DNA from: Weissella bombi
GTDB taxonomy: Bacteria; Bacillota; Bacilli; Lactobacillales; Lactobacillaceae
Assembly (NCBI RefSeq): GCF_900094835.1
Contig: NZ_FMAO01000006.1
Coordinates: 1 to 64,000 of the forward strand
Direction of reading: 5' to 3'
DNA length: 64,000 bases
Shown: positions 1-64,000 of the stretch, piece after piece
How positions within the stretch are numbered: position 1 is the stretch's first letter
How the letters are laid out: every line of letters starts with the position of its first letter
Notes under the pieces: model-generated
Database searches by the model: none
What the model was told of the DNA's origin: nothing
What the model saw: only the letters and a program-made list of their open reading frames with translations
Made by a program: the position numbers and the translations under genes

Positions 1-534
1 GCACAATCAGCAGCAACGTCAGAAGCAAATGCTAAGGCCGCTGCACAATCAGCAGCCGCACAATCAGCTGCTGCAGCATCACAAGCCGCTGCAAGCCAAG
101 CAGCAGCATCACAAGCAGCAGCTTCTCAAGCTGCTGCACAACCACAACATGTAGCAGCTACTGCATCTGCTACAACTGCAAAGCCTACGTCAGTTGCATC
201 AGCAAACATTGCTGGTAACACTTACCCATATGGACAATGCACGTGGTATGTTAAGGGTGATTTGAGCTGGGTTGGTAATAACTGGGGTAATGCTTCATCA
301 TGGGCATCATCAGCTACTGCAGCCGGACATACTGTAAACGGAACAGCTTCAGTTGGTGCCGTTGCTTACTTTGCACCAGGTGTTGGTGGTGCTAGTGGTT
401 ATGGACACGTTGCCGTTGTTGATTCTGTAAATTCAGATGGTACTGTTACAATTTCTGAAGCAAACTACGCTGGTAAGTTGTACAATTCTCGTACAATTTC
501 TACTTCAAATGTTTCAGGTTTCATTCACCAATAA
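1..534 (+). CDS. Secreted CHAP-domain peptidoglycan hydrolase, 5'-truncated by the window edge
   Basis: The open frame runs from base 1 without a start, so only the C-terminal part is visible. The first ~55 residues are an Ala/Ser/Gln-rich repetitive linker (AAQS, AAASQ units). The last ~105 residues are a CHAP domain: the catalytic Cys lies in GQCTWYV, the His in GHVAVVD, and an ANYAG segment follows. CHAP amidases/endopeptidases cut peptidoglycan outside the cell. The C-terminal 100 residues closely resemble those of the complete LysM-CHAP protein at 34460-35296, so the two are paralogues. The missing N-terminus probably carries a signal peptide and a wall-binding or coiled-coil domain; that is inference. 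Confidence 0.9.
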   Translation, partial: AQSAATSEANAKAAAQSAAAQSAAAASQAAASQAAASQAAASQAAAQPQHVAATASATTAKPTSVASANIAGNTYPYGQCTWYVKGDLSWVGNNWGNASSWASSATAAGHTVNGTASVGAVAYFAPGVGGASGYGHVAVVDSVNSDGTVTISEANYAGKLYNSRTISTSNVSGFIHQ

Positions 535-553
535 TAAAAAGCTATTATTTAAG

Positions 554-578
554 GAGACTCGCTTTCGAGTCTTTTTTT
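554..578 (+). terminator. Rho-independent terminator of the CHAP gene
   Basis: A GACTC/GAGTC stem with a short loop is followed by seven Ts, 20 bases after the stop codon. Confidence 0.8.
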
Positions 579-603
579 ATATCTTTAATTAAGGAGAATT
601 ACA

Positions 604-1146
604 ATGCCTTTTAAAATAGAACCAGGACGTGTCATTCATTTTAATGATTATGAAGTGATTGATGCTGAAATATTATTTGAGCCCCCATTGGCAGATAAAC
701 CGGTACAGGTGACAGCATCAACGTTTGCACAACAGGTAACGGGTGCTCGTGTTCAAAGAACAATGTTGCAGATGATCATGGAAGAAATCTGTGAGCCGTT
801 GCGAACTGTGGTTGACGATGTAATGGGAGTACCATATCAAAAAGATGGTAATACACTCGAAGATGGCTTTGACACTGCTGGATTAATTCAATATATTTTT
901 AATCGAGTTGAGGGAGTTGGCTTTCCGAATGAAATAGCTAAACAGATGAAAGCAGTGGCACAATTACCAGTCAATCAGACAAGACCAGGTGATTTATTGG
1001 TATGGGGAACTGCTGATTTACCAACTACTGCAGGAATTTATGTTGGTGGTGGTAAGTATGTAACTGTTGATAAATTATCTGAAAAAGTTGTCATAAAGTA
1101 TATTTCAAGAAAGTGGTTACCAGATTTTGTTGGTGCTATTCGATAG
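604..1146 (+). CDS. Degenerate NlpC/P60-like protein (predicted pseudoenzyme)
   Basis: A 180-residue protein with no signal peptide; the start follows an AAGGAG ribosome site. Residues ~75-150 keep the NlpC/P60 layout: GVPY, then GFDxxGLIQY, then RPGDLLVWG, then AGIYVGGGKYV. Functional members have a catalytic Cys in GFDCSGL; here the same place reads GFDTAGL, with Thr91. The usual His before the GIYIG strand is replaced by Thr142. Both catalytic residues are therefore gone and peptidase activity is unlikely. Residues ~5-26 (EPGRVIHF...VIDAEILF) resemble the N-terminus of the acetyltransferase encoded just downstream. A cytoplasmic binding or scaffold role is only a guess. Confidence 0.65.
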   Translation: MPFKIEPGRVIHFNDYEVIDAEILFEPPLADKPVQVTASTFAQQVTGARVQRTMLQMIMEEICEPLRTVVDDVMGVPYQKDGNTLEDGFDTAGLIQYIFNRVEGVGFPNEIAKQMKAVAQLPVNQTRPGDLLVWGTADLPTTAGIYVGGGKYVTVDKLSEKVVIKYISRKWLPDFVGAIR

Positions 1147-1177
1147 TTATTTTCAGCAAATAGTAGTCAATATTGGT

Positions 1178-1183
1178 TATAAT
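1178..1183 (+). promoter_or_regulatory. Probable -10 box (TATAAT) for the GNAT gene
   Basis: A consensus TATAAT lies 20 bases before the ATG at 1203. No good -35 hexamer is visible. Confidence 0.4.
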
Positions 1184-1202
1184 GAATAGAGGAGGGGTTA
1201 CT

Positions 1203-1481
1203 ATGAATTTTACGTATGAACCTGGTCGTCTGTTTCATGAAACGGATGGTATTGTAGATGCTGAAATATTGTTTCCAGCAATTTTAGGTGGTAAGGTATG
1301 GTCAATTGATCATACTTATGTTGATCCAAGTTTACGAGGTCAAGGAATTGCGGGACAGTTGTTGGCAGAAGTTGTTGAACGTGCAAAAAAGGCAGATGTA
1401 CAATTAAAACCAGTCTGCACTTATGCACGGCAGGCTTTCTTTAGAAATGAAGAATATCAAAAGTTAGCTTATAAAGATTAA
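1203..1481 (+). CDS. Small GNAT-family N-acetyltransferase (YjdJ-like)
   Basis: A 92-residue protein. The ATG at 1203 is chosen because a GAGGAGG ribosome site ends about 6 bases before it; an upstream in-frame TTG at 1173 has no such site. The fold signature is that of the short YjdJ/GCN5-related group: an N-terminal EPGRLFHE...IVDAEILFPA strand pair, then IDHTYVDPSLRGQGIAGQLL, where RGQGIAG is the acetyl-CoA pyrophosphate loop, then a Cys/Tyr-containing end (VCTYARQAFF). The substrate is unknown. The N-terminal ~22 residues are shared with the upstream degenerate NlpC/P60 protein. Confidence 0.8.
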   Translation: MNFTYEPGRLFHETDGIVDAEILFPAILGGKVWSIDHTYVDPSLRGQGIAGQLLAEVVERAKKADVQLKPVCTYARQAFFRNEEYQKLAYKD

Positions 1482-1490
1482 GTTTAGTTG

Positions 1491-1526
1491 AAAGCACACG
1501 TTATTTTAACGAGTGCTTTTTAATTT
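1491..1526 (+). terminator. Rho-independent terminator after the GNAT gene
   Basis: AAAGCAC-A-CGTTA pairs with TAACG-A-GTGCTTT with one internal mismatch, followed by a T-rich tract. Confidence 0.7.
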
Positions 1527-1576
1527 TCATAAAATTAGGATATACTTACTTAGAGAACATTTTTGAGAGGACTTAT

Positions 1577-2125
1577 ATGAATATGCAACGAGGTTTTGCG
1601 GTCGTAAAAAAGTATGAACATGATAATTTGAGTTTACCAAGTCGTGCAACACAACGTGCAGCTGGTTATGATTTTCAAGCTGCAGAAGATTTTACGTTAC
1701 CATCGATTTGGCGTTTACCGTTTTTGAAAGTTTTATGGCAAATTAGGCATAATGAACTTGTTACACCAATAGATGATGAACAAGCAACTAAAATTTTAAA
1801 ACCACTATTAGTACCTACTGGAATTAAAGCTTATATGGGTGAAAATGAATATCTGATGATTGCAAATCGTTCATCAAACCCATTAAAGCGTGGATTGATT
1901 TTACCAAATGGGGTTGGTATTATTGATGCCGATTATGTAGATAATCCAAAAAATGAAGGTGAAATTTTTATTCAGATGATCAATTGGGGTCTTAAAGATA
2001 TTACAATTAAAAAAGGCGAACGTATTGGTCAAGGAATTTTTATGCCATTTTTGGTAACTGATAATGATCAACAACAAGTAAAACAAACACGTCAGGGTGG
2101 TTTTGGTAGCTCAGGCGTTAAATAG
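1577..2125 (+). CDS. dut: dUTP diphosphatase (dUTPase)
   Basis: A 182-residue trimeric-type dUTPase, slightly longer than the usual ~150 because of an insertion at about residues 42-62. It hydrolyses dUTP to dUMP and pyrophosphate, which keeps uracil out of DNA and supplies dUMP for dTMP. Visible motifs: AGYDFQA (motif I), ANRSSNPLKRG (motif II), GIIDADYVDN (motif III), KGERIGQGIF (motif IV) and the Gly-rich end RQGGFGSSG (motif V). Start is ATG 1577 after GAGAGG; ATG 1583 is possible. radA begins 13 bases after the stop, so the two are probably cotranscribed, an arrangement seen in other lactic acid bacteria. Confidence 0.92.
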   Translation: MNMQRGFAVVKKYEHDNLSLPSRATQRAAGYDFQAAEDFTLPSIWRLPFLKVLWQIRHNELVTPIDDEQATKILKPLLVPTGIKAYMGENEYLMIANRSSNPLKRGLILPNGVGIIDADYVDNPKNEGEIFIQMINWGLKDITIKKGERIGQGIFMPFLVTDNDQQQVKQTRQGGFGSSGVK

Positions 2126-2138
2126 AAAGAGGTAAATT

Positions 2139-3512
2139 ATGGCGAAAACTAAAACCCAATTTGTTTGTTCTAATTGTGGTTTTGTGTCGCAACGATATAT
2201 GGGGCGTTGTGCCAACTGTGGTGCGTGGGGAACTTTTGTTGAAGAGGTTATGCAACCTGAAAAAGTAGACCGTAAATCACGCGTTAATTTAGCGGGTCAG
2301 GTTGCAAAGGTTGAGCGACTAGACGAGGTTAACATAGAAGAAACACCACGTATTAAAACAGAAAACGATGAATTTAATCGTGTCTTGGGTGGTGGTATTG
2401 TGCCGGGTTCTATGGTTTTAATTGGTGGTGATCCTGGTATTGGAAAATCAACCTTACTACTACAAGTATCAGGACAATTGGCGAATGCGGGTAGCAAAAT
2501 TTTGTATGTAGCTGGTGAAGAAAGTGCTTCACAAATTAAGTTACGAGCTGAACGTTTAGGGGTTCGTGGTGATTCTGACTTTTTGCTTTTCCCAGAGACA
2601 GATATGAAACAGATTAGACAAGCAATTGATGAGACTAAACCTGATTTTGTTGTTATTGATTCTATCCAAACAATGCAAGAACCGGATGTTACTTCTTCTG
2701 TGGGGTCTGTTTCACAAATTCGTGAGACCACGGCTGAATTGTTGCAAATAGCTAAAACTAATAACATTACGATGTTTATCGTTGGTCACGTCACCAAAGA
2801 AGGTGCTATTGCCGGTCCCAAGATTCTAGAACATATGGTTGATACGGTTCTGTATTTTGAGGGTGATAACCAGCGGAGCTTCAGATTATTACGGGCTGTT
2901 AAAAATCGATTTGGGTCAACTAATGAATTGGGTGTTTTTGATATGCAGCATGGCGGTTTGATGGAGGTAACAAATCCGTCAGATCTCTTCTTAGAAGAGC
3001 GCTTAGCAGATGCTAGTGGTTCTGCTGTTGTTGTTGCAATGGAAGGAACTCGTCCGATTCTTGTAGAAGTACAGGCGTTGGTAACGCCGACTGTATTTGG
3101 TAATGCTCAAAGAACTGCTGCGGGGATTGATCGTAATCGTGTTTCATTATTAATGGCTGTGTTAGAAAAACGTGCTAATTTACTATTACAAAATCAGGAT
3201 GCATATGTTAGGGCTGCTGGTGGTGTAAAATTAGATGAACCAGCAATTGATTTGGCTGTTGCGGTTGCGATTGCTTCAAGTTACAAAGATATACCAACAC
3301 GAGCAACGGATGCATTTGTTGGCGAGATTGGCTTGACGGGCGAAATTAGGCGTGTTCCTAATGTGGTTGAACGTGTTAATGAAGCGAAAAAACTAGGCTT
3401 TAAACGTGTTTTTGTGCCTCAACATGTCGTTGAACAGCTAACAGAAATAAGTGGCATTCAAATTATAGGTGCAAAAACATTGGCTGAAGCCTTGAAGGTT
3501 GCGCTAAATTAA
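2139..3512 (+). CDS. radA: DNA repair protein RadA
   Basis: A 457-residue RecA-like branch-migration ATPase acting in recombinational repair. The N-terminal zinc finger has C10-x2-C13 and C24-x2-C27. Walker A is [10 protein letters not shown] at about residues 96-105. The RadA-specific KNRFGST motif and a C-terminal Lon-like domain ([12 protein letters not shown]) follow. Length is normal for the family. yacL starts 20 bases downstream. In Bacillus disA lies between radA and yacL; it is absent here. Confidence 0.97.
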
Positions 3513-3531
3513 TAATAGAAAGGAGAAAGTT

Positions 3532-4644
3532 ATGTTACGAAAACGGATAATTCAAAGTATTTTTACCCTAGCTGGTGGTGCAATTGCACTAACCTTAATG
3601 CCAATTATTTGGAATATTTTAGATTTAACTAAGTATGTATGGATTAATAATGTTATTTTTGACTTTATTTTTGGTGCTATTATTTTTTATTTATTAAGTT
3701 TTGCATTATGGCGTCCAGTTGATCATACAATTCATCGGATTGAAACTTATCTAAATAAGCAATCACCGTTGTTATTGTTGATTGGTTCGTTATCAACTTT
3801 AATAGGTTTAGTTATTGCGGTCGTTATCACTGTACCATTACAAAACATGGATAATTTCTTTTTAAGTGCTGTTGTCCCTGTGATTGTGATGGTTCTACTG
3901 GGATACCTAGGTTATAAGCTAGGAACAACTCGTATTGACGAATGGCGTACACTAATTCCAACGATTTTGACGAGCCGAACGAAGAAAGTTCGTCCACAAA
4001 ATGATGTTGAACAAGGTGATGTACTAACTGAAAAGGAAGATAATTATCATCATTATAAGATATTGGATACCAACATTTTGATTGATGGTCGTATTATAGA
4101 TTTAGTCAAGACTGGTTTTGTTGAAGGAACGTTGTTGGTACCTAATTTTGTACTGTATGAATTACAATACATTGCAGATGCTGGCGAATCGTTGAAGCGT
4201 GTTCGTGGTCGGCGTGGGTTAGATGTGTTAAATGAACTTCGTGAAAAAAATTATGTTCCGATAGAAATGTGGGAAGGTGATTATGAAGATATTAAAGAGG
4301 TTGATGAAAAACTAATTCGCCTTGCCGAAGAAATCAACGGTACGCTTGTCACAAATGATTTTAATTTAAATAAAGTTACAAAGTTCCAAAATGTTAAAGT
4401 CTTAAATATTAACGAATTGGCGGGAGCATTACGTCCACGTGTTGCCGTTGGTGATCACTTATCAGTATTATTGGTTAAAAATGGTACGGAGCGTCAACAA
4501 GCAGTCGGTTATCTAGATGATGGTACAATGGTTGTTGCCGAAGAAGGTCGTCGCCACTTGCAAGAAACCGTGGACGTAGAAGTCACATCAGCATTACAAA
4601 CTGATGCAGGGCGAATGATTTTTGGAACGGTAATTGATAAATAA
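3532..4644 (+). CDS. yacL: PIN/TRAM-domain membrane protein (YacL family)
   Basis: A 370-residue protein. About four hydrophobic segments fill residues 1-135. A PIN nuclease-like domain follows, with acidic residues in LDTNILIDGRI and LVTNDFNLNKV, then a C-terminal TRAM domain (GDHLSVLLVKNG...QAVGYLDDGTMVV). PIN domains bind or cut RNA using metal ions, but the role of YacL is not established. The radA-yacL-gltX order matches other Firmicutes. Confidence 0.93.
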   Translation: MLRKRIIQSIFTLAGGAIALTLMPIIWNILDLTKYVWINNVIFDFIFGAIIFYLLSFALWRPVDHTIHRIETYLNKQSPLLLLIGSLSTLIGLVIAVVITVPLQNMDNFFLSAVVPVIVMVLLGYLGYKLGTTRIDEWRTLIPTILTSRTKKVRPQNDVEQGDVLTEKEDNYHHYKILDTNILIDGRIIDLVKTGFVEGTLLVPNFVLYELQYIADAGESLKRVRGRRGLDVLNELREKNYVPIEMWEGDYEDIKEVDEKLIRLAEEINGTLVTNDFNLNKVTKFQNVKVLNINELAGALRPRVAVGDHLSVLLVKNGTERQQAVGYLDDGTMVVAEEGRRHLQETVDVEVTSALQTDAGRMIFGTVIDK

Positions 4645-4727
4645 GAAGCATTTCAAAAAAACATGATTTATTCTTGGTAACACGTTGAAACATCAAGCAA
4701 AGCGCGGTATATTAGTAAACGATGTAC

Positions 4728-4733
4728 TATAAT
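4728..4733 (+). promoter_or_regulatory. Probable -10 box (TATAAT) for gltX
   Basis: A consensus TATAAT lies 35 bases before the chosen gltX start. The -35 is unclear. Confidence 0.4.
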
Positions 4734-4768
4734 TATAAATAGAAGATAAAAGAGGAGTGTCGATTAGC

Positions 4769-6265
4769 ATGGCTGAGACTACCGAAAAGAAGATTCGTGT
4801 GCGTTACGCACCGTCACCAACTGGACATTTACACATAGGAAATGCCCGTACAGCATTATTTAACTGGTTATTTGCCCGTCATCATAAGGGTGAATTTATT
4901 ATCCGTATTGAAGATACTGACCAAACTCGTAATATTGCCGACGGTGAAAAGTCACAGTTGGATAATCTAGCATGGTTGGGATTGGACTGGGATGAATCAC
5001 CAGCTAACCCTGGAAAATACGGACCTTACCGACAATCTGAACGTTTGTCAATTTATAAGCCATTGATTCAAGAATTGTTGGATCGTGGTCTAGCTTATCG
5101 TTCATTTAAAACGTCAGAAGAATTAGCTGCTGAGCGTGAGGCACAAGTTGCTGCTAAGCAAGCACCACATTATGTCTATGAATATGAAGGCATGTCTGAC
5201 GAAGAAATTGCTGCGTTCCAAGCAGACGCAGAAGCTAAGGGAATGCCTTATGTTGTTCGTTTCCGTGTACCTGAGAATAAGGACTATGCTTGGGACGATA
5301 TCGTTAAGGGACATATCGAAATTAATTCATCAACAGTTGGTGGTGATTGGGTTATCCAAAAAGCTGATGGAATGCCTACGTATAACTTTGCGGTAGTTGT
5401 TGATGACCATATGATGGAAATCTCTCACGTTTTGCGTGGGGATGACCACGTGTCAAATACACCAAAGCAATTAATGATTTATGAGGCCTTTGGTTGGGAA
5501 GCACCAATTTTTGGTCATATGACGTTGATCATTAATGCTGATACTGGTAAGAAGTTATCAAAGCGTGATGAAACGGTTTTGCAATTTATTGAACAATACC
5601 GTGCATTGGGTTACTTACCAGAAGCCTTGCTAAACTTCATTGTTTTGTTAGGTTGGTCACCAGTTGGTGAGAAGGAAATCTTTAACAAGAAGCAATTGGT
5701 AAAGTTGTTTGACGAATCACGTTTGTCAAAGTCACCAGCTAAGTTTGATAACAAAAAGCTAGAGTGGGTTAACAACCAATGGATTAAGACTGCTGATCAA
5801 AATATGGTCTTTGATAAGCTAATGGAACAATTGGTATATTCAGATGTTGTTAAGCCAGAAGAACTAACTGCTGAAAAGATGCAATGGTTACGTTCAGTTA
5901 TGAATGTCTACATGGATGGTGTGTCATATACTGCCCAAATCGTGCCACTTATTAAGCCAGTATTCTTTGAGATGCCAGCAGCTAGTGACATTCCTGATTC
6001 AGCTAAGGAATGGATGAATGCTGATAACGTGACTGATATGTTGAATTTGTTTATTGATAAGATCGAAAAGATGCCAATCTTTACAGCAACGGCTGTTTTG
6101 AAGGCTGTTCGTGAAATTCAATCTGAATTGGACGTTAAGGGTCGTGCCCTATGGAATCCATTGCGTATTGCAACAACACGTGAGGAACAAGGCCCTAATT
6201 TAGGAGAGTTGCTTGAACTACTTGGACGTGAGCAAACGTTAGCAAACATTCGTGAATTCTTGTAA
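4769..6265 (+). CDS. gltX: Glutamyl-tRNA synthetase
   Basis: A 498-residue class I synthetase that charges tRNA-Glu and, in most lactic acid bacteria, probably also tRNA-Gln for later amidation by GatCAB. It shows [12 protein letters not shown] (HIGH motif) and GKKLSKRDE (KMSKS-equivalent), followed by the anticodon-binding region. Start is ATG 4769 after AGAGGAG; an in-frame GTG at 4757 overlaps that ribosome site and is less likely. The length fits bacterial GluRS. Confidence 0.97.
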
Positions 6266-6275
6266 TTAAAATTAA

Positions 6276-6316
6276 GAGATGATGCTATTACAATTTGTAT
6301 GAGCGTCATCTCTTTT
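6276..6316 (+). terminator. Rho-independent terminator of gltX
   Basis: GAGATGATGCT pairs with AGCGTCATCTC (one G-T wobble), followed by TTTTATTTT. Confidence 0.85.
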
Positions 6317-6423
6317 ATTTTATGTGGTCAGGCCTGTTACCATATGGCTATCAGTATGTTAGAATGATACTTAGTATAATTAGCGGAAAAAGCTAATAAT
6401 GACCGATGAGAGGGAAGATATAA

Positions 6424-8793
6424 ATGGCTAATCCATTACGTAAAATTATTGAAAGTGATAAAGGGACATTACGTCGTTTGGGTCGCGTGGCCGATAAAGT
6501 AGAAGCGTATGCCGACGAAATGGCGGCTTTGTCTGATGAAGAGTTACAAGCGAAAACACCATATTTTCGTGAATTATTGAAAAAAGGTAGTACCTTAGAC
6601 GACATTTTACCAGAAGCCTTTGCAGTTGTACGTGAAGGAGCTAAGCGTGTCTTGGGTCTTTACCCATTCCGTGTACAAATTATGGGATCAGCAGTATTGC
6701 ATGGTGGTAATATTGCCGAGATGAAGACAGGTGAAGGTAAGACTTTGACAGCAACGATGGCTGTCTATTTAAATGCCTTACCACAAAAAGGTGTCCATGT
6801 TGTGACGGTTAATGAATACCTATCACAACGAGACGGTGAAGAAATGGGACAATTGTACAAGTGGTTAGGTCTAACTGTAGGTATTAATTTGACTGAATTG
6901 TCACCTGATGAAAAACGTCAAGCTTATTTAGATGATATTACATATACAACCAACTCAGAAATTGGGTTTGATTACTTACGTGATAACATGGTTGCACGTA
7001 AAGAAGATCGTGTGCAACGTGGCTTGAATTTTGCCCTAGTTGATGAGACTGACTCAATTCTAATTGATGAGGCGCGTACACCATTGATTATTTCTGGTGC
7101 ACCTGCGCAAACAAGTACTCAGTTGTACATTCGTGCTGATCGATTTGCAAAATCATTGATTGAGGACGTGGATTTCAAGGTTGATCATGAATCAAAATCT
7201 GTTTTGTTAAACGATAAGGGGATTGCTAAAGGTGAGAAGTACTTTAACCTAGACAATCTTTATGGTCCTGGTAATTCAGCTTTGACACACCACATTGATC
7301 AAGCTTTGCGTGCAAATTACACGATGTTTAACAACAAAGATTATGTTGTGCGTGATGGAGAAGTAGTATTAGTTGATGCCTTTTCTGGGCGTATTCAAGA
7401 GGGACGTCGTTTTTCTGACGGTCTTCATCAAGCACTTGAAGCAAAAGAACAAGTGCAAATTCAAGAAGATAATCGTGCGATGGCTTCGATTACGTACCAA
7501 AACTTGTTCCGTCAATATAATAAGTTGTCAGGTATGACTGGTACAGCTAAAACCGAAGCTGACGAATTCCGTGAAATTTATAATATGGAAATCACGACAA
7601 TCCCAACTAACAAGCCAATTCAACGTATTGATGAACCAGATTTGTTGTATCCAAACTTAAAGTCAAAGTTTAATGCAGTGTTGCAACTAGTGACGGAGTT
7701 ACATAAAAAGGGACAACCAATTTTGATTGGTACTGTAGCCGTTGAAACGTCAGAATTGTTATCACAATTGTTAGATAATGCAGGTATTCCGCATAATGTT
7801 TTGAACGCTAAGAACCACGCACGTGAGGCGGAGATTATCGCTAATGCTGGCCAACGTGGTGCTGTTACTATCGCTACTAACATGGCTGGTCGTGGAACTG
7901 ATATTAAGCTAGGCCCTGGTGTTACTGATTTGGGTGGACTAGCAGTTATTGGTACTGAGCGTCATGAGTCACGTCGAATTGATAATCAATTACGTGGTCG
8001 TTCAGGACGTCAAGGTGATGCTGGTTATTCACAATTCTTCTTGTCATTGGAAGATGATTTGATGATTCGTTTCGGTGGTGAACGTATTAAAACGTTGATG
8101 GAAAGTATGAATATGGGTGATGAGGATGCTGTTATTCGTAATCGATTGATTACGCGTTCAGTTGAGTCAGCACAAAAGCGTGTTGAAGGAAATAATTACG
8201 ATTCACGTAAGCACGTTTTGCAATATGATGATGTTATGTCACAACAACGTAATGCTTTCTATCGTGATCGTAATCGTGTTATTGATGAAGATAAATCATT
8301 GCGTGATGTATTGCTACCAATGGTTAAGCGTACGATTGACCGTGTTGTGCAAAACCAAACTAAGGGTAAGCCAAAGACTTGGGATTTGGAAGCCATCGTT
8401 GATTTTGCACAATCAACAATTGTACCAGTTGGTTCAATCACAGTTGATGATTTAGCAGATAAGAAGACACCACAGGCCATTTCAGATGAAATCTACCGTC
8501 GTGCAAAGCTTGTGTATGATGAAAAGTTACATGACCTTGGTGATGACGAAGAGCGTCTATTGCAATTTACACGTGTTGTGATTTTACGTGTTGTTGATTC
8601 ACAATGGACTGATCATATGGAAGCAATGAATCAATTACGTGATTCAATTCAATTACGTGGCTATGGTCAATTGAATCCATTGATTGAGTATCAAAATGAA
8701 GGTTTCCGAATGTTTAATGACATGATTGCAGGTGTTGAATATGATGTTATGCGTCTATTTATGAAGTCTGAAATTCGTCAAAATGTACGGTAA
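6424..8793 (+). CDS. secA: Preprotein translocase ATPase SecA
   Basis: A 789-residue motor that pushes unfolded secretory proteins through SecYEG. Visible: Walker A MKTGEGKT (~100-107), the DEAD-like [16 protein letters not shown], the pre-protein binding domain, and the second helicase lobe with [12 protein letters not shown] and [11 protein letters not shown]. The protein ends at about the helical scaffold region ([10 protein letters not shown]). The Cys-rich zinc-binding tail found in many SecA proteins is absent, as in several lactobacilli. GAGAGGGA lies upstream of the ATG. Confidence 0.98.
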
Positions 8794-8820
8794 ATAATAG
8801 CATTATGATTTAATGCATTG

Positions 8821-8856
8821 ATTGAGGTTGGGATGGATATCTCAACCTCAATTTTT
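8821..8856 (+). terminator. Rho-independent terminator between secA and prfB
   Basis: ATTGAGGTTG pairs perfectly with CAACCTCAAT around a ~12-base loop, followed by five Ts. It ends 22 bases before the prfB start. Confidence 0.75.
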
Positions 8857-8878
8857 CAATATGATTGGAGGAGCAGGT

Positions 8879-9994
8879 ATGGAAATTGCTGAAGCACGGC
8901 ATAAAGTAGCTGATATGGCGGCAGAGATTGAAAAATTTGGGGAATCGCTAGATTTAGATGCTTTAAATGATGAAATTGCAGCTAATGAAGCTAAGATGAT
9001 TGCACCAGATTTTTGGCAAGATAACGTTGCTGCACAAAAAGTTATTGATGAAAATAACGTTTTAAAAGGGCGTCGTGATGACTATCTTAAGCTTACGGAT
9101 AGTGTTGAAAATGTAGAAACTGCCATAGAGCTATTAAATGAAATCTATGATGAAGATATGGCACAAGAAATGGAAAATGATTTAAATCAATTAGCAGATG
9201 ATTTGTCTGCCTATCGACTAGCACAGTTGCTAAATGAGCCATATGATAAGAATAATGCTATTTTAGAAATTCATCCTGGATCAGGTGGTACGGAGTCGGC
9301 CGATTGGGGGGCCAATTTACAACGTATGTATACACGCTGGGCAGAACAACATGGCTTTAAAGTTGATATCATGGATTATCATCCTGGGGATGTTGCTGGT
9401 ATTGATTCGGCAACATTGAAAATTACGGGACATAATGCTTATGGATATTTACGTTCAGAACGTGGGGTTCATCGTTTTGTACGTATTTCACCGTTTGATT
9501 CTGCTGGACGTCGCCATACGTCGTTTGTATCAATTGATGTAATGCCAGAATTAGATGATTCAGTTGATATTGATATTAATCCGGCTGATGTTAAAATGGA
9601 TGTTTATCGTGCTTCTGGGGCAGGAGGACAGCATATCAATAAGACTTCTTCAGCGGTTCGTTTAACGCATATTCCAACGGGAATCGTTGTTGCATCACAA
9701 CAACAGCGTTCGCAGTTTCAAAATAAGGATACTGCATATGGTATGTTGCGAGCTAAATTGTATCAGTTAGAGATGGATAAAAAAGAACAAGAACGAGCAG
9801 CTATTGCGGGTGATCATTTAGAGAATGGTTGGGGATCACAAATTCGTTCATATGTTTTCCAGCCATATCGAATGGTAAAAGATCATCGTAATAACTTTGA
9901 ATCTGGAAATCCGCAAGCCGTGATGGATGGTGATTTAGATCCGTTTATAAATGCCTATTTGCGTTGGCGATTGTCTGAACAAAATCCTGAATAA
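8879..9994 (+). CDS. prfB: Peptide chain release factor 2, without programmed frameshift
   Basis: A 371-residue RF2 that recognises UGA and UAA stop codons. The stop-codon-reading tripeptide is SPF (RISPFDSAG) and the catalytic loop is SGAGGQHINKT. Start is ATG 8879, eight bases after GGAGGA; further upstream the frame runs through the terminator hairpin. Most prfB genes need a +1 frameshift at a CTT-TGA-C site near codon 25. Here the region reads GES-LDLDAL in one continuous frame, with no TGA. Confidence 0.96.
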   Translation: MEIAEARHKVADMAAEIEKFGESLDLDALNDEIAANEAKMIAPDFWQDNVAAQKVIDENNVLKGRRDDYLKLTDSVENVETAIELLNEIYDEDMAQEMENDLNQLADDLSAYRLAQLLNEPYDKNNAILEIHPGSGGTESADWGANLQRMYTRWAEQHGFKVDIMDYHPGDVAGIDSATLKITGHNAYGYLRSERGVHRFVRISPFDSAGRRHTSFVSIDVMPELDDSVDIDINPADVKMDVYRASGAGGQHINKTSSAVRLTHIPTGIVVASQQQRSQFQNKDTAYGMLRAKLYQLEMDKKEQERAAIAGDHLENGWGSQIRSYVFQPYRMVKDHRNNFESGNPQAVMDGDLDPFINAYLRWRLSEQNPE

Positions 9995-10091
9995 AAATAT
10001 AAAAACAAGAGCTAGACAAAAGTTGTTTTGAAGACGGTATGTAACGTGTTTATGATATAAAACTTATAGACTTAAATTAATGCATTTTAAA

Positions 10092-10135
10092 CTAAAAAAG
10101 TTGGAACAAAAGAAATTGTCCCAACTTTTTTTTAA
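10092..10135. terminator. Bidirectional terminator between prfB and femX
   Basis: AAAAAGTTGG-ACA pairs with TGT-CCAACTTTTT with one mismatch. A-run and T-run flanks allow it to serve both converging genes. Confidence 0.85.
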
Positions 10136-10143
10136 TAATATAA

Positions 10144-11160
10144 TTATTTACGAACTAATGTTGTATAGGCATCTTCATCTAGAACTAAATCAATTTCACC
10201 GATATATTCACGAGGATCAGCTTTGATAAAAGTGTGCTTGAATACGTAAAGGCCGTCATCGGTTGATTGTGAGGCGATACCACCCATATCATACAAATCA
10301 ACACCTTCATCTAATGCCCATTGAATCATGGCCGTCTGGACGGCGTAAGGGGCATAATAAGTTGGACCATCATTTGATCCGGCATACATGTACCAAATTT
10401 TGCGACCGTATTTAAAGCCGATACCAGTTGAAAGTAATTCACCTTCACGTTCAGCCATGTAAACACGCATTATGCCGTTATCGCCAAAGGCAGCTTGCAT
10501 GCGTTCGAAATAATCCTTTGGCCGGTAAGTAATACCGTGACGGTTAGCCATGTTAACATAGGTCTCATAAAATGCATCCATTGCTTCAGCATCGCTACCG
10601 TAGCGAACAGTGACGCCATCACGAATTGGACGCTTTAATTTTGACTTTGTTTTTGATGGGTATAGGTCAAAGGTTTCTTTTGCATCAGGCTTAGCAGTTA
10701 AGTCTAAGACCATGTTTAAACGTGGTTGAATTGTTGCATGCATCCCCTCATCAGCAACATTGCGATTACGAGTTTCGAAACCATGCTCTTGTAATGCAGT
10801 GTTAAGCTCGTCAGAGTAAGCAACTTCTGGATCCATACGCAAAAGATAAGCATCATCGTCAGCAAGGGCTTTCTTAGCTTCGACCATTAATTGATCTAAT
10901 AAGTCTAAGTCTGTGACATCCATAACTGGACCCTTAGCAGCATAGGCAAATTTCTTTCCTAACTTTGTTTGAGTTAGTAGCATTGAAATGGCGGCGATAA
11001 TCTGACCTGACTCATCGGTCACGTAAGCATAACGAGGTTCCCAATTATTTTTAATTTTGGCCCAACCTAGGTCTTGATTAACCTGTCCGTAGGGTGAACT
11101 TTGTACAAATTCTTCATATTTTTTGACAGCAGCCGTGTCATTTAAATCTAAAACTGGCAT
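10144..11160 (-). CDS. femX: UDP-MurNAc-pentapeptide aminoacyltransferase (FemX-like, FemABX family)
   Basis: A 338-residue non-ribosomal peptidyltransferase. FemX of Weissella viridescens moves L-Ala (or Ser) from charged tRNA to the epsilon-amine of Lys in the UDP-MurNAc-pentapeptide precursor, which begins the peptidoglycan cross-bridge. This protein matches what I remember of that sequence over most of its length: PYGQV.QDLGWAK.KNNW, GPVMDVTD, RNRNVAD.GMHATIQPRLN, LYPSKTKSK.KRP.RDGV, YYAPYAVQ. It has the two GNAT-like lobes typical of the family and no coiled-coil arm. The start has AAGGA eight bases upstream. It is divergent from the TrmH gene across 95 bases. Confidence 0.93.
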   Translation of the reverse strand: MPVLDLNDTAAVKKYEEFVQSSPYGQVNQDLGWAKIKNNWEPRYAYVTDESGQIIAAISMLLTQTKLGKKFAYAAKGPVMDVTDLDLLDQLMVEAKKALADDDAYLLRMDPEVAYSDELNTALQEHGFETRNRNVADEGMHATIQPRLNMVLDLTAKPDAKETFDLYPSKTKSKLKRPIRDGVTVRYGSDAEAMDAFYETYVNMANRHGITYRPKDYFERMQAAFGDNGIMRVYMAEREGELLSTGIGFKYGRKIWYMYAGSNDGPTYYAPYAVQTAMIQWALDEGVDLYDMGGIASQSTDDGLYVFKHTFIKADPREYIGEIDLVLDEDAYTTLVRK

Positions 11161-11209
11161 GTTATCCTTCTTTCTTTAGCAACAAAATGTGATTCAAATC
11201 CCATAATAG

Positions 11210-11215
11210 ATTATA
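11210..11215 (-). promoter_or_regulatory. -10 box (TATAAT) for femX
   Basis: On the minus strand TATAAT lies 49 bases before the femX start. No convincing -35 hexamer is visible. Confidence 0.45.
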
Positions 11216-11242
11216 TCATAGGCAATCATCTTCGTTTTAGCG

Positions 11243-11248
11243 TATAAT
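11243..11248 (+). promoter_or_regulatory. -10 box (TATAAT) for the TrmH-family gene, possibly a leaderless start
   Basis: TATAAT ends only seven bases before the ATG at 11256, so a normal start site would fall on or next to the initiation codon. No Shine-Dalgarno sequence is visible. Confidence 0.5.
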
Positions 11249-11255
11249 GATATTT

Positions 11256-12026
11256 ATGGAAACTATTAAATCAGTAAAAAATGGCCGTGTCAAAACATGG
11301 CAAAAGCTACAAACGAAAAAAGGTCGTCAAGCTAGTCAAACATATTTGCTTGATGGCTGGCATTTAGTACAAGAAGCAATTAATCATGAGGGTAAATTAC
11401 ATGCACTTATGGGTACCACCGAACAATTGGCAGAGCATCAGGAGGAATTGCCATTAGGAGTACCTGTATTTGAAATTACCGATGAAATTGCAAAAAAGTT
11501 ATCTGACTTGGTAACGCCACAAGGTATTTTTGCTGAAGTCTCATTGCCATCAGCTACACGTGAACCACAATTTATTCATGATGGCGCATGGTTGTTCTTA
11601 GATGGTATTCAAGACCCTGGTAACGTTGGAACCATGGTTCGAACAGCTGACGCAGCAGGATTTACTGGCGTTGTCTTTGGCCAAGGGTCAGTCGATCCTT
11701 ATTCACCCAAGGCTTTACGTGCTATGCAAGGGTCACAATTCCACTTGGTAACAACAACGGGTGATTTGTCACAGTGGACTGCTTCATTCACGCAAAATGG
11801 CATGAATGTTTATGGTACACAGTTGGATCCGCAAGCTGCAGATGTATTTACAATACCAGCGCAAACACAGTTTGCGTTGATTATGGGTAACGAAGGTCAG
11901 GGGATGCAACAAGAACTGGCTAGCATGACAACACAAAACCTATATATTCCGATTACTGGTCAAGCTGAGTCTTTGAATGTTGCAGTTGCTGCTGGGGTAG
12001 CAATGTTTGCATTAAAGGCTCGTTAA
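11256..12026 (+). CDS. TrmH/SpoU-family RNA 2'-O-ribose methyltransferase
   Basis: A 256-residue SPOUT methyltransferase using S-adenosylmethionine. The N-terminal substrate-binding domain is followed by the three SpoU motifs: DGIQDPGNVGTMVRTADAAGF (motif 1), LIMGNEGQGM (motif 2) and IPITGQAESLNVAVAAGV (motif 3). It probably methylates rRNA, but the target nucleotide cannot be told from sequence. In many Firmicutes a member lies just upstream of pheST, as here, though with other genes between. ATG 11256 is preferred; an in-frame ATG at 11247 lies inside the -10 box. Confidence 0.9.
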   Translation: METIKSVKNGRVKTWQKLQTKKGRQASQTYLLDGWHLVQEAINHEGKLHALMGTTEQLAEHQEELPLGVPVFEITDEIAKKLSDLVTPQGIFAEVSLPSATREPQFIHDGAWLFLDGIQDPGNVGTMVRTADAAGFTGVVFGQGSVDPYSPKALRAMQGSQFHLVTTTGDLSQWTASFTQNGMNVYGTQLDPQAADVFTIPAQTQFALIMGNEGQGMQQELASMTTQNLYIPITGQAESLNVAVAAGVAMFALKAR

Positions 12027-12069
12027 AGTTTGATTAGGTAATCTATACTTGTGCGAGGGGGAGAACGCT

Positions 12070-12552
12070 ATGGTATTAGATTGGGAAAAAGATAAAGTAT
12101 ATAAAGATATCGTAAAAGATTTGTTAGCACATCCACAAGTACAAGAAATGGCTAACTATACACAGCATCACCATTCAGATCGATTGACACATTGCATTAC
12201 TGTGTCTTATGTCAGCTATAAATTAGCGCTACGTTTTGGTCTTAATGCAACGGCGGTTGCTCGTGCAGGTATCTTACACGATTTGTTTTTCTATGATTGG
12301 CGTGAAACAAAGTTTGAACTTGGTTCGCATGCGTTTATTCATCCCCGAGTAGCGTTACGTAATGCTGAAAAGATTACGCACCTATCACCGATGGAAAAAG
12401 ATATCATTCTAAAACATATGTGGGGAGCAACTAGTGAATTACCACACTATCGTGAAAGTTTGTTAGTTGATTTGGTTGATGATTATTTGGCAGTAGCTGA
12501 ATTTTTCTCACCAGCTTCAGCACGAATGAAACGACTATTTCATACAAATTAA
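12070..12552 (+). CDS. HD-domain phosphohydrolase-like protein
   Basis: A 160-residue protein with the HD signature: H near DRLTHCITVSY, then AGILHDLFFYDW (paired HD metal ligands), then a later His/Asp in KHMWG and LVDLVDDYLA. HD proteins are metal-dependent phosphohydrolases acting on nucleotides or nucleic acids; the substrate here is unknown. The start follows GAGGGGGA. It lies 43 bases after the TrmH-type gene and probably shares its transcript, as in other Lactobacillales. Confidence 0.85.
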   Translation: MVLDWEKDKVYKDIVKDLLAHPQVQEMANYTQHHHSDRLTHCITVSYVSYKLALRFGLNATAVARAGILHDLFFYDWRETKFELGSHAFIHPRVALRNAEKITHLSPMEKDIILKHMWGATSELPHYRESLLVDLVDDYLAVAEFFSPASARMKRLFHTN

Positions 12553-12562
12553 TAAAAGATAG

Positions 12563-12608
12563 AAAACGAATTGAGATTAACACAGCTCTTAATTCGTTTT
12601 TTATTTTT
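12563..12608 (+). terminator. Rho-independent terminator of the trmH-HD unit
   Basis: AAAACGAATTGAGA pairs with TCTTAATTCGTTTT (one wobble), followed by a T-rich tract. Confidence 0.85.
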
Positions 12609-12741
12609 ATGAAAAATTAGTAATAATTTTATTATTTAAAAATGATAAAAGCGACTGCTATTCTGGTCTGATGGTGATTAATTCGGTATATAAAGTTATT
12701 TGAGTAACTCTTTTACAATTAAAATGCAATAATAATGCTTG

Positions 12742-12755
12742 TGTAATCGGTTACA
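12742..12755 (+). promoter_or_regulatory. cre site (CcpA operator) upstream of the sugar permease
   Basis: TGTAATCGGTTACA matches the catabolite-responsive consensus TGWNANCGNTNWCA at every fixed position. It overlaps a possible -10 (TACAAT, 12752-12757), which would favour repression by CcpA. Confidence 0.75.
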
Positions 12756-12814
12756 ATGATGTATTCTCAATTATGTTGAATTTTATATATTTTTTGATTG
12801 TGGAGGAAAGAAAA

Positions 12815-13768
12815 ATGTCGATTTTAATCGCTTTAGTTCCTGCTCTGGCCTGGGGGTCAGTTGGTATTGTAACCACCAAAGCTGGTGGAACTGCTGCTCA
12901 AGGTATTATGGGAATGACCATCGGTGCCCTTATTTTAGGATTTGGTACTTTATTTGCATTCGTTATTCCAAATGCCGGTGCAGACTATGCTTTTAACTCA
13001 AGAATTTGGGTTGTTGGATTTATCTCTGGATTGGTTTGGGCTATTGGACAAGTTGGTCAGTTGATTGGCTTTAAGAAGTTAGGGGTATCAATTGGTAACC
13101 CATTATCAACTTCTGGTCAAATTGTTGGTAATGCCTTGATGGCAGCCGCCGTCCTTGGTGAATGGCATACTGGTCGGATGTGGTTCTTTGGTATTTTGTC
13201 AATTGCATTGGTAACAGTTGGTGCTTTGTTTACAACGGTTAGTGATAAAAACGCACCAAAGGATTTGAATCCAGAACGTGATTTCAAGGGTGGAATTACT
13301 GCGGTAATTATTTCAACGCTTGGATTTATGGCTTACTTTGTTATTCCTAACTTGTTGAACAAGTGGGGTTACATCTCAGATGCAGTTCACAACCAAAATA
13401 ATGGTTTGGATTACATGACTGCAATTGTGGCACCACAGTCACTTGGACAAATCTTAGGTGCTATCCTAATTGTTATCTTCTTCTTTAAGGAGACAGGTGA
13501 TATGTTCAAGTCAGGTACTTGGCGTCAAGTTATGACTGGTTTGGTTTGGGCACTTGGAAATGTCTTCATGTTCATTTCAACTGGTAATCCTGATGTTGGT
13601 CAAGCAACCGCAACGACATTGTCACAGACAGGTATTATTGTTGGAACGTTTGGTGCCATCTTCATCTTGAAAGAGAAGAAGACGAAGCATCAAATGGGCT
13701 TCATTGTTGTCGGTGCCATTATGGTTGTTATTGGTGCCATCTTGATTTCTAAGTTAGCAGAACTTTAA
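12815..13768 (+). CDS. GRP-family sugar uptake permease (GlcU/RbsU-like)
   Basis: A 317-residue membrane protein with about ten hydrophobic helices, of the glucose/ribose permease (GRP, DMT superfamily) type. The start MSILIALVPALAWGSVGIVTTKAGG, the FKKLGVSIGNPLSTSGQIVGN segment and the duplicated DMT halves (ATATTLSQTGIIVGTFGAIFILKE) are typical. Members carry glucose or ribose by proton symport. The ATG at 12815 follows GGAGGAAAG; an upstream in-frame extension has no ribosome site. The cre site about 60 bases upstream fits a carbohydrate transporter under CcpA control. Confidence 0.88.
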   Translation: MSILIALVPALAWGSVGIVTTKAGGTAAQGIMGMTIGALILGFGTLFAFVIPNAGADYAFNSRIWVVGFISGLVWAIGQVGQLIGFKKLGVSIGNPLSTSGQIVGNALMAAAVLGEWHTGRMWFFGILSIALVTVGALFTTVSDKNAPKDLNPERDFKGGITAVIISTLGFMAYFVIPNLLNKWGYISDAVHNQNNGLDYMTAIVAPQSLGQILGAILIVIFFFKETGDMFKSGTWRQVMTGLVWALGNVFMFISTGNPDVGQATATTLSQTGIIVGTFGAIFILKEKKTKHQMGFIVVGAIMVVIGAILISKLAEL

Positions 13769-13782
13769 TTTAAGATAAAAAT

Positions 13783-13828
13783 AAATACCAGAACTTATTG
13801 ATGTAAACCAATAAGTCCTGGTATTTTT
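13783..13828. terminator. Bidirectional terminator between the permease and the MFS gene
   Basis: AATACCAG-ACTTATTG pairs with CAATAAGT-CTGGTATT, one mismatch, with A and T tails on both sides. Confidence 0.9.
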
Positions 13829-13837
13829 TATATAAAA

Positions 13838-14992
13838 TTACTGTGTAGAAACTTTACGTCCATGAATAAAGTAATAAAGCACGATACCGATAACGGCAAT
13901 GACAGCCATGATAATAAATAGATTTTGGTAACCTAGCATAGGTTGGACAAAACCAATAATTGATGGGCCGAATCCTAATGAGAATTCATAACAAATAAAG
14001 TATGTGGCGGTTGTTTGTGTTAAACGATCTGCAGGAACCATTTGAGTGGTTGTAGATTGTACAGCTGATTGGAAGTTTCCAAAGCCAAAGCCAATTAGAA
14101 TAGCAGCAATCATCATCATCCAACCATTTGACATCTTTGCTAAGAATAACAAACCGATAGTTAAAATAATTAGGGCAGGATAAATGACGTAATTTTCGTT
14201 CTTATTATCCATTAAGCGACCAACAACTGGTCGTGAAATCAAAACAGCAAAAGCATAAACTAAGAAGAAGTATGAAGCAAAAGTTGTTAAGTTTAAATCA
14301 CTGGCATAAAAATCAAGCTCGGATTGAATAGCAGCATAACCAAAGGTAACAAAACCAAGCGTTAATGATATTCCCAGTACCTTAGGTTCAATCAATGTTT
14401 GTAAGCTAAACTTTTGCTTAGTTGGTGTTGCATTGATAACAACCTTCTTAGGATCAATTAAAATGGCAGCGATTAAGGCAATAATACCAACGACAAATTC
14501 TATCCAAAATAGTACTGTGTACGAAGCATGTTGCTCAATTAATAGTGCAAAGAAAGGACCAAAAGCAGTTCCAAGTATTGTCGCTAACGAGAAATAAGCA
14601 ATTCCCTCAGCTCGGCGTGCTGTTGGAATAACATTAATAACAGCTGTATTTGTAACTGTTCCGGTTAACCCAACAGCTAGTCCTTGAATAAAACGGATAA
14701 GTAGTAAGAAAGCAATCCCGCCTTGATATTGGTAAGCTAATAAAATAGGAACTAATATTACCATACTCATAATGGTTAAGGTCTTAGCACTAAATTTGGC
14801 AGTCATGATACCTGAAGCAAAACGAGCTACCATGGTACCAATGATGGTCATACCAGTAATTAAGCCTGCCATTGTTGTACTAACATGGTATGTGTGGACT
14901 GAGTAGGGACCAATGATGACAAAGAGACTATAAAAAGTCATCATACTTAGAATTTGAATAATAAATAATTGAATAAAAGTAGCATTTAACAT
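13838..14992 (-). CDS. MFS transporter (drug-efflux-like)
   Basis: A 384-residue, 12-helix major facilitator. The loop after helix 2 (TAKFSAKTLTIMSM) and the motif-C-like region near GTAFGPFFALL suggest a drug/proton antiporter of the YfkF/YwoG type; the substrate is unknown. It is divergent from an HxlR regulator, a common arrangement in which the regulator represses the pump. No Shine-Dalgarno is seen near the ATG. Instead a perfect inverted repeat spans the start codon (14979-14997). Confidence 0.85.
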   Translation of the reverse strand: MLNATFIQLFIIQILSMMTFYSLFVIIGPYSVHTYHVSTTMAGLITGMTIIGTMVARFASGIMTAKFSAKTLTIMSMVILVPILLAYQYQGGIAFLLLIRFIQGLAVGLTGTVTNTAVINVIPTARRAEGIAYFSLATILGTAFGPFFALLIEQHASYTVLFWIEFVVGIIALIAAILIDPKKVVINATPTKQKFSLQTLIEPKVLGISLTLGFVTFGYAAIQSELDFYASDLNLTTFASYFFLVYAFAVLISRPVVGRLMDNKNENYVIYPALIILTIGLLFLAKMSNGWMMMIAAILIGFGFGNFQSAVQSTTTQMVPADRLTQTTATYFICYEFSLGFGPSIIGFVQPMLGYQNLFIIMAVIAVIGIVLYYFIHGRKVSTQ

Positions 14993-14997
14993 GCTAC
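14979..14997 (-). promoter_or_regulatory. Hairpin over the MFS start codon
   Basis: Seven-base arms GTAGCAT and ATGCTAC flank a five-base loop, and the initiation ATG sits at the base of the loop and in the arm. In mRNA this would hide the start; in DNA it could be an operator. Confidence 0.5.
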
Positions 14998-15080
14998 CGG
15001 AGTCTTGTTTTGACGTGAGCGGATACCTTTCTTTCTTAAAAAATTTCTTTAGTTAGTATACACCTTATGTCAAATTTAGC

Positions 15081-15109
15081 TTTCGTTGTAAGTCTTATGA
15101 CGGTATAAT
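15081..15109 (+). promoter_or_regulatory. Possible promoter for the HxlR regulator
   Basis: TATAAT at 15104-15109 with a weak TTTCGT at 15081-15086, 17 bases apart, about 100 bases before the gene. Confidence 0.4.
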
Positions 15110-15208
15110 AATAGTAATACATTTAAAAGTTATCTCGTGCATTTTTTGTAAGTAAAGCATAAAATGGTTATACGATAAAGAAAATTTGATTGTGAAGGAG
15201 AAAAACAT

Positions 15209-15562
15209 ATGACAGTAGCAACTGAAAAATTAGCTGGTGATATGGCTGAAAATAAATTGTGTGATAAGTTTGTCGCTACGTTTGATATTTTGGGACGCAA
15301 GTGGAACGGCATGATTATTGAAACGTTATTGGTTAACGGACCACGCCGCTTTAAAGATTTAGCAGAATCTGTTTCTAAGTGCTCAGATCGTGTTTTAGTC
15401 GAACGCTTAAAAGAGTTGGAAGCAGCTGATATTATTGAGCGTCGTACATATGCTGATTCAGCATTAATTGAGTATGCGTTGACCCCACGTGGTGAATCAA
15501 TGCGTGATATGATGGCCGCAATTCATGAGTGGTCAGATAAGTGGCAAACAGTTAATAAATAG
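15209..15562 (+). CDS. HxlR-family winged-helix transcriptional regulator
   Basis: A 117-residue regulator with the HxlR pattern: FDILGRKWNGMIIETLL, GPRRFKDL, RVLVERLKELEAADIIERR, YALTPRGESM. A Cys (NKLC) precedes helix 1 at about residue 18. HxlR members YodB and HypR sense thiol stress through an N-terminal Cys, so redox or quinone sensing is possible. Start is ATG 15209 after GAAGGAG. It is divergent from the MFS gene and probably controls it. Confidence 0.88.
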   Translation: MTVATEKLAGDMAENKLCDKFVATFDILGRKWNGMIIETLLVNGPRRFKDLAESVSKCSDRVLVERLKELEAADIIERRTYADSALIEYALTPRGESMRDMMAAIHEWSDKWQTVNK

Positions 15563-15566
15563 AAAC

Positions 15567-15595
15567 TTGAAAATTTAAATTAAAGTTTGTACAAT
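15567..15595 (+). promoter_or_regulatory. Promoter of the pheST T-box transcript
   Basis: TTGAAA at 15567-15572 and TACAAT at 15590-15595 with a 17-base spacer, directly upstream of the T-box leader. Confidence 0.75.
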
Positions 15596-15599
15596 AGAG

Positions 15600-15832
15600 C
15601 AAGAAACAATGAATGACCTAGTATGTGATATTCAATAGTTTAGCGAGCAGGAGATGGTGAGAGCCTGCCTATGGAAGCATAGAATTTCAGTCAGGAGTTC
15701 ATCAGTTAAACATTGATGCGGTTTATCACCGTTAACAGATAACCGAGGGTAGTCTTTTGAGACTACTAAAATTGGGTGGTACCACGTTAATGAGCGTCCC
15801 TTCGATAGTAATATCGAAGGGACTTTTTTATT
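15600..15832 (+). promoter_or_regulatory. T-box riboswitch, phenylalanine-specific
   Basis: This 5' leader has the conserved T-box GGGTGGTACCACG at about 15774-15786. A strong terminator follows (GTCCCTTCGATA / TATCGAAGGGAC plus six Ts, 15796-15829). Stem I contains a specifier region reading GAATTTCAG, giving codon TTC (15686-15688) followed by A, which is correct for tRNA-Phe. Uncharged tRNA-Phe would pair with the specifier and with TGGT in the bulge, stabilise the antiterminator and switch on pheST. Confidence 0.93.
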
Positions 15833-15864
15833 TATTAAAGTTTATGAGTATAAGGAGAATGAAT

Positions 15865-16905
15865 ATGAGTTTACAAGATGAGCTCACAACATTGCGCGAT
15901 GAAGCATTAGGTCAAATTAATGATTCAGCGGATGTTAAGGCATTAAACCAGGTTCGTGTACACTGGTTAGGTAAAAAGGGACCACTAACTGAAGTGTTAC
16001 GTGGCATGAAGAATCTAGCGCCTGAAGAGCGACCAGTTGTTGGTGCACTAGCTAACGAGGTACGTGATGTATTAACGACAGCAATTTCTGAGCGTCAAAC
16101 TCATTTAGAAGCAATTGCTTTGGATGCACAATTGGCAGCCGAGACTATTGATGTAACACTACCAGGTCGTGCTGTTAAGCAAGGTCAACCACATGTGTTG
16201 CAACAAATCATTGAGAATCTTGAAGATCAATTTATGGGTATGGGCTTCCAAGTTATTGAAGGACCTGAAGTTGAAGAGGACCAATATAACTTTGAGCGTA
16301 TGAATTTGCCAAAGGATCACCCTGCACGTGATATGCAAGATACGTTCTATATTACGCCTGATATTTTGATGCGTACGCAAACTTCACCAGTTCAAGCTCG
16401 TACGATGGAAGCTCATGATTTTACTCAAGGACCATTAAAAATGGTTTCTCCAGGTCGTGTATATCGTCGTGATACAGATGATGCTACTCATTCACACCAA
16501 TTCCACCAAATGGAAGGGTTAGTGATTGATAAGCACATTACAATGGGTGATTTAAAGGGAACGCTATTAGCGGTTGCACATAATTTGTTTGGTGAAGCTC
16601 ATGATATTCGCCTTCGTCCATCATATTTCCCATTTACGGAACCATCCGTTGAAGTGGATATTTCATGGAATGCCGTAACACCTGATATGAATCCAGAAGA
16701 TATTGAATGGATTGAAGTACTAGGAGCTGGTATGGTGCATCCAAATGTGTTGCGTAAGTCAGGAATTGACCCTGAAGTCTATGGTGGTTTTGCCTTTGGC
16801 TTGGGTCCTGATCGTTTTGCAATGCTTAAGTATGGTGTTGAGGATATTCGTAACTTCTACTTAAATGATGTACGTTTCTTAACCCAATTTAATCAGAAAG
16901 GATAA
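15865..16905 (+). CDS. pheS: Phenylalanyl-tRNA synthetase alpha subunit
   Basis: A 346-residue class II catalytic subunit of the alpha2-beta2 enzyme. An N-terminal coiled-coil (residues ~1-85) binds tRNA. The catalytic core shows [27 protein letters not shown] (motif 1-2 area), [26 protein letters not shown] and [14 protein letters not shown] (motif 3). ATG 15865 follows AAGGAG; the open frame extends upstream into the T-box but that part is untranslated leader. Confidence 0.97.
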
Positions 16906-16911
16906 GACAAA

Positions 16912-19335
16912 ATGAAAGTTTCAGTAAATTGGTTACGCGATTATTTACCAATTGAATTGCCAGCGGCGCAATTATCAGAAAAAATTTCTCGTACAGCAGT
17001 CGAAGTAGAAGGATTATACCAACCAAAAGGTAACATGAAAAAAATCGTGATTGCCAAGGTTTTGTCTGTTGTCCCTCATCCTGATTCAGATCACATGGTT
17101 ATTACACAATTGGATGCGGGTGAAGATGAACCTATCCAAGTTGTAACAGGTGCACCTAATGTTGCTGAAGGCCAAATGGTTGTTTTAGCTAAGCATGGTT
17201 CAGTTATTGGTGACAATAAGAAAATCCGTAAAGGTAAATTACGTGGCGAGCAGTCTAACGGTATGTTAGCGGCACTACAAGAAATTGGCTTTGATGATAA
17301 AATTGCACCAAAAGATTTTGAAGATGGTATCTGGGTATTTAACGATGTTGATGCTGCAAATCTAACACCTGGTGAAGATGCATTAAAGGTTCTAGGCCTT
17401 GATGATGATGTTTTGGAAACGGGTATTACCCCAAACCGTGCTGACCTATTTTCAATGAATGGGACTGCATGGGAAGTAGCTGCTATTCTATCTGAAGAAC
17501 CAACGTTACCAACTTTTGAACTTAATGAAGTTGATGAAAAAACTAGTGATGTAATTAGCGCAACGGCACCAGCAGAATTAGCTTCAAAATACGGTGTTCG
17601 TGTTGTTAAAAATGTTACAGTTAAGGATTCACCATTGTGGTTGCAACGTCGTTTGTGGACAATGGGCATTCGTCCTATTTCAAATATTGTCGATATTACA
17701 AATTACATGTTGTTGATGTACGGTCAACCAATGCATGCCTTTGACTTGAATGCACTACCAGCCGCAGAAGTACATGTACGTCGTGCAGCAGATAAAGAAC
17801 AAATTAAGACCTTGGATGGTGTTGAACGAGAAGCATCAGCTGAAGATATTGTGATTGCATCAGGCGATGAAGCATTGATGTTTGCTGGTGTCATGGGTGG
17901 TGAATCTACTGAGGTGACAGAGCAAACAACAGATATTGTTTTGGAAGGGGCTATTTTTGACCCTAAGTCAATTCGTCACACGGCGCGTGACCAAAACTTA
18001 CATTCTGAAGCATCAATGCGTTTTGAACGTGGTGTAAATGTCGAAGATACCTTTACTGCTTTGGATCATGCTGCTGCTCTAGTTGCTGAACTTGCTGGTG
18101 GACAGGTAACTACTGGTCGTGTTGTTGCACAAGACTTTGCTTATGATGCACCAGTTGTTAGTGTTAGTGTGGATCATGTTAACCATGTATTAGGTACAAC
18201 AATTACAAGCGCAGAAATTGCCACTGTCTTTGATCGTTTGTTCTTTGATTATGAAGTTAACGACAATGTATTTTCAGTAACTGTACCTGCTCGTCGTTGG
18301 GATATCACAATTGCAGCTGATTTAATTGAAGAAATTGCTCGTTTGTATGGTTATGATAACTTACCAACGACGCTACCAACTGGTGATACAACACCAGGTA
18401 AGTTGACTGCACAACAACGCTTGGTACGTGCTAGTCGACACGCTTTGGAAGGACTTGGTCTTAACCAAGCAATTTCTTACGTTTTGACAACACCAGAAAA
18501 AGCTAACCGTTTTGCATTGCATGATGGTCAACCAGTGCAATTGGATTATCCAATGTCACAAGACCGTCAACAAACACGTAGTAGCTTGTTGACGAGTTTG
18601 CTAGATGATGTTGCTTACAATAAAGCTCGTAAGCAAACGGATGTTGCCTTGTATGAGCAAGGTCGTGTCTTTGTTTCTGATGGTGACTTAACGAAGCGCC
18701 CACAAGAAATTGAACACTTAGCAGGAGTTATTACTGGAAATGTCACAGAACGTACTTGGGCAGAAAAAGCACAAGCCGCTGATTTCTTTACAATGAAGGG
18801 AATCGTTGAGCAACTATTAACAAATTATGGATTTGTTGATGACGTGGCATTTGTTGCTAATACAACTCGTGAAGATATGCATCCAGGTCGTACAGCTGAC
18901 ATTTATGTTGGTAATACGTTAATCGGATTTGTTGGTCAAATTCACCCATTAACTGCTAAAGAATATCGAATCAATGAGACATTTGGTTTTGAACTAGATT
19001 TGTCAGCTATCATTGCTTTGGATAAGGTTGAGGGTCGCTACGAAACAATTTCACGTTATCCAGCTGTTTCACGTGATTTGGCAATTTTGGTTAGTCGTAA
19101 TGTACCAGCAGCACAGATTGAATTAGCAATTAAGCAAGCTGGTGGTAAAAACTTGCATGATATTGTTATCTTTGATGTTTACACTGGTGAGAATGTGCCA
19201 AGTGACATGAAGTCAATTGCTGTTGGGCTAACATTTGTGAATGCTGAACAAACGATGCTTGATGATGAAACGAACCAAAAGGTTGATCATATTGCTGGCG
19301 CTTTAGCTGAGCAATTTGGTGCTGAAATACGTTAA
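16912..19335 (+). CDS. pheT: Phenylalanyl-tRNA synthetase beta subunit
   Basis: An 807-residue beta subunit of normal length. It has an EMAP-like tRNA-binding domain (residues ~40-150), the B3/B4 editing domain (HTARDQNLHSEASMRFERGV), B5 domains, the catalytic-like core and a C-terminal ferredoxin-like anticodon-binding domain (SRYPAVSRDLAILV...). It starts six bases after pheS and is under the same T-box. Confidence 0.97.
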   Translation: MKVSVNWLRDYLPIELPAAQLSEKISRTAVEVEGLYQPKGNMKKIVIAKVLSVVPHPDSDHMVITQLDAGEDEPIQVVTGAPNVAEGQMVVLAKHGSVIGDNKKIRKGKLRGEQSNGMLAALQEIGFDDKIAPKDFEDGIWVFNDVDAANLTPGEDALKVLGLDDDVLETGITPNRADLFSMNGTAWEVAAILSEEPTLPTFELNEVDEKTSDVISATAPAELASKYGVRVVKNVTVKDSPLWLQRRLWTMGIRPISNIVDITNYMLLMYGQPMHAFDLNALPAAEVHVRRAADKEQIKTLDGVEREASAEDIVIASGDEALMFAGVMGGESTEVTEQTTDIVLEGAIFDPKSIRHTARDQNLHSEASMRFERGVNVEDTFTALDHAAALVAELAGGQVTTGRVVAQDFAYDAPVVSVSVDHVNHVLGTTITSAEIATVFDRLFFDYEVNDNVFSVTVPARRWDITIAADLIEEIARLYGYDNLPTTLPTGDTTPGKLTAQQRLVRASRHALEGLGLNQAISYVLTTPEKANRFALHDGQPVQLDYPMSQDRQQTRSSLLTSLLDDVAYNKARKQTDVALYEQGRVFVSDGDLTKRPQEIEHLAGVITGNVTERTWAEKAQAADFFTMKGIVEQLLTNYGFVDDVAFVANTTREDMHPGRTADIYVGNTLIGFVGQIHPLTAKEYRINETFGFELDLSAIIALDKVEGRYETISRYPAVSRDLAILVSRNVPAAQIELAIKQAGGKNLHDIVIFDVYTGENVPSDMKSIAVGLTFVNAEQTMLDDETNQKVDHIAGALAEQFGAEIR

Positions 19336-19360
19336 GATTAATTAAACATTTTTTAAATAG

Positions 19361-19400
19361 TCGCTATTACTGATATAATTGAGGTAATAGCGATTATTTT
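19361..19400 (+). terminator. Terminator of pheT with a promoter box in its loop
   Basis: TCGCTATTAC (19361-19370) and GTAATAGCGA (19384-19393) form a perfect ten-base stem followed by TTATTTT. The loop holds TGATATAAT, an extended -10 (19374-19379), which probably serves mltG. Confidence 0.7.
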
Positions 19401-19438
19401 CGTCGTTGATTAAAAGACATATTTTAGGAGAAATTATT

Positions 19439-20590
19439 ATGAATAACGGTAATCACCGGGGACGTCAAAAACGTAGTCGGCGTGGAACTGGCCGAATTAT
19501 AGTGATGATTATCATTCTGTTAGCCATTGTGGCTGGTGGTGTGAGCTTTGTGATCCATTATCAGGATAGTCGTGATTATTCTGCATTAAATACGCAAGAT
19601 AAGAAAAGTAAGCAAGTTAAAATTAAAGATGATGCAAATGTTGATGAAATTGCAGATAAATTAGATAATGCAAAGTTATTGCGCTCAAAGAGTGCTTTTA
19701 AACATTATGTTGCTGCTAAAAATATTTCTGATTTGAAGTCAGGTTACTATTTGTTTGCACCATCTGATACAGTTGCACAAATTGTTAAGACATTGCAGCA
19801 TGGTGGTGCATCAGCACCATTAAATAATCAAGCAACGATTACTGTGCGCGAAGGTGAAACAATTGATGATATTGCAACTGATGTTAATAATAAAACTAAG
19901 TTTAGCAGGGCTGATTTCTTAAAAGCAGTGAATGATAAAGCGTTCTTTAATCGCTTGAAAGCAGCTTATCCTGGATTGTTGGATTCAGAAGCTTCAAGTA
20001 AGCAAGTAAAGGACATTCGTTATCGTTTGGAAGGATATTTGTATCCAGCCACATATAACTGGAAGGATGCTAATAACGTTCGCGAATTAGTTAACCAAAT
20101 GGTTGCGCAATCTTATTTGCAATTAAAGGATCGTTTCAAGAGCGTTAAAGAATCAGGCTTGACGGTTCATGAAGTGTTGACGCTTGCCTCACTTGTTGAG
20201 CGTGAAGGTGTTGATCAAACAAGTCGTCAGACAATTGCGGGTGTATTTTTGAATCGTGTTGATGATAAGATGCCATTACAATCTGACGTGGCGACAAAGT
20301 ATGCCATGAAGACCAAGAAGACTAACTTGAGTAATAAGGATGTTCAAAGTAAGAACCCATACAATTTGTATCGTTACTCAGGTTATGGTCCAGGACCATT
20401 TAATAATCCATCATTGGAATCAATTGATGCAGTTTTGAATCCAATTGATCGTGATAAGCACTACCTATATTTCGTTGCTAATTTGAAGACTGGTAAAGTT
20501 TATTATTCTGCTAATTACGATGAGCATTTAGGTAAGACTGGTGATGTGCAAGATACTAATGATGCTGTTGGTAGCGCAGACAATAATTAA
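19439..20590 (+). CDS. mltG: Endolytic murein transglycosylase MltG (YceG-like)
   Basis: A 383-residue protein with a positively charged N-terminus, one membrane helix (about residues 20-40), a LysM-like/YceG domain and the catalytic Glu in LASLVEREGV. MltG cuts nascent glycan strands near the membrane and sets their length. The PSGYGPGPFNNPS-type loop (YGPGPFNNPSLESIDAVLNP) is typical. The ATG at 19439 follows TTAGGAGA. It is expressed alone, judging from its own promoter and terminator. Confidence 0.93.
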   Translation: MNNGNHRGRQKRSRRGTGRIIVMIIILLAIVAGGVSFVIHYQDSRDYSALNTQDKKSKQVKIKDDANVDEIADKLDNAKLLRSKSAFKHYVAAKNISDLKSGYYLFAPSDTVAQIVKTLQHGGASAPLNNQATITVREGETIDDIATDVNNKTKFSRADFLKAVNDKAFFNRLKAAYPGLLDSEASSKQVKDIRYRLEGYLYPATYNWKDANNVRELVNQMVAQSYLQLKDRFKSVKESGLTVHEVLTLASLVEREGVDQTSRQTIAGVFLNRVDDKMPLQSDVATKYAMKTKKTNLSNKDVQSKNPYNLYRYSGYGPGPFNNPSLESIDAVLNPIDRDKHYLYFVANLKTGKVYYSANYDEHLGKTGDVQDTNDAVGSADNN

Positions 20591-20622
20591 AAAATTAGGA
20601 TATAAGTTAGTGTCCTAGCCTG

Positions 20623-20667
20623 AAAAGTAGTAAGTTACCGCCAGCTTTGGCAACTTACTACTTTTTC
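20623..20667 (+). terminator. Rho-independent terminator of mltG
   Basis: AAAAGTAGTAAGTT pairs with AACTTACTACTTTT, followed by Ts. Confidence 0.85.
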
Positions 20668-20692
20668 TGTTAATAAATAAAATGGAGGAAAT

Positions 20693-22519
20693 ATGCAATC
20701 AGCACTTGAAACATTACAAAAAACTTTTGGTTACGATAATTTTCGTGAAGGGCAAGCAGAAATTATTGATGCCGTGTTGGCAGGAGAACGTACTTTAGGC
20801 ATTATGCCTACAGGTGGTGGTAAATCACTAACTTATCAAATTCCAGCATTAATGTTACCGGGCATAACGGTTGTAATTTCTCCTTTGATTTCGTTGATGA
20901 AAAACCAGGTTGATGAGCTAATTGCTAACGGGATTGATGCAGTGACTTTAAATTCAACACAAGATGATGAGGCGTATCGATATGCAATGAACCATTTATT
21001 AAACGGACAGGCGAAGCTATTATATTTGGCGCCTGAACGATTGAAGAGTGAAGGAACCTATGCATTACTAAATCGGTTAGACATTTCGTTAGTAGTAATT
21101 GATGAGGTTCACGTATTGTCACAGTGGGGTCATGATTTTCGTCCTAGTTATCTAGAGGCGGTGCATCTCATCAATAATTTAATGTCAGCACCACGTGTTA
21201 TGGCATTAACTGCGACAGCTACTAAACGGGTCCAAGAAGATTTGGAGACGCGTTTAGCAATTGATCATACCGTCAGAACAAGTGTTGTACGAGACAATTT
21301 AACGATTCGTTTAGAAACTGGGTTAAAAAAGAAAGATAAGGATGCGTACTTATATCGTTATTTGAAAAAGCATTCAGAAGATGCCGGTATTATTTATGTA
21401 CCAACACGAAAATTAGTAACAAGTGTGACAGACTATTTGGCAAGTCATGGTATGTCAGTAGTTGGTTATCATGCGGGGATGTCAGATGACGAACGTGCAA
21501 CAGCACAAGATGATTTCTTATTTGATCGTGCAAACGTAGTTGTTGCAACGAATGCCTTTGGGATGGGGATTAACAAATCAAACGTTCGTTTTGTAATTCA
21601 TTACAGTATTCCGGGTTCAATTGAAGCTTATTATCAAGAAATTGGCCGTGCCGGTCGTGATGGATTGCCATCAGAAGCAATTTTATTGTATTCCGCGGCA
21701 GATTTACAAACACAGCGTTTTTTTATTGAAAATAGTGATAATCAAACGGATGAATATCAACGTTTGCAAAAACAAAAACTTCAAGAGATGGCTAATTATG
21801 GCGCAACAACCGTTTGTTTACAGCAATATATTACCCGCTATTTTGGTGAAGAAACGCTACCTTGTGGGCATTGTACAAATTGCTTGGATACGCGAGCAGT
21901 AACAGATATCACGACCAACGCACAAAAAGTGTTGAGCCATGTTGTACGTATGCGAAATTCACGTCAAAATAAAGATGCTTTCGGTAAAATGGTAACAGCG
22001 GAAACTTTACGAGGACGAGTGCCTGAAAAGTTTCAGTGGGCTCACTTTGAAAAATTACCAACGTTTGGCTTAATGCAAGGCATACCACGAGTACGAATTG
22101 CTGCCTTAATTGATTTCTTACTTGCTTCGGGATACTTACAAGTAACGGGTGAATATCGAGGCTTAACGGTTTCTAAGACGGGTTTGCAAGTCTTACGTGG
22201 TGATATTAAGGTTATGCAACGTCAGACGGTACAGAATTTAGATGAACGTGTAGCAGCTGACTCACCATTAACCCAGGATGATTTGAATGAAACTGAACAA
22301 CAACTGTTCAAGAAATTACGTGAGTGGCGTTTAGAATTATCGAAAAAGACAGAAGTGCCATCTTTTATCATTTTTAATGATCGTACTTTAGTTGCCTTGG
22401 CACGTCAGAAGCCAACGACGATGTCTGAGTTGTTAGATATATCAGGAATAGGACAGGCAAAGGCTGATAAATATGGTCAGGAAGTTCTAAGCGTTATTAT
22501 GCGGATGAAAGATGAATAA
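20693..22519 (+). CDS. recQ: ATP-dependent DNA helicase RecQ
   Basis: A 608-residue 3'-5' helicase in recombination and replication-fork repair. Walker A is MPTGGGKSLTYQ, the DEAH-type box is VIDEVHVLSQWG, and helicase motif VI is QEIGRAGRDG. The RQC zinc ligands are CLQQYI...CGHCTNC. A C-terminal HRDC domain covers about residues 530-608. The length matches full RecQ. GGAGGAA precedes the ATG. Confidence 0.96.
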   Translation: MQSALETLQKTFGYDNFREGQAEIIDAVLAGERTLGIMPTGGGKSLTYQIPALMLPGITVVISPLISLMKNQVDELIANGIDAVTLNSTQDDEAYRYAMNHLLNGQAKLLYLAPERLKSEGTYALLNRLDISLVVIDEVHVLSQWGHDFRPSYLEAVHLINNLMSAPRVMALTATATKRVQEDLETRLAIDHTVRTSVVRDNLTIRLETGLKKKDKDAYLYRYLKKHSEDAGIIYVPTRKLVTSVTDYLASHGMSVVGYHAGMSDDERATAQDDFLFDRANVVVATNAFGMGINKSNVRFVIHYSIPGSIEAYYQEIGRAGRDGLPSEAILLYSAADLQTQRFFIENSDNQTDEYQRLQKQKLQEMANYGATTVCLQQYITRYFGEETLPCGHCTNCLDTRAVTDITTNAQKVLSHVVRMRNSRQNKDAFGKMVTAETLRGRVPEKFQWAHFEKLPTFGLMQGIPRVRIAALIDFLLASGYLQVTGEYRGLTVSKTGLQVLRGDIKVMQRQTVQNLDERVAADSPLTQDDLNETEQQLFKKLREWRLELSKKTEVPSFIIFNDRTLVALARQKPTTMSELLDISGIGQAKADKYGQEVLSVIMRMKDE

Positions 22520-22528
22520 TTATTGATT

Positions 22529-22563
22529 GTCGAGCTAACTAAAAGTAGCTCGACTTTTATTTT
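22529..22563 (+). terminator. Rho-independent terminator of recQ
   Basis: GTCGAGCTA pairs perfectly with TAGCTCGAC, followed by TTTTATTTT. Confidence 0.85.
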
Positions 22564-22647
22564 GACATTGTTTTGTGTACTTTTTTAATGTTGGATTAAC
22601 TTTTATTTAACTTTATTCTATTAATTTTTTTTTAGAATAAGCCTATT

Positions 22648-22713
22648 CAAATTAGGAGGTTATAAAAAACAACTGGTTAAAACGCTGTTATAAAAATGTT
22701 TTAACCTAATTTG
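22648..22713 (+). other. Nested inverted repeats ahead of the YkcB-like gene
   Basis: Outer arms CAAATTAGG (22648-22656) and CCTAATTTG (22705-22713) enclose inner arms GGTTAAAAC (22675-22683) and GTTTTAACC (22698-22706). The internal loop holds an AGGAGG with no start codon at the proper distance. It may be a structured leader or an operator. The rest of 22520-22805 shows only the recQ terminator and a TATAAT at 22744-22749. Confidence 0.4.
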
Positions 22714-22805
22714 GTTATTTGAAATATTAAATTTACTGTTAGTTATAATTAAGTTATTCTTAAGCACTTTTTTGTTTAGAGCTATGAAAATAAGAGGTAG
22801 AAGTT

Positions 22806-25028
22806 TTGAAGGTAAAAGGAAAATATCAGATTGATGGGTACTTCGTTGCGATTTTAGTACTAAGTGCCTTCCTGTACGGTTGGGGAATATGGGATGCTGG
22901 TAGCGCAAATAGTTATTACACGGCAGCCATTACATCCATGACGAAAAGTTGGTCAAATTTTTGGTACGGAGCGTTTGATCCAGCCGGGTTTATCACTGTT
23001 GATAAACCACCAGTTGCTCTATGGTTTATGGCAATTTCGGCTAAAATTTTTGGTGTGCATGGTTGGTCAGTAGTTTTGCCAAGTGTGCTCGCTGGGATTA
23101 GTTCAGTTTATTTAATGTACAAGCTAATTGTTCCGAAGTTTGGTGTGTGGCCAGGACGTGTTGCTGCGTTGATCATGACGTTAACACCAACGGTTGTTGC
23201 CAATAGTCGGACAAATAACATGGATGCTATTTTGGTATTCTGTTTACTATTAGCAGTATATGTTTTACAAAAAGCAGTTAACAAAAAGAACATTTGGCTC
23301 GTATTGCTTAGTTTTGCATTGGTTGGTGTTGACTTTAATATCAAGATGTTACAAGCATTTATGATTTTGCCAGCCATGTTAGTTTATTATTGGATTGCAA
23401 TAAAAATACCTTGGAAAAAGAAAGTAGCTTGGCTTTTTGCTGCGGTTGCTTCATTGGCAATATTTACATTGGCTTATCCAGTTGCTGTTGATTCAGTTAC
23501 CAAAACAAGTCGACCATATATTGGTAGTTCACAAAAAAATTCTTTGTTAGAATTAGCATTCGGCTATAACGGAACGGAAAGGTTGTTAGGACAATCAACG
23601 GGTACCGGTGGTGCATTTCCTGGTATGGGAAATACCAAAAAAGGTGCTGGTAAAGGTATGGTTGGTGGACAGCCTAACGGTAAAATGGCTAATGGTAAAA
23701 AAACTACTGGTCAACCTCAGAATGGTCAGGCAGCGGGTGGTGCAGCGCAACAACCAGGCGGCACTGCTAACGGTATGAACGGTCAGCAACTAAGTGGCGC
23801 TGCCAAAGGGACGAATGGTCAAAAACAAAGTCGCAAAGCAATGACTGGTCAAGGTACTCCCGGCCAGAAACCAAGTAAAAAGTCAGGCACCAAAATGACA
23901 AAGAGTCAAATACCAGGTGGTCAAAAGATGACTGGAAAGCCTAACGGTAAAATGGGTCAAGGTGGCGGAAATAGTGCATTTGCTATTGGTACAGCGGGAC
24001 CATTTAGATTGTTCCAGTCAGATCTTGGTTCACAAATTGGTTGGTATTTACCATTAGCTATTCTTGGTTTGATAGCAGGATTATTTGGCTTTAGGCGTAA
24101 AGAAAGCAAGTGGTATAACATTTCAGACGAACAACAAGATGTCATCTTGTGGGCTGGTTGGTTTGTTCCTGTTTATGGTTTCTTCTCAGTTGCTGGCTTC
24201 TTCCATCCTTATTATACGATTATGTTAGCGCCTGCAATTGCAGCCTTAACTGCAATCGGTATCGGTGCAGTGATGAAATTAGCAAAAGAAGATGGACGTA
24301 AACCGGCCATTGCTCGTATTTTAATTAGCTTGGGTATTGTTACGACTGTTGCTTTACAAGCCTACTATGCCTGGTCGTATTACCCAATAGTTAGTGTCAT
24401 TTTAATAATTGTGGCAATTTTAACGGCAATTTGGTGGTTATTACCGCAACGTAAAAACAAGCTAGTTAAAGTACTACTATCGGTTATTAGTGTGATGACT
24501 TTAGCTGGTTGGTGGTCGTTAACACCAACATTAGCCCATGATTCATCTGCTATTCCTGCTGCTTCTCCTTCGCTACTCAGTCAAATGGGTGGCGGTAATA
24601 GTATGGGTGGTGAAATTAATACACAATTACTAAACTACACGAAGACGCATCAGGGAAATGCCAAGTACTTATTTGCAACGACTGATTCTAATTCTGCTTC
24701 TGGTTATATTATTAAGTCTGGTAAGGCGGTTATGGCGATTGGTGGTTACAATGGTACCGATCCAACAATGACATTGTCAGAATTCAAGCAGTTAGTAAAA
24801 TCTGGTCAATTAAAGTACTTTGTTATGGGGAATAATAGTAAAGCAACTGGTGGTCAAATTAGTAAGATCTTAACCTGGGTTAAGGAAAATGGTCAGACAG
24901 TTAAATATTCGACGACATCAACAAATACAAAAAACGGTTCAAATACTAAGGAGACAAACCTTATGCAACCAGCAGGAATGCAATCACAAAATGCAACTTT
25001 GTATGATTTGTCGACGATTTATCAATAA
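22806..25028 (+). CDS. GT-C glycosyltransferase, YkcB-like (ArnT/PMT family)
   Basis: A 740-residue polytopic protein starting with TTG after AAGAGGTAG. The extracellular loop after helix 1 carries the family acidic site and TVDKPPVALWFMAISAKIFG, typical of GT39/GT83 enzymes that take a sugar from polyprenyl-phosphate outside the membrane. Residues ~265-390 are a low-complexity Gly/Asn/Gln/Lys-rich loop between transmembrane blocks, leading into GTAGPFRLFQSDLGSQIGWYLPLA. The C-terminus is a soluble extracellular domain. The GT2 gene 17 bases downstream probably makes its lipid-linked sugar. The acceptor is unknown; teichoic acid or a wall polymer is plausible. Confidence 0.87.
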   Translation: MKVKGKYQIDGYFVAILVLSAFLYGWGIWDAGSANSYYTAAITSMTKSWSNFWYGAFDPAGFITVDKPPVALWFMAISAKIFGVHGWSVVLPSVLAGISSVYLMYKLIVPKFGVWPGRVAALIMTLTPTVVANSRTNNMDAILVFCLLLAVYVLQKAVNKKNIWLVLLSFALVGVDFNIKMLQAFMILPAMLVYYWIAIKIPWKKKVAWLFAAVASLAIFTLAYPVAVDSVTKTSRPYIGSSQKNSLLELAFGYNGTERLLGQSTGTGGAFPGMGNTKKGAGKGMVGGQPNGKMANGKKTTGQPQNGQAAGGAAQQPGGTANGMNGQQLSGAAKGTNGQKQSRKAMTGQGTPGQKPSKKSGTKMTKSQIPGGQKMTGKPNGKMGQGGGNSAFAIGTAGPFRLFQSDLGSQIGWYLPLAILGLIAGLFGFRRKESKWYNISDEQQDVILWAGWFVPVYGFFSVAGFFHPYYTIMLAPAIAALTAIGIGAVMKLAKEDGRKPAIARILISLGIVTTVALQAYYAWSYYPIVSVILIIVAILTAIWWLLPQRKNKLVKVLLSVISVMTLAGWWSLTPTLAHDSSAIPAASPSLLSQMGGGNSMGGEINTQLLNYTKTHQGNAKYLFATTDSNSASGYIIKSGKAVMAIGGYNGTDPTMTLSEFKQLVKSGQLKYFVMGNNSKATGGQISKILTWVKENGQTVKYSTTSTNTKNGSNTKETNLMQPAGMQSQNATLYDLSTIYQ

Positions 25029-25045
25029 GAAGGGAGATTCTGCGT

Positions 25046-26032
25046 ATGGCATCAGGAAAAATAAAACCAAGATTAGGGTTGGTGTTGCCAGCTTATAATG
25101 AACAGGAAGTTTTGCCAACAACCCTTTCAAAATTACATGATATCAAACGAGATTTAATTAAAGACAAACTCATTAGTGCAAACAGTTTTATTTTGGTCGT
25201 AGACGATGGTTCTAGCGACGAAACATGGCATATCATTCAAGAACAGGAGTTAATCCATGTAGAATTAGTTGGTGTGAAATTATCACGTAATTGTGGTCAT
25301 CAATCCGCACTCTTAGCTGGTATGACTGAAGCAGTGAAATTGGCAGATATCATCATTACGTTAGATGCTGACCTACAAGATAGTCCAGACGTCATTAAAA
25401 ATATGATCATGAAATACAATGAAGGTAACGAGATTGTTTATGGTGTACGTTCGAGTCGAACCGAGGATACATGGTTTAAGCGAAACACAGCGTTAGCATT
25501 TTATAAAATTGCAGCTTTGCTGGGAGTTAAGATGGTACCAAATCATGCTGACTTTCGTTTAATGAGTTGTGTTGCGGTTAAAGAATTGCTTAAAATGCCA
25601 GAACGAAATGTATTTTTAAGAGCAATGGTGCCGCTGGTCGGTTATCGGTCAGCTAAAGTATTTTATGAGCGTCATGAACGCCAAGCGGGAACATCTAAGT
25701 ATCCACTTAAGAAGATGCTTAGTTTTGCGATTGATGGTATTACAAGTTTCAGTGTTGAACCAATTCGCATTTTATTTGGTATTGGGGCTTTCATTTTAGG
25801 TGTCGCCGGCATTGAAATTATTTATACTTTGTTTGCGAAAATGTTAGGCAATGCAGAAGCAGGTTGGTCATCGTTAATGATCTCTATTTGGTTACTTGGT
25901 GGTATCAATCTTACTGCAATTTCGGTTGTTGGGGTATATATTGGTAAAATATTTACTGAAGTTAAACATCGGCCACTATTTCATATTGAGGCTGAAACGG
26001 GAACCTATTTAAAAAGCAAACAAGCTAGCTGA
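25046..26032 (+). CDS. GT2 polyprenyl-phosphate glycosyltransferase (YkcC/GtrB/CsbB-like)
   Basis: A 328-residue enzyme. The N-terminal GT-A domain shows LVLPAYNEQEVLP, VVDDGSSDETW, SRNCGHQSALLAGM and ITLDADLQDSPD (DXD-like). Two C-terminal membrane helices follow (about residues 235-310). The family moves a hexose or GlcNAc from a nucleotide sugar to undecaprenyl-phosphate on the cytoplasmic face. It is directly downstream of the YkcB-like GT-C gene, the usual donor/transfer pairing. ATG 25046 follows AAGGGAG. Confidence 0.92.
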   Translation: MASGKIKPRLGLVLPAYNEQEVLPTTLSKLHDIKRDLIKDKLISANSFILVVDDGSSDETWHIIQEQELIHVELVGVKLSRNCGHQSALLAGMTEAVKLADIIITLDADLQDSPDVIKNMIMKYNEGNEIVYGVRSSRTEDTWFKRNTALAFYKIAALLGVKMVPNHADFRLMSCVAVKELLKMPERNVFLRAMVPLVGYRSAKVFYERHERQAGTSKYPLKKMLSFAIDGITSFSVEPIRILFGIGAFILGVAGIEIIYTLFAKMLGNAEAGWSSLMISIWLLGGINLTAISVVGVYIGKIFTEVKHRPLFHIEAETGTYLKSKQAS

Positions 26033-26083
26033 TTGCTTATAAAAAGAATGGTAAGCGATTAAGGATAGAAAAATAATAAAGAA

Positions 26084-26130
26084 AAGCCGAGTAAGAAATG
26101 TACATGACATTTCTTACTCGGCTTATTTTT
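26084..26130. terminator. Bidirectional terminator between the GT2 gene and greA
   Basis: Perfect 17-base arms AAGCCGAGTAAGAAATG / CATTTCTTACTCGGCTT around a seven-base loop, with A-rich and T-rich flanks. Confidence 0.92.
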
Positions 26131-26135
26131 ATTAA

Positions 26136-26621
26136 TTAAGCTACTTCGACAGAAAGAATTTCAACTTCCATGTCAAAACCGTTTGGTAGTGAAACAGTTA
26201 CACGTTCACCAACTTCGTGACCAATTAAAGCAGCAGCAATTGGTGATTCGTTTGAAATCTTACCTTCTGAAGGGTTAGCTTCAACGGCACCAACGATACT
26301 GTAAGTTTCAGGTTCTTCATCGGGTAGTTCCTTAAAAGTAACCTTCTTACCGACGGCTACTTCATCAACAGCAATTTCTGATGAATCAATAATTTCGGCA
26401 TTGTCTAGCATGTTTTGCAAAGTCTTGATGCGACCTTCAACGAAAGCTTGTTCGTCCTTTGCTGATGCGTATTCTGAGTTTTCAGATAGATCACCGAAGC
26501 TACGAGCTAATTGAATACGGCCTGTGATTTCAGAACGTGTTTCTGTGATTAGTGTGTTCAATTCTTCTTCAATTTTGGCTTTTCCTTCGAGAGTCATTGG
26601 AAATGTTTTTTCTTCAGCCAT
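26136..26621 (-). CDS. greA: Transcription elongation factor GreA
   Basis: A 161-residue factor that rescues backtracked RNA polymerase by stimulating transcript cleavage. The N-terminal coiled-coil shows [14 protein letters not shown], with the acidic tip in [22 protein letters not shown]. The C-terminal FKBP-like domain ends in [23 protein letters not shown]. Length is typical (~157-160). CAGGAG precedes the ATG. Confidence 0.97.
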
Positions 26622-26730
26622 GACGTGTTCTCCTGTAAATATAATAATTTGTTTTGATTAATGGTATCCCCAAAGTTTCAAGAAATACATTACCACGCAG
26701 AATTGTGTGTGTAAAGTAATTTGAAACGTT

Positions 26731-29373
26731 TTAAGACAAGGAATGTTTCCTTTTTTTACTTTCCGACCATGTTATTCCAGTAATTAATAGTACCATACCT
26801 AGGGAGATAATGGCGCCAATTTTGAAAAATGGTGTCTTGAATTTAAAGGTTACCTGATGATTACCAGTTGTTAATGGAACACCGATGAAGAATTTACCAA
26901 CAGTAATAGTCTTCACTGGTTTACCATCTACCAAGACTTGCCATCCAGTTGAATTAGGGATTGTAGTCATCATTAAGTCATCCTTATTGGGGATGTTAAT
27001 GTTTCCAGTAATCTTAGTTGGCGACTGCTTTGTAATATTATATGGGTGTTGTTGTAACTGATTTGCTTGTTTATTCAAGCGCTTTGCGTGACCTTGATAC
27101 AAGGAAACATTTTGTAACCAAACATCTTTTTTCTTCAATGAGAAGGTTATTTCTTGTGATTGTCCCTTTGTATAAGCAGGTAATGGCAAGATGATCGTAT
27201 GTCGATGACTTGGAATAGCAGGCAAAGACTGACCATTTAATTGAATGTCGACGTTGTCACTTGTTACGGAACTTCCCAATGTTAAGTAGTAAGGATCATC
27301 CGTTGTTGGTGTGTACGTTAATGACAGACTAGCAGCATTGCCCACGTTTTGCTTTTTCAAAAAAGCACCAGTAATTGTTGTGGGCGAAGAAACATTATCA
27401 GCGCTTGACTTAGAGAAGTTTACGCTATCGAAAATAGGTTGCTGTTCATAACCGTTTAAACTTTCCCAAAAAACATTTTGATTACGTAAAGGATCGTTTT
27501 CTTTGAAATTAATATTACGAACATTAGAACTAGCGGCGAATCCTAGCGGCAATGCATTTGGATTGCGTGATAGGATTGCGTGCTTTGTTTGTTTAACTAA
27601 TTTATATTCACCATTGGTATCAGAACGTGCAAAGGTTTGCATATTTGTTGGTGTTCCGCTGACGTTAGGTTCGTTACCAGTTGGTTGCAAAAGATAACGC
27701 ATTCCCAATAATGAATCAGATAGTAAGGTACCACTGCTATAAGCGATGTAATTGTCACCCTCGGGTTGACCAAGGACAGCCATAATATCACTTTGTTGGT
27801 GTTCCAATGCCGAACTAAAAGTTGACGCACCATTGTAATTAGCTTGGAGTGGATCACCTTTGGTTCGTTGATACGATTGTGCAACACGGTAAAAGTCATG
27901 ATTACTTTTTGGTAAGTGCTTAGTTATCTGATTTAAGTTACGAATATACGTTTGATATTCAGTATTAGTTAAATAACTAAAATTATTAAGAGTTATGACG
28001 GTACTGAATGTCATTTCACCAATAACTATTAATGTAACAAGTGGTAACCAAAGACGCATTTGTGTAGATGTCACATGTAACAATAACAAAGCTAAGAAGA
28101 AACCACTACCAATGTAAAGTTGGTTTGCAGTCAAAAAGTTTAATGAGTCTAAACGAGTTGTTAGATAAATGACTACACCACCTGCGATAATTAGTAGTGA
28201 GAAAAATTGTGGCCATGAAAGGCGGAGTGCAGGCGACCAAACTGATCCAACAAGCCATAAAATCCAAAAGCTAAAAACATATGAAAAACGGTAAGGATAC
28301 CAAACTGGAAATTGGAATCCATGCCATAACAAGTTTAATGGCGCATACATCATAGAAATAACTAAAATAGCAGTAATGATGAATGCAGTTAAACGTGTTT
28401 GCCAGCGAATGTGCTTATATGTAAAGAAGAACCATAGAATAATGATAGGTAGGCTACCAATAAAAATGTTTGGTAATCCAGTTGGCATTTGATCAAAGTT
28501 GAAAGTACCTAAAAATAATTTCCCAAGAATATCGGCAGGTTGATAGTCAAACTTCCAGCTAAGGTTATCAAGCATGTGTTGGCCTTTACTATTCATTAAA
28601 GTAAAGGCAGTTGGTAACCAAACAATTGTTGCTAACCCAATGCTAGTAAGACCACCAACAACAAAGCGACGTACCATAATAAGACGTTCTTTAATTGGAT
28701 AAGCTTGCCACGTCAAACGCCAAATAAAATATAGAATAAGGAAAACACCGATCATGTAAGCCATATAATAATTAATGATAATAATGGCTGTTAATGACAG
28801 AATAAATCCCCATCCTCTTTTATGAGTAAGGTAGTATTCTAAGCCAACAACGATTAAAGGTAGTAAAATGGCGGCATCTAGCCAAAGAATATTTAAATCA
28901 TTGGCAACAAACCAGCCCATCATAGAGTAGGTAATTGCAAACCAAGGTAAACGCCAGCCAGTTTGCCAGTGAAGTTTTCGCAATGCGAAAGCAAAACTCC
29001 AACCAGCTAGTCCGTATTTTAAAACAGTTAGCAATAAAATAGCCGCTGGTAAATGGACATTTGAAAATGGTAACAATAAGAAGTTAGTTGGGCTTAATAA
29101 GTAATAGGCCCAATCACCATATGTTTCACCACCCAATCCTTTGGCAAAATTGTAAAAAATCTGCAGTGGATTGTGTAGGATTGTTTGCCGAAACCCAGCA
29201 TAAAAATCAATATATTGTTGGCCTAGATCGACAGTTAAAATGGAACTAGGGCCAAATGGTGCCATGTGGCGGCTGGCGAAATAAGTTACCATGATGATTA
29301 TTGGTAGTAGAAAACTAACCCATAAAGCTTTGGTTGATGCCCGCCATTTAAGCGGGTTAAAATTTTTAGACAT
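26731..29373 (-). CDS. YfhO-family membrane protein (GT-C glycosyltransferase-like)
   Basis: An 880-residue protein with more than ten membrane helices in the first ~480 residues and a large extracellular C-terminal domain that ends with one more helix and a basic tail (SESKKRKHSLS). The first outer loop has ILTVDLGQQYIDFYAGFRQ, the YfhO signature with its acidic residue. YfhO proteins are linked in Bacillus and Listeria to glycosylation of lipoteichoic acid with sugar from a CsbB-type polyprenyl-phosphate enzyme. ATG at 29373 follows GGAGAG; a longer frame starting 18 codons earlier has no ribosome site. Confidence 0.88.
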   Translation of the reverse strand: MSKNFNPLKWRASTKALWVSFLLPIIIMVTYFASRHMAPFGPSSILTVDLGQQYIDFYAGFRQTILHNPLQIFYNFAKGLGGETYGDWAYYLLSPTNFLLLPFSNVHLPAAILLLTVLKYGLAGWSFAFALRKLHWQTGWRLPWFAITYSMMGWFVANDLNILWLDAAILLPLIVVGLEYYLTHKRGWGFILSLTAIIIINYYMAYMIGVFLILYFIWRLTWQAYPIKERLIMVRRFVVGGLTSIGLATIVWLPTAFTLMNSKGQHMLDNLSWKFDYQPADILGKLFLGTFNFDQMPTGLPNIFIGSLPIIILWFFFTYKHIRWQTRLTAFIITAILVISMMYAPLNLLWHGFQFPVWYPYRFSYVFSFWILWLVGSVWSPALRLSWPQFFSLLIIAGGVVIYLTTRLDSLNFLTANQLYIGSGFFLALLLLHVTSTQMRLWLPLVTLIVIGEMTFSTVITLNNFSYLTNTEYQTYIRNLNQITKHLPKSNHDFYRVAQSYQRTKGDPLQANYNGASTFSSALEHQQSDIMAVLGQPEGDNYIAYSSGTLLSDSLLGMRYLLQPTGNEPNVSGTPTNMQTFARSDTNGEYKLVKQTKHAILSRNPNALPLGFAASSNVRNINFKENDPLRNQNVFWESLNGYEQQPIFDSVNFSKSSADNVSSPTTITGAFLKKQNVGNAASLSLTYTPTTDDPYYLTLGSSVTSDNVDIQLNGQSLPAIPSHRHTIILPLPAYTKGQSQEITFSLKKKDVWLQNVSLYQGHAKRLNKQANQLQQHPYNITKQSPTKITGNINIPNKDDLMMTTIPNSTGWQVLVDGKPVKTITVGKFFIGVPLTTGNHQVTFKFKTPFFKIGAIISLGMVLLITGITWSESKKRKHSLS

Positions 29374-29510
29374 AACATTGCTCTCCAAAATAAAATCAAT
29401 ATCTCTATTAAAACATAAAAATGACAACGGCTCGACCGCGACTTATAATAATGGTGTGATAAAAATTTCGTAATCCGTGCTTGTTGTTAAGGTATGATTG
29501 CCTTTTTTTA

Positions 29511-29519
29511 TGCTACAAT
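29511..29519 (+). promoter_or_regulatory. Extended -10 promoter of the PBP gene
   Basis: TGCTACAAT (TGn plus TACAAT) lies 35 bases before the ATG. No strong -35 is visible. Confidence 0.45.
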
Positions 29520-29554
29520 TAGTAAATTAGAGTAAGAAGGAAAGGGTTTAGATT

Positions 29555-31606
29555 ATGCGATCTCCTAAACGCCGTGGTGGCCGGCAAAAGATTAAAAAAG
29601 GTTCAATGTCACGGATACCAGTCCGATTGAATGTTTTGATGGGTATTGTGATTTTAATGCTAGTGGCATTAGGCTGGCGATTAGTGAATTTACAAATCAC
29701 GGATAGTGCCAAATATAAAACAGAGGTTACCAGTTCCGAATCTAGTATTGAAAAAACAACTGTACAACGAGGTTTAATTTATGACAGCACTGGGAAAGTG
29801 TTAGTGACAAATAAAGGTTCGCAAGCAATTACTTATACGAAACCACGTACAATCACTGATAAAGGTATGTATAATATCGCCAATCAAGTTGGTTCATATT
29901 TAAAGTTAGATGATGATGAACAAATATCTACTGCAAACTTTGCAATGTACTACATCCAATCAACTAAACGTGCCAAGGCAGTTGCTAAGGCATCAGGTAC
30001 ACAAGCAGCACCAGGTACTGATCAATATGTTGATGACTTAACAAATTATGTTGAAGAACATAAGAAGCAGTTTACGTTAACTGATCAGCAACTTAACAAA
30101 GCAAAGATTTTCCAAAAAATGTCTAATGCGTATGCTCTTTCAACAGTTTATCTAAAGGAAAATGATGTTACTCAAGAAGAAATTGCTAACATCGGAGAAC
30201 GTCAGTCAAAGATGCCTGGTGTTCGTGTCGGGATTTATTACACACGTGATTATCCGGGTGGTCAAGATATCAAATCTTTGATTGGGGCAACGTCGACATC
30301 TAAGAGTGGGTTGCCATCAGATTCAGTTAATGAATTGTTAACTAAGGGATATGCACGTGATGATATTGTTGGTACGTCTTATCTGGAAAAACAATATGAA
30401 GATACTTTGAAGGGATCAAAGGGTCGTGTCAAAGTAACCACTAATAAAGATGGTAAAACAACAGAAGAAAAGCTTTATGCTGGTCAAGCCGGCGGCAATT
30501 TGAATTTAACCATTAATAATAAATTCCAAGAAGATGTTGAACAAATATTACGTGATAATATTCCAGGTGGTAATACAACGGGTGCTTATGCGGTTGTTTT
30601 GAATCCTAAAACAGGTGGTGTTTATGCTAGTTCAGGTATTAATCGTGATGCATCAACAGGTGCTTTGACATCGGATGCGCTATCAACGGTTAATCAGGCT
30701 AACGTTGTTGGGTCAGTTGTTAAGCCTGCAACAATTACAACTGGTTTTATGAATAATGTTATTACGCCACAAAATAGTGTTTTGACAGATCAACCGATTA
30801 GAGTGGCTGGTACATCGCCAAAGACATCATGGTGGAATCAAAATGGTAGTGGTAATATGCCATTGACAGCAGATAAAGCCTTGATGATGTCTTCTAACAC
30901 GTATGTTATGCAAGTCATGTTGAAATTAGGTGGTTTAAACTACTATGAAGGTATGTCATTGGCACCATTGTCAACAAATGTTTTCCAAACAATGCGTGAT
31001 GGTTTTTCACGTTTTGGACTGGGTGTTAAAACAGGAATTGACTTACCTGGTGAAATCACTGGATTACGTGGTAAAACAACCCGTGCTGATATTGGTAAGG
31101 CGTTGGATGAATCGTTCGGTCAATATGACACGTATACGACAATGCAATTAGCACAGTATGCTGCAACAATCGCAAACGGTGGATATCGTATTCGCCCACA
31201 TATTGTAGAGTCAATTACTAGTCGTAATAATAAGAATCGGGAAGTAACAACAACAATTCCAACTGAAGTTATGGGAACGGTTAATTGGAATGCAGCCCAA
31301 CGTCAAATGATTTGGGATGGTATGAATGAAGTGGTGCACAGTAGCTCTAGTTATGCGACTGGTACTGGATTAAAGGATGTAAAGCCGGCTGTGTCAGCTA
31401 AGACAGGTACTGCTGAGACCTTTACTAATGGACAATCGACAGTAACTAGTTCATTAATTTCATTTGTCCCTAATTCTGATGTTGCTTTGGCCGTCGTTGT
31501 GCCAGGAGTTGATCAATCATCTGAAAACGTAAACCAAAAAATTGGTAAGGCAATTTATGCCGCTTACTGGAAAGATGTCCAACATTCAACTGCAAATGAT
31601 AAATAG
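29555..31606 (+). CDS. Class B penicillin-binding protein (transpeptidase)
   Basis: A 683-residue monofunctional transpeptidase that cross-links peptidoglycan. A basic cytoplasmic tail and one membrane anchor (residues ~25-48) are followed by a dimerisation domain (TTVQRGLIYDSTGKVL) and the transpeptidase domain. The three active-site motifs are SVVK (Ser387), SSN (446-448) and KTG (616-618). No PASTA domain is present. It resembles PBP2B/PBP2 of cocci; whether it serves division or elongation cannot be decided here. AAGGAAAGG precedes the ATG. Confidence 0.94.
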   Translation: MRSPKRRGGRQKIKKGSMSRIPVRLNVLMGIVILMLVALGWRLVNLQITDSAKYKTEVTSSESSIEKTTVQRGLIYDSTGKVLVTNKGSQAITYTKPRTITDKGMYNIANQVGSYLKLDDDEQISTANFAMYYIQSTKRAKAVAKASGTQAAPGTDQYVDDLTNYVEEHKKQFTLTDQQLNKAKIFQKMSNAYALSTVYLKENDVTQEEIANIGERQSKMPGVRVGIYYTRDYPGGQDIKSLIGATSTSKSGLPSDSVNELLTKGYARDDIVGTSYLEKQYEDTLKGSKGRVKVTTNKDGKTTEEKLYAGQAGGNLNLTINNKFQEDVEQILRDNIPGGNTTGAYAVVLNPKTGGVYASSGINRDASTGALTSDALSTVNQANVVGSVVKPATITTGFMNNVITPQNSVLTDQPIRVAGTSPKTSWWNQNGSGNMPLTADKALMMSSNTYVMQVMLKLGGLNYYEGMSLAPLSTNVFQTMRDGFSRFGLGVKTGIDLPGEITGLRGKTTRADIGKALDESFGQYDTYTTMQLAQYAATIANGGYRIRPHIVESITSRNNKNREVTTTIPTEVMGTVNWNAAQRQMIWDGMNEVVHSSSSYATGTGLKDVKPAVSAKTGTAETFTNGQSTVTSSLISFVPNSDVALAVVVPGVDQSSENVNQKIGKAIYAAYWKDVQHSTANDK

Positions 31607-31614
31607 TTTATAAT
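31585..31614 (+). promoter_or_regulatory. Possible promoter inside the PBP terminator region
   Basis: TTCAAC at 31585-31590 and TATAAT at 31609-31614 with an 18-base spacer. The predicted start falls in the following hairpin. Confidence 0.4.
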
Positions 31615-31669
31615 GAAAGCACTAGATGAATCCAATAAATATGGATATGACATTTAGTGCTTTTATTTT
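31615..31669 (+). terminator. Terminator of the PBP gene
   Basis: GAAAGCACTA-ATG pairs with CAT-TAGTGCTTTT with one mismatch, followed by ATTTTG. Confidence 0.65.
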
Positions 31670-31680
31670 GTGGAGGGAAC

Positions 31681-32244
31681 ATGATAACAAAACAAACAGT
31701 ACGACAAAAGGCTATTGATAATTTAGCAGCCTTATCAGACGAACAAAGTGCCTATTTTATGCAAGAGATGGTTAAAAAAGTAACCTCGTTATCTGCTTGG
31801 CAGAAGGCAGAGACTGTGGCACTTACATTATCACAAGCAGATGAATTACCAACTGATTTATTAATTCAAACAGCGCTGCTACAAAATAAGACGGTTGTTT
31901 TACCACGTGTATTGCCTAAAAAGCAAATGGCTTTTATGACGATTAACCAAGACACGCATTATGAACGACATCCATTTGGTATGTTGGAACCTGTTGGTGG
32001 TCGTGTTGTGAACCCCAAAGAAATTGATTTCGTATTAGTTCCAGGGGTTGCTTTTACAGATGATGGTCAACGTATTGGTTTTGGTGGTGGTTATTATGAT
32101 CGATGGTTGCCTCAAACGACAGCAAAAAAAGTTGCAGCGACTATTGCAGTTAATATGTTTGTCACACCGGTTTGGCGAATTGAGGTAACTGATCAAAAGG
32201 TTGATCAAGTGATTGTATTAGATAGGAAAATAGAAAATGAATAA
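31681..32244 (+). CDS. 5-formyltetrahydrofolate cyclo-ligase
   Basis: A 187-residue enzyme that uses ATP to convert 5-formyl-THF to 5,10-methenyl-THF. An N-terminal KQTVRQKAIDNL region and the signature IGFGGGYYDRWLP near residue 140 are diagnostic. ATG 31681 follows GGAGGGA. It overlaps the rhomboid gene by eight bases, so translation is coupled. Confidence 0.95.
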   Translation: MITKQTVRQKAIDNLAALSDEQSAYFMQEMVKKVTSLSAWQKAETVALTLSQADELPTDLLIQTALLQNKTVVLPRVLPKKQMAFMTINQDTHYERHPFGMLEPVGGRVVNPKEIDFVLVPGVAFTDDGQRIGFGGGYYDRWLPQTTAKKVAATIAVNMFVTPVWRIEVTDQKVDQVIVLDRKIENE

Positions 32245-32908
32245 TTTTAAAACGGCTTGGCGGCAAGCACCTGTGACAGTTAGTCTTGTGATTATCATGG
32301 TAATTGTTTATGCAATTGAAGTAATTATTAGTCGTCAAATTGATGTTCTAACACCAGTTCTGTATAAAATGGGAGCATTGTTTACACCAGCAGTTATTTT
32401 ATTTGGGCAATGGTGGCGCCTCCTAGCAGCTGGCTTTTTACATGTCACATTAATGCACTTAGTGTTAAACATGATTACACTGTACTATTTGGGACGTTTA
32501 CTTGAACAATATTTTGGTAGTATTAAATTTTCGGTGAGCTATTTGTTAGCTTTATTAACTGGTAGTTTGACTAGTCTGGCTTTTGGTGCCGTAAATACTA
32601 TTTCAGCTGGTGCATCGGGTGCAATCTTTGGATTATTCGGGATGATCTTTATTCTGGGAATACTAGATAAAGGTGGCTATTGGTTAGAACAAGCTAAAAC
32701 GTTAATGATTTTTTTGATTCTATCACTAATCCCGGTGTTTTTCGGAAGTAACATTGCAATTACAGCTCATATCGGTGGTTTGGTTTCTGGTTTTTTGTTA
32801 ACACCAATTTTATTAAAAGGACATGCAACTAATAAACAGATTTTAGTTGGTACGTTGGCCTGGGTTATTTATATTGGCATATTAGTTATGAAAATTTTTA
32901 ATCGTTAG
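32237..32908 (+). CDS. Rhomboid-family intramembrane serine protease (GluP/YqgP-like)
   Basis: A 223-residue protein with six or seven membrane helices. The catalytic Ser is in GASGAIFGLFG and the catalytic His in ITAHIGGLVSGF. The LHVTLMHLVLNM segment (H and N before the Ser helix) supports an active protease. It cleaves membrane proteins within the bilayer; targets are unknown. It lacks the N-terminal and TPR domains of B. subtilis YqgP. The rhomboid-yqgQ-glcK order is the same as in Bacillus. Confidence 0.95.
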   Translation: MNNFKTAWRQAPVTVSLVIIMVIVYAIEVIISRQIDVLTPVLYKMGALFTPAVILFGQWWRLLAAGFLHVTLMHLVLNMITLYYLGRLLEQYFGSIKFSVSYLLALLTGSLTSLAFGAVNTISAGASGAIFGLFGMIFILGILDKGGYWLEQAKTLMIFLILSLIPVFFGSNIAITAHIGGLVSGFLLTPILLKGHATNKQILVGTLAWVIYIGILVMKIFNR

Positions 32909-32925
32909 TGTTAGGGGATAAGAAA

Positions 32926-33138
32926 ATGAAAACTTTTTTAGACGTGCTACAGTTATTAAAGAAATATGATATTTATATCCATTTAGGAAATCGTTTATGG
33001 GATATAGAATTAGCAGCCATTGAGGTCGATAATTTATATAAAGCAGGTTTGGTAGATAATAAACAATATGCACAAATTAAATTAGTGTTAGGAAATGAAC
33101 ACGAAGCTGAAGAAAAGAAACAAAGCAGTAACTTGTAA
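32926..33138 (+). CDS. yqgQ: YqgQ-like protein (DUF910)
   Basis: A 70-residue small protein of unknown function, typical of Firmicutes between a rhomboid and a glucokinase gene. Pattern: MKTFLDVLQLLKKYD.YIHLGNRLWDIELA, LYKAGLVD..QY. ATG 32926 follows AGGGGA; the in-frame GTG at 32908 lies on the rhomboid stop. The end of the gene overlaps the cre site that precedes glcK. Confidence 0.9.
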   Translation: MKTFLDVLQLLKKYDIYIHLGNRLWDIELAAIEVDNLYKAGLVDNKQYAQIKLVLGNEHEAEEKKQSSNL

Positions 33139-33147
33139 CCGTTTTCA
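33134..33147 (+). promoter_or_regulatory. cre site upstream of glcK
   Basis: TGTAACCGTTTTCA fits TGWNANCGNTNWCA at every fixed position. It covers the yqgQ stop codon and ends eight bases before the glcK -35. A weaker cre-like sequence (AGAAAGCGTTGACT) lies at 33189-33202. Confidence 0.65.
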
Positions 33148-33154
33148 ATTCGTG

Positions 33155-33183
33155 TTGTGTAATTAGGTATTTGTCGGTATAAT
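33155..33183 (+). promoter_or_regulatory. glcK promoter
   Basis: TTGTGT (33155-33160) and TATAAT (33178-33183) with a 17-base spacer. Confidence 0.7.
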
Positions 33184-33237
33184 GTTAGAGAAAGCGTTGA
33201 CTATTTCACAATATTTTTTAAAAAGAGGATTTAAACT

Positions 33238-34206
33238 ATGGCTAAAGATAAATTAATCGGTATTGATTTAGGTGGTACGACCATTAAATTTGCAATTATG
33301 ACTGCTACTGGCGATATCCAACAAAAGTGGTCTATTAAGACAAACATTATGGATGAAGGTAGCCATATTGTACCTGATATTATTACTTCAATTAATTACC
33401 ATTTAGATCTTTACCAATTAGATAAAGAACGCATCATTGGTGTAGGTATGGGAACACCAGGAACTGTTGATGCAAAGACTGGTACAGTACAAGGTGCCTT
33501 TAATTTAAACTGGAAAGAACCACAAAATGTTAAAGCTGATCTGGAAGAAGGCTTAGGATTTAGTGTCGCAATTGATAATGATGCAAATGCTGCTGCTTTG
33601 GGTGAACAATGGCGTGGTGCTGGAAATAACCAACCAGAAGTTGTCTTTGTTACCTTAGGTACTGGTGTTGGTGGCGGTATTGTCAACTCAGGTAAGTTAG
33701 TCCATGGTGCTAAGGGTGCTGCCGGTGAAATTGGTCATATGATTGTTGAACCAGGTGGATATCTATGCACGTGTGGTAACTATGGTTGTTTAGAGCAATA
33801 TACCTCAGCTACTGGAATCGTTCGTCTTGCACATGATTATGCAGATGCTTATGCAGGTGATTCAAAGTTGAAGTCAATGGTTGAAAATGGGGATGAAATC
33901 ACATCAAAGATTGTCTTTGATTTAGCCCAAACTGGTGACTACTTGGCTAACGAAGTTGTTGATAAGGTGGCATTCTACTTAGGCCTTGCAACAGCTAATA
34001 TTGCTAACATGTTAAATCCATCAGCTATTGTAATCGGTGGTGGTGTGTCTGCAGCAGGAGACTTCTTGTTGAGTAAGGTAAAGAAAAACTATAATGACTT
34101 TGCGTTCAAGATGACACGTGATGTTACTGAATTGAAGTTAGCAGAACTAGGAAATGATGCAGGGGCATACGGTGCCGCATCATTAGCATTACAAGCACAA
34201 GCTTAA
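33238..34206 (+). CDS. glcK: Glucokinase (ROK family)
   Basis: A 322-residue kinase that makes glucose 6-phosphate from glucose and ATP. It has the ATP-binding IGIDLGGTTIKFAIM, the sugar-binding NDANAAALGE, GTGVGGGIV and EIGHMIVEPGG, and the ROK zinc motif CTCGNYGCLE. Length is normal. Together with the GRP-family permease at 12815 it forms a PTS-independent glucose route. It has its own promoter next to a cre site. Confidence 0.96.
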   Translation: MAKDKLIGIDLGGTTIKFAIMTATGDIQQKWSIKTNIMDEGSHIVPDIITSINYHLDLYQLDKERIIGVGMGTPGTVDAKTGTVQGAFNLNWKEPQNVKADLEEGLGFSVAIDNDANAAALGEQWRGAGNNQPEVVFVTLGTGVGGGIVNSGKLVHGAKGAAGEIGHMIVEPGGYLCTCGNYGCLEQYTSATGIVRLAHDYADAYAGDSKLKSMVENGDEITSKIVFDLAQTGDYLANEVVDKVAFYLGLATANIANMLNPSAIVIGGGVSAAGDFLLSKVKKNYNDFAFKMTRDVTELKLAELGNDAGAYGAASLALQAQA

Positions 34207-34219
34207 TAAATAGATTATG

Positions 34220-34259
34220 AAATGGTTTGTAACAATTTGTTACAAACCATTTTTTAATA
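34220..34259 (+). terminator. Rho-independent terminator of glcK
   Basis: Perfect 15-base arms AAATGGTTTGTAACA / TGTTACAAACCATTT followed by Ts. Confidence 0.92.
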
Positions 34260-34367
34260 TTCAGCACAAATAAAGTGAATTAATTGACATATAAGGCTTG
34301 AAACGGGCATTCTTGGTAATTCTAAATGGAAAGATTAATAAACAAAGTCTAAGATTTTATTAAAACT

Positions 34368-34395
34368 TGTTATATCAATGTAACTTATATGTTAA
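34368..34395 (+). promoter_or_regulatory. Three in-phase WalR-type boxes upstream of the LysM-CHAP gene
   Basis: TGTTAT (34368), TGTAAC (34379) and TGTTAA (34390) are direct repeats spaced exactly 11 bases apart, each matching TGTWAH. This is the WalR/VicR consensus, with one extra half-site. The set ends eight bases before an extended -10. Confidence 0.75.
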
Positions 34396-34402
34396 ATCAG
34401 AT

Positions 34403-34411
34403 TGTTATAAT
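34403..34411 (+). promoter_or_regulatory. Extended -10 promoter of the LysM-CHAP gene
   Basis: TGTTATAAT (TGn plus TATAAT). No strong -35 is seen; an activator bound to the adjacent WalR-type boxes could substitute for it. Confidence 0.6.
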
Positions 34412-34459
34412 TTCATTATCTTTCAGAGAGTAACTACAATTCAAGGGGAATAAAAAATA

Positions 34460-35296
34460 ATGACTTCAAATGCACGACGTTCAAATAAGAATTGGCTTGT
34501 AGCAGCTGCAACTGTAGCAGCCGCAGCTATCTTGCCTATGACACAAACATCAACAGTATCAGCTGATGATACAAAAGCGAATGGTGATGAACACGCTTCT
34601 TGGCGTGCTAAGACTGTTGATGATGTTAAATCAGTTTTGTTGACAGCTGGTAAAGAATATCAAGTACAATCAGGCGACACACTTTCAACTATTTCAGAAG
34701 CCACTGGTGAGTCAGTTGAAGATATCGCTGCCGCAAATGGTGTGTCAGATATTCATATGATTAGTGTCGGCGAAGTTTTGAAGTTAGATGTTGATGGTGC
34801 TGATAAGGAATCAGCAGTACAAGCACCTGTTGCACAAAAGCAAACGACGCAAGTAGCAACTCCTGAAAAGGAAGCTGTTAAGGCTACTGCTGCTACTACT
34901 ACGGCAGCACAGCCAGAGAAAACTGCAGCTACAACGCAAGCAGCAGCCCCTCAAAAGGTTGCTGCACCAACGTATAGCACAGCTGGTAATTCTTACCCAG
35001 CAGGTCAATGCACTTGGTTTGTAAAGAATGCATTGTCATGGGTCGGCAATAACTGGGGAAATGCGTCAGGCTGGGCTTCATCTGCTGCAGCTGCTGGTCG
35101 TGTTGTTAATGGTCAACCAGCTGTTGGTTCTGTTGTTGTTTTTGCACCAGGTCAATCAGGAGCAGGTGCTTTGGGTCATGTTGCAGTTGTAGATGCAGTT
35201 AATGGTGATTCAGTTTCAATTTCAGAAGGTAACTATGCTGGTATGGCATACCACACTCGCACAATCTCAGCTTCTGGTTTGACATTTATTCACTAA
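34460..35296 (+). CDS. Secreted LysM-CHAP peptidoglycan hydrolase
   Basis: A 278-residue secreted protein. Residues 1-36 are a signal peptide (basic start, Ala-rich core, TVSADD cleavage area). A LysM domain (about 66-112: YQVQSGDTLSTIS...VLKLD) binds glycan. An Ala/Thr/Gln linker follows (about 115-170). A C-terminal CHAP domain (about 178-278) has Cys184 in GQCTWFV, His in GHVAVVDAV and the GNYAG turn. It probably cleaves stem peptides or cross-bridges during growth. The upstream WalR-type repeats fit an essential wall hydrolase. It is a paralogue of the CHAP protein at the window start. Confidence 0.93.
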   Translation: MTSNARRSNKNWLVAAATVAAAAILPMTQTSTVSADDTKANGDEHASWRAKTVDDVKSVLLTAGKEYQVQSGDTLSTISEATGESVEDIAAANGVSDIHMISVGEVLKLDVDGADKESAVQAPVAQKQTTQVATPEKEAVKATAATTTAAQPEKTAATTQAAAPQKVAAPTYSTAGNSYPAGQCTWFVKNALSWVGNNWGNASGWASSAAAAGRVVNGQPAVGSVVVFAPGQSGAGALGHVAVVDAVNGDSVSISEGNYAGMAYHTRTISASGLTFIH

Positions 35297-35331
35297 TTAT
35301 TTGTTAATGATTAATAGATGGTAAAACATTT

Positions 35332-35371
35332 TCAGAGATTATGACTTCTAGTCTTAATCTCTGATTTTTTT
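35332..35371 (+). terminator. Rho-independent terminator of the LysM-CHAP gene
   Basis: TCAGAGATTA-GACT pairs with its complement (AGTC-TAATCTCTGA), one mismatch, followed by seven Ts. Confidence 0.88.
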
Positions 35372-35475
35372 AATTTTAAAGAAAACACTTACAAAATCTT
35401 GCTTTTTCAAAGATTTATTAACTGAATTTTGGTATGATATTATAAGTATTGAATTAAGAAATGGGGAATTAAAGC

Positions 35476-35865
35476 ATGTGGATCACGCTATTTGTAATTA
35501 TTTTAGTTTGGCTATTGTGGATCGTTGGTAGTCGTATTTGGACTAACAGTATGTTAAAACAATCGGCGACAGTATTATCAAGTGAGGATTTTGAGTCACA
35601 AAGTCATGGTCATGATATTGTTGATATTCGCGAACCAGCAAAGTTTAAGTCAAAGCACATCTTTGGTGCCCGTAACATTCAATATATGTTACTAAAAGAA
35701 AATCATGCTGCATTACGTAAAGATAAGCCTGTTTTTCTTTATGATGAAAATGGGCAATTCGTTGCTCGTATTGCTAAGATTTTGCACAAAGATGGTTATA
35801 ATCAAGTGAATGTATTAAAGGGTGGCTTTAACACTTACAAAGGTAAAGTAAAGTCAAATCAATAA
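35476..35865 (+). CDS. Membrane-anchored rhodanese-like protein lacking the active-site Cys
   Basis: A 129-residue protein. One membrane helix covers residues ~3-19. A rhodanese fold follows: DIVDIREPAKFKSKHIFGARNI, then PVFLYDENGQFVARIAKIL, then GYNQVNVLKGGF. Active sulfurtransferases have Cys at the start of the active loop; here that position is Asp90, so sulfur transfer is unlikely. It resembles the YqhL-like group. The biological role is unknown. Confidence 0.85.
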   Translation: MWITLFVIILVWLLWIVGSRIWTNSMLKQSATVLSSEDFESQSHGHDIVDIREPAKFKSKHIFGARNIQYMLLKENHAALRKDKPVFLYDENGQFVARIAKILHKDGYNQVNVLKGGFNTYKGKVKSNQ

Positions 35866-35871
35866 TAAATG

Positions 35872-35931
35872 AAAAACCAGTTAGATGGGTTAAGCAGTTA
35901 TGCTTAATGATTCATCTAGCTGGTTTTTTGA
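35872..35931. terminator. Bidirectional terminator between the rhodanese-like and DUF3042 genes
   Basis: AAAACCAG-TAGATG pairs with CATCTA-CTGGTTTT, enclosing a further small hairpin (TTAAGCAGTTATGCTTAA). Confidence 0.8.
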
Positions 35932-35948
35932 TATGATATAAGTAGTAA

Positions 35949-36131
35949 TTAGAAACGGTTACCGTGTGATTGTGCAGCCTTACGAGCAGAGTTGCGTTCA
36001 GTTTCTTCAAACTTTGCTTCCTCTTGTTCAATTGGCTCAACTGCGACTTTGTGGAAAGTCACTGCCGTAGCTGCGGCGGCAGCAATTGTACCGATAACGC
36101 CTGTTAGAAGTCCCGCCCCAAATTTGTTCAT
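35949..36131 (-). CDS. DUF3042-family small membrane protein
   Basis: A 60-residue protein with one Ala/Gly-rich membrane helix (about residues 5-27) and a charged tail rich in Glu, Lys and Arg. The pattern MNKFGAGLLTGVIGTIAAAAATAVTF...EPIEQEE matches DUF3042, a Lactobacillales family of unknown function. AGGAGGAG precedes the ATG. Confidence 0.8.
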   Translation of the reverse strand: MNKFGAGLLTGVIGTIAAAAATAVTFHKVAVEPIEQEEAKFEETERNSARKAAQSHGNRF

Positions 36132-36204
36132 GTTATTCTCCTCCTAATATTTGTTAAAATTATTTTAACATATTTACAACCATTTAATAAATAGAGGTAT
36201 TAAA

Positions 36205-36834
36205 ATGCAATTGCCAAAAAAGACTGTTATTGCTCATCGTGGTGTGCATGATCATGGAACACCAGAAAATTCAATTTTAGCGTTTCAACGAGCTATTGAT
36301 ATTGAAGCGGATGGCTTGGAAATTGATGTGCAATTAAGTAATAATCGATTAGTTCTGAAACATGATATTAATGATGAATCAACAGAAGAATTACCAACGT
36401 TTGATGATTTTTTAACGTTAATTCAACAAACAAAATATCAAGGATTTTTATTAATTGAATTAAAAGGGGCTGAGGGAGCTCAGCAGTTATATCAAGCACT
36501 GATTACACGTCATTTACCTAATCCGGTAATGTTGCAATCATTTTGGGAACGACCATTACGTGAATGGCGTGTGTTGGATAAAGAAATATCAATTGGTTAT
36601 TTACGGCATTATCCTAATCGTAAATGTTGGCAACTGGCTAAAGAACATGTCATACAACAGGTCAATTTAGATTATCGGTATTTGCCATTACGCATTCTAG
36701 TACCGTGGTGGTTACCGACCTATTGGTGGACAATTAATCGTCCAACTGTAACGTGGATATTGATGCATTTACCAGTGGCAGCGGTGATTACAGATAATGT
36801 TAAGCAAGCAGTTAAATATCAAAAAGGAAATTAA
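36205..36834 (+). CDS. Glycerophosphodiester phosphodiesterase
   Basis: A 209-residue GDPD enzyme that releases glycerol 3-phosphate from glycerophosphodiesters. The catalytic His and metal ligands are visible in IAHRGVHDHGTPENS, EADGLEIDVQL and LKHDI; ELKG follows. It is a little shorter than typical (~240) because the loop after the metal site is compact. No signal peptide is present, so it is cytoplasmic. miaA begins two bases after its stop. Confidence 0.9.
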   Translation: MQLPKKTVIAHRGVHDHGTPENSILAFQRAIDIEADGLEIDVQLSNNRLVLKHDINDESTEELPTFDDFLTLIQQTKYQGFLLIELKGAEGAQQLYQALITRHLPNPVMLQSFWERPLREWRVLDKEISIGYLRHYPNRKCWQLAKEHVIQQVNLDYRYLPLRILVPWWLPTYWWTINRPTVTWILMHLPVAAVITDNVKQAVKYQKGN

Positions 36835-36836
36835 TT

Positions 36837-37760
36837 ATGCAAAAACTTGTTGTCATTGTTGGTCCTACGGCTGTTGGAAAAACAGCTTTATCATTAAAAA
36901 TTGCGCAAAAATATAATGGGGAAATTGTTTCAGGCGATTCTATGCAAATATATCGTGGGTTAGATATTGGTACTGCTAAAGCAACTCCAGAAGAGCAAGC
37001 ACAGGTACCACATCATTTGATTGACATTGCAGACCCAACTGAAAATTATTCGGCAGCAAAGTTCGTAGAGGCTGCACAAAAAGCAATTGATGATATTGCT
37101 AATCGAGGTAAATTACCCATTTTAGTCGGAGGTACTGGATTTTATGTGCAGGCATTGTTGGGTGATCGTCCGCTAGCAGTGTTGCCGGATATTGATGACC
37201 CCGATTTTGTATCACATTGGACGCAGGTTGCCCATGAGCAAGGTGAAGAAAAAGTTCGAGCAGCTTTAAAAAAAGTTGATGCAATTAGCGAAGCACGAAT
37301 TTTACCAGGCCAAATTCGTCGCTTGGTGAGAGCACTATTAATTAGTACACATATTGGAAAACCATTTTCATCATTACAACCGGAACCTAAGAGACGTTAT
37401 GATGCACTAATTATTGGGTTAACGACTGAACGTCAACTTTTGTATGAGCGTATTAATAAACGAGTGGACTTAATGATGACGGCCGGTATTTTAGATGAAG
37501 CACGATTTGTTCAAACGTTGCCGGCGGATACTACGGCGCAACGAGCGATTGGTTATAAGGAGTTGTTTGATTATTTGACGGGGACTGGTAGCTACGAGGA
37601 CGCGGTTGCTAAGTTAAAACGTAATTCACGACGGTATGCTAAACGTCAGATGACTTGGTTTAATAATCAGTTTACTGACATAAATTGGTACGACTTGATA
37701 CAAACACCTGACCAACTAGACCAAATTGTGTACCAATTAAACCAATTTATGTCAGAATAG
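36837..37760 (+). CDS. miaA: tRNA dimethylallyltransferase
   Basis: A 307-residue enzyme that adds a dimethylallyl group to A37 of tRNAs reading UNN codons. The P-loop is VGPTAVGKTALS, then GDSMQIYRGLDIGTAKAT and VGGTGFYVQALL, and the tRNA-binding QRAIGYKE and RNSRRYAKRQMTWF at the C-terminus. Length is standard. miaA followed by glnR-glnA is common in Firmicutes. Confidence 0.97.
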   Translation: MQKLVVIVGPTAVGKTALSLKIAQKYNGEIVSGDSMQIYRGLDIGTAKATPEEQAQVPHHLIDIADPTENYSAAKFVEAAQKAIDDIANRGKLPILVGGTGFYVQALLGDRPLAVLPDIDDPDFVSHWTQVAHEQGEEKVRAALKKVDAISEARILPGQIRRLVRALLISTHIGKPFSSLQPEPKRRYDALIIGLTTERQLLYERINKRVDLMMTAGILDEARFVQTLPADTTAQRAIGYKELFDYLTGTGSYEDAVAKLKRNSRRYAKRQMTWFNNQFTDINWYDLIQTPDQLDQIVYQLNQFMSE

Positions 37761-37766
37761 CTGACA
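37750..37766 (+). promoter_or_regulatory. GlnR operator
   Basis: TGTCA-GAATAGC-TGACA matches TGTNA-N7-TNACA exactly. It overlaps the miaA stop codon and lies just upstream of a possible promoter (TTCATT 37773-37778, 17-base spacer, TATTAT 37796-37801). Confidence 0.8.
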
Positions 37767-37825
37767 TTAAAGTTCATTTGTGTAACCGATAGTGGTATTA
37801 TGCTAATCATAGGGAGGTCGGTGAT

Positions 37826-38173
37826 ATGAGTGGACGAGAATTGCGACGTGATTTGGCTGTCTTACCGATGAGTGTTGTACGTGAATTGACGGGTTTAACA
37901 GATCGCCAAGTTCGCTATTATGATCAGCAAGGTTTAGTTGAACCACAAAGAGGTGCAGGTAAACAACGTCGATTTTCTTTAGATGATGTTGATCGTCTAC
38001 TCCAAATTGCTGAGTATTTAGATGCAGGCTATACAGTAGCGGAAATTCGAGAAGTTGATGAGAAAAAGCTTCGTAAGCAAAAAAATACGGCACCTTCCGA
38101 AGAGAATTTACGCCATATGTTAGCAGATGAACTATTGAACATAGGCCGTTTTAATGGACAGCAGAAATTTTAA
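37826..38173 (+). CDS. glnR: Nitrogen regulator GlnR (MerR family)
   Basis: A 115-residue repressor of nitrogen genes. The MerR-type winged helix is [43 protein letters not shown]. The short C-terminal tail ([19 protein letters not shown]) is the segment that, in B. subtilis, contacts feedback-inhibited glutamine synthetase. GGGAGG precedes the ATG. The stop lies 34 bases before the glnA start. The perfect GlnR operator upstream indicates autoregulation. Confidence 0.95.
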
Positions 38174-38207
38174 AAGTGGTATACAGGATAAAGGAGACGT
38201 AAGTTTA

Positions 38208-39554
38208 ATGGTACGTAGAGCATATACAAAAGATGATATCCGACAGAAAATCGCAGATGAAAATGTTGAGTTTTTGCGCTTGCAATTCTCAGATGTTTTT
38301 GGAACAATCAAGAACGTTGAAGTACCTGTTTCACAATTAGAAAAAGTACTATCAAATAATTTGATGTTTGATGGTTCATCAATTGAAGGGTTTGTACGTA
38401 TTGAAGAATCAGATATGTATCTATATCCTGATTTAGCAACTTTCATGATTTTCCCATGGGCAACTGATGAACACGGTGGTAAAGTGGCACGATTGATTGC
38501 CGACATTTACACTGTAGATCGTGAACCATTTGCTGGTGACCCACGTAGTAATTTAAAGCGTGTGCTTAAGCAGATGACTGACGATGGTTTTACAAAGTTT
38601 AATATTGGAACTGAACCTGAATTTTTCCTTCTTAAATTAGATGAGAATGGTAAGCCAACAATGAACTTAAATGATAAGGGTGGCTACTTTGACTTGGCAC
38701 CATTAGACATGGGTGAAAACACACGTCGTGAAATCGTCCTTGAAATGGAAAAGATGGGCTTTGAGGTTGAGGCAGCTCACCACGAAGTTGCTCCAGGACA
38801 ACATGAAGTTGATTTTAAGTATGCCGAAGCTCTAGATGCAGCTGATAATATCCAAACATTTAAGTTAATTGTTAAGACAATTGCCCGTAAGCATGGGTTG
38901 TATGCAACATTCTTGCCAAAGCCTATTTCAGGTATTAACGGTAACGGTATGCACGTTAATATGTCATTGTTTACTGATGAAGGTAATGTTTTCTATGATG
39001 AGAATGGTGAATTACAACTTTCAGAGACAGCTTACCACTTCTTAGGTGGTGTATTGGAACACGCTGCTAATTTCACAGCTATTACTAATCCAACAGTTAA
39101 CTCATACAAGCGTTTGACACCTGGTTATGAGGCACCTGTATATGTTGCTTGGTCAGGTTCAAACCGTTCACCAATGGTCCGCGTGCCAGCTTCTCGTGGT
39201 AATTCAACACGTTTGGAGTTGCGTTCTGTTGATCCAACTGCTAACCCATACTTGGCCTTTGCTGCAGTTTTGGCTGCTGGTCTTGATGGTATCGAGCATA
39301 AGTTGGAGCCAAATCACGCAGTTGACCGTAACATCTACTTGATGGATGAGGGTGAGCGTCGTCGTGCAGGCATCACTGATTTGCCTGATACACTACTAGA
39401 AGCTGTTGCTAAACTACAAGACGATGAGACTATTCAAAAAGCTATCGGTGAACATATGTCACGTACTTTTGTTGATGCTAAGCGTCTTGAATATCAAGCT
39501 TACCGTCGTGAAGTTTCACAATGGGAAATTGATAATTACTTAGAACAATACTAA
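38208..39554 (+). CDS. glnA: Glutamine synthetase type I-alpha
   Basis: A 448-residue enzyme joining ammonia to glutamate. Active-site segments: [50 protein letters not shown] and [34 protein letters not shown]. The length and the absence of an adenylylation loop place it in the GSI-alpha group, controlled through feedback inhibition and GlnR. ATG 38208 follows AAAGGAG; an earlier in-frame start overlapping glnR is unlikely. Confidence 0.97.
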
Positions 39555-39572
39555 AATTTCTTAAAAACTTAT

Positions 39573-39616
39573 AAAACAACGCTAACTTAGTCTTAAGTAG
39601 CGTTGTTTTTTGCATT
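39573..39616 (+). terminator. Rho-independent terminator of glnRA
   Basis: AAAACAACGCTA pairs with TAGCGTTGTTTT, followed by Ts. Confidence 0.9.
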
Positions 39617-39694
39617 ATCGTTGTATGATAGTAATAGGTGGTATTTTATTTGCCATCATTTATAATTAATATAATAAAAATAGGAGGGGTTGAG

Positions 39695-40573
39695 ATGGAA
39701 AGTACGCCATATATTCAGACAGATTTACCGTCAGATCAATCCGCATTACAACAAAAGTTACAAACAAAGTTAGATTATTTAGCAGATATTCAAGCTGCGG
39801 TTGTATCGGGGGATGATCGCAAAATTTATGAACTACTTGATAATCAAAAGTATGATTTAAAGGTACGTCATGAATCAGAAACAGAGTCTAATCGACAACT
39901 ATCAACATTAGTGGATGATATCAAAGATGAGCTAAGTCATCATTTGGGACAGAAACTAATTAGTTACTTATCAAAGACATTCCCATTTTTCTATTATGAA
40001 GAAACACAATTGGGTGTTTTTCAGTTGTATTTTGGAAATTGGTGGGATCGTCGTCATTTCGGAATTTTAGATCCATTGGCTGTTAATTTTATTTTTGATG
40101 ACGATGAATATGAAAAGCTGGTCAAGGCAGTTAGTTTGGCTGAACGTGGACAACGTTATAATGCTCAAGTAATCGAAGATACTACACGAGCAAATGAGAC
40201 TTTGCAAAAAATTGTGGATGGTCAAAATCAACGTGATGCTGAACGAACACAGTTATTAGCGCAGTTGTCTAGTAAAGAAGAACGCGGTGGCCTATTTGGA
40301 AACCGTGGTCAGTCTGAACAACGTGAAGTGCTAAAAGAAAGGTTAAAGGATTTGGATGCCGCCGATGCTAAGGCGCAAACTGTTCCTGCATTAATTGCTG
40401 AGAATAATGCACAAATTTTGAACTACTCAAAGGAAGATACAATTTTAATTTATGAGCAACGTGCTATTACAGATGCGTTTGGTTCTTTTGATAGCTTCCA
40501 ACAAGCAGTTGTTAATTTATATGAAAGTTATGTATCAAATTTAGCAGCTACTTCTGAGCAAGGAGGCGCTTAA
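39695..40573 (+). CDS. Unknown protein A of a three-gene operon
   Basis: A 292-residue, highly charged cytoplasmic protein. I do not recognise the family. Residues ~15-85 are mostly helical and charged. A central aromatic stretch follows (LSKTFPFFYYEETQLGVFQLYFGNWWDRRHFGILDPLAVNF, residues ~93-135). A probable coiled-coil spans ~150-235 (Gln/Glu/Arg rich), then a helical end. There is no signal peptide and no visible nucleotide-binding motif. ATG 39695 follows AGGAGGGG, and a TATAAT lies at 39661-39666. The next gene starts two bases after the stop. Confidence 0.75.
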   Translation: MESTPYIQTDLPSDQSALQQKLQTKLDYLADIQAAVVSGDDRKIYELLDNQKYDLKVRHESETESNRQLSTLVDDIKDELSHHLGQKLISYLSKTFPFFYYEETQLGVFQLYFGNWWDRRHFGILDPLAVNFIFDDDEYEKLVKAVSLAERGQRYNAQVIEDTTRANETLQKIVDGQNQRDAERTQLLAQLSSKEERGGLFGNRGQSEQREVLKERLKDLDAADAKAQTVPALIAENNAQILNYSKEDTILIYEQRAITDAFGSFDSFQQAVVNLYESYVSNLAATSEQGGA

Positions 40574-40574
40574 T

Positions 40575-41612
40575 ATGACAAAACATCTACAACAACGTGT
40601 TAATTCATACGTCAATTTGCTTGCAAATGATATTGGTCGTATTCAAGAGTTATTGGCACAAGTTAACGAGTTGGTAAGTGCTGATAATCCTAAAAAAGTT
40701 CACTTATTAGCTCAGCAGTTAACGACTGCTTCTTTGGATACAGAGTGGGTTGTTGCACCACGTCAGTATTCGCAAGCTGATTGGTATATGCTTGCTTTTG
40801 ATCGCTTATTAGGATTTGCTGGAGTGGCGGCTTATGATATTTTGACGCCAGCAGAACGAGAAGAATTGACGTTAGTATTTCCTGATTTAGATGAGCCAGC
40901 AACTTTTGAATTTGAGGTTAATCATGATGATAATGGTGGGGCTTATTTTACTGAATTAGGAACAGGTAATCGTCTATTTTACTGGTCATTGACGCGTCGT
41001 CAAATTTATTTCAGCGCTGATGCTATTACGGATTTGTTAGTTGCAAACTTCCGTAAGAAGACAACTGCTGCCCGCATTCGTCCAGTTGCCAGTTTACTAA
41101 CAGCATTTGGTCGCTACATGGAAGCAGAGTTTGGTTATCAAGTTGATTACAATATTTTAGAAACACAAGATGATTTCTTGTATCCGTTAAAGCAAAAAGA
41201 GATGCCAGCAGGTATGCTAGATCGCTTATTTGTTTTGTCAGCTGATTCAAATTATTTCTTACAGGCTATTCCAAATGGTGCAGGCCTTGTATTAAATAAT
41301 GGGGTTGAGGTACGAGTGTTTTATGTGAATGATCCTTCAGTACAAGATGCACAACGGTGGCATTTCCAAGTAGTTGATGGACAGGATGCGATTTCATGGT
41401 TAGATGTTTTGTTGGATTATGATTTTATTGGTGCGTGGTATCTCGGAGAACGCCGTTATTTGGCTATTGAAAGTGAACCGCTTGTATTTCAAGAACAAAT
41501 TCAAGAACAAATAAGTGAAAGTGTGCCAACACCACATGCTGAAAGTGAAAAAAACGTTAAATCTGTTAAACCTGAGGTGCTAATGCCTAAACAAGCTGAG
41601 GAGTTATCATAA
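40575..41612 (+). CDS. Unknown protein B of a three-gene operon
   Basis: A 345-residue soluble protein of no family I recognise. Residues 1-150 are alpha/beta with many aromatic residues (WYMLAFDRLLGFAGVAAYDIL, NRLFYWSLTRRQIYF). The middle has IRPVASLLTAFGRYMEAEFGYQ. The last ~45 residues are a Gln/Glu/Ser/Lys-rich, probably disordered tail. AAGGAGG within the end of the previous gene serves the ATG, and gene C begins at the base after this stop, so the three products are probably made in fixed proportion. Confidence 0.75.
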   Translation: MTKHLQQRVNSYVNLLANDIGRIQELLAQVNELVSADNPKKVHLLAQQLTTASLDTEWVVAPRQYSQADWYMLAFDRLLGFAGVAAYDILTPAEREELTLVFPDLDEPATFEFEVNHDDNGGAYFTELGTGNRLFYWSLTRRQIYFSADAITDLLVANFRKKTTAARIRPVASLLTAFGRYMEAEFGYQVDYNILETQDDFLYPLKQKEMPAGMLDRLFVLSADSNYFLQAIPNGAGLVLNNGVEVRVFYVNDPSVQDAQRWHFQVVDGQDAISWLDVLLDYDFIGAWYLGERRYLAIESEPLVFQEQIQEQISESVPTPHAESEKNVKSVKPEVLMPKQAEELS

Positions 41613-42137
41613 ATGCCAGAGTTAGATATTGCACAGTATTTAAGGCAAGCTAGGGATCTGTCGCATGTCATTAGTAATCAGTGGGAGATGCCAATTGGAC
41701 CGAAGCAAGTGTTATTAAATGATTATTTGAATTTGGATGTTACATTAAGTAAACTGATTATGGCAACTCAGGCAGTTATGATTAATGTGCCTAGTGAATC
41801 TGTAACTCGTGATGAGAATGAAATTAGTGATTTGTATGCACAAGCATTGGTTCAGTTTTTGACGATTAGTTTAAAGCAACAGTGGACCCACTTAATGGTT
41901 ATGACGGATGAGGATATTGCACAATTTAAAAGATTTCCGCAACGTCATCTAGCACATCAGTACATGGGTATTAAAACGATGCTATTGAATAGCTATCATC
42001 AAAAACGACAGGGTGACTTTTCACATGCTTGGCGTTCTTTTCTGAAATTAGGATTAGTCGAGCTACAATTGACACAAAATACAATTGATAAGACAGTTCG
42101 AAAAATTTTAATGACAAGTACGCTTGATTCATTATGA
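41613..42137 (+). CDS. Unknown protein C of a three-gene operon
   Basis: A 174-residue, mostly helical soluble protein with no recognised family. Features: IAQYLRQARDLSHVISNQWEMPIG at the N-terminus, LFLTISLKQQWTHLM-like helices in the middle and a basic, amphipathic end (QKRQGDFSHAWRSFLKLGLVELQL). GAGGAG precedes the ATG. The promoter of the tRNA-Arg gene overlaps its last codons (42124-42152). Confidence 0.7.
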   Translation: MPELDIAQYLRQARDLSHVISNQWEMPIGPKQVLLNDYLNLDVTLSKLIMATQAVMINVPSESVTRDENEISDLYAQALVQFLTISLKQQWTHLMVMTDEDIAQFKRFPQRHLAHQYMGIKTMLLNSYHQKRQGDFSHAWRSFLKLGLVELQLTQNTIDKTVRKILMTSTLDSL

Positions 42138-42152
42138 AAATAAACGTACAAT
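42124..42152 (+). promoter_or_regulatory. tRNA-Arg promoter
   Basis: TTGATT (42124-42129) and TACAAT (42147-42152) with a 17-base spacer. It overlaps the end of unknown gene C. Confidence 0.7.
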
Positions 42153-42191
42153 AGATAAGGCGGATGCATATTCGTAGTATCTATTGTGTAT

Positions 42192-42265
42192 GCAACTGTA
42201 GCACAACTGGATAGTGCACTCGGTTTCTACCCGAGAGGTTGTGGGTTCGACTCCCACCAGTTGCA
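42192..42265 (+). tRNA. tRNA-Arg (anticodon UCU)
   Basis: A complete cloverleaf: acceptor GCAACTG/CAGTTGC, D-stem GCAC/GTGC with GG in the loop, anticodon stem CTCGG/CCGAG around TTTCTAC (anticodon TCT at 42226-42228), five-base variable loop, T-stem GTGGG/CCCAC with TTCGACT loop, discriminator A. CCA is not encoded. It reads AGA (and AGG) codons. Confidence 0.95.
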
Positions 42266-42267
42266 TT

Positions 42268-42315
42268 AAAAAAGTCCTATAAACGTTGATTAACAGCGCT
42301 TATAGGACTTTTTTT
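42268..42315. terminator. Bidirectional terminator after tRNA-Arg
   Basis: AAAAAAGTCCTATAA-CG pairs with CG-TTATAGGACTTTTTT. It serves the tRNA on one strand and the GT-C-like gene, whose stop codon overlaps it, on the other. Confidence 0.88.
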
Positions 42316-44113
42316 ATTTTGTCGTATCAATATTGTAAGTATTTAATTTTTTCGTGCGAAGTGTAATCGATAATAAGAAAACTATTAAGAATAACCAGCT
42401 CAAGTCAGAGAATATAATTAATAACGTCGATAGTTTAGTTGATTCATATTGTAAAGTAAGTTCATTGTAACCTTTAATGCCATGGACCTTTATCGTGCCA
42501 ATTGCTGTTTTGGCAATTGTGGCTGCTTTTAATTGCTGGTGATTAAATCGTACCTGTGTATTTTCATAGACAAAAGCAGGTATTTCAATATCATGTCGTT
42601 GGTTTTGATGCCAAGAAATACTTAGCACGCCATGAGTTAGGACTTTCTTTGTAAAGAGGCTATGTTTTTCTGAAACTTGAGCAGTGTATAAATTATAGTA
42701 GTCTAAATAATGATTAACTTTATTAATCGGTAAATAATCTGGTGTTGTACGATCAACTGTATTTATAAACTGGCTTAAATCCTTATTGTGCCAAGCCGGC
42801 ATAAGATCAACAACAGTATTAACAGGGTGCCCGTTTATTGGATGCAATATTAAGTCCTTTTGATTAATAGCACCACTTTGGGCAAGTGTTGTTGTATTTT
42901 TTGTATTCATAATGACGTTGTTTGATACGGATCCAGTTAGACTGATAGTGCTAGCTATTGCCAATATTGTCACAATAAATGTCATAGTAGTATTTACATT
43001 GAAGGTAACGGTTGTTACTAATTCTTTAATAGCTAGTGTTGTACCTAATAGGATGAATATTTCACCAACCAATGTAAATCGAAACGAGAATTGTAGGAAA
43101 TTCATTATTTGTGGCAAATGTGCTTGAATTGATGACCAAGGTGTTAAATCACTACCTAATGTAAAGTAGACGAGACCGGAAATAATCAGAATTCTGCTGA
43201 GGATACTTAAACGTTTCCAAAATAAAATAATTATTCCTAGACCAATAATAGCTAAAATAGCTAGAATGTTTTCAACTATTGAAATGTGATTCCCAAGCAG
43301 TGGTACACCACTAGTTGATAGAAAATTAAATGGATTAAAAATGTTGGCTGTTACATCAATTGAAGTTGGTGGAACTAGTGTATTATGACCTGCTATTTGT
43401 ATGTAGGGTAAGATGGTATTTAAGCATAAAATAATTGCCGTAAAAATGGCAGTTATTAAATACTTAACCATTGCAATCTTGTGTTGGGTTTTGATAAAAC
43501 CGATAATGAATGGCGCAATTAGTACAGGAATTGCAAATGACGCACTCAACAGGTGTCCTTGAACTTGTAAGCTAACAGCTAATGCTAGCAATATTGCATT
43601 TTTGAATTTAACATTGCCTTGTAACATGTCAATCATTGGTAAAATAATTAAAGGTAATAGTGCCAAGCCAATTGATCGCCAACCTGATACAATAAGAAAA
43701 GATCCGATAGCATTGGAAGCTAAATAAATAACGCCTAAACCGATACTTATACTTTTATTAAAGCCAATTTTTGTCGATACATAGTAGGTTGTTAAACCGG
43801 CTAAAAATAAGACTAAAATATTGATAATAATTTGAAACTTTAACCAAGAACCGGCTACTAATAAAATGATGCTCAACAAGTAGGTTAGAAAGGGACTATA
43901 TAATGCATTGACAATTCGTCCGGATTGCTGGAATGAATATAAATTAAGCATTGAAAAGTTTAAATGTTTAATTTGCATTGCACTTTCGTATAGACGACCA
44001 TAATGGAAGTACCCATCGACACCTAAGACGGGTGTTTTATTTAATATAATCGGACTAGTAATAAAAATGGCAACTACTAAAAAGATAAATATTGGTTTCA
44101 CATGTTTTTTCAT
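42314..44113 (-). CDS. Polytopic membrane protein, GT-C-like (6-pyruvoyl-tetrahydropterin synthase-related domain)
   Basis: A 599-residue protein with about eleven membrane helices in the first ~390 residues, an extracellular domain of ~160 residues and a final helix. After helix 1 it has LGVDGYFHYGRLYESAMQ, which resembles the acidic/His loop of GT-C glycosyltransferases. The family is usually annotated as PTPS-related membrane protein, a name that does not describe its function. A role in envelope glycosylation is inferred. AGAGGAT precedes the ATG. No partner gene is adjacent. Confidence 0.75.
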   Translation of the reverse strand: MKKHVKPIFIFLVVAIFITSPIILNKTPVLGVDGYFHYGRLYESAMQIKHLNFSMLNLYSFQQSGRIVNALYSPFLTYLLSIILLVAGSWLKFQIIINILVLFLAGLTTYYVSTKIGFNKSISIGLGVIYLASNAIGSFLIVSGWRSIGLALLPLIILPMIDMLQGNVKFKNAILLALAVSLQVQGHLLSASFAIPVLIAPFIIGFIKTQHKIAMVKYLITAIFTAIILCLNTILPYIQIAGHNTLVPPTSIDVTANIFNPFNFLSTSGVPLLGNHISIVENILAILAIIGLGIIILFWKRLSILSRILIISGLVYFTLGSDLTPWSSIQAHLPQIMNFLQFSFRFTLVGEIFILLGTTLAIKELVTTVTFNVNTTMTFIVTILAIASTISLTGSVSNNVIMNTKNTTTLAQSGAINQKDLILHPINGHPVNTVVDLMPAWHNKDLSQFINTVDRTTPDYLPINKVNHYLDYYNLYTAQVSEKHSLFTKKVLTHGVLSISWHQNQRHDIEIPAFVYENTQVRFNHQQLKAATIAKTAIGTIKVHGIKGYNELTLQYESTKLSTLLIIFSDLSWLFLIVFLLSITLRTKKLNTYNIDTTK

Positions 44114-44280
44114 GATAATCCTCTAAAATATTATTTGATTACAATATAGCACATAAATCTAGTTTATTTTGTTACAAAATAAAATGTTTTGAGAATGTAA
44201 CTGCTAAAAAGCAATCTTAATGTGGTTATTTAGCATCTGCATTATTAAAAATATTAATACCATGAATTACGATGTTATGA

Positions 44281-44309
44281 TTGAATTTCATTGGCCATTA
44301 GGTTATAAT
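44281..44309 (+). promoter_or_regulatory. rplU-rpmA promoter
   Basis: TTGAAT (44281-44286) and TATAAT (44304-44309) with a 17-base spacer. Of the ~325 bases between the GT-C-like gene and rplU, 44114-44280 shows nothing else recognisable. Confidence 0.75.
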
Positions 44310-44315
44310 ATCTTA

Positions 44316-44439
44316 TGTTGTGTTTGTGGTATCTCACAAACTGCAACCACTCATGACCTGTATTAAGTGATTATTTTGATCCGCGGGTATTGGTGAGTCT
44401 AAGTTTTTACAAAAATTTTTTATGGAGGTCTACAGACTC
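44316..44439 (+). promoter_or_regulatory. Ribosomal protein L21 leader RNA
   Basis: A ~120-base untranslated leader with local pairing (TTTGTGGTATCTCACAAA and others). It sits directly before rplU, where Firmicutes carry the L21 leader thought to mediate autoregulation. The call rests on position and partial structure only. Confidence 0.5.
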
Positions 44440-44742
44440 ATGGCATCATATGCAATCATTGAGAACGGTGGAAAGCAATACAAAGTTTCTGCTGGTGACG
44501 TAATTTACGTCGAAAAGATGGACGCCGCAGAAGGTGACAAGGTTGTCTTTGACAAAGTTGTCTTCGCTGATGGCAAATTAGGTGCACCTTATGTTGAAGG
44601 TGTTACTGTTTCAGGAACTGTTGAGAAGCAAGGTAAGGAAAAGAAAGTTGTTACTTTCAAGTACAAGCCAAAGAAGCACTCACATGCTAAGCAAGGTCAC
44701 CGCCAACCTTATACTAAGGTTGTCATTGACTCAATTGCCTAA
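44440..44742 (+). CDS. rplU: 50S ribosomal protein L21
   Basis: A 100-residue large-subunit protein: [26 protein letters not shown] at the start and [22 protein letters not shown] at the basic end are typical. ATG 44440 is chosen because GGAGGT lies nine bases upstream and the product then matches the family start. rpmA follows after 25 bases with no prp gene between. Confidence 0.97.
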
Positions 44743-44767
44743 GCCATCGGATAGGAGGATTTAAATC

Positions 44768-45079
44768 ATGCAATTAAATTTGAATAACTTGACGATGCTT
44801 GCTCACCACAAAGGTGGTGGTTCATCAGCCAACGGTCGTGACTCAGCTGGTCGTCGTCTAGGTACAAAGCGTGCCGACGGACAAGACATCAAAGCTGGAT
44901 CAATCATTTACCGTCAACGTGGTACTCACATCTACCCAGGTGTGAACGTTGGGCGCGGTAACGATGATACATTGTTTGCTTTGACTGATGGTGTTGTAAA
45001 GTTCGGTCGTATGGGCCGTGACAAGCGCCAAGTATCAGTTGTATCTCGTGAAGAATACAAAGAAATTATTGCTAAGTAA
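44768..45079 (+). CDS. rpmA: 50S ribosomal protein L27 with atypical N-terminal extension
   Basis: A 103-residue L27. The body is canonical: [24 protein letters not shown] and [13 protein letters not shown]. In many Firmicutes L27 starts with LKLNLQFFASKKG, and the protease Prp removes the first nine residues after FF. Here the extension reads [17 protein letters not shown], keeping the LNL part but losing FF, and no prp gene lies between rplU and rpmA. TAGGAGG supports the start at 44768; a start at the internal Met would have no ribosome site. Confidence 0.95.
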
Positions 45080-45089
45080 TTAGCTGTTA

Positions 45090-45126
45090 AAAAGACTTAC
45101 TAATTTAATTAGTAAGTCTTTTTTTG
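45090..45126 (+). terminator. Rho-independent terminator of rplU-rpmA
   Basis: AAAGACTTACTAA pairs with TTAGTAAGTCTTT, followed by Ts. Confidence 0.9.
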
Positions 45127-45272
45127 TTTATGTTGTTCTTGCTGAATTTTTATTAGCAAAAACAAGTGTATATTTAAGCTGTATTGTATACTATAAGTAT
45201 GAAAAAAATTGTAAAAAAGACGTTATAAATAAATAAAAAACATGAAACACATCAAATAAGGGAGGTAGCATT

Positions 45273-46451
45273 GTGACGTTTGCGACTGAAGAAAAATTAC
45301 AATGGTCATTTGAATTAGCAAATGACGCGGTGTATTTTGCGTCATCAGATGGAAAAACTAAGTACTATGGATTTGGAAAGCAGGCCGAGTTAATTGGCGG
45401 TTCATTTGACCAAGTGCAAGATTGGTTAGTTAAAGTACAACAAACAAATCCACAACCAATTTTTGGTGGCTTTGCGTTTGATGATCAACAAATTGATGAT
45501 TCTGAATTGATGAATGGTTATTTTTTTCAACCGGCCGTTGTTTATGATGTTGTCAAACAAGAAATAATTGGCCAAAATATTGATCTAGTTCGCCAGACAC
45601 AACCAAGTGGTGCAGAAGTTTTGACGACAAAAGATGAAACAGATTGGCCTACCAGAATTCAGGCTGCTATTGATGATATGCAACAAAATTCAGTGCATGA
45701 AAAAGTTGTTTTGGGACGTCAACGACAAATTACATTGTCGTCGGCTTTAAATGAAGGCAAGTTAATTAAAAGTTTACAGGAAACCCAACCAACTAGTTAT
45801 CATTTTGTTTTAAAACATTGTGGTGAACTATTTATTTCAGCAACACCGGAACGATTGGTTAAAGTTGCTCATGGTCAAGTAGCGACTGCTGCAGTAGCGG
45901 GTACGATTAAACGTGGTGAAAATCGGTCTGATGATGAAAAATTGGCTGATGAATTATGGCACGACCAAAAAAATCGAATTGAACATCAAACCGTTGTCGA
46001 AACAATCAAAGCAAATTTGCAGGCAGCTAATATTACAGATTTAAAATTCCCGACTACACCTCAAATTTTAAAGAATCCACAAGTACAACATTTGTATACG
46101 CCAATTACGGGTAAACTAACGGATGATAATAATTTGTTAGGAATTGTGAAGCAGTTGCATCCAACGCCTGCTTTAGGTGGTAAGCCAAGAGAATGGGCCT
46201 TGTCTGTTATTTCAAGTATCGAAAAGTATCCACGTGGATTATTTAGCGGGCCTGTTGGTGTGATGACGACAGACGGTGATGGTGAATTTATTGTTGGTAT
46301 TCGGGCAATGTGGTATCGCAATAATATGGTGAATTTATTTGCTGGTGCTGGCATTTTAGCTGGTTCTGATGCCCAGATGGAGTATCAAGAGACTGGCCTA
46401 AAATTATTACCAATGATGAATGTATTAAAGGAGCAAACATTACATGACTGA
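45273..46451 (+). CDS. menF: Isochorismate synthase (menaquinone branch)
   Basis: A 392-residue chorismate-using enzyme that makes isochorismate. The C-terminal catalytic part shows KVVLGRQRQITL, FISATPERLVKV, AAVAGTIKRGEN, LHPTPALGGKPREWAL and ERYPRGL/FSGPVGVM-type segments (here EKYPRGLFSGPVG), with IRAMWY near the end. GTG start 45273 after GGGAGG. It overlaps menD by eight bases. Confidence 0.95.
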   Translation: MTFATEEKLQWSFELANDAVYFASSDGKTKYYGFGKQAELIGGSFDQVQDWLVKVQQTNPQPIFGGFAFDDQQIDDSELMNGYFFQPAVVYDVVKQEIIGQNIDLVRQTQPSGAEVLTTKDETDWPTRIQAAIDDMQQNSVHEKVVLGRQRQITLSSALNEGKLIKSLQETQPTSYHFVLKHCGELFISATPERLVKVAHGQVATAAVAGTIKRGENRSDDEKLADELWHDQKNRIEHQTVVETIKANLQAANITDLKFPTTPQILKNPQVQHLYTPITGKLTDDNNLLGIVKQLHPTPALGGKPREWALSVISSIEKYPRGLFSGPVGVMTTDGDGEFIVGIRAMWYRNNMVNLFAGAGILAGSDAQMEYQETGLKLLPMMNVLKEQTLHD

Positions 46452-48123
46452 TAGTTTAACAACTAATATTAAACATTTACTAACCGCACTTGTATTACAA
46501 GGAGTTCATGACTTCGTTGTATCGCCAGGTTCAAGAACAACACCTGTTGCATTATTGTTAGCAGAAATGCAGCAAGTGCGCAATGACGTACGCGTTACAG
46601 TAGATGTGGATGAACGTTCAGCTGCTTTTTTTGCTTTAGGAATTGCTAAAACAATGCATCAACCGGTTGCTTTGTTAGCAACGTCTGGAACAGCAACAGG
46701 AAACTATTTGCCAGCAATTATGGAAGCAAGTATTTCACATATTCCATTAATTGCGCTAACAACCGATCGTCCACAAGAATTGCAACAAATAGGAGCACCA
46801 CAAACGGTTCATCAAGAAAACTTATATGGTGAACATACAAAAGCTTTTACGACAATATCTGTACAGGATGACCATGAAGATGTTACGGATTATATTGATT
46901 ACCGGGTACAAGAGTTAGTTGGGTTGACGATGACTAAGCCGGCTGGCCCAATTCAAATTAACTTACCGTTACGTAAGCCTTTAATGCCAATGTTAGGTGA
47001 AGCATGGCCAACAGTAGCAACACAACAAATTTTGGTGGGACAACAGCGCATGAGTTGGCAAAACGTGCAAGCTTTAGCAGCTTTGTTACGTAAGCCCAAA
47101 GCAATGATGTTATTGGGACCGGATGAAATCGGTTGGGATATTGATAAGTTCAAACAATTAGCAGCTCATTATCAATTACCAGTTTTAGCAGATGTATTGA
47201 GCAATTTCAGACCTAGTGAATATGCGATTAGTGGGATTGATAGTTTGTTAGCAGCAGATGTTATAAAAGACGAACTAAAACCAGAAATAGTTATTCGTTT
47301 TGGTGGTACACCAGTTTCAGCTAAAGTAACAGCCTGGTTACGTGATGCTAAAATTCCAGTGGTCCAAATTGGTCAAGAACATGCAGGACATGATCATGCA
47401 CGTCATGCTCATACAACAGTGATTGCTGATGCTGATGCGGTGGTTGCAGACTTACTTGCTGAACCAGGTGTTAAAAAATCTACATTTTTGGAACAATGGC
47501 AGAAAGTATCAGCAACATTACTAAATTTAGTTGCAAAAATGGACGATCAAAGTGCGGAATATCAAATTCCAGCTGCGTTAGCAAATTTGCCTGAAAATGG
47601 TCAATTGTTTATTGCAAATTCAATGCCAATCCGTGATATGGATAATTACTATGTGCCTAATCACCCAGTACGAATTGCAGCTAACCGTGGTGCTAACGGA
47701 ATTGATGGTACTATTTCATCAGCTTTTGGTATGGCGATGACAGGAAAGCCAACGACATTATTAACTGGTGATTTGACTTTGTTCCATGACATGAATGGTC
47801 TAATGTTGAGCCATCAGGCGCATGCACCATTGACAATTGTAGTAGTTAACAATCAGGGTGGTGGAATTTTTTCTTTCCTACCACAAGCATCTGCAAAAGC
47901 TTATTTTGAGCCAATGTTTGGTACGCCACTTCCAATTGTGATTGAGCGTGTAGCTCGACTTTATGATGCAGAATATAAGCAAGTGGATGATCTAAATACG
48001 TTATATGAGTTAGTTCATAGACCTGCAACACGTTTACGAATTATTGAAGTTAAGAGTAATCGTGAGCAAAATGTCATTGCTCATGACAAGCTGACACAAG
48101 CAATTAAAGAGGCTTTATTGTGA
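46444..48123 (+). CDS. menD: SEPHCHC synthase
   Basis: A 559-residue thiamine-diphosphate enzyme joining isochorismate and 2-oxoglutarate. The N-terminal FVVSPGSRTTPVALLLAE and DVDERSAAFFALGIAK, with SGTATGNYLPAI, hold the substrate- and ThDP-binding site. The C-terminal LTGDLTLFHDMNGL with NNQGGGIFSFLP is the ThDP/Mg motif. Length is normal. It overlaps menF and menH by a few bases, so translation is coupled. Confidence 0.96.
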   Translation: MTDSLTTNIKHLLTALVLQGVHDFVVSPGSRTTPVALLLAEMQQVRNDVRVTVDVDERSAAFFALGIAKTMHQPVALLATSGTATGNYLPAIMEASISHIPLIALTTDRPQELQQIGAPQTVHQENLYGEHTKAFTTISVQDDHEDVTDYIDYRVQELVGLTMTKPAGPIQINLPLRKPLMPMLGEAWPTVATQQILVGQQRMSWQNVQALAALLRKPKAMMLLGPDEIGWDIDKFKQLAAHYQLPVLADVLSNFRPSEYAISGIDSLLAADVIKDELKPEIVIRFGGTPVSAKVTAWLRDAKIPVVQIGQEHAGHDHARHAHTTVIADADAVVADLLAEPGVKKSTFLEQWQKVSATLLNLVAKMDDQSAEYQIPAALANLPENGQLFIANSMPIRDMDNYYVPNHPVRIAANRGANGIDGTISSAFGMAMTGKPTTLLTGDLTLFHDMNGLMLSHQAHAPLTIVVVNNQGGGIFSFLPQASAKAYFEPMFGTPLPIVIERVARLYDAEYKQVDDLNTLYELVHRPATRLRIIEVKSNREQNVIAHDKLTQAIKEALL

Positions 48124-48926
48124 ACAAAACGATTATCGTAAATAATTATCAATATGAAGTTATGATTGAGGGTTCGGGACAACCCACATGGTTATTTATG
48201 CATGGCTTTATGGGAAGCATGGCTGAATATCAGCAAGTTAAACCTCAAGGAACACGAATCTATTTAAATTTATTAGGTTTTGGTCCAAATGCGCAGGTTG
48301 TTCAACCAGCTCAACGCTTTAGATGGCACGCACAGATTAATGATTTGAATGAGCTATTGAATCAATTAGGGGTGAAAAGTGTTAACTTAGTTGGTTATTC
48401 AATGGGTGCCAGATTAGCGTTAACCTATGCAACAAGGTTCCCTAAACGAATTAATAACCTTGTTTTAGAGGGTGGTACGGCAGGACTAGCAACGCAAGGC
48501 CTACGACAAAAACGTATTATTGCGGATAATAAAAAAGCGGCCCGTGTTGTTGCTCTTGGTATGGCGAAATTTATTGACGAATGGGAAAAGTTACCACTGT
48601 TTAATAGCCAACGTCAGTTACCAATTGAAAAGCAAAAATTTATGCATGAGCAGCGGGTTAGTCAATCTGCTGAAAACGTTGCAAACTCCTTATACTATTT
48701 TGGGACAGGAGCTATGCCTAATTTTTGGGGACAACTGACAATGATTCACGTACCGGTTGTATTAATAACAGGGATGAATGATCAAAAATTTACAATGATT
48801 AATCAAAAAATGAAGCAGAGATTACCACAAGTAACGTGGCACCAAGTAGTGAACGCAGGGCACAATGTACATTTTGAACAAACTGCGCTTGTGACGGATA
48901 TTCTCAATCATTTAGTAGCTGATTAA
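48120..48926 (+). CDS. menH: SHCHC synthase MenH (alpha/beta hydrolase)
   Basis: A 268-residue alpha/beta hydrolase. The nucleophile elbow is VGYSMGARLALTYA, the oxyanion region FMHGFMGSMAEY, and the catalytic His lies in NAGHNVHFEQ. It eliminates pyruvate in menaquinone synthesis, judged by its position between menD and menC. The GTG start overlaps the menD stop in a GTGA arrangement. Confidence 0.92.
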   Translation: MNKTIIVNNYQYEVMIEGSGQPTWLFMHGFMGSMAEYQQVKPQGTRIYLNLLGFGPNAQVVQPAQRFRWHAQINDLNELLNQLGVKSVNLVGYSMGARLALTYATRFPKRINNLVLEGGTAGLATQGLRQKRIIADNKKAARVVALGMAKFIDEWEKLPLFNSQRQLPIEKQKFMHEQRVSQSAENVANSLYYFGTGAMPNFWGQLTMIHVPVVLITGMNDQKFTMINQKMKQRLPQVTWHQVVNAGHNVHFEQTALVTDILNHLVAD

Positions 48927-48949
48927 TATCATTATTGGAGGTTGTTGTA

Positions 48950-50062
48950 GTGAAAATTCAGAAAATTACGCTTTATCCATTAATATTGACGCTAAAAGCG
49001 CCATTCAAGACAGCTCACGGGACAACTAAGCAACGACCAATTACCTTGATTGCAATGCAATTAACAAATGGTGTTGTCGGTTATGGCGAAGTGCAATCAT
49101 TTGCTGATAATCAATATGCGAATGAAACACATGACCAATCTTTAGCAGTGGTACAAAATTTAAGTCAGTTGTTGATAGGACAAATATTTGCTAGACCAGA
49201 AGATGGTGCAAATTGGTTAGCAACAAAAACACCGTTATCGTTTGCTAAATCTGCTATTGAAATGGCACTTTGGGATGCATATGGTAAGCAGATGCATCAA
49301 CCTTTAGCAGCATTGTTAGGTGGTCAAACAGATAAGGTGGCAGTCGGCCAAGCAATTGGAATACAAGAAAATTGGGAGACCACGAAACAATTAGTTTTGG
49401 ATGCAATTGCTCAAGGTTATCAGCGGATAAAAATTAAAATTAATCAAACGACAGATTTACAAACAGTCGCAGCGTTGGTAAAGGCTTTTCCAAATCAAAT
49501 GTTTTCATTAGATGCTAATGCTGCTTGGCGTGGGGATAAATTAGCCGATTTACAGTTATTGGATGAAGCAGGGTTGGCACTCATTGAACAACCGTATGCA
49601 GAGACGGCATGGTTAGAACATCAGCGTGGACAAGCTGCACTAACACGGTTAAAGTTAAGCTTGGATGAGTCGTTAAATGACATTGCTGATGTGAAAAAAG
49701 CGATTGCTAATCGAACAACAGCGGCATTAACGCTTAAGCAGGGAAAACTTGGGGGTATTACGCAGACTAAAGAAGCGATTAGTTTAGCTAATCAAGCACA
49801 AATGACACCATGGATTGGTGGCATGTTAGGTACCGGTTTAGGACGTGCGGTTGATTTAATTTTGGCGAGTTTGCCAGGTGCGAATACGATTCCGGCAGAT
49901 AGTGCACAGTTTGATCATTATTATGAGACTGATATTGCGACTAATTTACCTTATGTAAAGAAAGGCTATTTACCAGTACCGTTGCAGGATGGCATTGGCG
50001 TTACTTTAAATTGGCAGGCCATTAAACAATGTTTAATACACGAACCAATTGTTTACCAATAG
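48950..50062 (+). CDS. menC: o-Succinylbenzoate synthase
   Basis: A 370-residue enolase-superfamily enzyme. Catalytic Lys in RIKIKI, metal ligands in LDANAAW, IEQPY and SLDESLND, and the second catalytic Lys in TLKQGKLGG. Promiscuous members are also N-acylamino acid racemases, but the men context points to MenC. The GTG at 48950 has GGAGG eight bases upstream. menE, menB and menA are not in the window. Confidence 0.92.
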   Translation: MKIQKITLYPLILTLKAPFKTAHGTTKQRPITLIAMQLTNGVVGYGEVQSFADNQYANETHDQSLAVVQNLSQLLIGQIFARPEDGANWLATKTPLSFAKSAIEMALWDAYGKQMHQPLAALLGGQTDKVAVGQAIGIQENWETTKQLVLDAIAQGYQRIKIKINQTTDLQTVAALVKAFPNQMFSLDANAAWRGDKLADLQLLDEAGLALIEQPYAETAWLEHQRGQAALTRLKLSLDESLNDIADVKKAIANRTTAALTLKQGKLGGITQTKEAISLANQAQMTPWIGGMLGTGLGRAVDLILASLPGANTIPADSAQFDHYYETDIATNLPYVKKGYLPVPLQDGIGVTLNWQAIKQCLIHEPIVYQ

Positions 50063-50077
50063 GCAAGTGTTACAATT

Positions 50078-50086
50078 TGTTATAAT
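50078..50086 (+). promoter_or_regulatory. Extended -10 promoter of the M24 peptidase gene
   Basis: TGTTATAAT at 50078-50086, 28 bases before the ATG. Confidence 0.6.
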
Positions 50087-50113
50087 GAAACTAGGATAGA
50101 AATGAGGACAAAG

Positions 50114-51199
50114 ATGACAACTAGAATTGAAAATGTACGACAAGTGTTTACACCATTAAAAATTGATGGTTTGTTAGTTGCTGATGGTATGAACATGGCG
50201 TACTTAACTGGATTTACTGGTGGTACAGGGGATGGACTTGTCTTAGTTGGTTCTAATCAAGCTGCTTTGATTACAGATTCACGTTATGAGGATGCCTATC
50301 GTGATCGATTGCCAGAAGGTGTTGAGTTATTAGTGACGCGTAATTATTGGGGTGTTGCGATGGCAGCTGCTCGTCGTTTTAAGATTGATAAATTAGGTTT
50401 TGAGGATTCAATGCCATTTAGAGATTTTGACTATATTGATGAAAATTTTGTTGGTACGGATATTGCGCCTGTCCCAGATTTGATAGAAGCATTGCGTGAG
50501 ATTAAAGATGAAACCGAGCTAGAAAAACTTCGTCGTTCAGCCCAGGTAGCAGTGGCAGGATTTAATGATATGTTATCAGAACTACATGTCGGCATGACTG
50601 AGCGCGATGTTGCTAACTTATTAGATTATAAAATGAAACAACATGGGGCTGATAAGCCATCATTCGATACAATTGTTGCTTCGGGTTACCGTGGTGCTTT
50701 ACCACATGGTACATACTCAGATAAGCCTATTGAAAAGGGTGAACTAGTAACCATTGATTTTGGTTACTATGTTGATGGTTACACGTCAGACATTACGCGT
50801 ACGATTGCGTTTGGTTCACTTGATGATCAATTACAAGAAATTTATGACGTTACTTTAGAAGCACAAAAAGCAACGATTGCAGCGGTTAAAGATGGTGTTG
50901 CAGTTAGCCAGCTTGATAAAATTGCTCGTGATATTATTACGGATGCTGGTTATGGTGAGCAATATACACATTCAACAGGTCATGGTGTTGGCTTGGATAT
51001 TCATGAAGGACCAATTTTGTCGGTTAATGCGCCGGCAGAAGATCAGGTTAAAGCAGGCATGATTCTAACGATTGAACCAGGAATTTACTTAACAAACGTT
51101 GGTGGTGTCCGCATTGAAGATGATGTTATTGTGACGGCTGATGGCTTCGAAAACTTAACTGAAGGGATCACAACTGATTTAATTGTGATTGATAAATAA
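50114..51199 (+). CDS. Xaa-Pro peptidase, M24B family (aminopeptidase P/YqhT-like)
   Basis: A 361-residue metallopeptidase removing residues next to proline. The creatinase-like N-domain (DGLLVADGMNMAYLTGFTG) is followed by the pita-bread domain with all five metal ligands: DFGYYVDGYTSDITRT (two Asp), STGHGVGLDIHEGP (His), LTIEPGIYL (Glu) and VRIEDDVIV (Glu). Start is ATG 50114 after GAGGA; an ATG at 50102 overlaps that site. It is cytoplasmic. Confidence 0.93.
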   Translation: MTTRIENVRQVFTPLKIDGLLVADGMNMAYLTGFTGGTGDGLVLVGSNQAALITDSRYEDAYRDRLPEGVELLVTRNYWGVAMAAARRFKIDKLGFEDSMPFRDFDYIDENFVGTDIAPVPDLIEALREIKDETELEKLRRSAQVAVAGFNDMLSELHVGMTERDVANLLDYKMKQHGADKPSFDTIVASGYRGALPHGTYSDKPIEKGELVTIDFGYYVDGYTSDITRTIAFGSLDDQLQEIYDVTLEAQKATIAAVKDGVAVSQLDKIARDIITDAGYGEQYTHSTGHGVGLDIHEGPILSVNAPAEDQVKAGMILTIEPGIYLTNVGGVRIEDDVIVTADGFENLTEGITTDLIVIDK

Positions 51200-51200
51200 T

Positions 51201-51650
51201 ATGGGATTAGAATATTTAACTTTTTATCAAGGAAATTTGGAAACAGGTTTTGATTATATTTATGCTAAAAAAAAGGATGACCATGCCTTTTATGTTAATG
51301 CGCCTGCAAAATTAGATTTAGATATTATGGATATGACTGACGAAAAATTTGATTTTTCGCAAAAAAATCGATTGCAGATTACGATTGATAAAGATTTGCG
51401 GCCATTTTCGGATGTTTGGCAAAACATTACTTTTCAATGGCCAAATGTTGAACGTCAGCTACTTGCGATTACTGCAGACTGGGCTGATGATTACGCCAAA
51501 GAACCAGTTGGTCCAGTTGAAGAGTGGGGTTTAACAATCAAAATGACTGACCAAGAGCCTCGAATAATTGTTGGGTACAATGAATTTCCTGATAATTTTG
51601 ACCAATTAGTGCGTTGGTTAAATAGTTATGCCCAGGGTAAATTACGTTAA
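51201..51650 (+). CDS. Hypothetical protein coupled to the M24 peptidase
   Basis: A 149-residue acidic, aromatic-rich soluble protein I cannot assign to a family. It starts one base after the peptidase stop (TAATATG) without a clear ribosome site, which suggests translational coupling. Notable segments: GLEYLTFYQGNLETGFDYIY and IIVGYNEFPDNFDQLVRWLN. The role is unknown. Confidence 0.7.
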   Translation: MGLEYLTFYQGNLETGFDYIYAKKKDDHAFYVNAPAKLDLDIMDMTDEKFDFSQKNRLQITIDKDLRPFSDVWQNITFQWPNVERQLLAITADWADDYAKEPVGPVEEWGLTIKMTDQEPRIIVGYNEFPDNFDQLVRWLNSYAQGKLR

Positions 51651-51665
51651 GAAACGAGGTTGATG

Positions 51666-52286
51666 ATGGATTTTTTTACGGCAGATACACATTTTTATCA
51701 TGAAGACTTATTAACTAGTCTTCATTTTTCACCAAGACCGTACGATAACCTCCATGATGAACATGCGGGATTAATTGCAGCGTGGAATGAACGCGTGACT
51801 GAACATGATCGGGTTTATCATTTGGGAGATGTAGCCATGATGAATCATGTACGTCCTGAAAGACATGCCAATGAATTAGTGGCAGAAATTTTAGAACAGC
51901 TTAATGGTCATATTACCCTAATTAAGGGTAATCATGATTCACGCTCATTGTTTAAATATTTAAATAACCACAATCCAATGTTAAGTGACGGTCAGGTTAA
52001 GTATGCGTTTGAAGATGTGGGTTGTATTGTGAAAGCAAACCATCATCAGTTTTTCTTAACGCACTATCCGTTAATTTTTGGGAAAAGTCAGAATAGCATT
52101 AATTTGCACGGTCATATTCATCATAATATGGTGGCAATTCCTGAAAATATAAATGTTGGTGTCGATAGTGCTGACTTAGAGTATTTGTCGGTGGCAGAAC
52201 GACCAACTTGGGGTAGCCCATTAACCTTTACAGAAATTGACACTATCATGCAACGCAAACACGATGATTTTGCAAAACGGAGGTAA
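51666..52286 (+). CDS. Metallophosphoesterase
   Basis: A 206-residue calcineurin-like phosphoesterase with all the metal motifs: FFTADTHFYH (D-x-H), YHLGDVAMM (GD), IKGNHDSR (GNHD), FFLTHYPL and LHGHIHH (GH-x-H). The substrate is unknown. ATG 51666 is preferred over ATG 51663 because of its distance from the GAGG ribosome site. It lies in a compact run ending in the HAD gene. Confidence 0.88.
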   Translation: MDFFTADTHFYHEDLLTSLHFSPRPYDNLHDEHAGLIAAWNERVTEHDRVYHLGDVAMMNHVRPERHANELVAEILEQLNGHITLIKGNHDSRSLFKYLNNHNPMLSDGQVKYAFEDVGCIVKANHHQFFLTHYPLIFGKSQNSINLHGHIHHNMVAIPENINVGVDSADLEYLSVAERPTWGSPLTFTEIDTIMQRKHDDFAKRR

Positions 52287-52289
52287 AAA

Positions 52290-53666
52290 ATGTCAGATAA
52301 AATATCAATTTTACATACCAATGATTTGCATTCACATTTGGAACGATGGCCTAAAATTCGCCGTTATTTATTAACACGTAAGCGTCAATTGATCCGTGAT
52401 AAGCGTAGTGTTTTGATGTTTGATATTGGTGATTTTATTGATCGTCAACATCCTTTAACTGAGGCAACCAATGGTCAAGCTAATATTAACTTAATGAATG
52501 AAATTGGTTATGATGGTGTCACAATTGGTAATAATGAAGGTTTGGGATTAAATCATGAACAATTAAATCATTTATATGATCATGCTAATTTTTCAGTTAT
52601 TTTAGGTAATATGACAGATAAGCAGACGCAAGAACAGCCTGACTGGGCATTACCATATAAAATTATTACTACTCCAAAGGGAACGCGAATTGGTGTCTTA
52701 GGATTTACTGCTCCCTTTGAATTAACATACCCGCTATTAGGTTGGCAGCCAGAAGATGTTGATCATGCTTTGGCCAGGTTATTGCCACAATTAGCTGGTA
52801 AGACTGATATCAATGTTTTGTTGTCACATCTTGGATTACAGATGGATCGCTATTTAGCAGAACGTTATAGTGAACTTCAAGTGATTATTGGTGCTCATAC
52901 GCATCATTTATTGGCGTATGGTGAAAAGCATGCGAATTCAATGCTCGCAGCAGCAGGTCGTTATGGTGATCATATTGGTCGAATTGATCTTGAAGTACAA
53001 GATGGTAAATTGCTTAATATCCAAGCACGAACGTTGACGACCGATGATTTACCTGCAGTGCGTAACGATGAGGTAGAAATTAATGGCTACCAGGCAAGTG
53101 GTGAAGAACAACTAACAAAAAATGTGGTTGCCTATTTACCAGAAGATTATCATATTGATTTGAACTTTGACCATAGGTTGATTGATCTTGGGTTGGCGGC
53201 GTTAGAAGAACGAACACAGACGGATATTGCTATGCTGTCAACTGGGATGTTTTTGCATGATTTACCGGCTGGTGTTGTAACAGCAAACGATTTACATGCA
53301 TTGTTGCCACATGCAGTCCATCCAATGCGTTCTATTTTAAAGGGCGCCGATTTATGGCGTCTTGTCCAAGAAGTGATTAAAAATCAACGTTTCTTGCAGA
53401 GTGCTCATGTTAAAGGTATGGGATTCCGCGGTAATTTATGGGGCACGGTCGTTTGGGACGGTATTGAGGTAACTGACGCTGGGGATGTTTTAGTGCATAA
53501 TCAGCCGATTGATTATGAAGCGCATTACACCATTGGCGCTTTAGATCATTACTATTTTATTCCGTATTTTCCAACTTTTGAAATTATGGGTCAAAATACT
53601 ATGTCATATGATACTGTTTTGCGAGAAGATTTTGCCAATTATTTACATAAAAAATTCGCACCATAA
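52290..53666 (+). CDS. Bifunctional metallophosphatase/5'-nucleotidase (YunD-like)
   Basis: A 458-residue protein. The N-terminal metallophosphoesterase domain shows ILHTNDLHSHLERW, MFDIGDFIDRQ, IGNNEGLGL and IIGAHTHH. The C-terminal 5'-nucleotidase domain covers about residues 270-440. No signal peptide or wall anchor is present, so it acts inside the cell, unlike secreted 5'-nucleotidases. Followed by yutD and a NagD-like HAD gene, a conserved Firmicutes grouping. GGAGG precedes the ATG. Confidence 0.9.
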   Translation: MSDKISILHTNDLHSHLERWPKIRRYLLTRKRQLIRDKRSVLMFDIGDFIDRQHPLTEATNGQANINLMNEIGYDGVTIGNNEGLGLNHEQLNHLYDHANFSVILGNMTDKQTQEQPDWALPYKIITTPKGTRIGVLGFTAPFELTYPLLGWQPEDVDHALARLLPQLAGKTDINVLLSHLGLQMDRYLAERYSELQVIIGAHTHHLLAYGEKHANSMLAAAGRYGDHIGRIDLEVQDGKLLNIQARTLTTDDLPAVRNDEVEINGYQASGEEQLTKNVVAYLPEDYHIDLNFDHRLIDLGLAALEERTQTDIAMLSTGMFLHDLPAGVVTANDLHALLPHAVHPMRSILKGADLWRLVQEVIKNQRFLQSAHVKGMGFRGNLWGTVVWDGIEVTDAGDVLVHNQPIDYEAHYTIGALDHYYFIPYFPTFEIMGQNTMSYDTVLREDFANYLHKKFAP

Positions 53667-53687
53667 TGTGATTGAGAGAAGAAATTA

Positions 53688-54380
53688 ATGAACCGAGAAC
53701 GAATGAAAGAGTTAGCGGACGCCCAATTTATTGAGCGTCAAGCTAGTACCGCCATTACGACGGGTGAAACACCAGAAGATATTTTTATTAATGAGCGGCC
53801 TTATCGCTTGGTAAAAAATTATCGCGAAGCGTACGACCAACAAAAAATGGCAGCACGTTTCAGTAACTTTTTGGAGAAGTATGATTATTTGGTTGGTGAT
53901 ATTGCTGCTGATCAATTACGCTTGCAAGGCTTTTATAAGGATGGTACGAAAGGTGTTGCTCGTAGCCAACAAATCTCTGCATTACAAGATTTTTTGTATG
54001 AGCAAGCTAATTTTGGTGCACCATTCTTTGTACTAGAAAATTTAGCACCGCATGAAGTTATTGATGCAGAAGAAAAAGAAGATGTAAAGCCTAAAAGACG
54101 TCGACGTCAGCATAAAAATGGTGTTAGTAAGCAAAAGCAAGCTAATAATAAGCAGGGTGGTAAGTCACCAAATAAAGCAGGTAATAAGGGTAATAAACCA
54201 CAGAACCATCGTGACAATAAAAAAAGAAAGAAAACACCAGTTATTAAAGAAAAGGTGCATTCAGCTCACCAACCTGAAAAACATGTCGGTAAACGCTCTA
54301 ATTCAGTAGCAACGACTGGTTCAAAAAAGCATCGTCACTTTCAGGTTCGTGAACGACCAAAAAATGAAGATAAAGGATAG
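53688..54380 (+). CDS. YutD-family protein with long basic tail
   Basis: A 230-residue protein. Residues ~30-135 are the YutD (DUF1027) domain: INERPYRLVKNYREAYDQQKMAARFSNFLEKYDYLVGDIAADQLRLQGFY. The remaining ~95 residues are a disordered Lys/Asn/Gln/Arg-rich tail (PKRRRRQHKNG, NKKRKKT), which suggests RNA or nucleic-acid contact. The function of YutD is not known. Short spacing to both neighbours indicates one operon. Confidence 0.85.
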   Translation: MNRERMKELADAQFIERQASTAITTGETPEDIFINERPYRLVKNYREAYDQQKMAARFSNFLEKYDYLVGDIAADQLRLQGFYKDGTKGVARSQQISALQDFLYEQANFGAPFFVLENLAPHEVIDAEEKEDVKPKRRRRQHKNGVSKQKQANNKQGGKSPNKAGNKGNKPQNHRDNKKRKKTPVIKEKVHSAHQPEKHVGKRSNSVATTGSKKHRHFQVRERPKNEDKG

Positions 54381-54389
54381 TAAAAGACA

Positions 54390-55166
54390 ATGACAGAACA
54401 TTACGATGGTTACTTAATTGATTTAGACGGTACTATTTATAAAGGTACTGAAAAAATGCCGAGTGGACAACGTTTTGTGCAGCGATTAGCTGATAGTCAC
54501 CAAAAGTATTTATTTGTGACGAATAATTCTACTAAGACGCCAGAAGCGGTTGCAGAAAATTTGACAAATAATCATCAAATTCCAACAACTGCTGATCAAG
54601 TCTATACATCAGGTATGGCTTTAGCTGATTATTTGGCTAAATTTGATGATGTTCATCGCGTATTGATGATTGGTGAAGAAGGGCTAGAAAAAGCTTTATT
54701 GGCAAAGGGCTTCGAATTAGTGTCGCAAGCACCTGCTGATGCAGTAGCAATTGGTTTAGACCGTGACGTGACATATGAGAAAATTCTTCAAGGAACTTTA
54801 GCCATTCAACAAGGTGCTAAGTTTGTGGCAACCAATCCTGATACTAATTTACCTACCGAACGTGGTTTAGTACCTGGTGCAGGATCGGTTGTTTCATTTT
54901 TGGCAACAGCTGTGAAACCAGCACCAGTTGTGATTGGAAAACCGCAGGACATTATCATGACAGGCGCATTGGACAAATTACAGATAACGCGTAGTCAAGC
55001 TTTGATGGTTGGTGACAATTATAATACCGATATTAAAGCTGGCTTGAACGCAGATATTGATACTTTATTGGTATATTCTGGTGTTTCGAAGAAAGCGGAT
55101 GTCGCAAAGGAAGAACAACAGCCTACACATTGGGTGGATTCACTGGATGATTGGCAAATCAAGTAA
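54390..55166 (+). CDS. HAD-IIA family sugar-phosphate phosphatase (NagD/YutF-like)
   Basis: A 258-residue HAD hydrolase. Motif I is GYLIDLDGTIYKGT, motif II FVTNNSTKTP, then the C2A-type cap, GKPQDIIM (Lys) and MVGDNYNTDIKAGLNADIDT (motif IV). Members dephosphorylate sugar or nucleotide phosphates; the specific substrate is uncertain. It ends a five-gene run starting with the M24 peptidase-linked cluster. Confidence 0.92.
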   Translation: MTEHYDGYLIDLDGTIYKGTEKMPSGQRFVQRLADSHQKYLFVTNNSTKTPEAVAENLTNNHQIPTTADQVYTSGMALADYLAKFDDVHRVLMIGEEGLEKALLAKGFELVSQAPADAVAIGLDRDVTYEKILQGTLAIQQGAKFVATNPDTNLPTERGLVPGAGSVVSFLATAVKPAPVVIGKPQDIIMTGALDKLQITRSQALMVGDNYNTDIKAGLNADIDTLLVYSGVSKKADVAKEEQQPTHWVDSLDDWQIK

Positions 55167-55186
55167 TAATAAAGACGAATCGTCAG

Positions 55187-55230
55187 GATAGTTAGTAAAA
55201 AATTAGCTGTGTCTGGCGTTTTATTTTACC
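55187..55230 (+). terminator. Weak terminator after the HAD gene
   Basis: CGTCAG pairs with CTGGCG (one wobble) at the base of an imperfect hairpin, followed by TTTTATTTTA. Confidence 0.45.
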
Positions 55231-55276
55231 GTAATCCTCTTTATAATCAATATAAAATAATATTGAGGATATAAGT

Positions 55277-56419
55277 ATGAAAGTATTAGTCATACGTTTA
55301 ACAGCTTCACATGTTTACGCTAATCGTGTAAATCTAGGGCGTTGGTTGGATTGGACTGATAACCAGTTAAACCAAAATCTATTACGTCAACTTCACAGTT
55401 TAGTAATAGGTGGCACTTTGAAAATTATTGATGAAGGATTTAGTAATCAGGATAAAATAAAGTGGTATTTACTAACACAGGTTTGGCTATATGAGTGGTC
55501 GAAAAATTGGTATGTTAAACTGCAGATGATTGGTAATAAAGAGTGGTTAGATGTTAATCGTCAATCGGAATGGTGTGAACGAACAAGTTATGTGGGTGAA
55601 TTACAAGTACCAGTAGCAGTGAAACGAATATTGATTGCGCATCAATTGCTAGACGAGCAAAAATCATTTTTGTGGACAAATGTAGAAGAATATCATTTAG
55701 GATGCCGCGTACGGATATGTATTTTGTCAACCAAAATACAACTTATGATAATTGAATTACGTGATGTTGAAGCTAAGCAATGGTTGGGCTATCGTTTAAT
55801 GTTAACGACGATAGACAAGTTACAATTGAAAGTAATTGTTACCGATAATGCTAATTTGATAAGTAACGGTCAAAAAAAGGTATTAAATCATCATATAGAA
55901 TATAAAGCATATGATAAACTATGTTTAGAAACCCAAAATTTTAAACTATTATTCCAACAACAAAAACAAAAATGGACTTATTTCTGGCGAATGTTTAATT
56001 TAACATGGGAGACAGATTATCGTTGGCGTATGATTTATCGACGATTAATGTATCAAGCGTATTTAACGCAATCTATTACCGCAATTCAAGAGATGCTTTG
56101 GTCAGAACCATTCCCTGTAACTGGTGATTTTGGCTGTTTGAAGTGGCAGTGTGATTGGCAACCAGTTTTAACGGGATTATTAACTTGGCTAATTGGCGGC
56201 AAAATTATTGATTATTGTTTAATTATTACGGCACAACCACAATTACCACTTGTTGGACAACGAAATTTTACGATTAATGAACCAAACCGTTCTGTAAAAA
56301 TTCGCTTAACGAACGATGGTATGGCGGTACAACCGAGTAAAACGTTAAAGGTGATTTGTCAGGGAAAAGTCATTAGTTGTCGACGTCAATGTTGGACAAT
56401 TGTTTGGCAAAATTATTAA
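55277..56419 (+). CDS. Tryptophan-rich orphan protein
   Basis: A 380-residue protein I do not recognise. I count 20 Trp (over 5%) with many Gln, Lys and Leu, and clusters such as KWYLLTQVWLYEWSKNWYVK and KWTYFWRMFNLTWETDYRWRM. There is no signal peptide; one hydrophobic stretch (TGLLTWLIGGKIIDYCLIIT, about residues 307-326) might be a buried strand-helix rather than a membrane span. GAGGA precedes the ATG and a TATAAT lies at 55242-55247. It stands alone between the yunD run and the pst operon. Lineage-specific or fast-evolving; function unknown. Confidence 0.65.
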   Translation: MKVLVIRLTASHVYANRVNLGRWLDWTDNQLNQNLLRQLHSLVIGGTLKIIDEGFSNQDKIKWYLLTQVWLYEWSKNWYVKLQMIGNKEWLDVNRQSEWCERTSYVGELQVPVAVKRILIAHQLLDEQKSFLWTNVEEYHLGCRVRICILSTKIQLMIIELRDVEAKQWLGYRLMLTTIDKLQLKVIVTDNANLISNGQKKVLNHHIEYKAYDKLCLETQNFKLLFQQQKQKWTYFWRMFNLTWETDYRWRMIYRRLMYQAYLTQSITAIQEMLWSEPFPVTGDFGCLKWQCDWQPVLTGLLTWLIGGKIIDYCLIITAQPQLPLVGQRNFTINEPNRSVKIRLTNDGMAVQPSKTLKVICQGKVISCRRQCWTIVWQNY

Positions 56420-56431
56420 TGTAAAGAAAAA

Positions 56432-56460
56432 ATTTACACAAAACAGGTTTCACATTTACA
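56432..56460 (+). promoter_or_regulatory. Pho-box-like repeat upstream of pstS
   Basis: ATTTACA occurs at 56432-56438 and again at 56454-56460, 22 bases (two helical turns) apart. A degenerate TTTCAC lies between. A CATAAT -10 follows at 56470-56475. PhoP-type regulators bind TT(A/T)ACA repeats in 11-base register. Confidence 0.55.
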
Positions 56461-56517
56461 AATATTAGTCATAATAAAACAATAGTAATTGAAAAGAAGT
56501 TTAGGAGGCGTTCACGA

Positions 56518-57390
56518 ATGAAACGCAATTGGTTAATAAGCGCAGTAATTATTATTATTGCTGGCGGCCTGTTAACGTTTGGGTACACAACGCGACAGAA
56601 AAACAGTGATGTTAACATCACTGCGGTTGGGTCGACGGCGTTGCAACCACTTGTTGAAGCAGCTGGAGAAGAGTTTGCTAATAACAATTTGGGTGTTCAT
56701 GTCAACGTTCAAGGTGGTGGAACTGGAACAGGTTTAGCACAAGTACAAACGGGCGCAGTTGATTTAGGTAATTCAGATATGTTTGCTGGTGAAAAAGACG
56801 GCATCAATCCTAAAAAATTAGTTGATCATCGTGTGAGTGTTGTTGGTATTGCACCAATGATTAATAAACAAGCTAATGTCAAACAGTTAACACAAAAACA
56901 ATTAATCGATATCTTTACGAAAAAGATTACTAATTGGCGCGAAGTTGGTGGTACTGACATGCCGATTGTTCTAGTTAACCGTGCTGCCGGTTCAGGAACT
57001 CGTGCAACCTTTGAAAAATGGGGCTTGCAGGGTGCAAAGTCTGCGTCAGCACAAGAACAAGATTCTTCGGGGATGGTTCGTTCGATCGTTAGCAGCACAC
57101 CAGGCGCAATATCATATGCATCATTTGCTTATTTAGATGATTCAGTGGTAGCACCAACACTTGATGGTGTTGCAGCAACTAACAAGAACGTTATTAATGG
57201 TGACTGGCCAATTTGGTCGTATGAACATATTTATACGAATGGTCAACCAACAGGTAAAGTAAAAGAATTCTTATCATACATTGATTCAAAACGTATTCAG
57301 CAAACTTTGGTTCCGCAATTAGGATATATATCAATTCATGATATGCAGGTTGAACGTAATGAAGCAGGTAAGTTAAGCAAAGTAAACTAA
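56518..57390 (+). CDS. pstS: Phosphate-binding protein PstS, without lipobox
   Basis: A 290-residue extracellular phosphate receptor. The phosphate-binding loops are ITAVGSTALQPLVEAA, VQGGGTGTGLAQ, VDLGNSD and NRAAGSGTRATFEKWG. The N-terminus has one hydrophobic helix (about residues 5-22) but no Cys, so no lipobox: it is probably anchored by an uncleaved signal helix or released, unlike most Gram-positive PstS. AGGAGG precedes the ATG. First gene of the pst operon. Confidence 0.95.
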   Translation: MKRNWLISAVIIIIAGGLLTFGYTTRQKNSDVNITAVGSTALQPLVEAAGEEFANNNLGVHVNVQGGGTGTGLAQVQTGAVDLGNSDMFAGEKDGINPKKLVDHRVSVVGIAPMINKQANVKQLTQKQLIDIFTKKITNWREVGGTDMPIVLVNRAAGSGTRATFEKWGLQGAKSASAQEQDSSGMVRSIVSSTPGAISYASFAYLDDSVVAPTLDGVAATNKNVINGDWPIWSYEHIYTNGQPTGKVKEFLSYIDSKRIQQTLVPQLGYISIHDMQVERNEAGKLSKVN

Positions 57391-57401
57391 GGAGTTAGGC
57401 C

Positions 57402-58319
57402 ATGGATTTAATTCGAGAATCATTATTAAAAAAATCAAAGGCAAGCAAAAAAGATCAATTTGGCCGTGTGCTTACTTTTTCAGCACTATTGTTGATCGTT
57501 ATTGTTGTTGTTTCGATTTTCTGGTTTGTTGCTTCAAAAGGGCTTGCTACATTCTTTAGTAACAAAGTAAACCTTTGGGATTTTCTGTCAGGTAAAAATT
57601 GGGCACCTGGTCAAACAGATGCACATGGTAAACCACTAACGGGTGCACTACCAATGATTACAGGATCATTTTTGGTGACATTCTTGGCAGCTTTGATTGC
57701 AACGCCGTTTGCAATAGGAACAGCTGTTTTTATGACTGAGATTTCACCAAAACGTGGTGCTAAAATATTAGGACCAGTTACAGAATTATTGGTTGGAATT
57801 CCATCTGTTGTTTACGGATTTATTGGTTTGTCTGTTATTGTTCCGACGTTGCGTTTTCTATTTGGTGGCTCAGGATTTGGTATTTTAGCCGGAGCAATGG
57901 TGCTATTCGTTATGATTTTGCCAACGGTTACATCAATGACGGTTGATACCTTAAAATCAGTACCACGTCATTATCGTGAATCAGCGTTAGCATTAGGAGC
58001 TACACGTTGGCAGACAATTTACAAGGTAATCTTGCGTTCTGCAACACCAGGAATTTTAACGGCCGTTGTTTTTGGAATGGCTCGTGCCTTTGGTGAGGCT
58101 TTGGCTGTACAAATGGTAATTGGTAATGCATCGTTGATGCCGAAAGACTTAACGTCACCTGCTTCAACGTTGACATCAATTTTGACACAAGGTATTGGAA
58201 ATACTGTTATGGGATCATTAGAAAACAACGTTCTTTGGAGCTTAGCTTTGATTTTGTTGTTGATGTCACTTGTCTTTAATATCATCATTAGAGCAATTGC
58301 AAAGAAGGGAGCGATTTAA
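57402..58319 (+). CDS. pstC: Phosphate ABC transporter permease PstC
   Basis: A 305-residue permease with six membrane helices. The EAA loop is YRESALALGATRWQTIYKVIL. Other family segments are ELLVGIPSVVYGFIGL and ARAFGEALAVQMVIGN. It forms the channel with PstA. It starts 11 bases after pstS. Confidence 0.96.
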   Translation: MDLIRESLLKKSKASKKDQFGRVLTFSALLLIVIVVVSIFWFVASKGLATFFSNKVNLWDFLSGKNWAPGQTDAHGKPLTGALPMITGSFLVTFLAALIATPFAIGTAVFMTEISPKRGAKILGPVTELLVGIPSVVYGFIGLSVIVPTLRFLFGGSGFGILAGAMVLFVMILPTVTSMTVDTLKSVPRHYRESALALGATRWQTIYKVILRSATPGILTAVVFGMARAFGEALAVQMVIGNASLMPKDLTSPASTLTSILTQGIGNTVMGSLENNVLWSLALILLLMSLVFNIIIRAIAKKGAI

Positions 58320-58320
58320 A

Positions 58321-59214
58321 ATGTTAAACCCAAAACAAAGTGATAAGTTAGCAAGTATTATGTTATATTCCATTGCTGGTTTTGTAATATTAGTACTGGC
58401 TGCTTTAGTGGGATATATTTTAGTTCAAGGTGTACCACACTTGTCATGGCACTTTTTAACATCGCCTTCATCAGCATTTACGGCAGGCGGTGGAATCGGT
58501 GTTCAATTATTTAACTCCTTTTATCTATTGATTATTACTATGATTATTTCGTTTCCGATTGCATTGGGAGCAGGAATTTATCTACATGAGTATGCTAATC
58601 AAAAGAACCAATTTATTCGTTTAACACGTACGGCAATTGAAATTTTGTCATCATTACCGTCAGTTGTTGTTGGATTGTTTGGTTTCTTGTTATTTGTTGT
58701 TCAGTTTAAATTAGGCTTTTCAATCCTATCAGGAGCGATTGCTCTAACTTTCTTTAACCTACCATTGTTGACACGTTCTGTTGAAGATTCATTACGTAGT
58801 ATTCCGGATTTACAACGTGAAGCAGGGGCTGCTTTAGGATTGTCACGTTGGGAAACAGTTGGTCATATTATTTTACCAGCTGCTGTTCCTTCAATCGTAA
58901 CGGGGGTTGTGTTGTCAGCGGGACGTGTGTTTGGTGAAGCGGCCGCTTTGATTTATACAGCTGGTCAATCAGCACCAGCATTAGATTTTGGTGATTGGAA
59001 CCCATTTAATACAGCTAGTCCATTAAATATTATGCGTCCAGCCGAGACATTGGCTGTGCATATTTGGAAGGTTAATTCAGAAGGAATCATGCCCGATGCC
59101 GCTGCTGTTTCTGCAGGAGCTTCGGCAGTCTTAATTATCGCTGTTTTGTTGTTTAATTTCTTAGCACGCTTTTTGAGTAGCGTTTTGTATAAGCATCTAA
59201 CGGCAACAAAATAG
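58321..59214 (+). CDS. pstA: Phosphate ABC transporter permease PstA
   Basis: A 297-residue six-helix permease. Markers are AIEILSSLPSVVVGLFGF, the EAA loop LQREAGAALGLSRWETVGHIIL and GRVFGEAAALIYTAG. ATG 58321 follows GAAGGGAG and lies one base after the pstC stop; an upstream in-frame start inside pstC is unlikely. Confidence 0.96.
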   Translation: MLNPKQSDKLASIMLYSIAGFVILVLAALVGYILVQGVPHLSWHFLTSPSSAFTAGGGIGVQLFNSFYLLIITMIISFPIALGAGIYLHEYANQKNQFIRLTRTAIEILSSLPSVVVGLFGFLLFVVQFKLGFSILSGAIALTFFNLPLLTRSVEDSLRSIPDLQREAGAALGLSRWETVGHIILPAAVPSIVTGVVLSAGRVFGEAAALIYTAGQSAPALDFGDWNPFNTASPLNIMRPAETLAVHIWKVNSEGIMPDAAAVSAGASAVLIIAVLLFNFLARFLSSVLYKHLTATK

Positions 59215-59231
59215 AAAAGAGGAGGGTCGTG

Positions 59232-60062
59232 ATGACGGCTAATTTACAAGGGTCTTTAAATTTAACGGGTTCACAACCTGATCGTCATATTTATCAAATG
59301 GATAATGACAAGCATGAAATTGCATTGTATACCAAAGATTTACAAGTATCGTATGGTAATAATGTGGCTTTAAAGAATGCGGATTTATCATTTGAACGAT
59401 TTAAAATAACATCATTAATTGGCGCATCGGGATCTGGTAAATCAACATTTTTACGTTCTTTGAATCGTATGAATGATGACGTAGCAACTGTCGACGGCCA
59501 GATTATGTATCGTGGTTTGGATATTAATTCGCATGATATTGATGTTTATGAAATGCGTAAACATATTGGGATGGTGTTTCAACGACCTAATCCATTTGCA
59601 AAGTCAATTAGTGATAATATAACGTTTGCGCTAAAACAACATGGTTTGCACGATAAGGCCAAATTAGCTGAAATTGTGGAAACTTCATTGAAACAAGCGG
59701 CTTTATGGGATGAGGTTAAAGATGATTTGAAAAAATCAGCCTTGTCACTATCAGGTGGTCAGCAACAACGTTTGGTTATTGCGCGTGCTATTGCTATGAA
59801 GCCGGATATTTTACTATTGGATGAGCCAGCTTCAGCATTGGATCCAATTTCATCCGCTAAGATTGAAGATACGTTGATGGAACTGAAGAAGCATTACACA
59901 ATTATTATTGTTACGCATAACATGCAACAAGCAAGTCGTATTTCAGATTATACAGCCTTTTTCCATACGGGAGAGGTAGTCGAGTACGACTTGACAAGAA
60001 AGATATTCACGCGACCAAAGGTGCAATTAACGATTGATTATGTAAACGGAAACTTTGGTTAG
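59232..60062 (+). CDS. pstB1: Phosphate ABC transporter ATPase PstB (copy 1)
   Basis: A 276-residue ATPase. Walker [12 protein letters not shown]-loop [17 protein letters not shown] signature [16 protein letters not shown], Walker [15 protein letters not shown]-loop [10 protein letters not shown]. It has an N-terminal extension of ~30 residues ([15 protein letters not shown]) not shared by copy 2. The start is ATG 59232, next to a GTG at 59229, after GGAGGG. Confidence 0.96.
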
Positions 60063-60075
60063 AGGGGATCAACAG

Positions 60076-60834
60076 ATGACAGAAAAAATTTTAGTTACTG
60101 AAAATGTTCATCTTTACTATGGTAAAAAGGAAGCCCTCCATGGTATTGATCTTTCATTTAACAAAAATGATATTACGGCTTTAATTGGGCCTTCAGGTTC
60201 GGGAAAGTCGACATATTTACGGGCATTAAATCGAATGCATGATTTAGCAGATAATGTCACGGTCAATGGAACCTTTATGTTCAATGGTCAAGATATTTAT
60301 GCACCAAATACTGATACAGTTAATTTACGACAAAAAATCGGGATGGTGTTTCAACAACCTAATCCGTTTCCATTTTCAATTTATGATAATGTTGCTTTCG
60401 GATTGCGAACGGCCGGAAATAAAGATAAAGGCTTTTTGGATGAAACGGTTGAAAAATCATTGAAGCAAGCAGCCATTTGGGATGAAGTAAAAGATACATT
60501 GCATAAATCTGCTTTGTCATTGTCAGGTGGTCAGCAGCAACGTGTTTCAATTGCACGTGCCTTGGCAACTAGCCCTGAAATTTTATTGTTAGATGAGCCA
60601 ACTGCGGCCCTAGACCCAATGTCAGCAAGTAAGGTAGAAGATACGATGATGCAGTTACGAAATCAGTTAACGATGATTATCGTGACCCACTCAATGGCTC
60701 AGGCGTCACGTATTTCAGATAAAACGGCATTCTTTATGGATGGCGATTTGGTCGAATTTGATAATACGAAAAAAATCTTTTTGGATCCAGCAAAACAAGA
60801 AACACAAGATTATATCTCTGGACGTTTTGGTTAA
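60076..60834 (+). CDS. pstB2: Phosphate ABC transporter ATPase PstB (copy 2)
   Basis: A 252-residue ATPase with Walker [12 protein letters not shown]-loop [14 protein letters not shown], signature [16 protein letters not shown], Walker [14 protein letters not shown] and H-loop [10 protein letters not shown]. Tandem pstB genes are common in lactic acid bacteria and streptococci. ATG 60076 follows AGAGGGGA; a TTG at 60055 would overlap pstB1. Confidence 0.96.
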
Positions 60835-60881
60835 ATTGATATTTAGGGTATGATAAAGAAAAACGGAAAGGAAATATTGAA

Positions 60882-61556
60882 ATGCGACAATATTTTGATG
60901 ATGAGCTAGCAGATTTGGATACATCTTTTAAAGAGATGGGGTTATTAGTATCAGAAACGTTGGATGAATCAGTGCAGGCATTTTTAGATCATAATCGTAC
61001 TCTTGCTCAAGAGATTATTGATCGTGATAGCGCTATTAATCAACGTGAAATTGCAATCGAAAAGAAATCTTTTGAGATGATTGCATTGTACCAACCTGTG
61101 ACAACTGATTTACGTGAAATTATGACAGTTTTAAAAGCAGTTTCTGTATTAGAGCGAATTGGTGATAATGCTCGTAATATTGCAATTTCAACTATTCACG
61201 TTAAAGGAAGTAAGCGTGTCGCTGCAATTGAAAAAACAATCGGCGAGACTGGTTCGAATGTTGCTAAGATGGTTTCACAAGTTTTGGATTACTATGTTAA
61301 CGATGATGCCGTTGCTGCTGAAACAATTTCAGAAGTGGCTGCAAGTATTTCAGAAGTAACTCGTGATATCCGTGAAATGTCTATTGAAGCCATGGAAGCT
61401 GATCCAGAACAAGTTCCGGCAGCTACAGATTACTTAGTAGTTGCGGGTTATCTAAAACGTACCTCTGATTACGTGACGGATATTGCAGAATGGATTATTT
61501 ATAAGCGAACGGGTAAAATTGTTGAATTAAATCCGGGAACGTCTTCATTCATTTAA
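60882..61556 (+). CDS. phoU: Phosphate transport regulator PhoU
   Basis: A 224-residue all-helical protein with two PhoU repeats, each with an ExxxD metal pattern (VLERIGDNARNIA and YLKRTSDYVTDIAEWI). It links Pst activity to the PhoR/PhoB-type two-component system and restrains phosphate uptake. AAAGGAAA precedes the ATG. Last gene of the operon, 47 bases after pstB2. Confidence 0.95.
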   Translation: MRQYFDDELADLDTSFKEMGLLVSETLDESVQAFLDHNRTLAQEIIDRDSAINQREIAIEKKSFEMIALYQPVTTDLREIMTVLKAVSVLERIGDNARNIAISTIHVKGSKRVAAIEKTIGETGSNVAKMVSQVLDYYVNDDAVAAETISEVAASISEVTRDIREMSIEAMEADPEQVPAATDYLVVAGYLKRTSDYVTDIAEWIIYKRTGKIVELNPGTSSFI

Positions 61557-61567
61557 AAACTTAATTG

Positions 61568-61605
61568 AACAGTGAATCCTTAATGAGGGTTCGCTGTTTT
61601 TTATT
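61568..61605 (+). terminator. Rho-independent terminator of pst-phoU
   Basis: AACAGTGAATCCT pairs with AGGGTTCGCTGTT (two wobbles), followed by six Ts. Confidence 0.85.
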
Positions 61606-61651
61606 ATTTCAGTTAAAATAAATAAAAGACTGAGTATGGATGGAGGAAAGT

Positions 61652-62446
61652 ATGCCAACAGTAACGAAAGTAACACAACAACGCCGGGCAGGACGTTACA
61701 ACATTTATTTAGACGATGAATATGCGTTTGCTGTTGATGAAAAAGTGTTGATTACGTATAACCTATTTAAAGGGACCGAGCTAGATGAAACTGAAATTGA
61801 GACAATTAAGGCAGCCGAATTTAGTCAAAAGGCATATACACAAGCGTTAGTGTATGCAACCGGTCAAATGCGTACCAGTAAACAAATCAGTCGTAAATTA
61901 AAAGAACGGGGCTATGAAACCAGTTTAATTAAAGAAGTTGTAAAGCGTTTGAATGACGATCACGTTATTGATGATGAAGCATATGCGCAAACATATGTTG
62001 ATCAAGCTAAATCGGCAGGAAAATTAGGACCTAGAGGGGTACAGTTTAAGTTACAACAAGCAGGTATTGATCAATTCATTATTGAGGATGCGCTAGTTGC
62101 ATATGAATTAGATGATCAAATAGCCGCTTTAACAACACGGGTTGCTAGCTTGTTAGAAAAAAATGCGCGCTACTCAAAATTTATGGCTGAACAAAAAACG
62201 CAACAAAAACTGTTACAGCAAGGTTTTGATTTAAATTTAATTAAACAGGCAATTCAGGACTATCGATTAAATGAGACAACGGATGAAACATTAGAATGGG
62301 ATAATTTAGATCGCGATGCATCAATTGCTGCTAATCGTTACGCTGATTATAGTGGTTGGGAATTTAAGCAGAAGGTCAAATCAACATTATATCGTAAGGG
62401 GTATGATTTAAATTTAGTTGATAAATGGTTGCGACAACGTGATTAA
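61652..62446 (+). CDS. recX: Regulatory protein RecX
   Basis: A 264-residue RecA modulator. RecX repeats are visible: [34 protein letters not shown], and later [19 protein letters not shown] and [15 protein letters not shown]. The length matches the long RecX of Firmicutes. ATG 61652 follows GGAGGA; ATG 61640 overlaps that site. Confidence 0.92.
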
Positions 62447-62473
62447 GTTTGCAGTGTTTTTTGCCGGTTTGCG

Positions 62474-62482
62474 TGATACAAT
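62474..62482 (+). promoter_or_regulatory. Extended -10 promoter of the DUF402 gene
   Basis: TGATACAAT, about 45 bases before the ATG at 62527. Confidence 0.45.
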
Positions 62483-62526
62483 GTAATAGGAAAAATATTA
62501 CTGGAAAATACAGAAAGCTCAAGATA

Positions 62527-63081
62527 ATGAAAGATAGTCGACTACCTCGTGAAGGCGACTTTGTGACTATTAAGAGCTACAAGCATGATGGCAGTTTACA
62601 TCGAACTTGGCGAGATACAATGGTGCTTAAGACGAGTGAAAATGCAATTATTGGGTTGAACGACCATACGTTAGTTACTGAAGATGATGGACGACGTTGG
62701 GTAACACGTGAACCGGCAATTGTTTATTTTCATCGTAAATATTGGTTCAATATTGTTGCAATGATTAGAGATAATGGTGTTTCATATTATTGTAACTTAG
62801 CGTCACCATTTGTTTTGGACAAGGAAGCGTTAAAATATGTTGATTACGATTTGGATGTGAAAGTCTTTCCAAATGGTGAGAAGCGTTTGTTGGATACAGA
62901 CGAATACGAATTACATAAAGCGCACTGGCGTTATCCGGCAGATGTTGACTATATTGTGCGTGAACATGTTAAAATCCTTGTTGATTGGATTAATAACCAG
63001 CAAGGGCCATTTTCCGATGCATATATTGACTTGTGGTACCGACGTTATTTAGAAATAAAGCGGCGGAATAGTCGACAATAG
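62527..63081 (+). CDS. DUF402 nucleoside tri-/diphosphate phosphatase (YgaC/Ntdp-like)
   Basis: A 184-residue protein: [76 protein letters not shown] and [20 protein letters not shown] match DUF402. S. aureus homologues hydrolyse nucleoside tri- and diphosphates. ATG 62527 gives the family start; the ribosome site (GAAAG) is weak. Longer upstream frames would run over the promoter. Confidence 0.9.
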
Positions 63082-63100
63082 TCGTCATAAAATAAGCAGA

Positions 63101-63130
63101 AAAGATTACTGGATAAGTAATCTTTTTTTG
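63101..63130 (+). terminator. Rho-independent terminator of the DUF402 gene
   Basis: AGATTACT pairs with AGTAATCT, followed by a T tract. Confidence 0.85.
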
Positions 63131-63144
63131 TTATTAATAACGTT

Positions 63145-63158
63145 TAAACCGCGGTTTA
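63145..63158. promoter_or_regulatory. 14-bp palindrome upstream of the prfC promoter
   Basis: TAAACCGCGGTTTA is a perfect palindrome ending seven bases before the -35 hexamer. It could be an operator; no regulator is known to me for this site. Confidence 0.45.
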
Positions 63159-63164
63159 GGACTA

Positions 63165-63193
63165 TTGAAACAATTGATAATATTAGTTATACT
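63165..63193 (+). promoter_or_regulatory. prfC promoter
   Basis: TTGAAA (63165-63170) and TATACT (63188-63193) with a 17-base spacer. Confidence 0.75.
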
Positions 63194-63254
63194 GAATTGT
63201 TAAGTTGTTTAAAATGAAATTAAAATAAAAAAGAAAATAAAAGGACGATAAATT

Positions 63255-64000
63255 ATGGCTTCACTAAAAGAAGAAACGCAAACACGGCGTACATTTGCTA
63301 TTATTTCTCATCCGGATGCTGGTAAGACGACGATTACAGAGCAACTATTAAAGCTTGGAGGAGTTGTTCGTGAAGCTGGTACAGTCAAGGGTCGCAAAGG
63401 AAATTTTGCAAAATCTGACTGGATGGAAATTGAACAAAAACGTGGTATTTCGGTTACATCATCAGTATTACAATTTGATTTTGATGGTAAGCGAATTAAT
63501 ATTTTGGATACCCCAGGACACGAGGATTTCTCGGAAGATACATACCGAACATTGATGGCCGTTGATTCAGTTATTATGGTGGTTGATTCTGCAAAGGGTA
63601 TTGAACCACAAACTAAAAAGTTATTTGAGATTGTTAGTGAGCGCCACATTCCAATTTTTACGTTCTTTAATAAGCTTGATCGTGATGGTCGTGAACCGTT
63701 GGACTTAGTTGACGAATTGGAAAGTACATTAGGTATCAATGCATATCCGATGAACTGGCCAATTGGTTCAGGAAAGATTTTAGCTGGTTTATTTGATCGT
63801 TATCACAATAATGTTGAAGTTTACCGTCCAGCTAGCGAAGCAGAACGCTTTTTGCCACTTAATGAAGCCGGCGTTGACCTAGTTAACCCTAACCCAATTC
63901 AAGAAGATTCATTGTGGGATGAAACTCGAGATGAAATTGAGATGTTACAGGATGCAGGTAATGCATTTGATGAAGCTGCGGTGATGCGTGGTGAGCTAAC
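63255..64000 (+). CDS. prfC: Peptide chain release factor 3, 3'-truncated by the window edge
   Basis: The first 248 residues of a translational GTPase that recycles RF1/RF2 from the ribosome. G1 is [10 protein letters not shown]2 lies around [14 protein letters not shown]3 [13 protein letters not shown] and G4 FFNKLDRDG; the [11 protein letters not shown] and FSEDTYRTL segments distinguish RF3 from EF-G. The coding frame runs through base 64000. AAGGACG lies upstream of the ATG. Confidence 0.95.

Follow-up and report, generated by a model that had tools for sequence, protein, structure and literature searches.

dUTPases are DNA-protecting enzymes. The described proteins closest to the locus considered here are the dimeric, all-alpha dUTPases (PF08761; structure 5myd), which include protein ligands of the Stl repressor of SaPIs (PMC5608427). 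A recent review argues for dUTPase functions beyond hydrolysis (PMC12524310). The 64,000-nucleotide stretch of Weissella bombi DNA that was analysed (the window) carries a homologue of the dimeric enzymes as the last of three adjacent genes, termed A (39695..40573, plus strand, 292 aa), B (40575..41612, plus strand, 345 aa) and C (41613..42137, plus strand, 174 aa). C is homologous to the dimeric dUTPases over its whole length but is catalytically degenerate. Unlike the Stl-dUTPase pair of SaPIs, the ABC locus showed no repressor-like gene, and, instead of residing on an island, it occurs throughout the genomes of the genus. Searches of an open-access library turned up no paper whose title and abstract treat this locus.

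The locus lies between two syntenic landmarks, glnA (38154..39554, plus strand) upstream of A and a tRNA-Arg(TCT) gene (42191..42266, plus strand) after C, with miaA (36837-37760) and glnR (37826-38173) preceding glnA. The tight coupling of three genes described in an earlier reading of the letters (the sequence-only reading) is borne out: one base separates A from B and none separates B from C, and clear ribosome sites are found at 39682-39689 for A (AGGAGGGG), at 40560-40566 for B (AAGGAGG) and at 41598-41603 for C (GAGGAG). The frame of A could be extended upstream as far as a GTG at 39638; because AGGAGGGG precedes the ATG at 39695, however, the start was set at the latter. An intrinsic terminator hairpin with a T-rich tail follows glnA (39573..39609, plus strand; -16.9 kcal/mol, z -6.1), and ABC is therefore probably its own transcription unit, apart from glnA. 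Promoter-like matches were at chance level (20, with a mean of 17.5 in shuffles). Of 56 loci mapped across genera, 33 have glnA less than 1 kb upstream of A in the same orientation, the remaining 23 being placed elsewhere or lacking glnA. The three genes share one strand in all 78 three-gene loci measured, and in 77 of these the gap between A and B ranges from -41 to +2 bases, while in the remaining one it is 396 bases. Single-sequence searches found each of A, B and C in 28/28 genomes of the genus, its own included, so the three genes are not a product of chance; among 60 related genomes, such searches turned up A as well as B in 32, with C present in 31.

A direct scan of C did not return PF08761, and its matches in Pfam, NCBIfam, PHROGs, PADLOC and PDB sequences were at chance level. 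The third gene at the same position in two other genera of the Lactobacillaceae, by comparison, encodes a Pfam dUTPase_2 (PF08761) protein with a score far above the cut-off (L041, E=2.1e-21; L042, E=1.2e-20), and both of these proteins align with Weissella bombi C end to end. A profile built from 10 intact and 5 degenerate C proteins also matched the dUTPase of the S. aureus phage phiDI (5myd, E=1.3e-4); a mostly degenerate C profile gave no convincing match among PDB sequences. Weissella bombi C is thus identified, by sequence and through its orthologues, as a degenerate homologue of the dimeric dUTPases. Some orthologues keep the catalytic motifs, but Weissella bombi C lacks both acid pairs, with T,K and L,Q at the ExxE/ExxD metal-binding positions, and it lacks the C-terminal N..RQ..Y motif as well. 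The basic C-terminal end that had been noted for this protein proves marginal (K+R 3, D+E 2 in 24 residues).

Loci of Levilactobacillus, Lactiplantibacillus and Paucilactobacillus, along with some others, keep the catalytic motifs, which are absent from every C-bearing Weissella locus, from three named Periweissella species and from every Limosilactobacillus-titled locus. C is degenerate in 73 and intact in 32 of the 105 rows that carry it. Of the four metal-binding acids, exactly three are kept in no row and two in a single (degenerate) row, and 48 rows keep none. In degenerate C the nucleotide-site residues beside the acids are mostly gone, as is the C-terminal motif. It could be proposed that such proteins retain enzymatic activity with another chemistry or substrate, and whole-chain homology together with the part of the core that is kept would accommodate this, but the extent of the loss at the acids and the adjoining nucleotide site makes it very unlikely. 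On each of four trees (two built from A+B by different methods, one from A and one from B), the intact or dead state changes at least seven times, the 110 tree rows including at least four genomes twice (L094/L201, L095/L164, L055/L132 and L049/L141) as well as several strains of one species, and leaving off L044 and L118 (the same genome, with a split A) and the fragment L108. Although change counts give no direction, the changes are taken as probable losses because intact C matches phage enzymes.

A second, trimeric dUTPase (PF00692) is encoded in 60/60 genomes. In the window it is matched at 1799-2116 (E=1.8e-12), within an open reading frame at 1577..2125 on the plus strand, upstream of radA. 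This enzyme is expected to supply the activity that C lacks, and because it is present in the cell, catalysis by C would be dispensable and its active site free to decay. The whole of C could then be a decaying, redundant dUTPase that is kept just through its operon membership. Protein-level change is indeed faster in C than in A in most close pairs, and one stop falls inside the matched C stretch in three of the 28 genus genomes (G001, G007 and G008). However, C open frames of 166-233 aa are found in all 28, these three included, and C is still present in genomes from which A and B have been lost. The ratio dN/dS also argues against mere decay. Among 18 pairs run, nine pairs of dead C with dS below 1.2 gave values of 0.033-0.110 (L128/L129, 0.079; L130/L131, 0.095; L130/L132, 0.069; L131/L132, 0.069; L134/L135, 0.074; L143/L144, 0.033; L165/L168, 0.104; L169/L187, 0.110; L187/L189, 0.080), as against 0.002 for L182/L204, the sole intact pair with dS below 1.2. 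The pair of Weissella bombi with L128 gave 0.063 at a dS of 1.95, which is beyond that limit, and its pair with L129 was not computable. Dead C is thus under purifying selection, though weaker than that on the intact enzyme, and simple decay is an extremely unlikely account of it.

The residues that dead C keeps differ from those of the enzyme's active site. In 99 motif rows (30 intact and 69 degenerate, with the duplicates L094/L201 and L095/L164 among them), N..RQ..Y is found in 28/30 intact and 0/69 degenerate C, and in 6/6 aligned phage enzymes, these being six out of 35 records found. By contrast, WTHL and HAW..K.G are absent from all six phage enzymes. WTHL is present in 25/30 intact C and in 57/69 degenerate C, all from A-B loci, and HAW..K.G is present in 26/30 and 64/69, respectively, the last figure being a further point against decay. 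The residues kept in dead forms could, however, belong to the fold core instead of an interface.

Neither of the other two proteins belongs to a named family. For A, searches of Pfam, NCBIfam, PHROGs, PADLOC and PDB sequences gave chance-level matches only, an A profile compared with PDB sequences found matches at the level of coiled coils, and a comparison of its model with known structures (Foldseek, VIA-align) returned generic matches, none with E<=0.001. The AlphaFold2 model of A (mean pLDDT 87.4, pTM 0.76) has four predicted strands at 99-134, which carry the conserved PFF-Y-E...FGNWW-R..FG-LD, and a predicted coiled-coil hairpin at 157-262, in agreement with the coiled coil that the sequence-only reading had seen. 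The nearest A proteins are those of W. sagaensis (94%) and W. hellenica (92%). A Limosilactobacillus fermentum record labels A 'exonuclease SbcC', B hypothetical and C 'dUTPase'. The hairpin is the sole likeness of A to SbcC, Rad50 and SMC proteins, and the SbcC label is unsupported, as no ATPase family in Pfam or NCBIfam is matched and A is only 292 aa long. One enterococcal A has weak NCBIfam SMC/Rad50 matches, which are confined to the coiled coil. An apparent fusion of A in one genome (open frame of 1998 aa) was an artefact of a masked stretch.

B has a predicted layout of a helical N-terminus, two beta4-alpha modules (110-161 and 228-291) and a flexible tail, and its AlphaFold2 model (mean pLDDT 88.5, pTM 0.82) shows two runs of four strands with a helix after each. 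Only chance-level matches were found in Pfam, NCBIfam, PHROGs, PADLOC and PDB sequences; a B profile gave no matches among PDB sequences, and the model, like that of A, gave only generic coiled-coil or alpha-beta matches to known structures (Foldseek, VIA-align), none with E<=0.001. Residues 190-294 resemble KA1/TBP-like alpha-beta modules, aligning with 2zfd_B over 94 residues (Z 6.2, rmsd 4.8), but with Z below 8, short of what the tool treats as meaningful, and with no sequence match, this may be just a common arrangement. A common origin of A and B is unsupported by profile comparison (probability 0.1%). Thus the statement of the sequence-only reading that none of the three proteins has a known motif stands for A and B, for which profile searches returned no known family, but fails for C, for which they returned PF08761 by way of its orthologues.

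The tail of B (41496..41612, plus strand; residues about 308-345) contains the V-E-V-L-x-P-like peptide KPEVLMP. It was earlier described as acidic and disordered. Its model confidence is low (pLDDT block means 51-64), but its acidity is mild (D+E 7, K+R 4 in 37 residues). Most genomes with dead C have this extra C-terminal tail on B, which is present in 59 of 73 rows with degenerate C vs 2 of 32 with intact C (Fisher p=2e-13). A coupling between the tail and dead C was nonetheless rejected on the tree, where none of five independent pairs changed both features in the same direction (average counts out of 5: 0.0 in the same direction, 0.4 in the opposite one and 4.6 without a difference). A peptide like KPEVLMP occurs in the tail in 25/110 rows; because it is also found in L102, where C is intact, and in A-B copies without C, the peptide does not show binding to C.

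A and B were always found together in the loci inspected. B lies in the same locus as A in all 119 loci with A. It follows A in 8/8 distant loci of the Lactobacillaceae, one of them with a split A, although B is weakly matched in L207-L210 and L213 (E 1e-4 to 2e-6) and the call there rests partly on position. It also follows A in 8/8 loci of an Enterococcaceae group, for which the profiles were built from five of the eight loci, so that L235, L242 and L243 are the independent cases; the B of L226 was found independently, with E=3e-10. A profile search found A in 217/330 Lactobacillaceae genomes and 25/40 genera, a tally too high by at least one, since the match in G101, the sole match of its genus, proved to be an ABC transporter. 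A broader A profile reached a second family of the order, in five genomes, and when a profile made from those five was run on 285 sampled genomes of the order, it matched 31 from that family. One A of this second family is 82% identical to E. faecium WP_002295906.1, from a plasmid record in which WP_002295905.1 comes next, both labelled 'hypothetical', and this points to the Enterococcaceae as the second family. Profile comparison bears out homology between the Lactobacillaceae and Enterococcaceae-group proteins for both A (98.1%, E=7.6e-14) and B (95.5%, E=1.5e-8). Further afield, a profile search for A in 348 genomes of the phylum matched the Weissella bombi window alone, and among 299 genomes of the class it matched the window's own genome, two of the Enterococcaceae group and one at profile positions 145-245, within the coiled coil. 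By sequence, then, A and B are unnamed families across the Lactobacillaceae and Enterococcaceae, and by genomics they are an obligate pair, one whose products would be expected to bind each other.

The association of C with this pair is looser. C was found in 53 of 111 genomes of the family, in 47 of these together with A. In the other six, which belong to genera g40 and g43 and have genomes of 1.3-1.5 Mb, inspection of all six loci showed C without A or B, with two of the six being listed non-matches in the A search and four absent from its match list. The lone C keeps its usual location, lying between glnA and rplU in L244 and L245 and between miaA and rplU in L247-L249; in L246 it is upstream of rplU without the glnA or miaA landmark. 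These proteins are dead too, with no more than one acid of the four left, but W93, W142 and K147 are kept in 6/6 and HAW..K.G in 3/6. Conversely, A and B occur without C in the Enterococcaceae-group loci, in genera g28, g29, g34, g35, g46 and g50 and in G034, and a second A-B copy in W. confusa, a paralogue, also has no C. Because A-B occurs without C and dead C without A-B, an obligatory trio is disfavored, and since dead C has outlasted A-B in some genomes, the partner of C would not be exclusively A-B.

The same data bear on whether the three proteins are subunits of a single complex, in which dead C would dock by means of WTHL and HAW..K.G, and the lone C proteins would be relics with a secondary function. 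The best evidence for such a complex comes from the cassette-specific residues, which are found in intact and dead C alike: WTHL is absent from 6/6 lone C and present in 57 of 69 degenerate C accompanied by A-B (Fisher p=9e-5, uncorrected for relatedness), and this loss fits a contact between WTHL and A-B where A-B exists. The absence of HAW..K.G from half of the lone C proteins points the same way. The coupling by one base or none, the shared strand in every three-gene locus measured and the predominance of C alongside A are also as such a complex would have them. However, WTHL is missing despite the presence of A-B in 12/69 degenerate and 5/30 intact C, and each of C and A-B is found without the other. 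A three-subunit complex is thus a rather doubtful reading, if one that deserves weight. An obligate A-B pair with a separable pseudo-dUTPase fits the distribution better than an obligatory three-protein complex. The proposal of the sequence-only reading that tight coupling reflects a complex is therefore upheld only in part, A and B being probable partners and the trio not obligatory. Its question of whether the genes are found apart in relatives, for which gene neighborhoods were examined, receives a divided answer as well: A and B are together in every inspected locus, while C is separable both ways.

Since Stl is known to bind dimeric phage dUTPases (PMC5608427), the unit could be imagined as a Stl-like sensor of phage through the dUTPase, or as another kind of anti-phage system. 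The distribution of the genes speaks against this, as they are not patchy within the genus and A was absent from the 50,697 phage records searched. No repressor or helix-turn-helix family was matched in Pfam or NCBIfam. The search of defense families gave no match for A or C, and nothing for B beyond a weak match to a Cas12a profile over about 50 residues (E=0.049); in another search A reached only E=0.17 with GapS6a, far below the cut-off. A role against phage is accordingly the least likely of the readings considered.

The reading that is favored here, and that is judged somewhat probable, is of two separable modules, an A-B assembly and a non-catalytic C derived from a decayed dUTPase. A and B would form an obligate two-subunit cytosolic assembly, to which A may contribute a conserved beta domain bearing a coiled-coil arm and B alpha-beta interaction modules. 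C would descend from an active dimeric dUTPase that an ancestor within the Lactobacillaceae carried alongside A-B, and whose active site has since decayed and been lost repeatedly, Weissella included. It would have been retained for a non-catalytic role, most likely in binding or regulation, and part of its surface, at WTHL, may be a contact with A-B. The sequence-only reading had proposed the locus as an undescribed system, which is apt for a conserved unit with unnamed A and B, but C is a degenerate homologue of the dimeric dUTPases.

A broader statement can be offered tentatively, namely that the dead dUTPase may be a core non-enzymatic regulator of the Lactobacillaceae, inactivated independently several times and kept even after the loss of its operon partners, and that A-B may be an undescribed machine of two proteins, ancient and shared by Lactobacillaceae and Enterococcaceae, into which this regulator was wired. 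Conserved but unnamed, the A-B pair occurs in enterococci and in genera that matter for food and the gut; one public record labels A as a subunit of an exonuclease, and another calls the proteins hypothetical. More surprising is that a dUTPase has been repeatedly inactivated and retained. The locus provides a natural series of orthologues, intact and dead through several independent changes, and this makes the question of a non-catalytic role testable, as whatever the dead C proteins still do would be a non-catalytic function.

The flexible C-terminal tail of B (window 41496-41612) carries a V-E-V-L-x-P-like peptide, and in many members of Weissella and Periweissella a peptide of this kind terminates the variable flexible B tail. 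W. viridescens, W. uvarum and W. minor have tails of 130-152 residues, which are rich in alanine and glutamate where seen.

Four genomes of the W. confusa group (G004, G013, G023 and G027) encode a further, diverged A-B pair that is not accompanied by C, as at 6738-8609 of locus L045 (from G023) and also in locus L160. The identity of this second pair is about 42% for A and about 44% for B; both pairs sit on the same contig, separated by about 6 to 44 kb. In another relative, G034, A is broken into two frames (locus L044, 8757-9625); this genome lacks C but retains an open B frame of 310 aa.

Between tRNA-Arg and rplU, the window encodes a membrane-type protein of 599 aa on the reverse strand (42314-44113), for which searches of Pfam and NCBIfam up to E=10 returned no match. 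An ORF of comparable size on the matching strand occupies this position in the relatives' loci L052 and L049, and no such ORF is found there in L132 and L139.

Two RNA leaders on the forward strand match Rfam over the gathering score, namely a T-box leader (15600-15804) and a ribosomal protein L21 leader (44335-44410). Downstream of the L21/L27 genes, a probable run of menaquinone genes occupies 45273-50062, with ORFs tentatively named as menF-, menD-, menH- and menC-like.

The Limosilactobacillus fermentum DR9 locus (L234; CP033372.1, 418685-433500) comes from a 760 kb record labeled as a plasmid. This record contains the core chromosomal genes glnA, rplU, rpmG and nusB, and looks like a piece of the chromosome deposited under a plasmid label.
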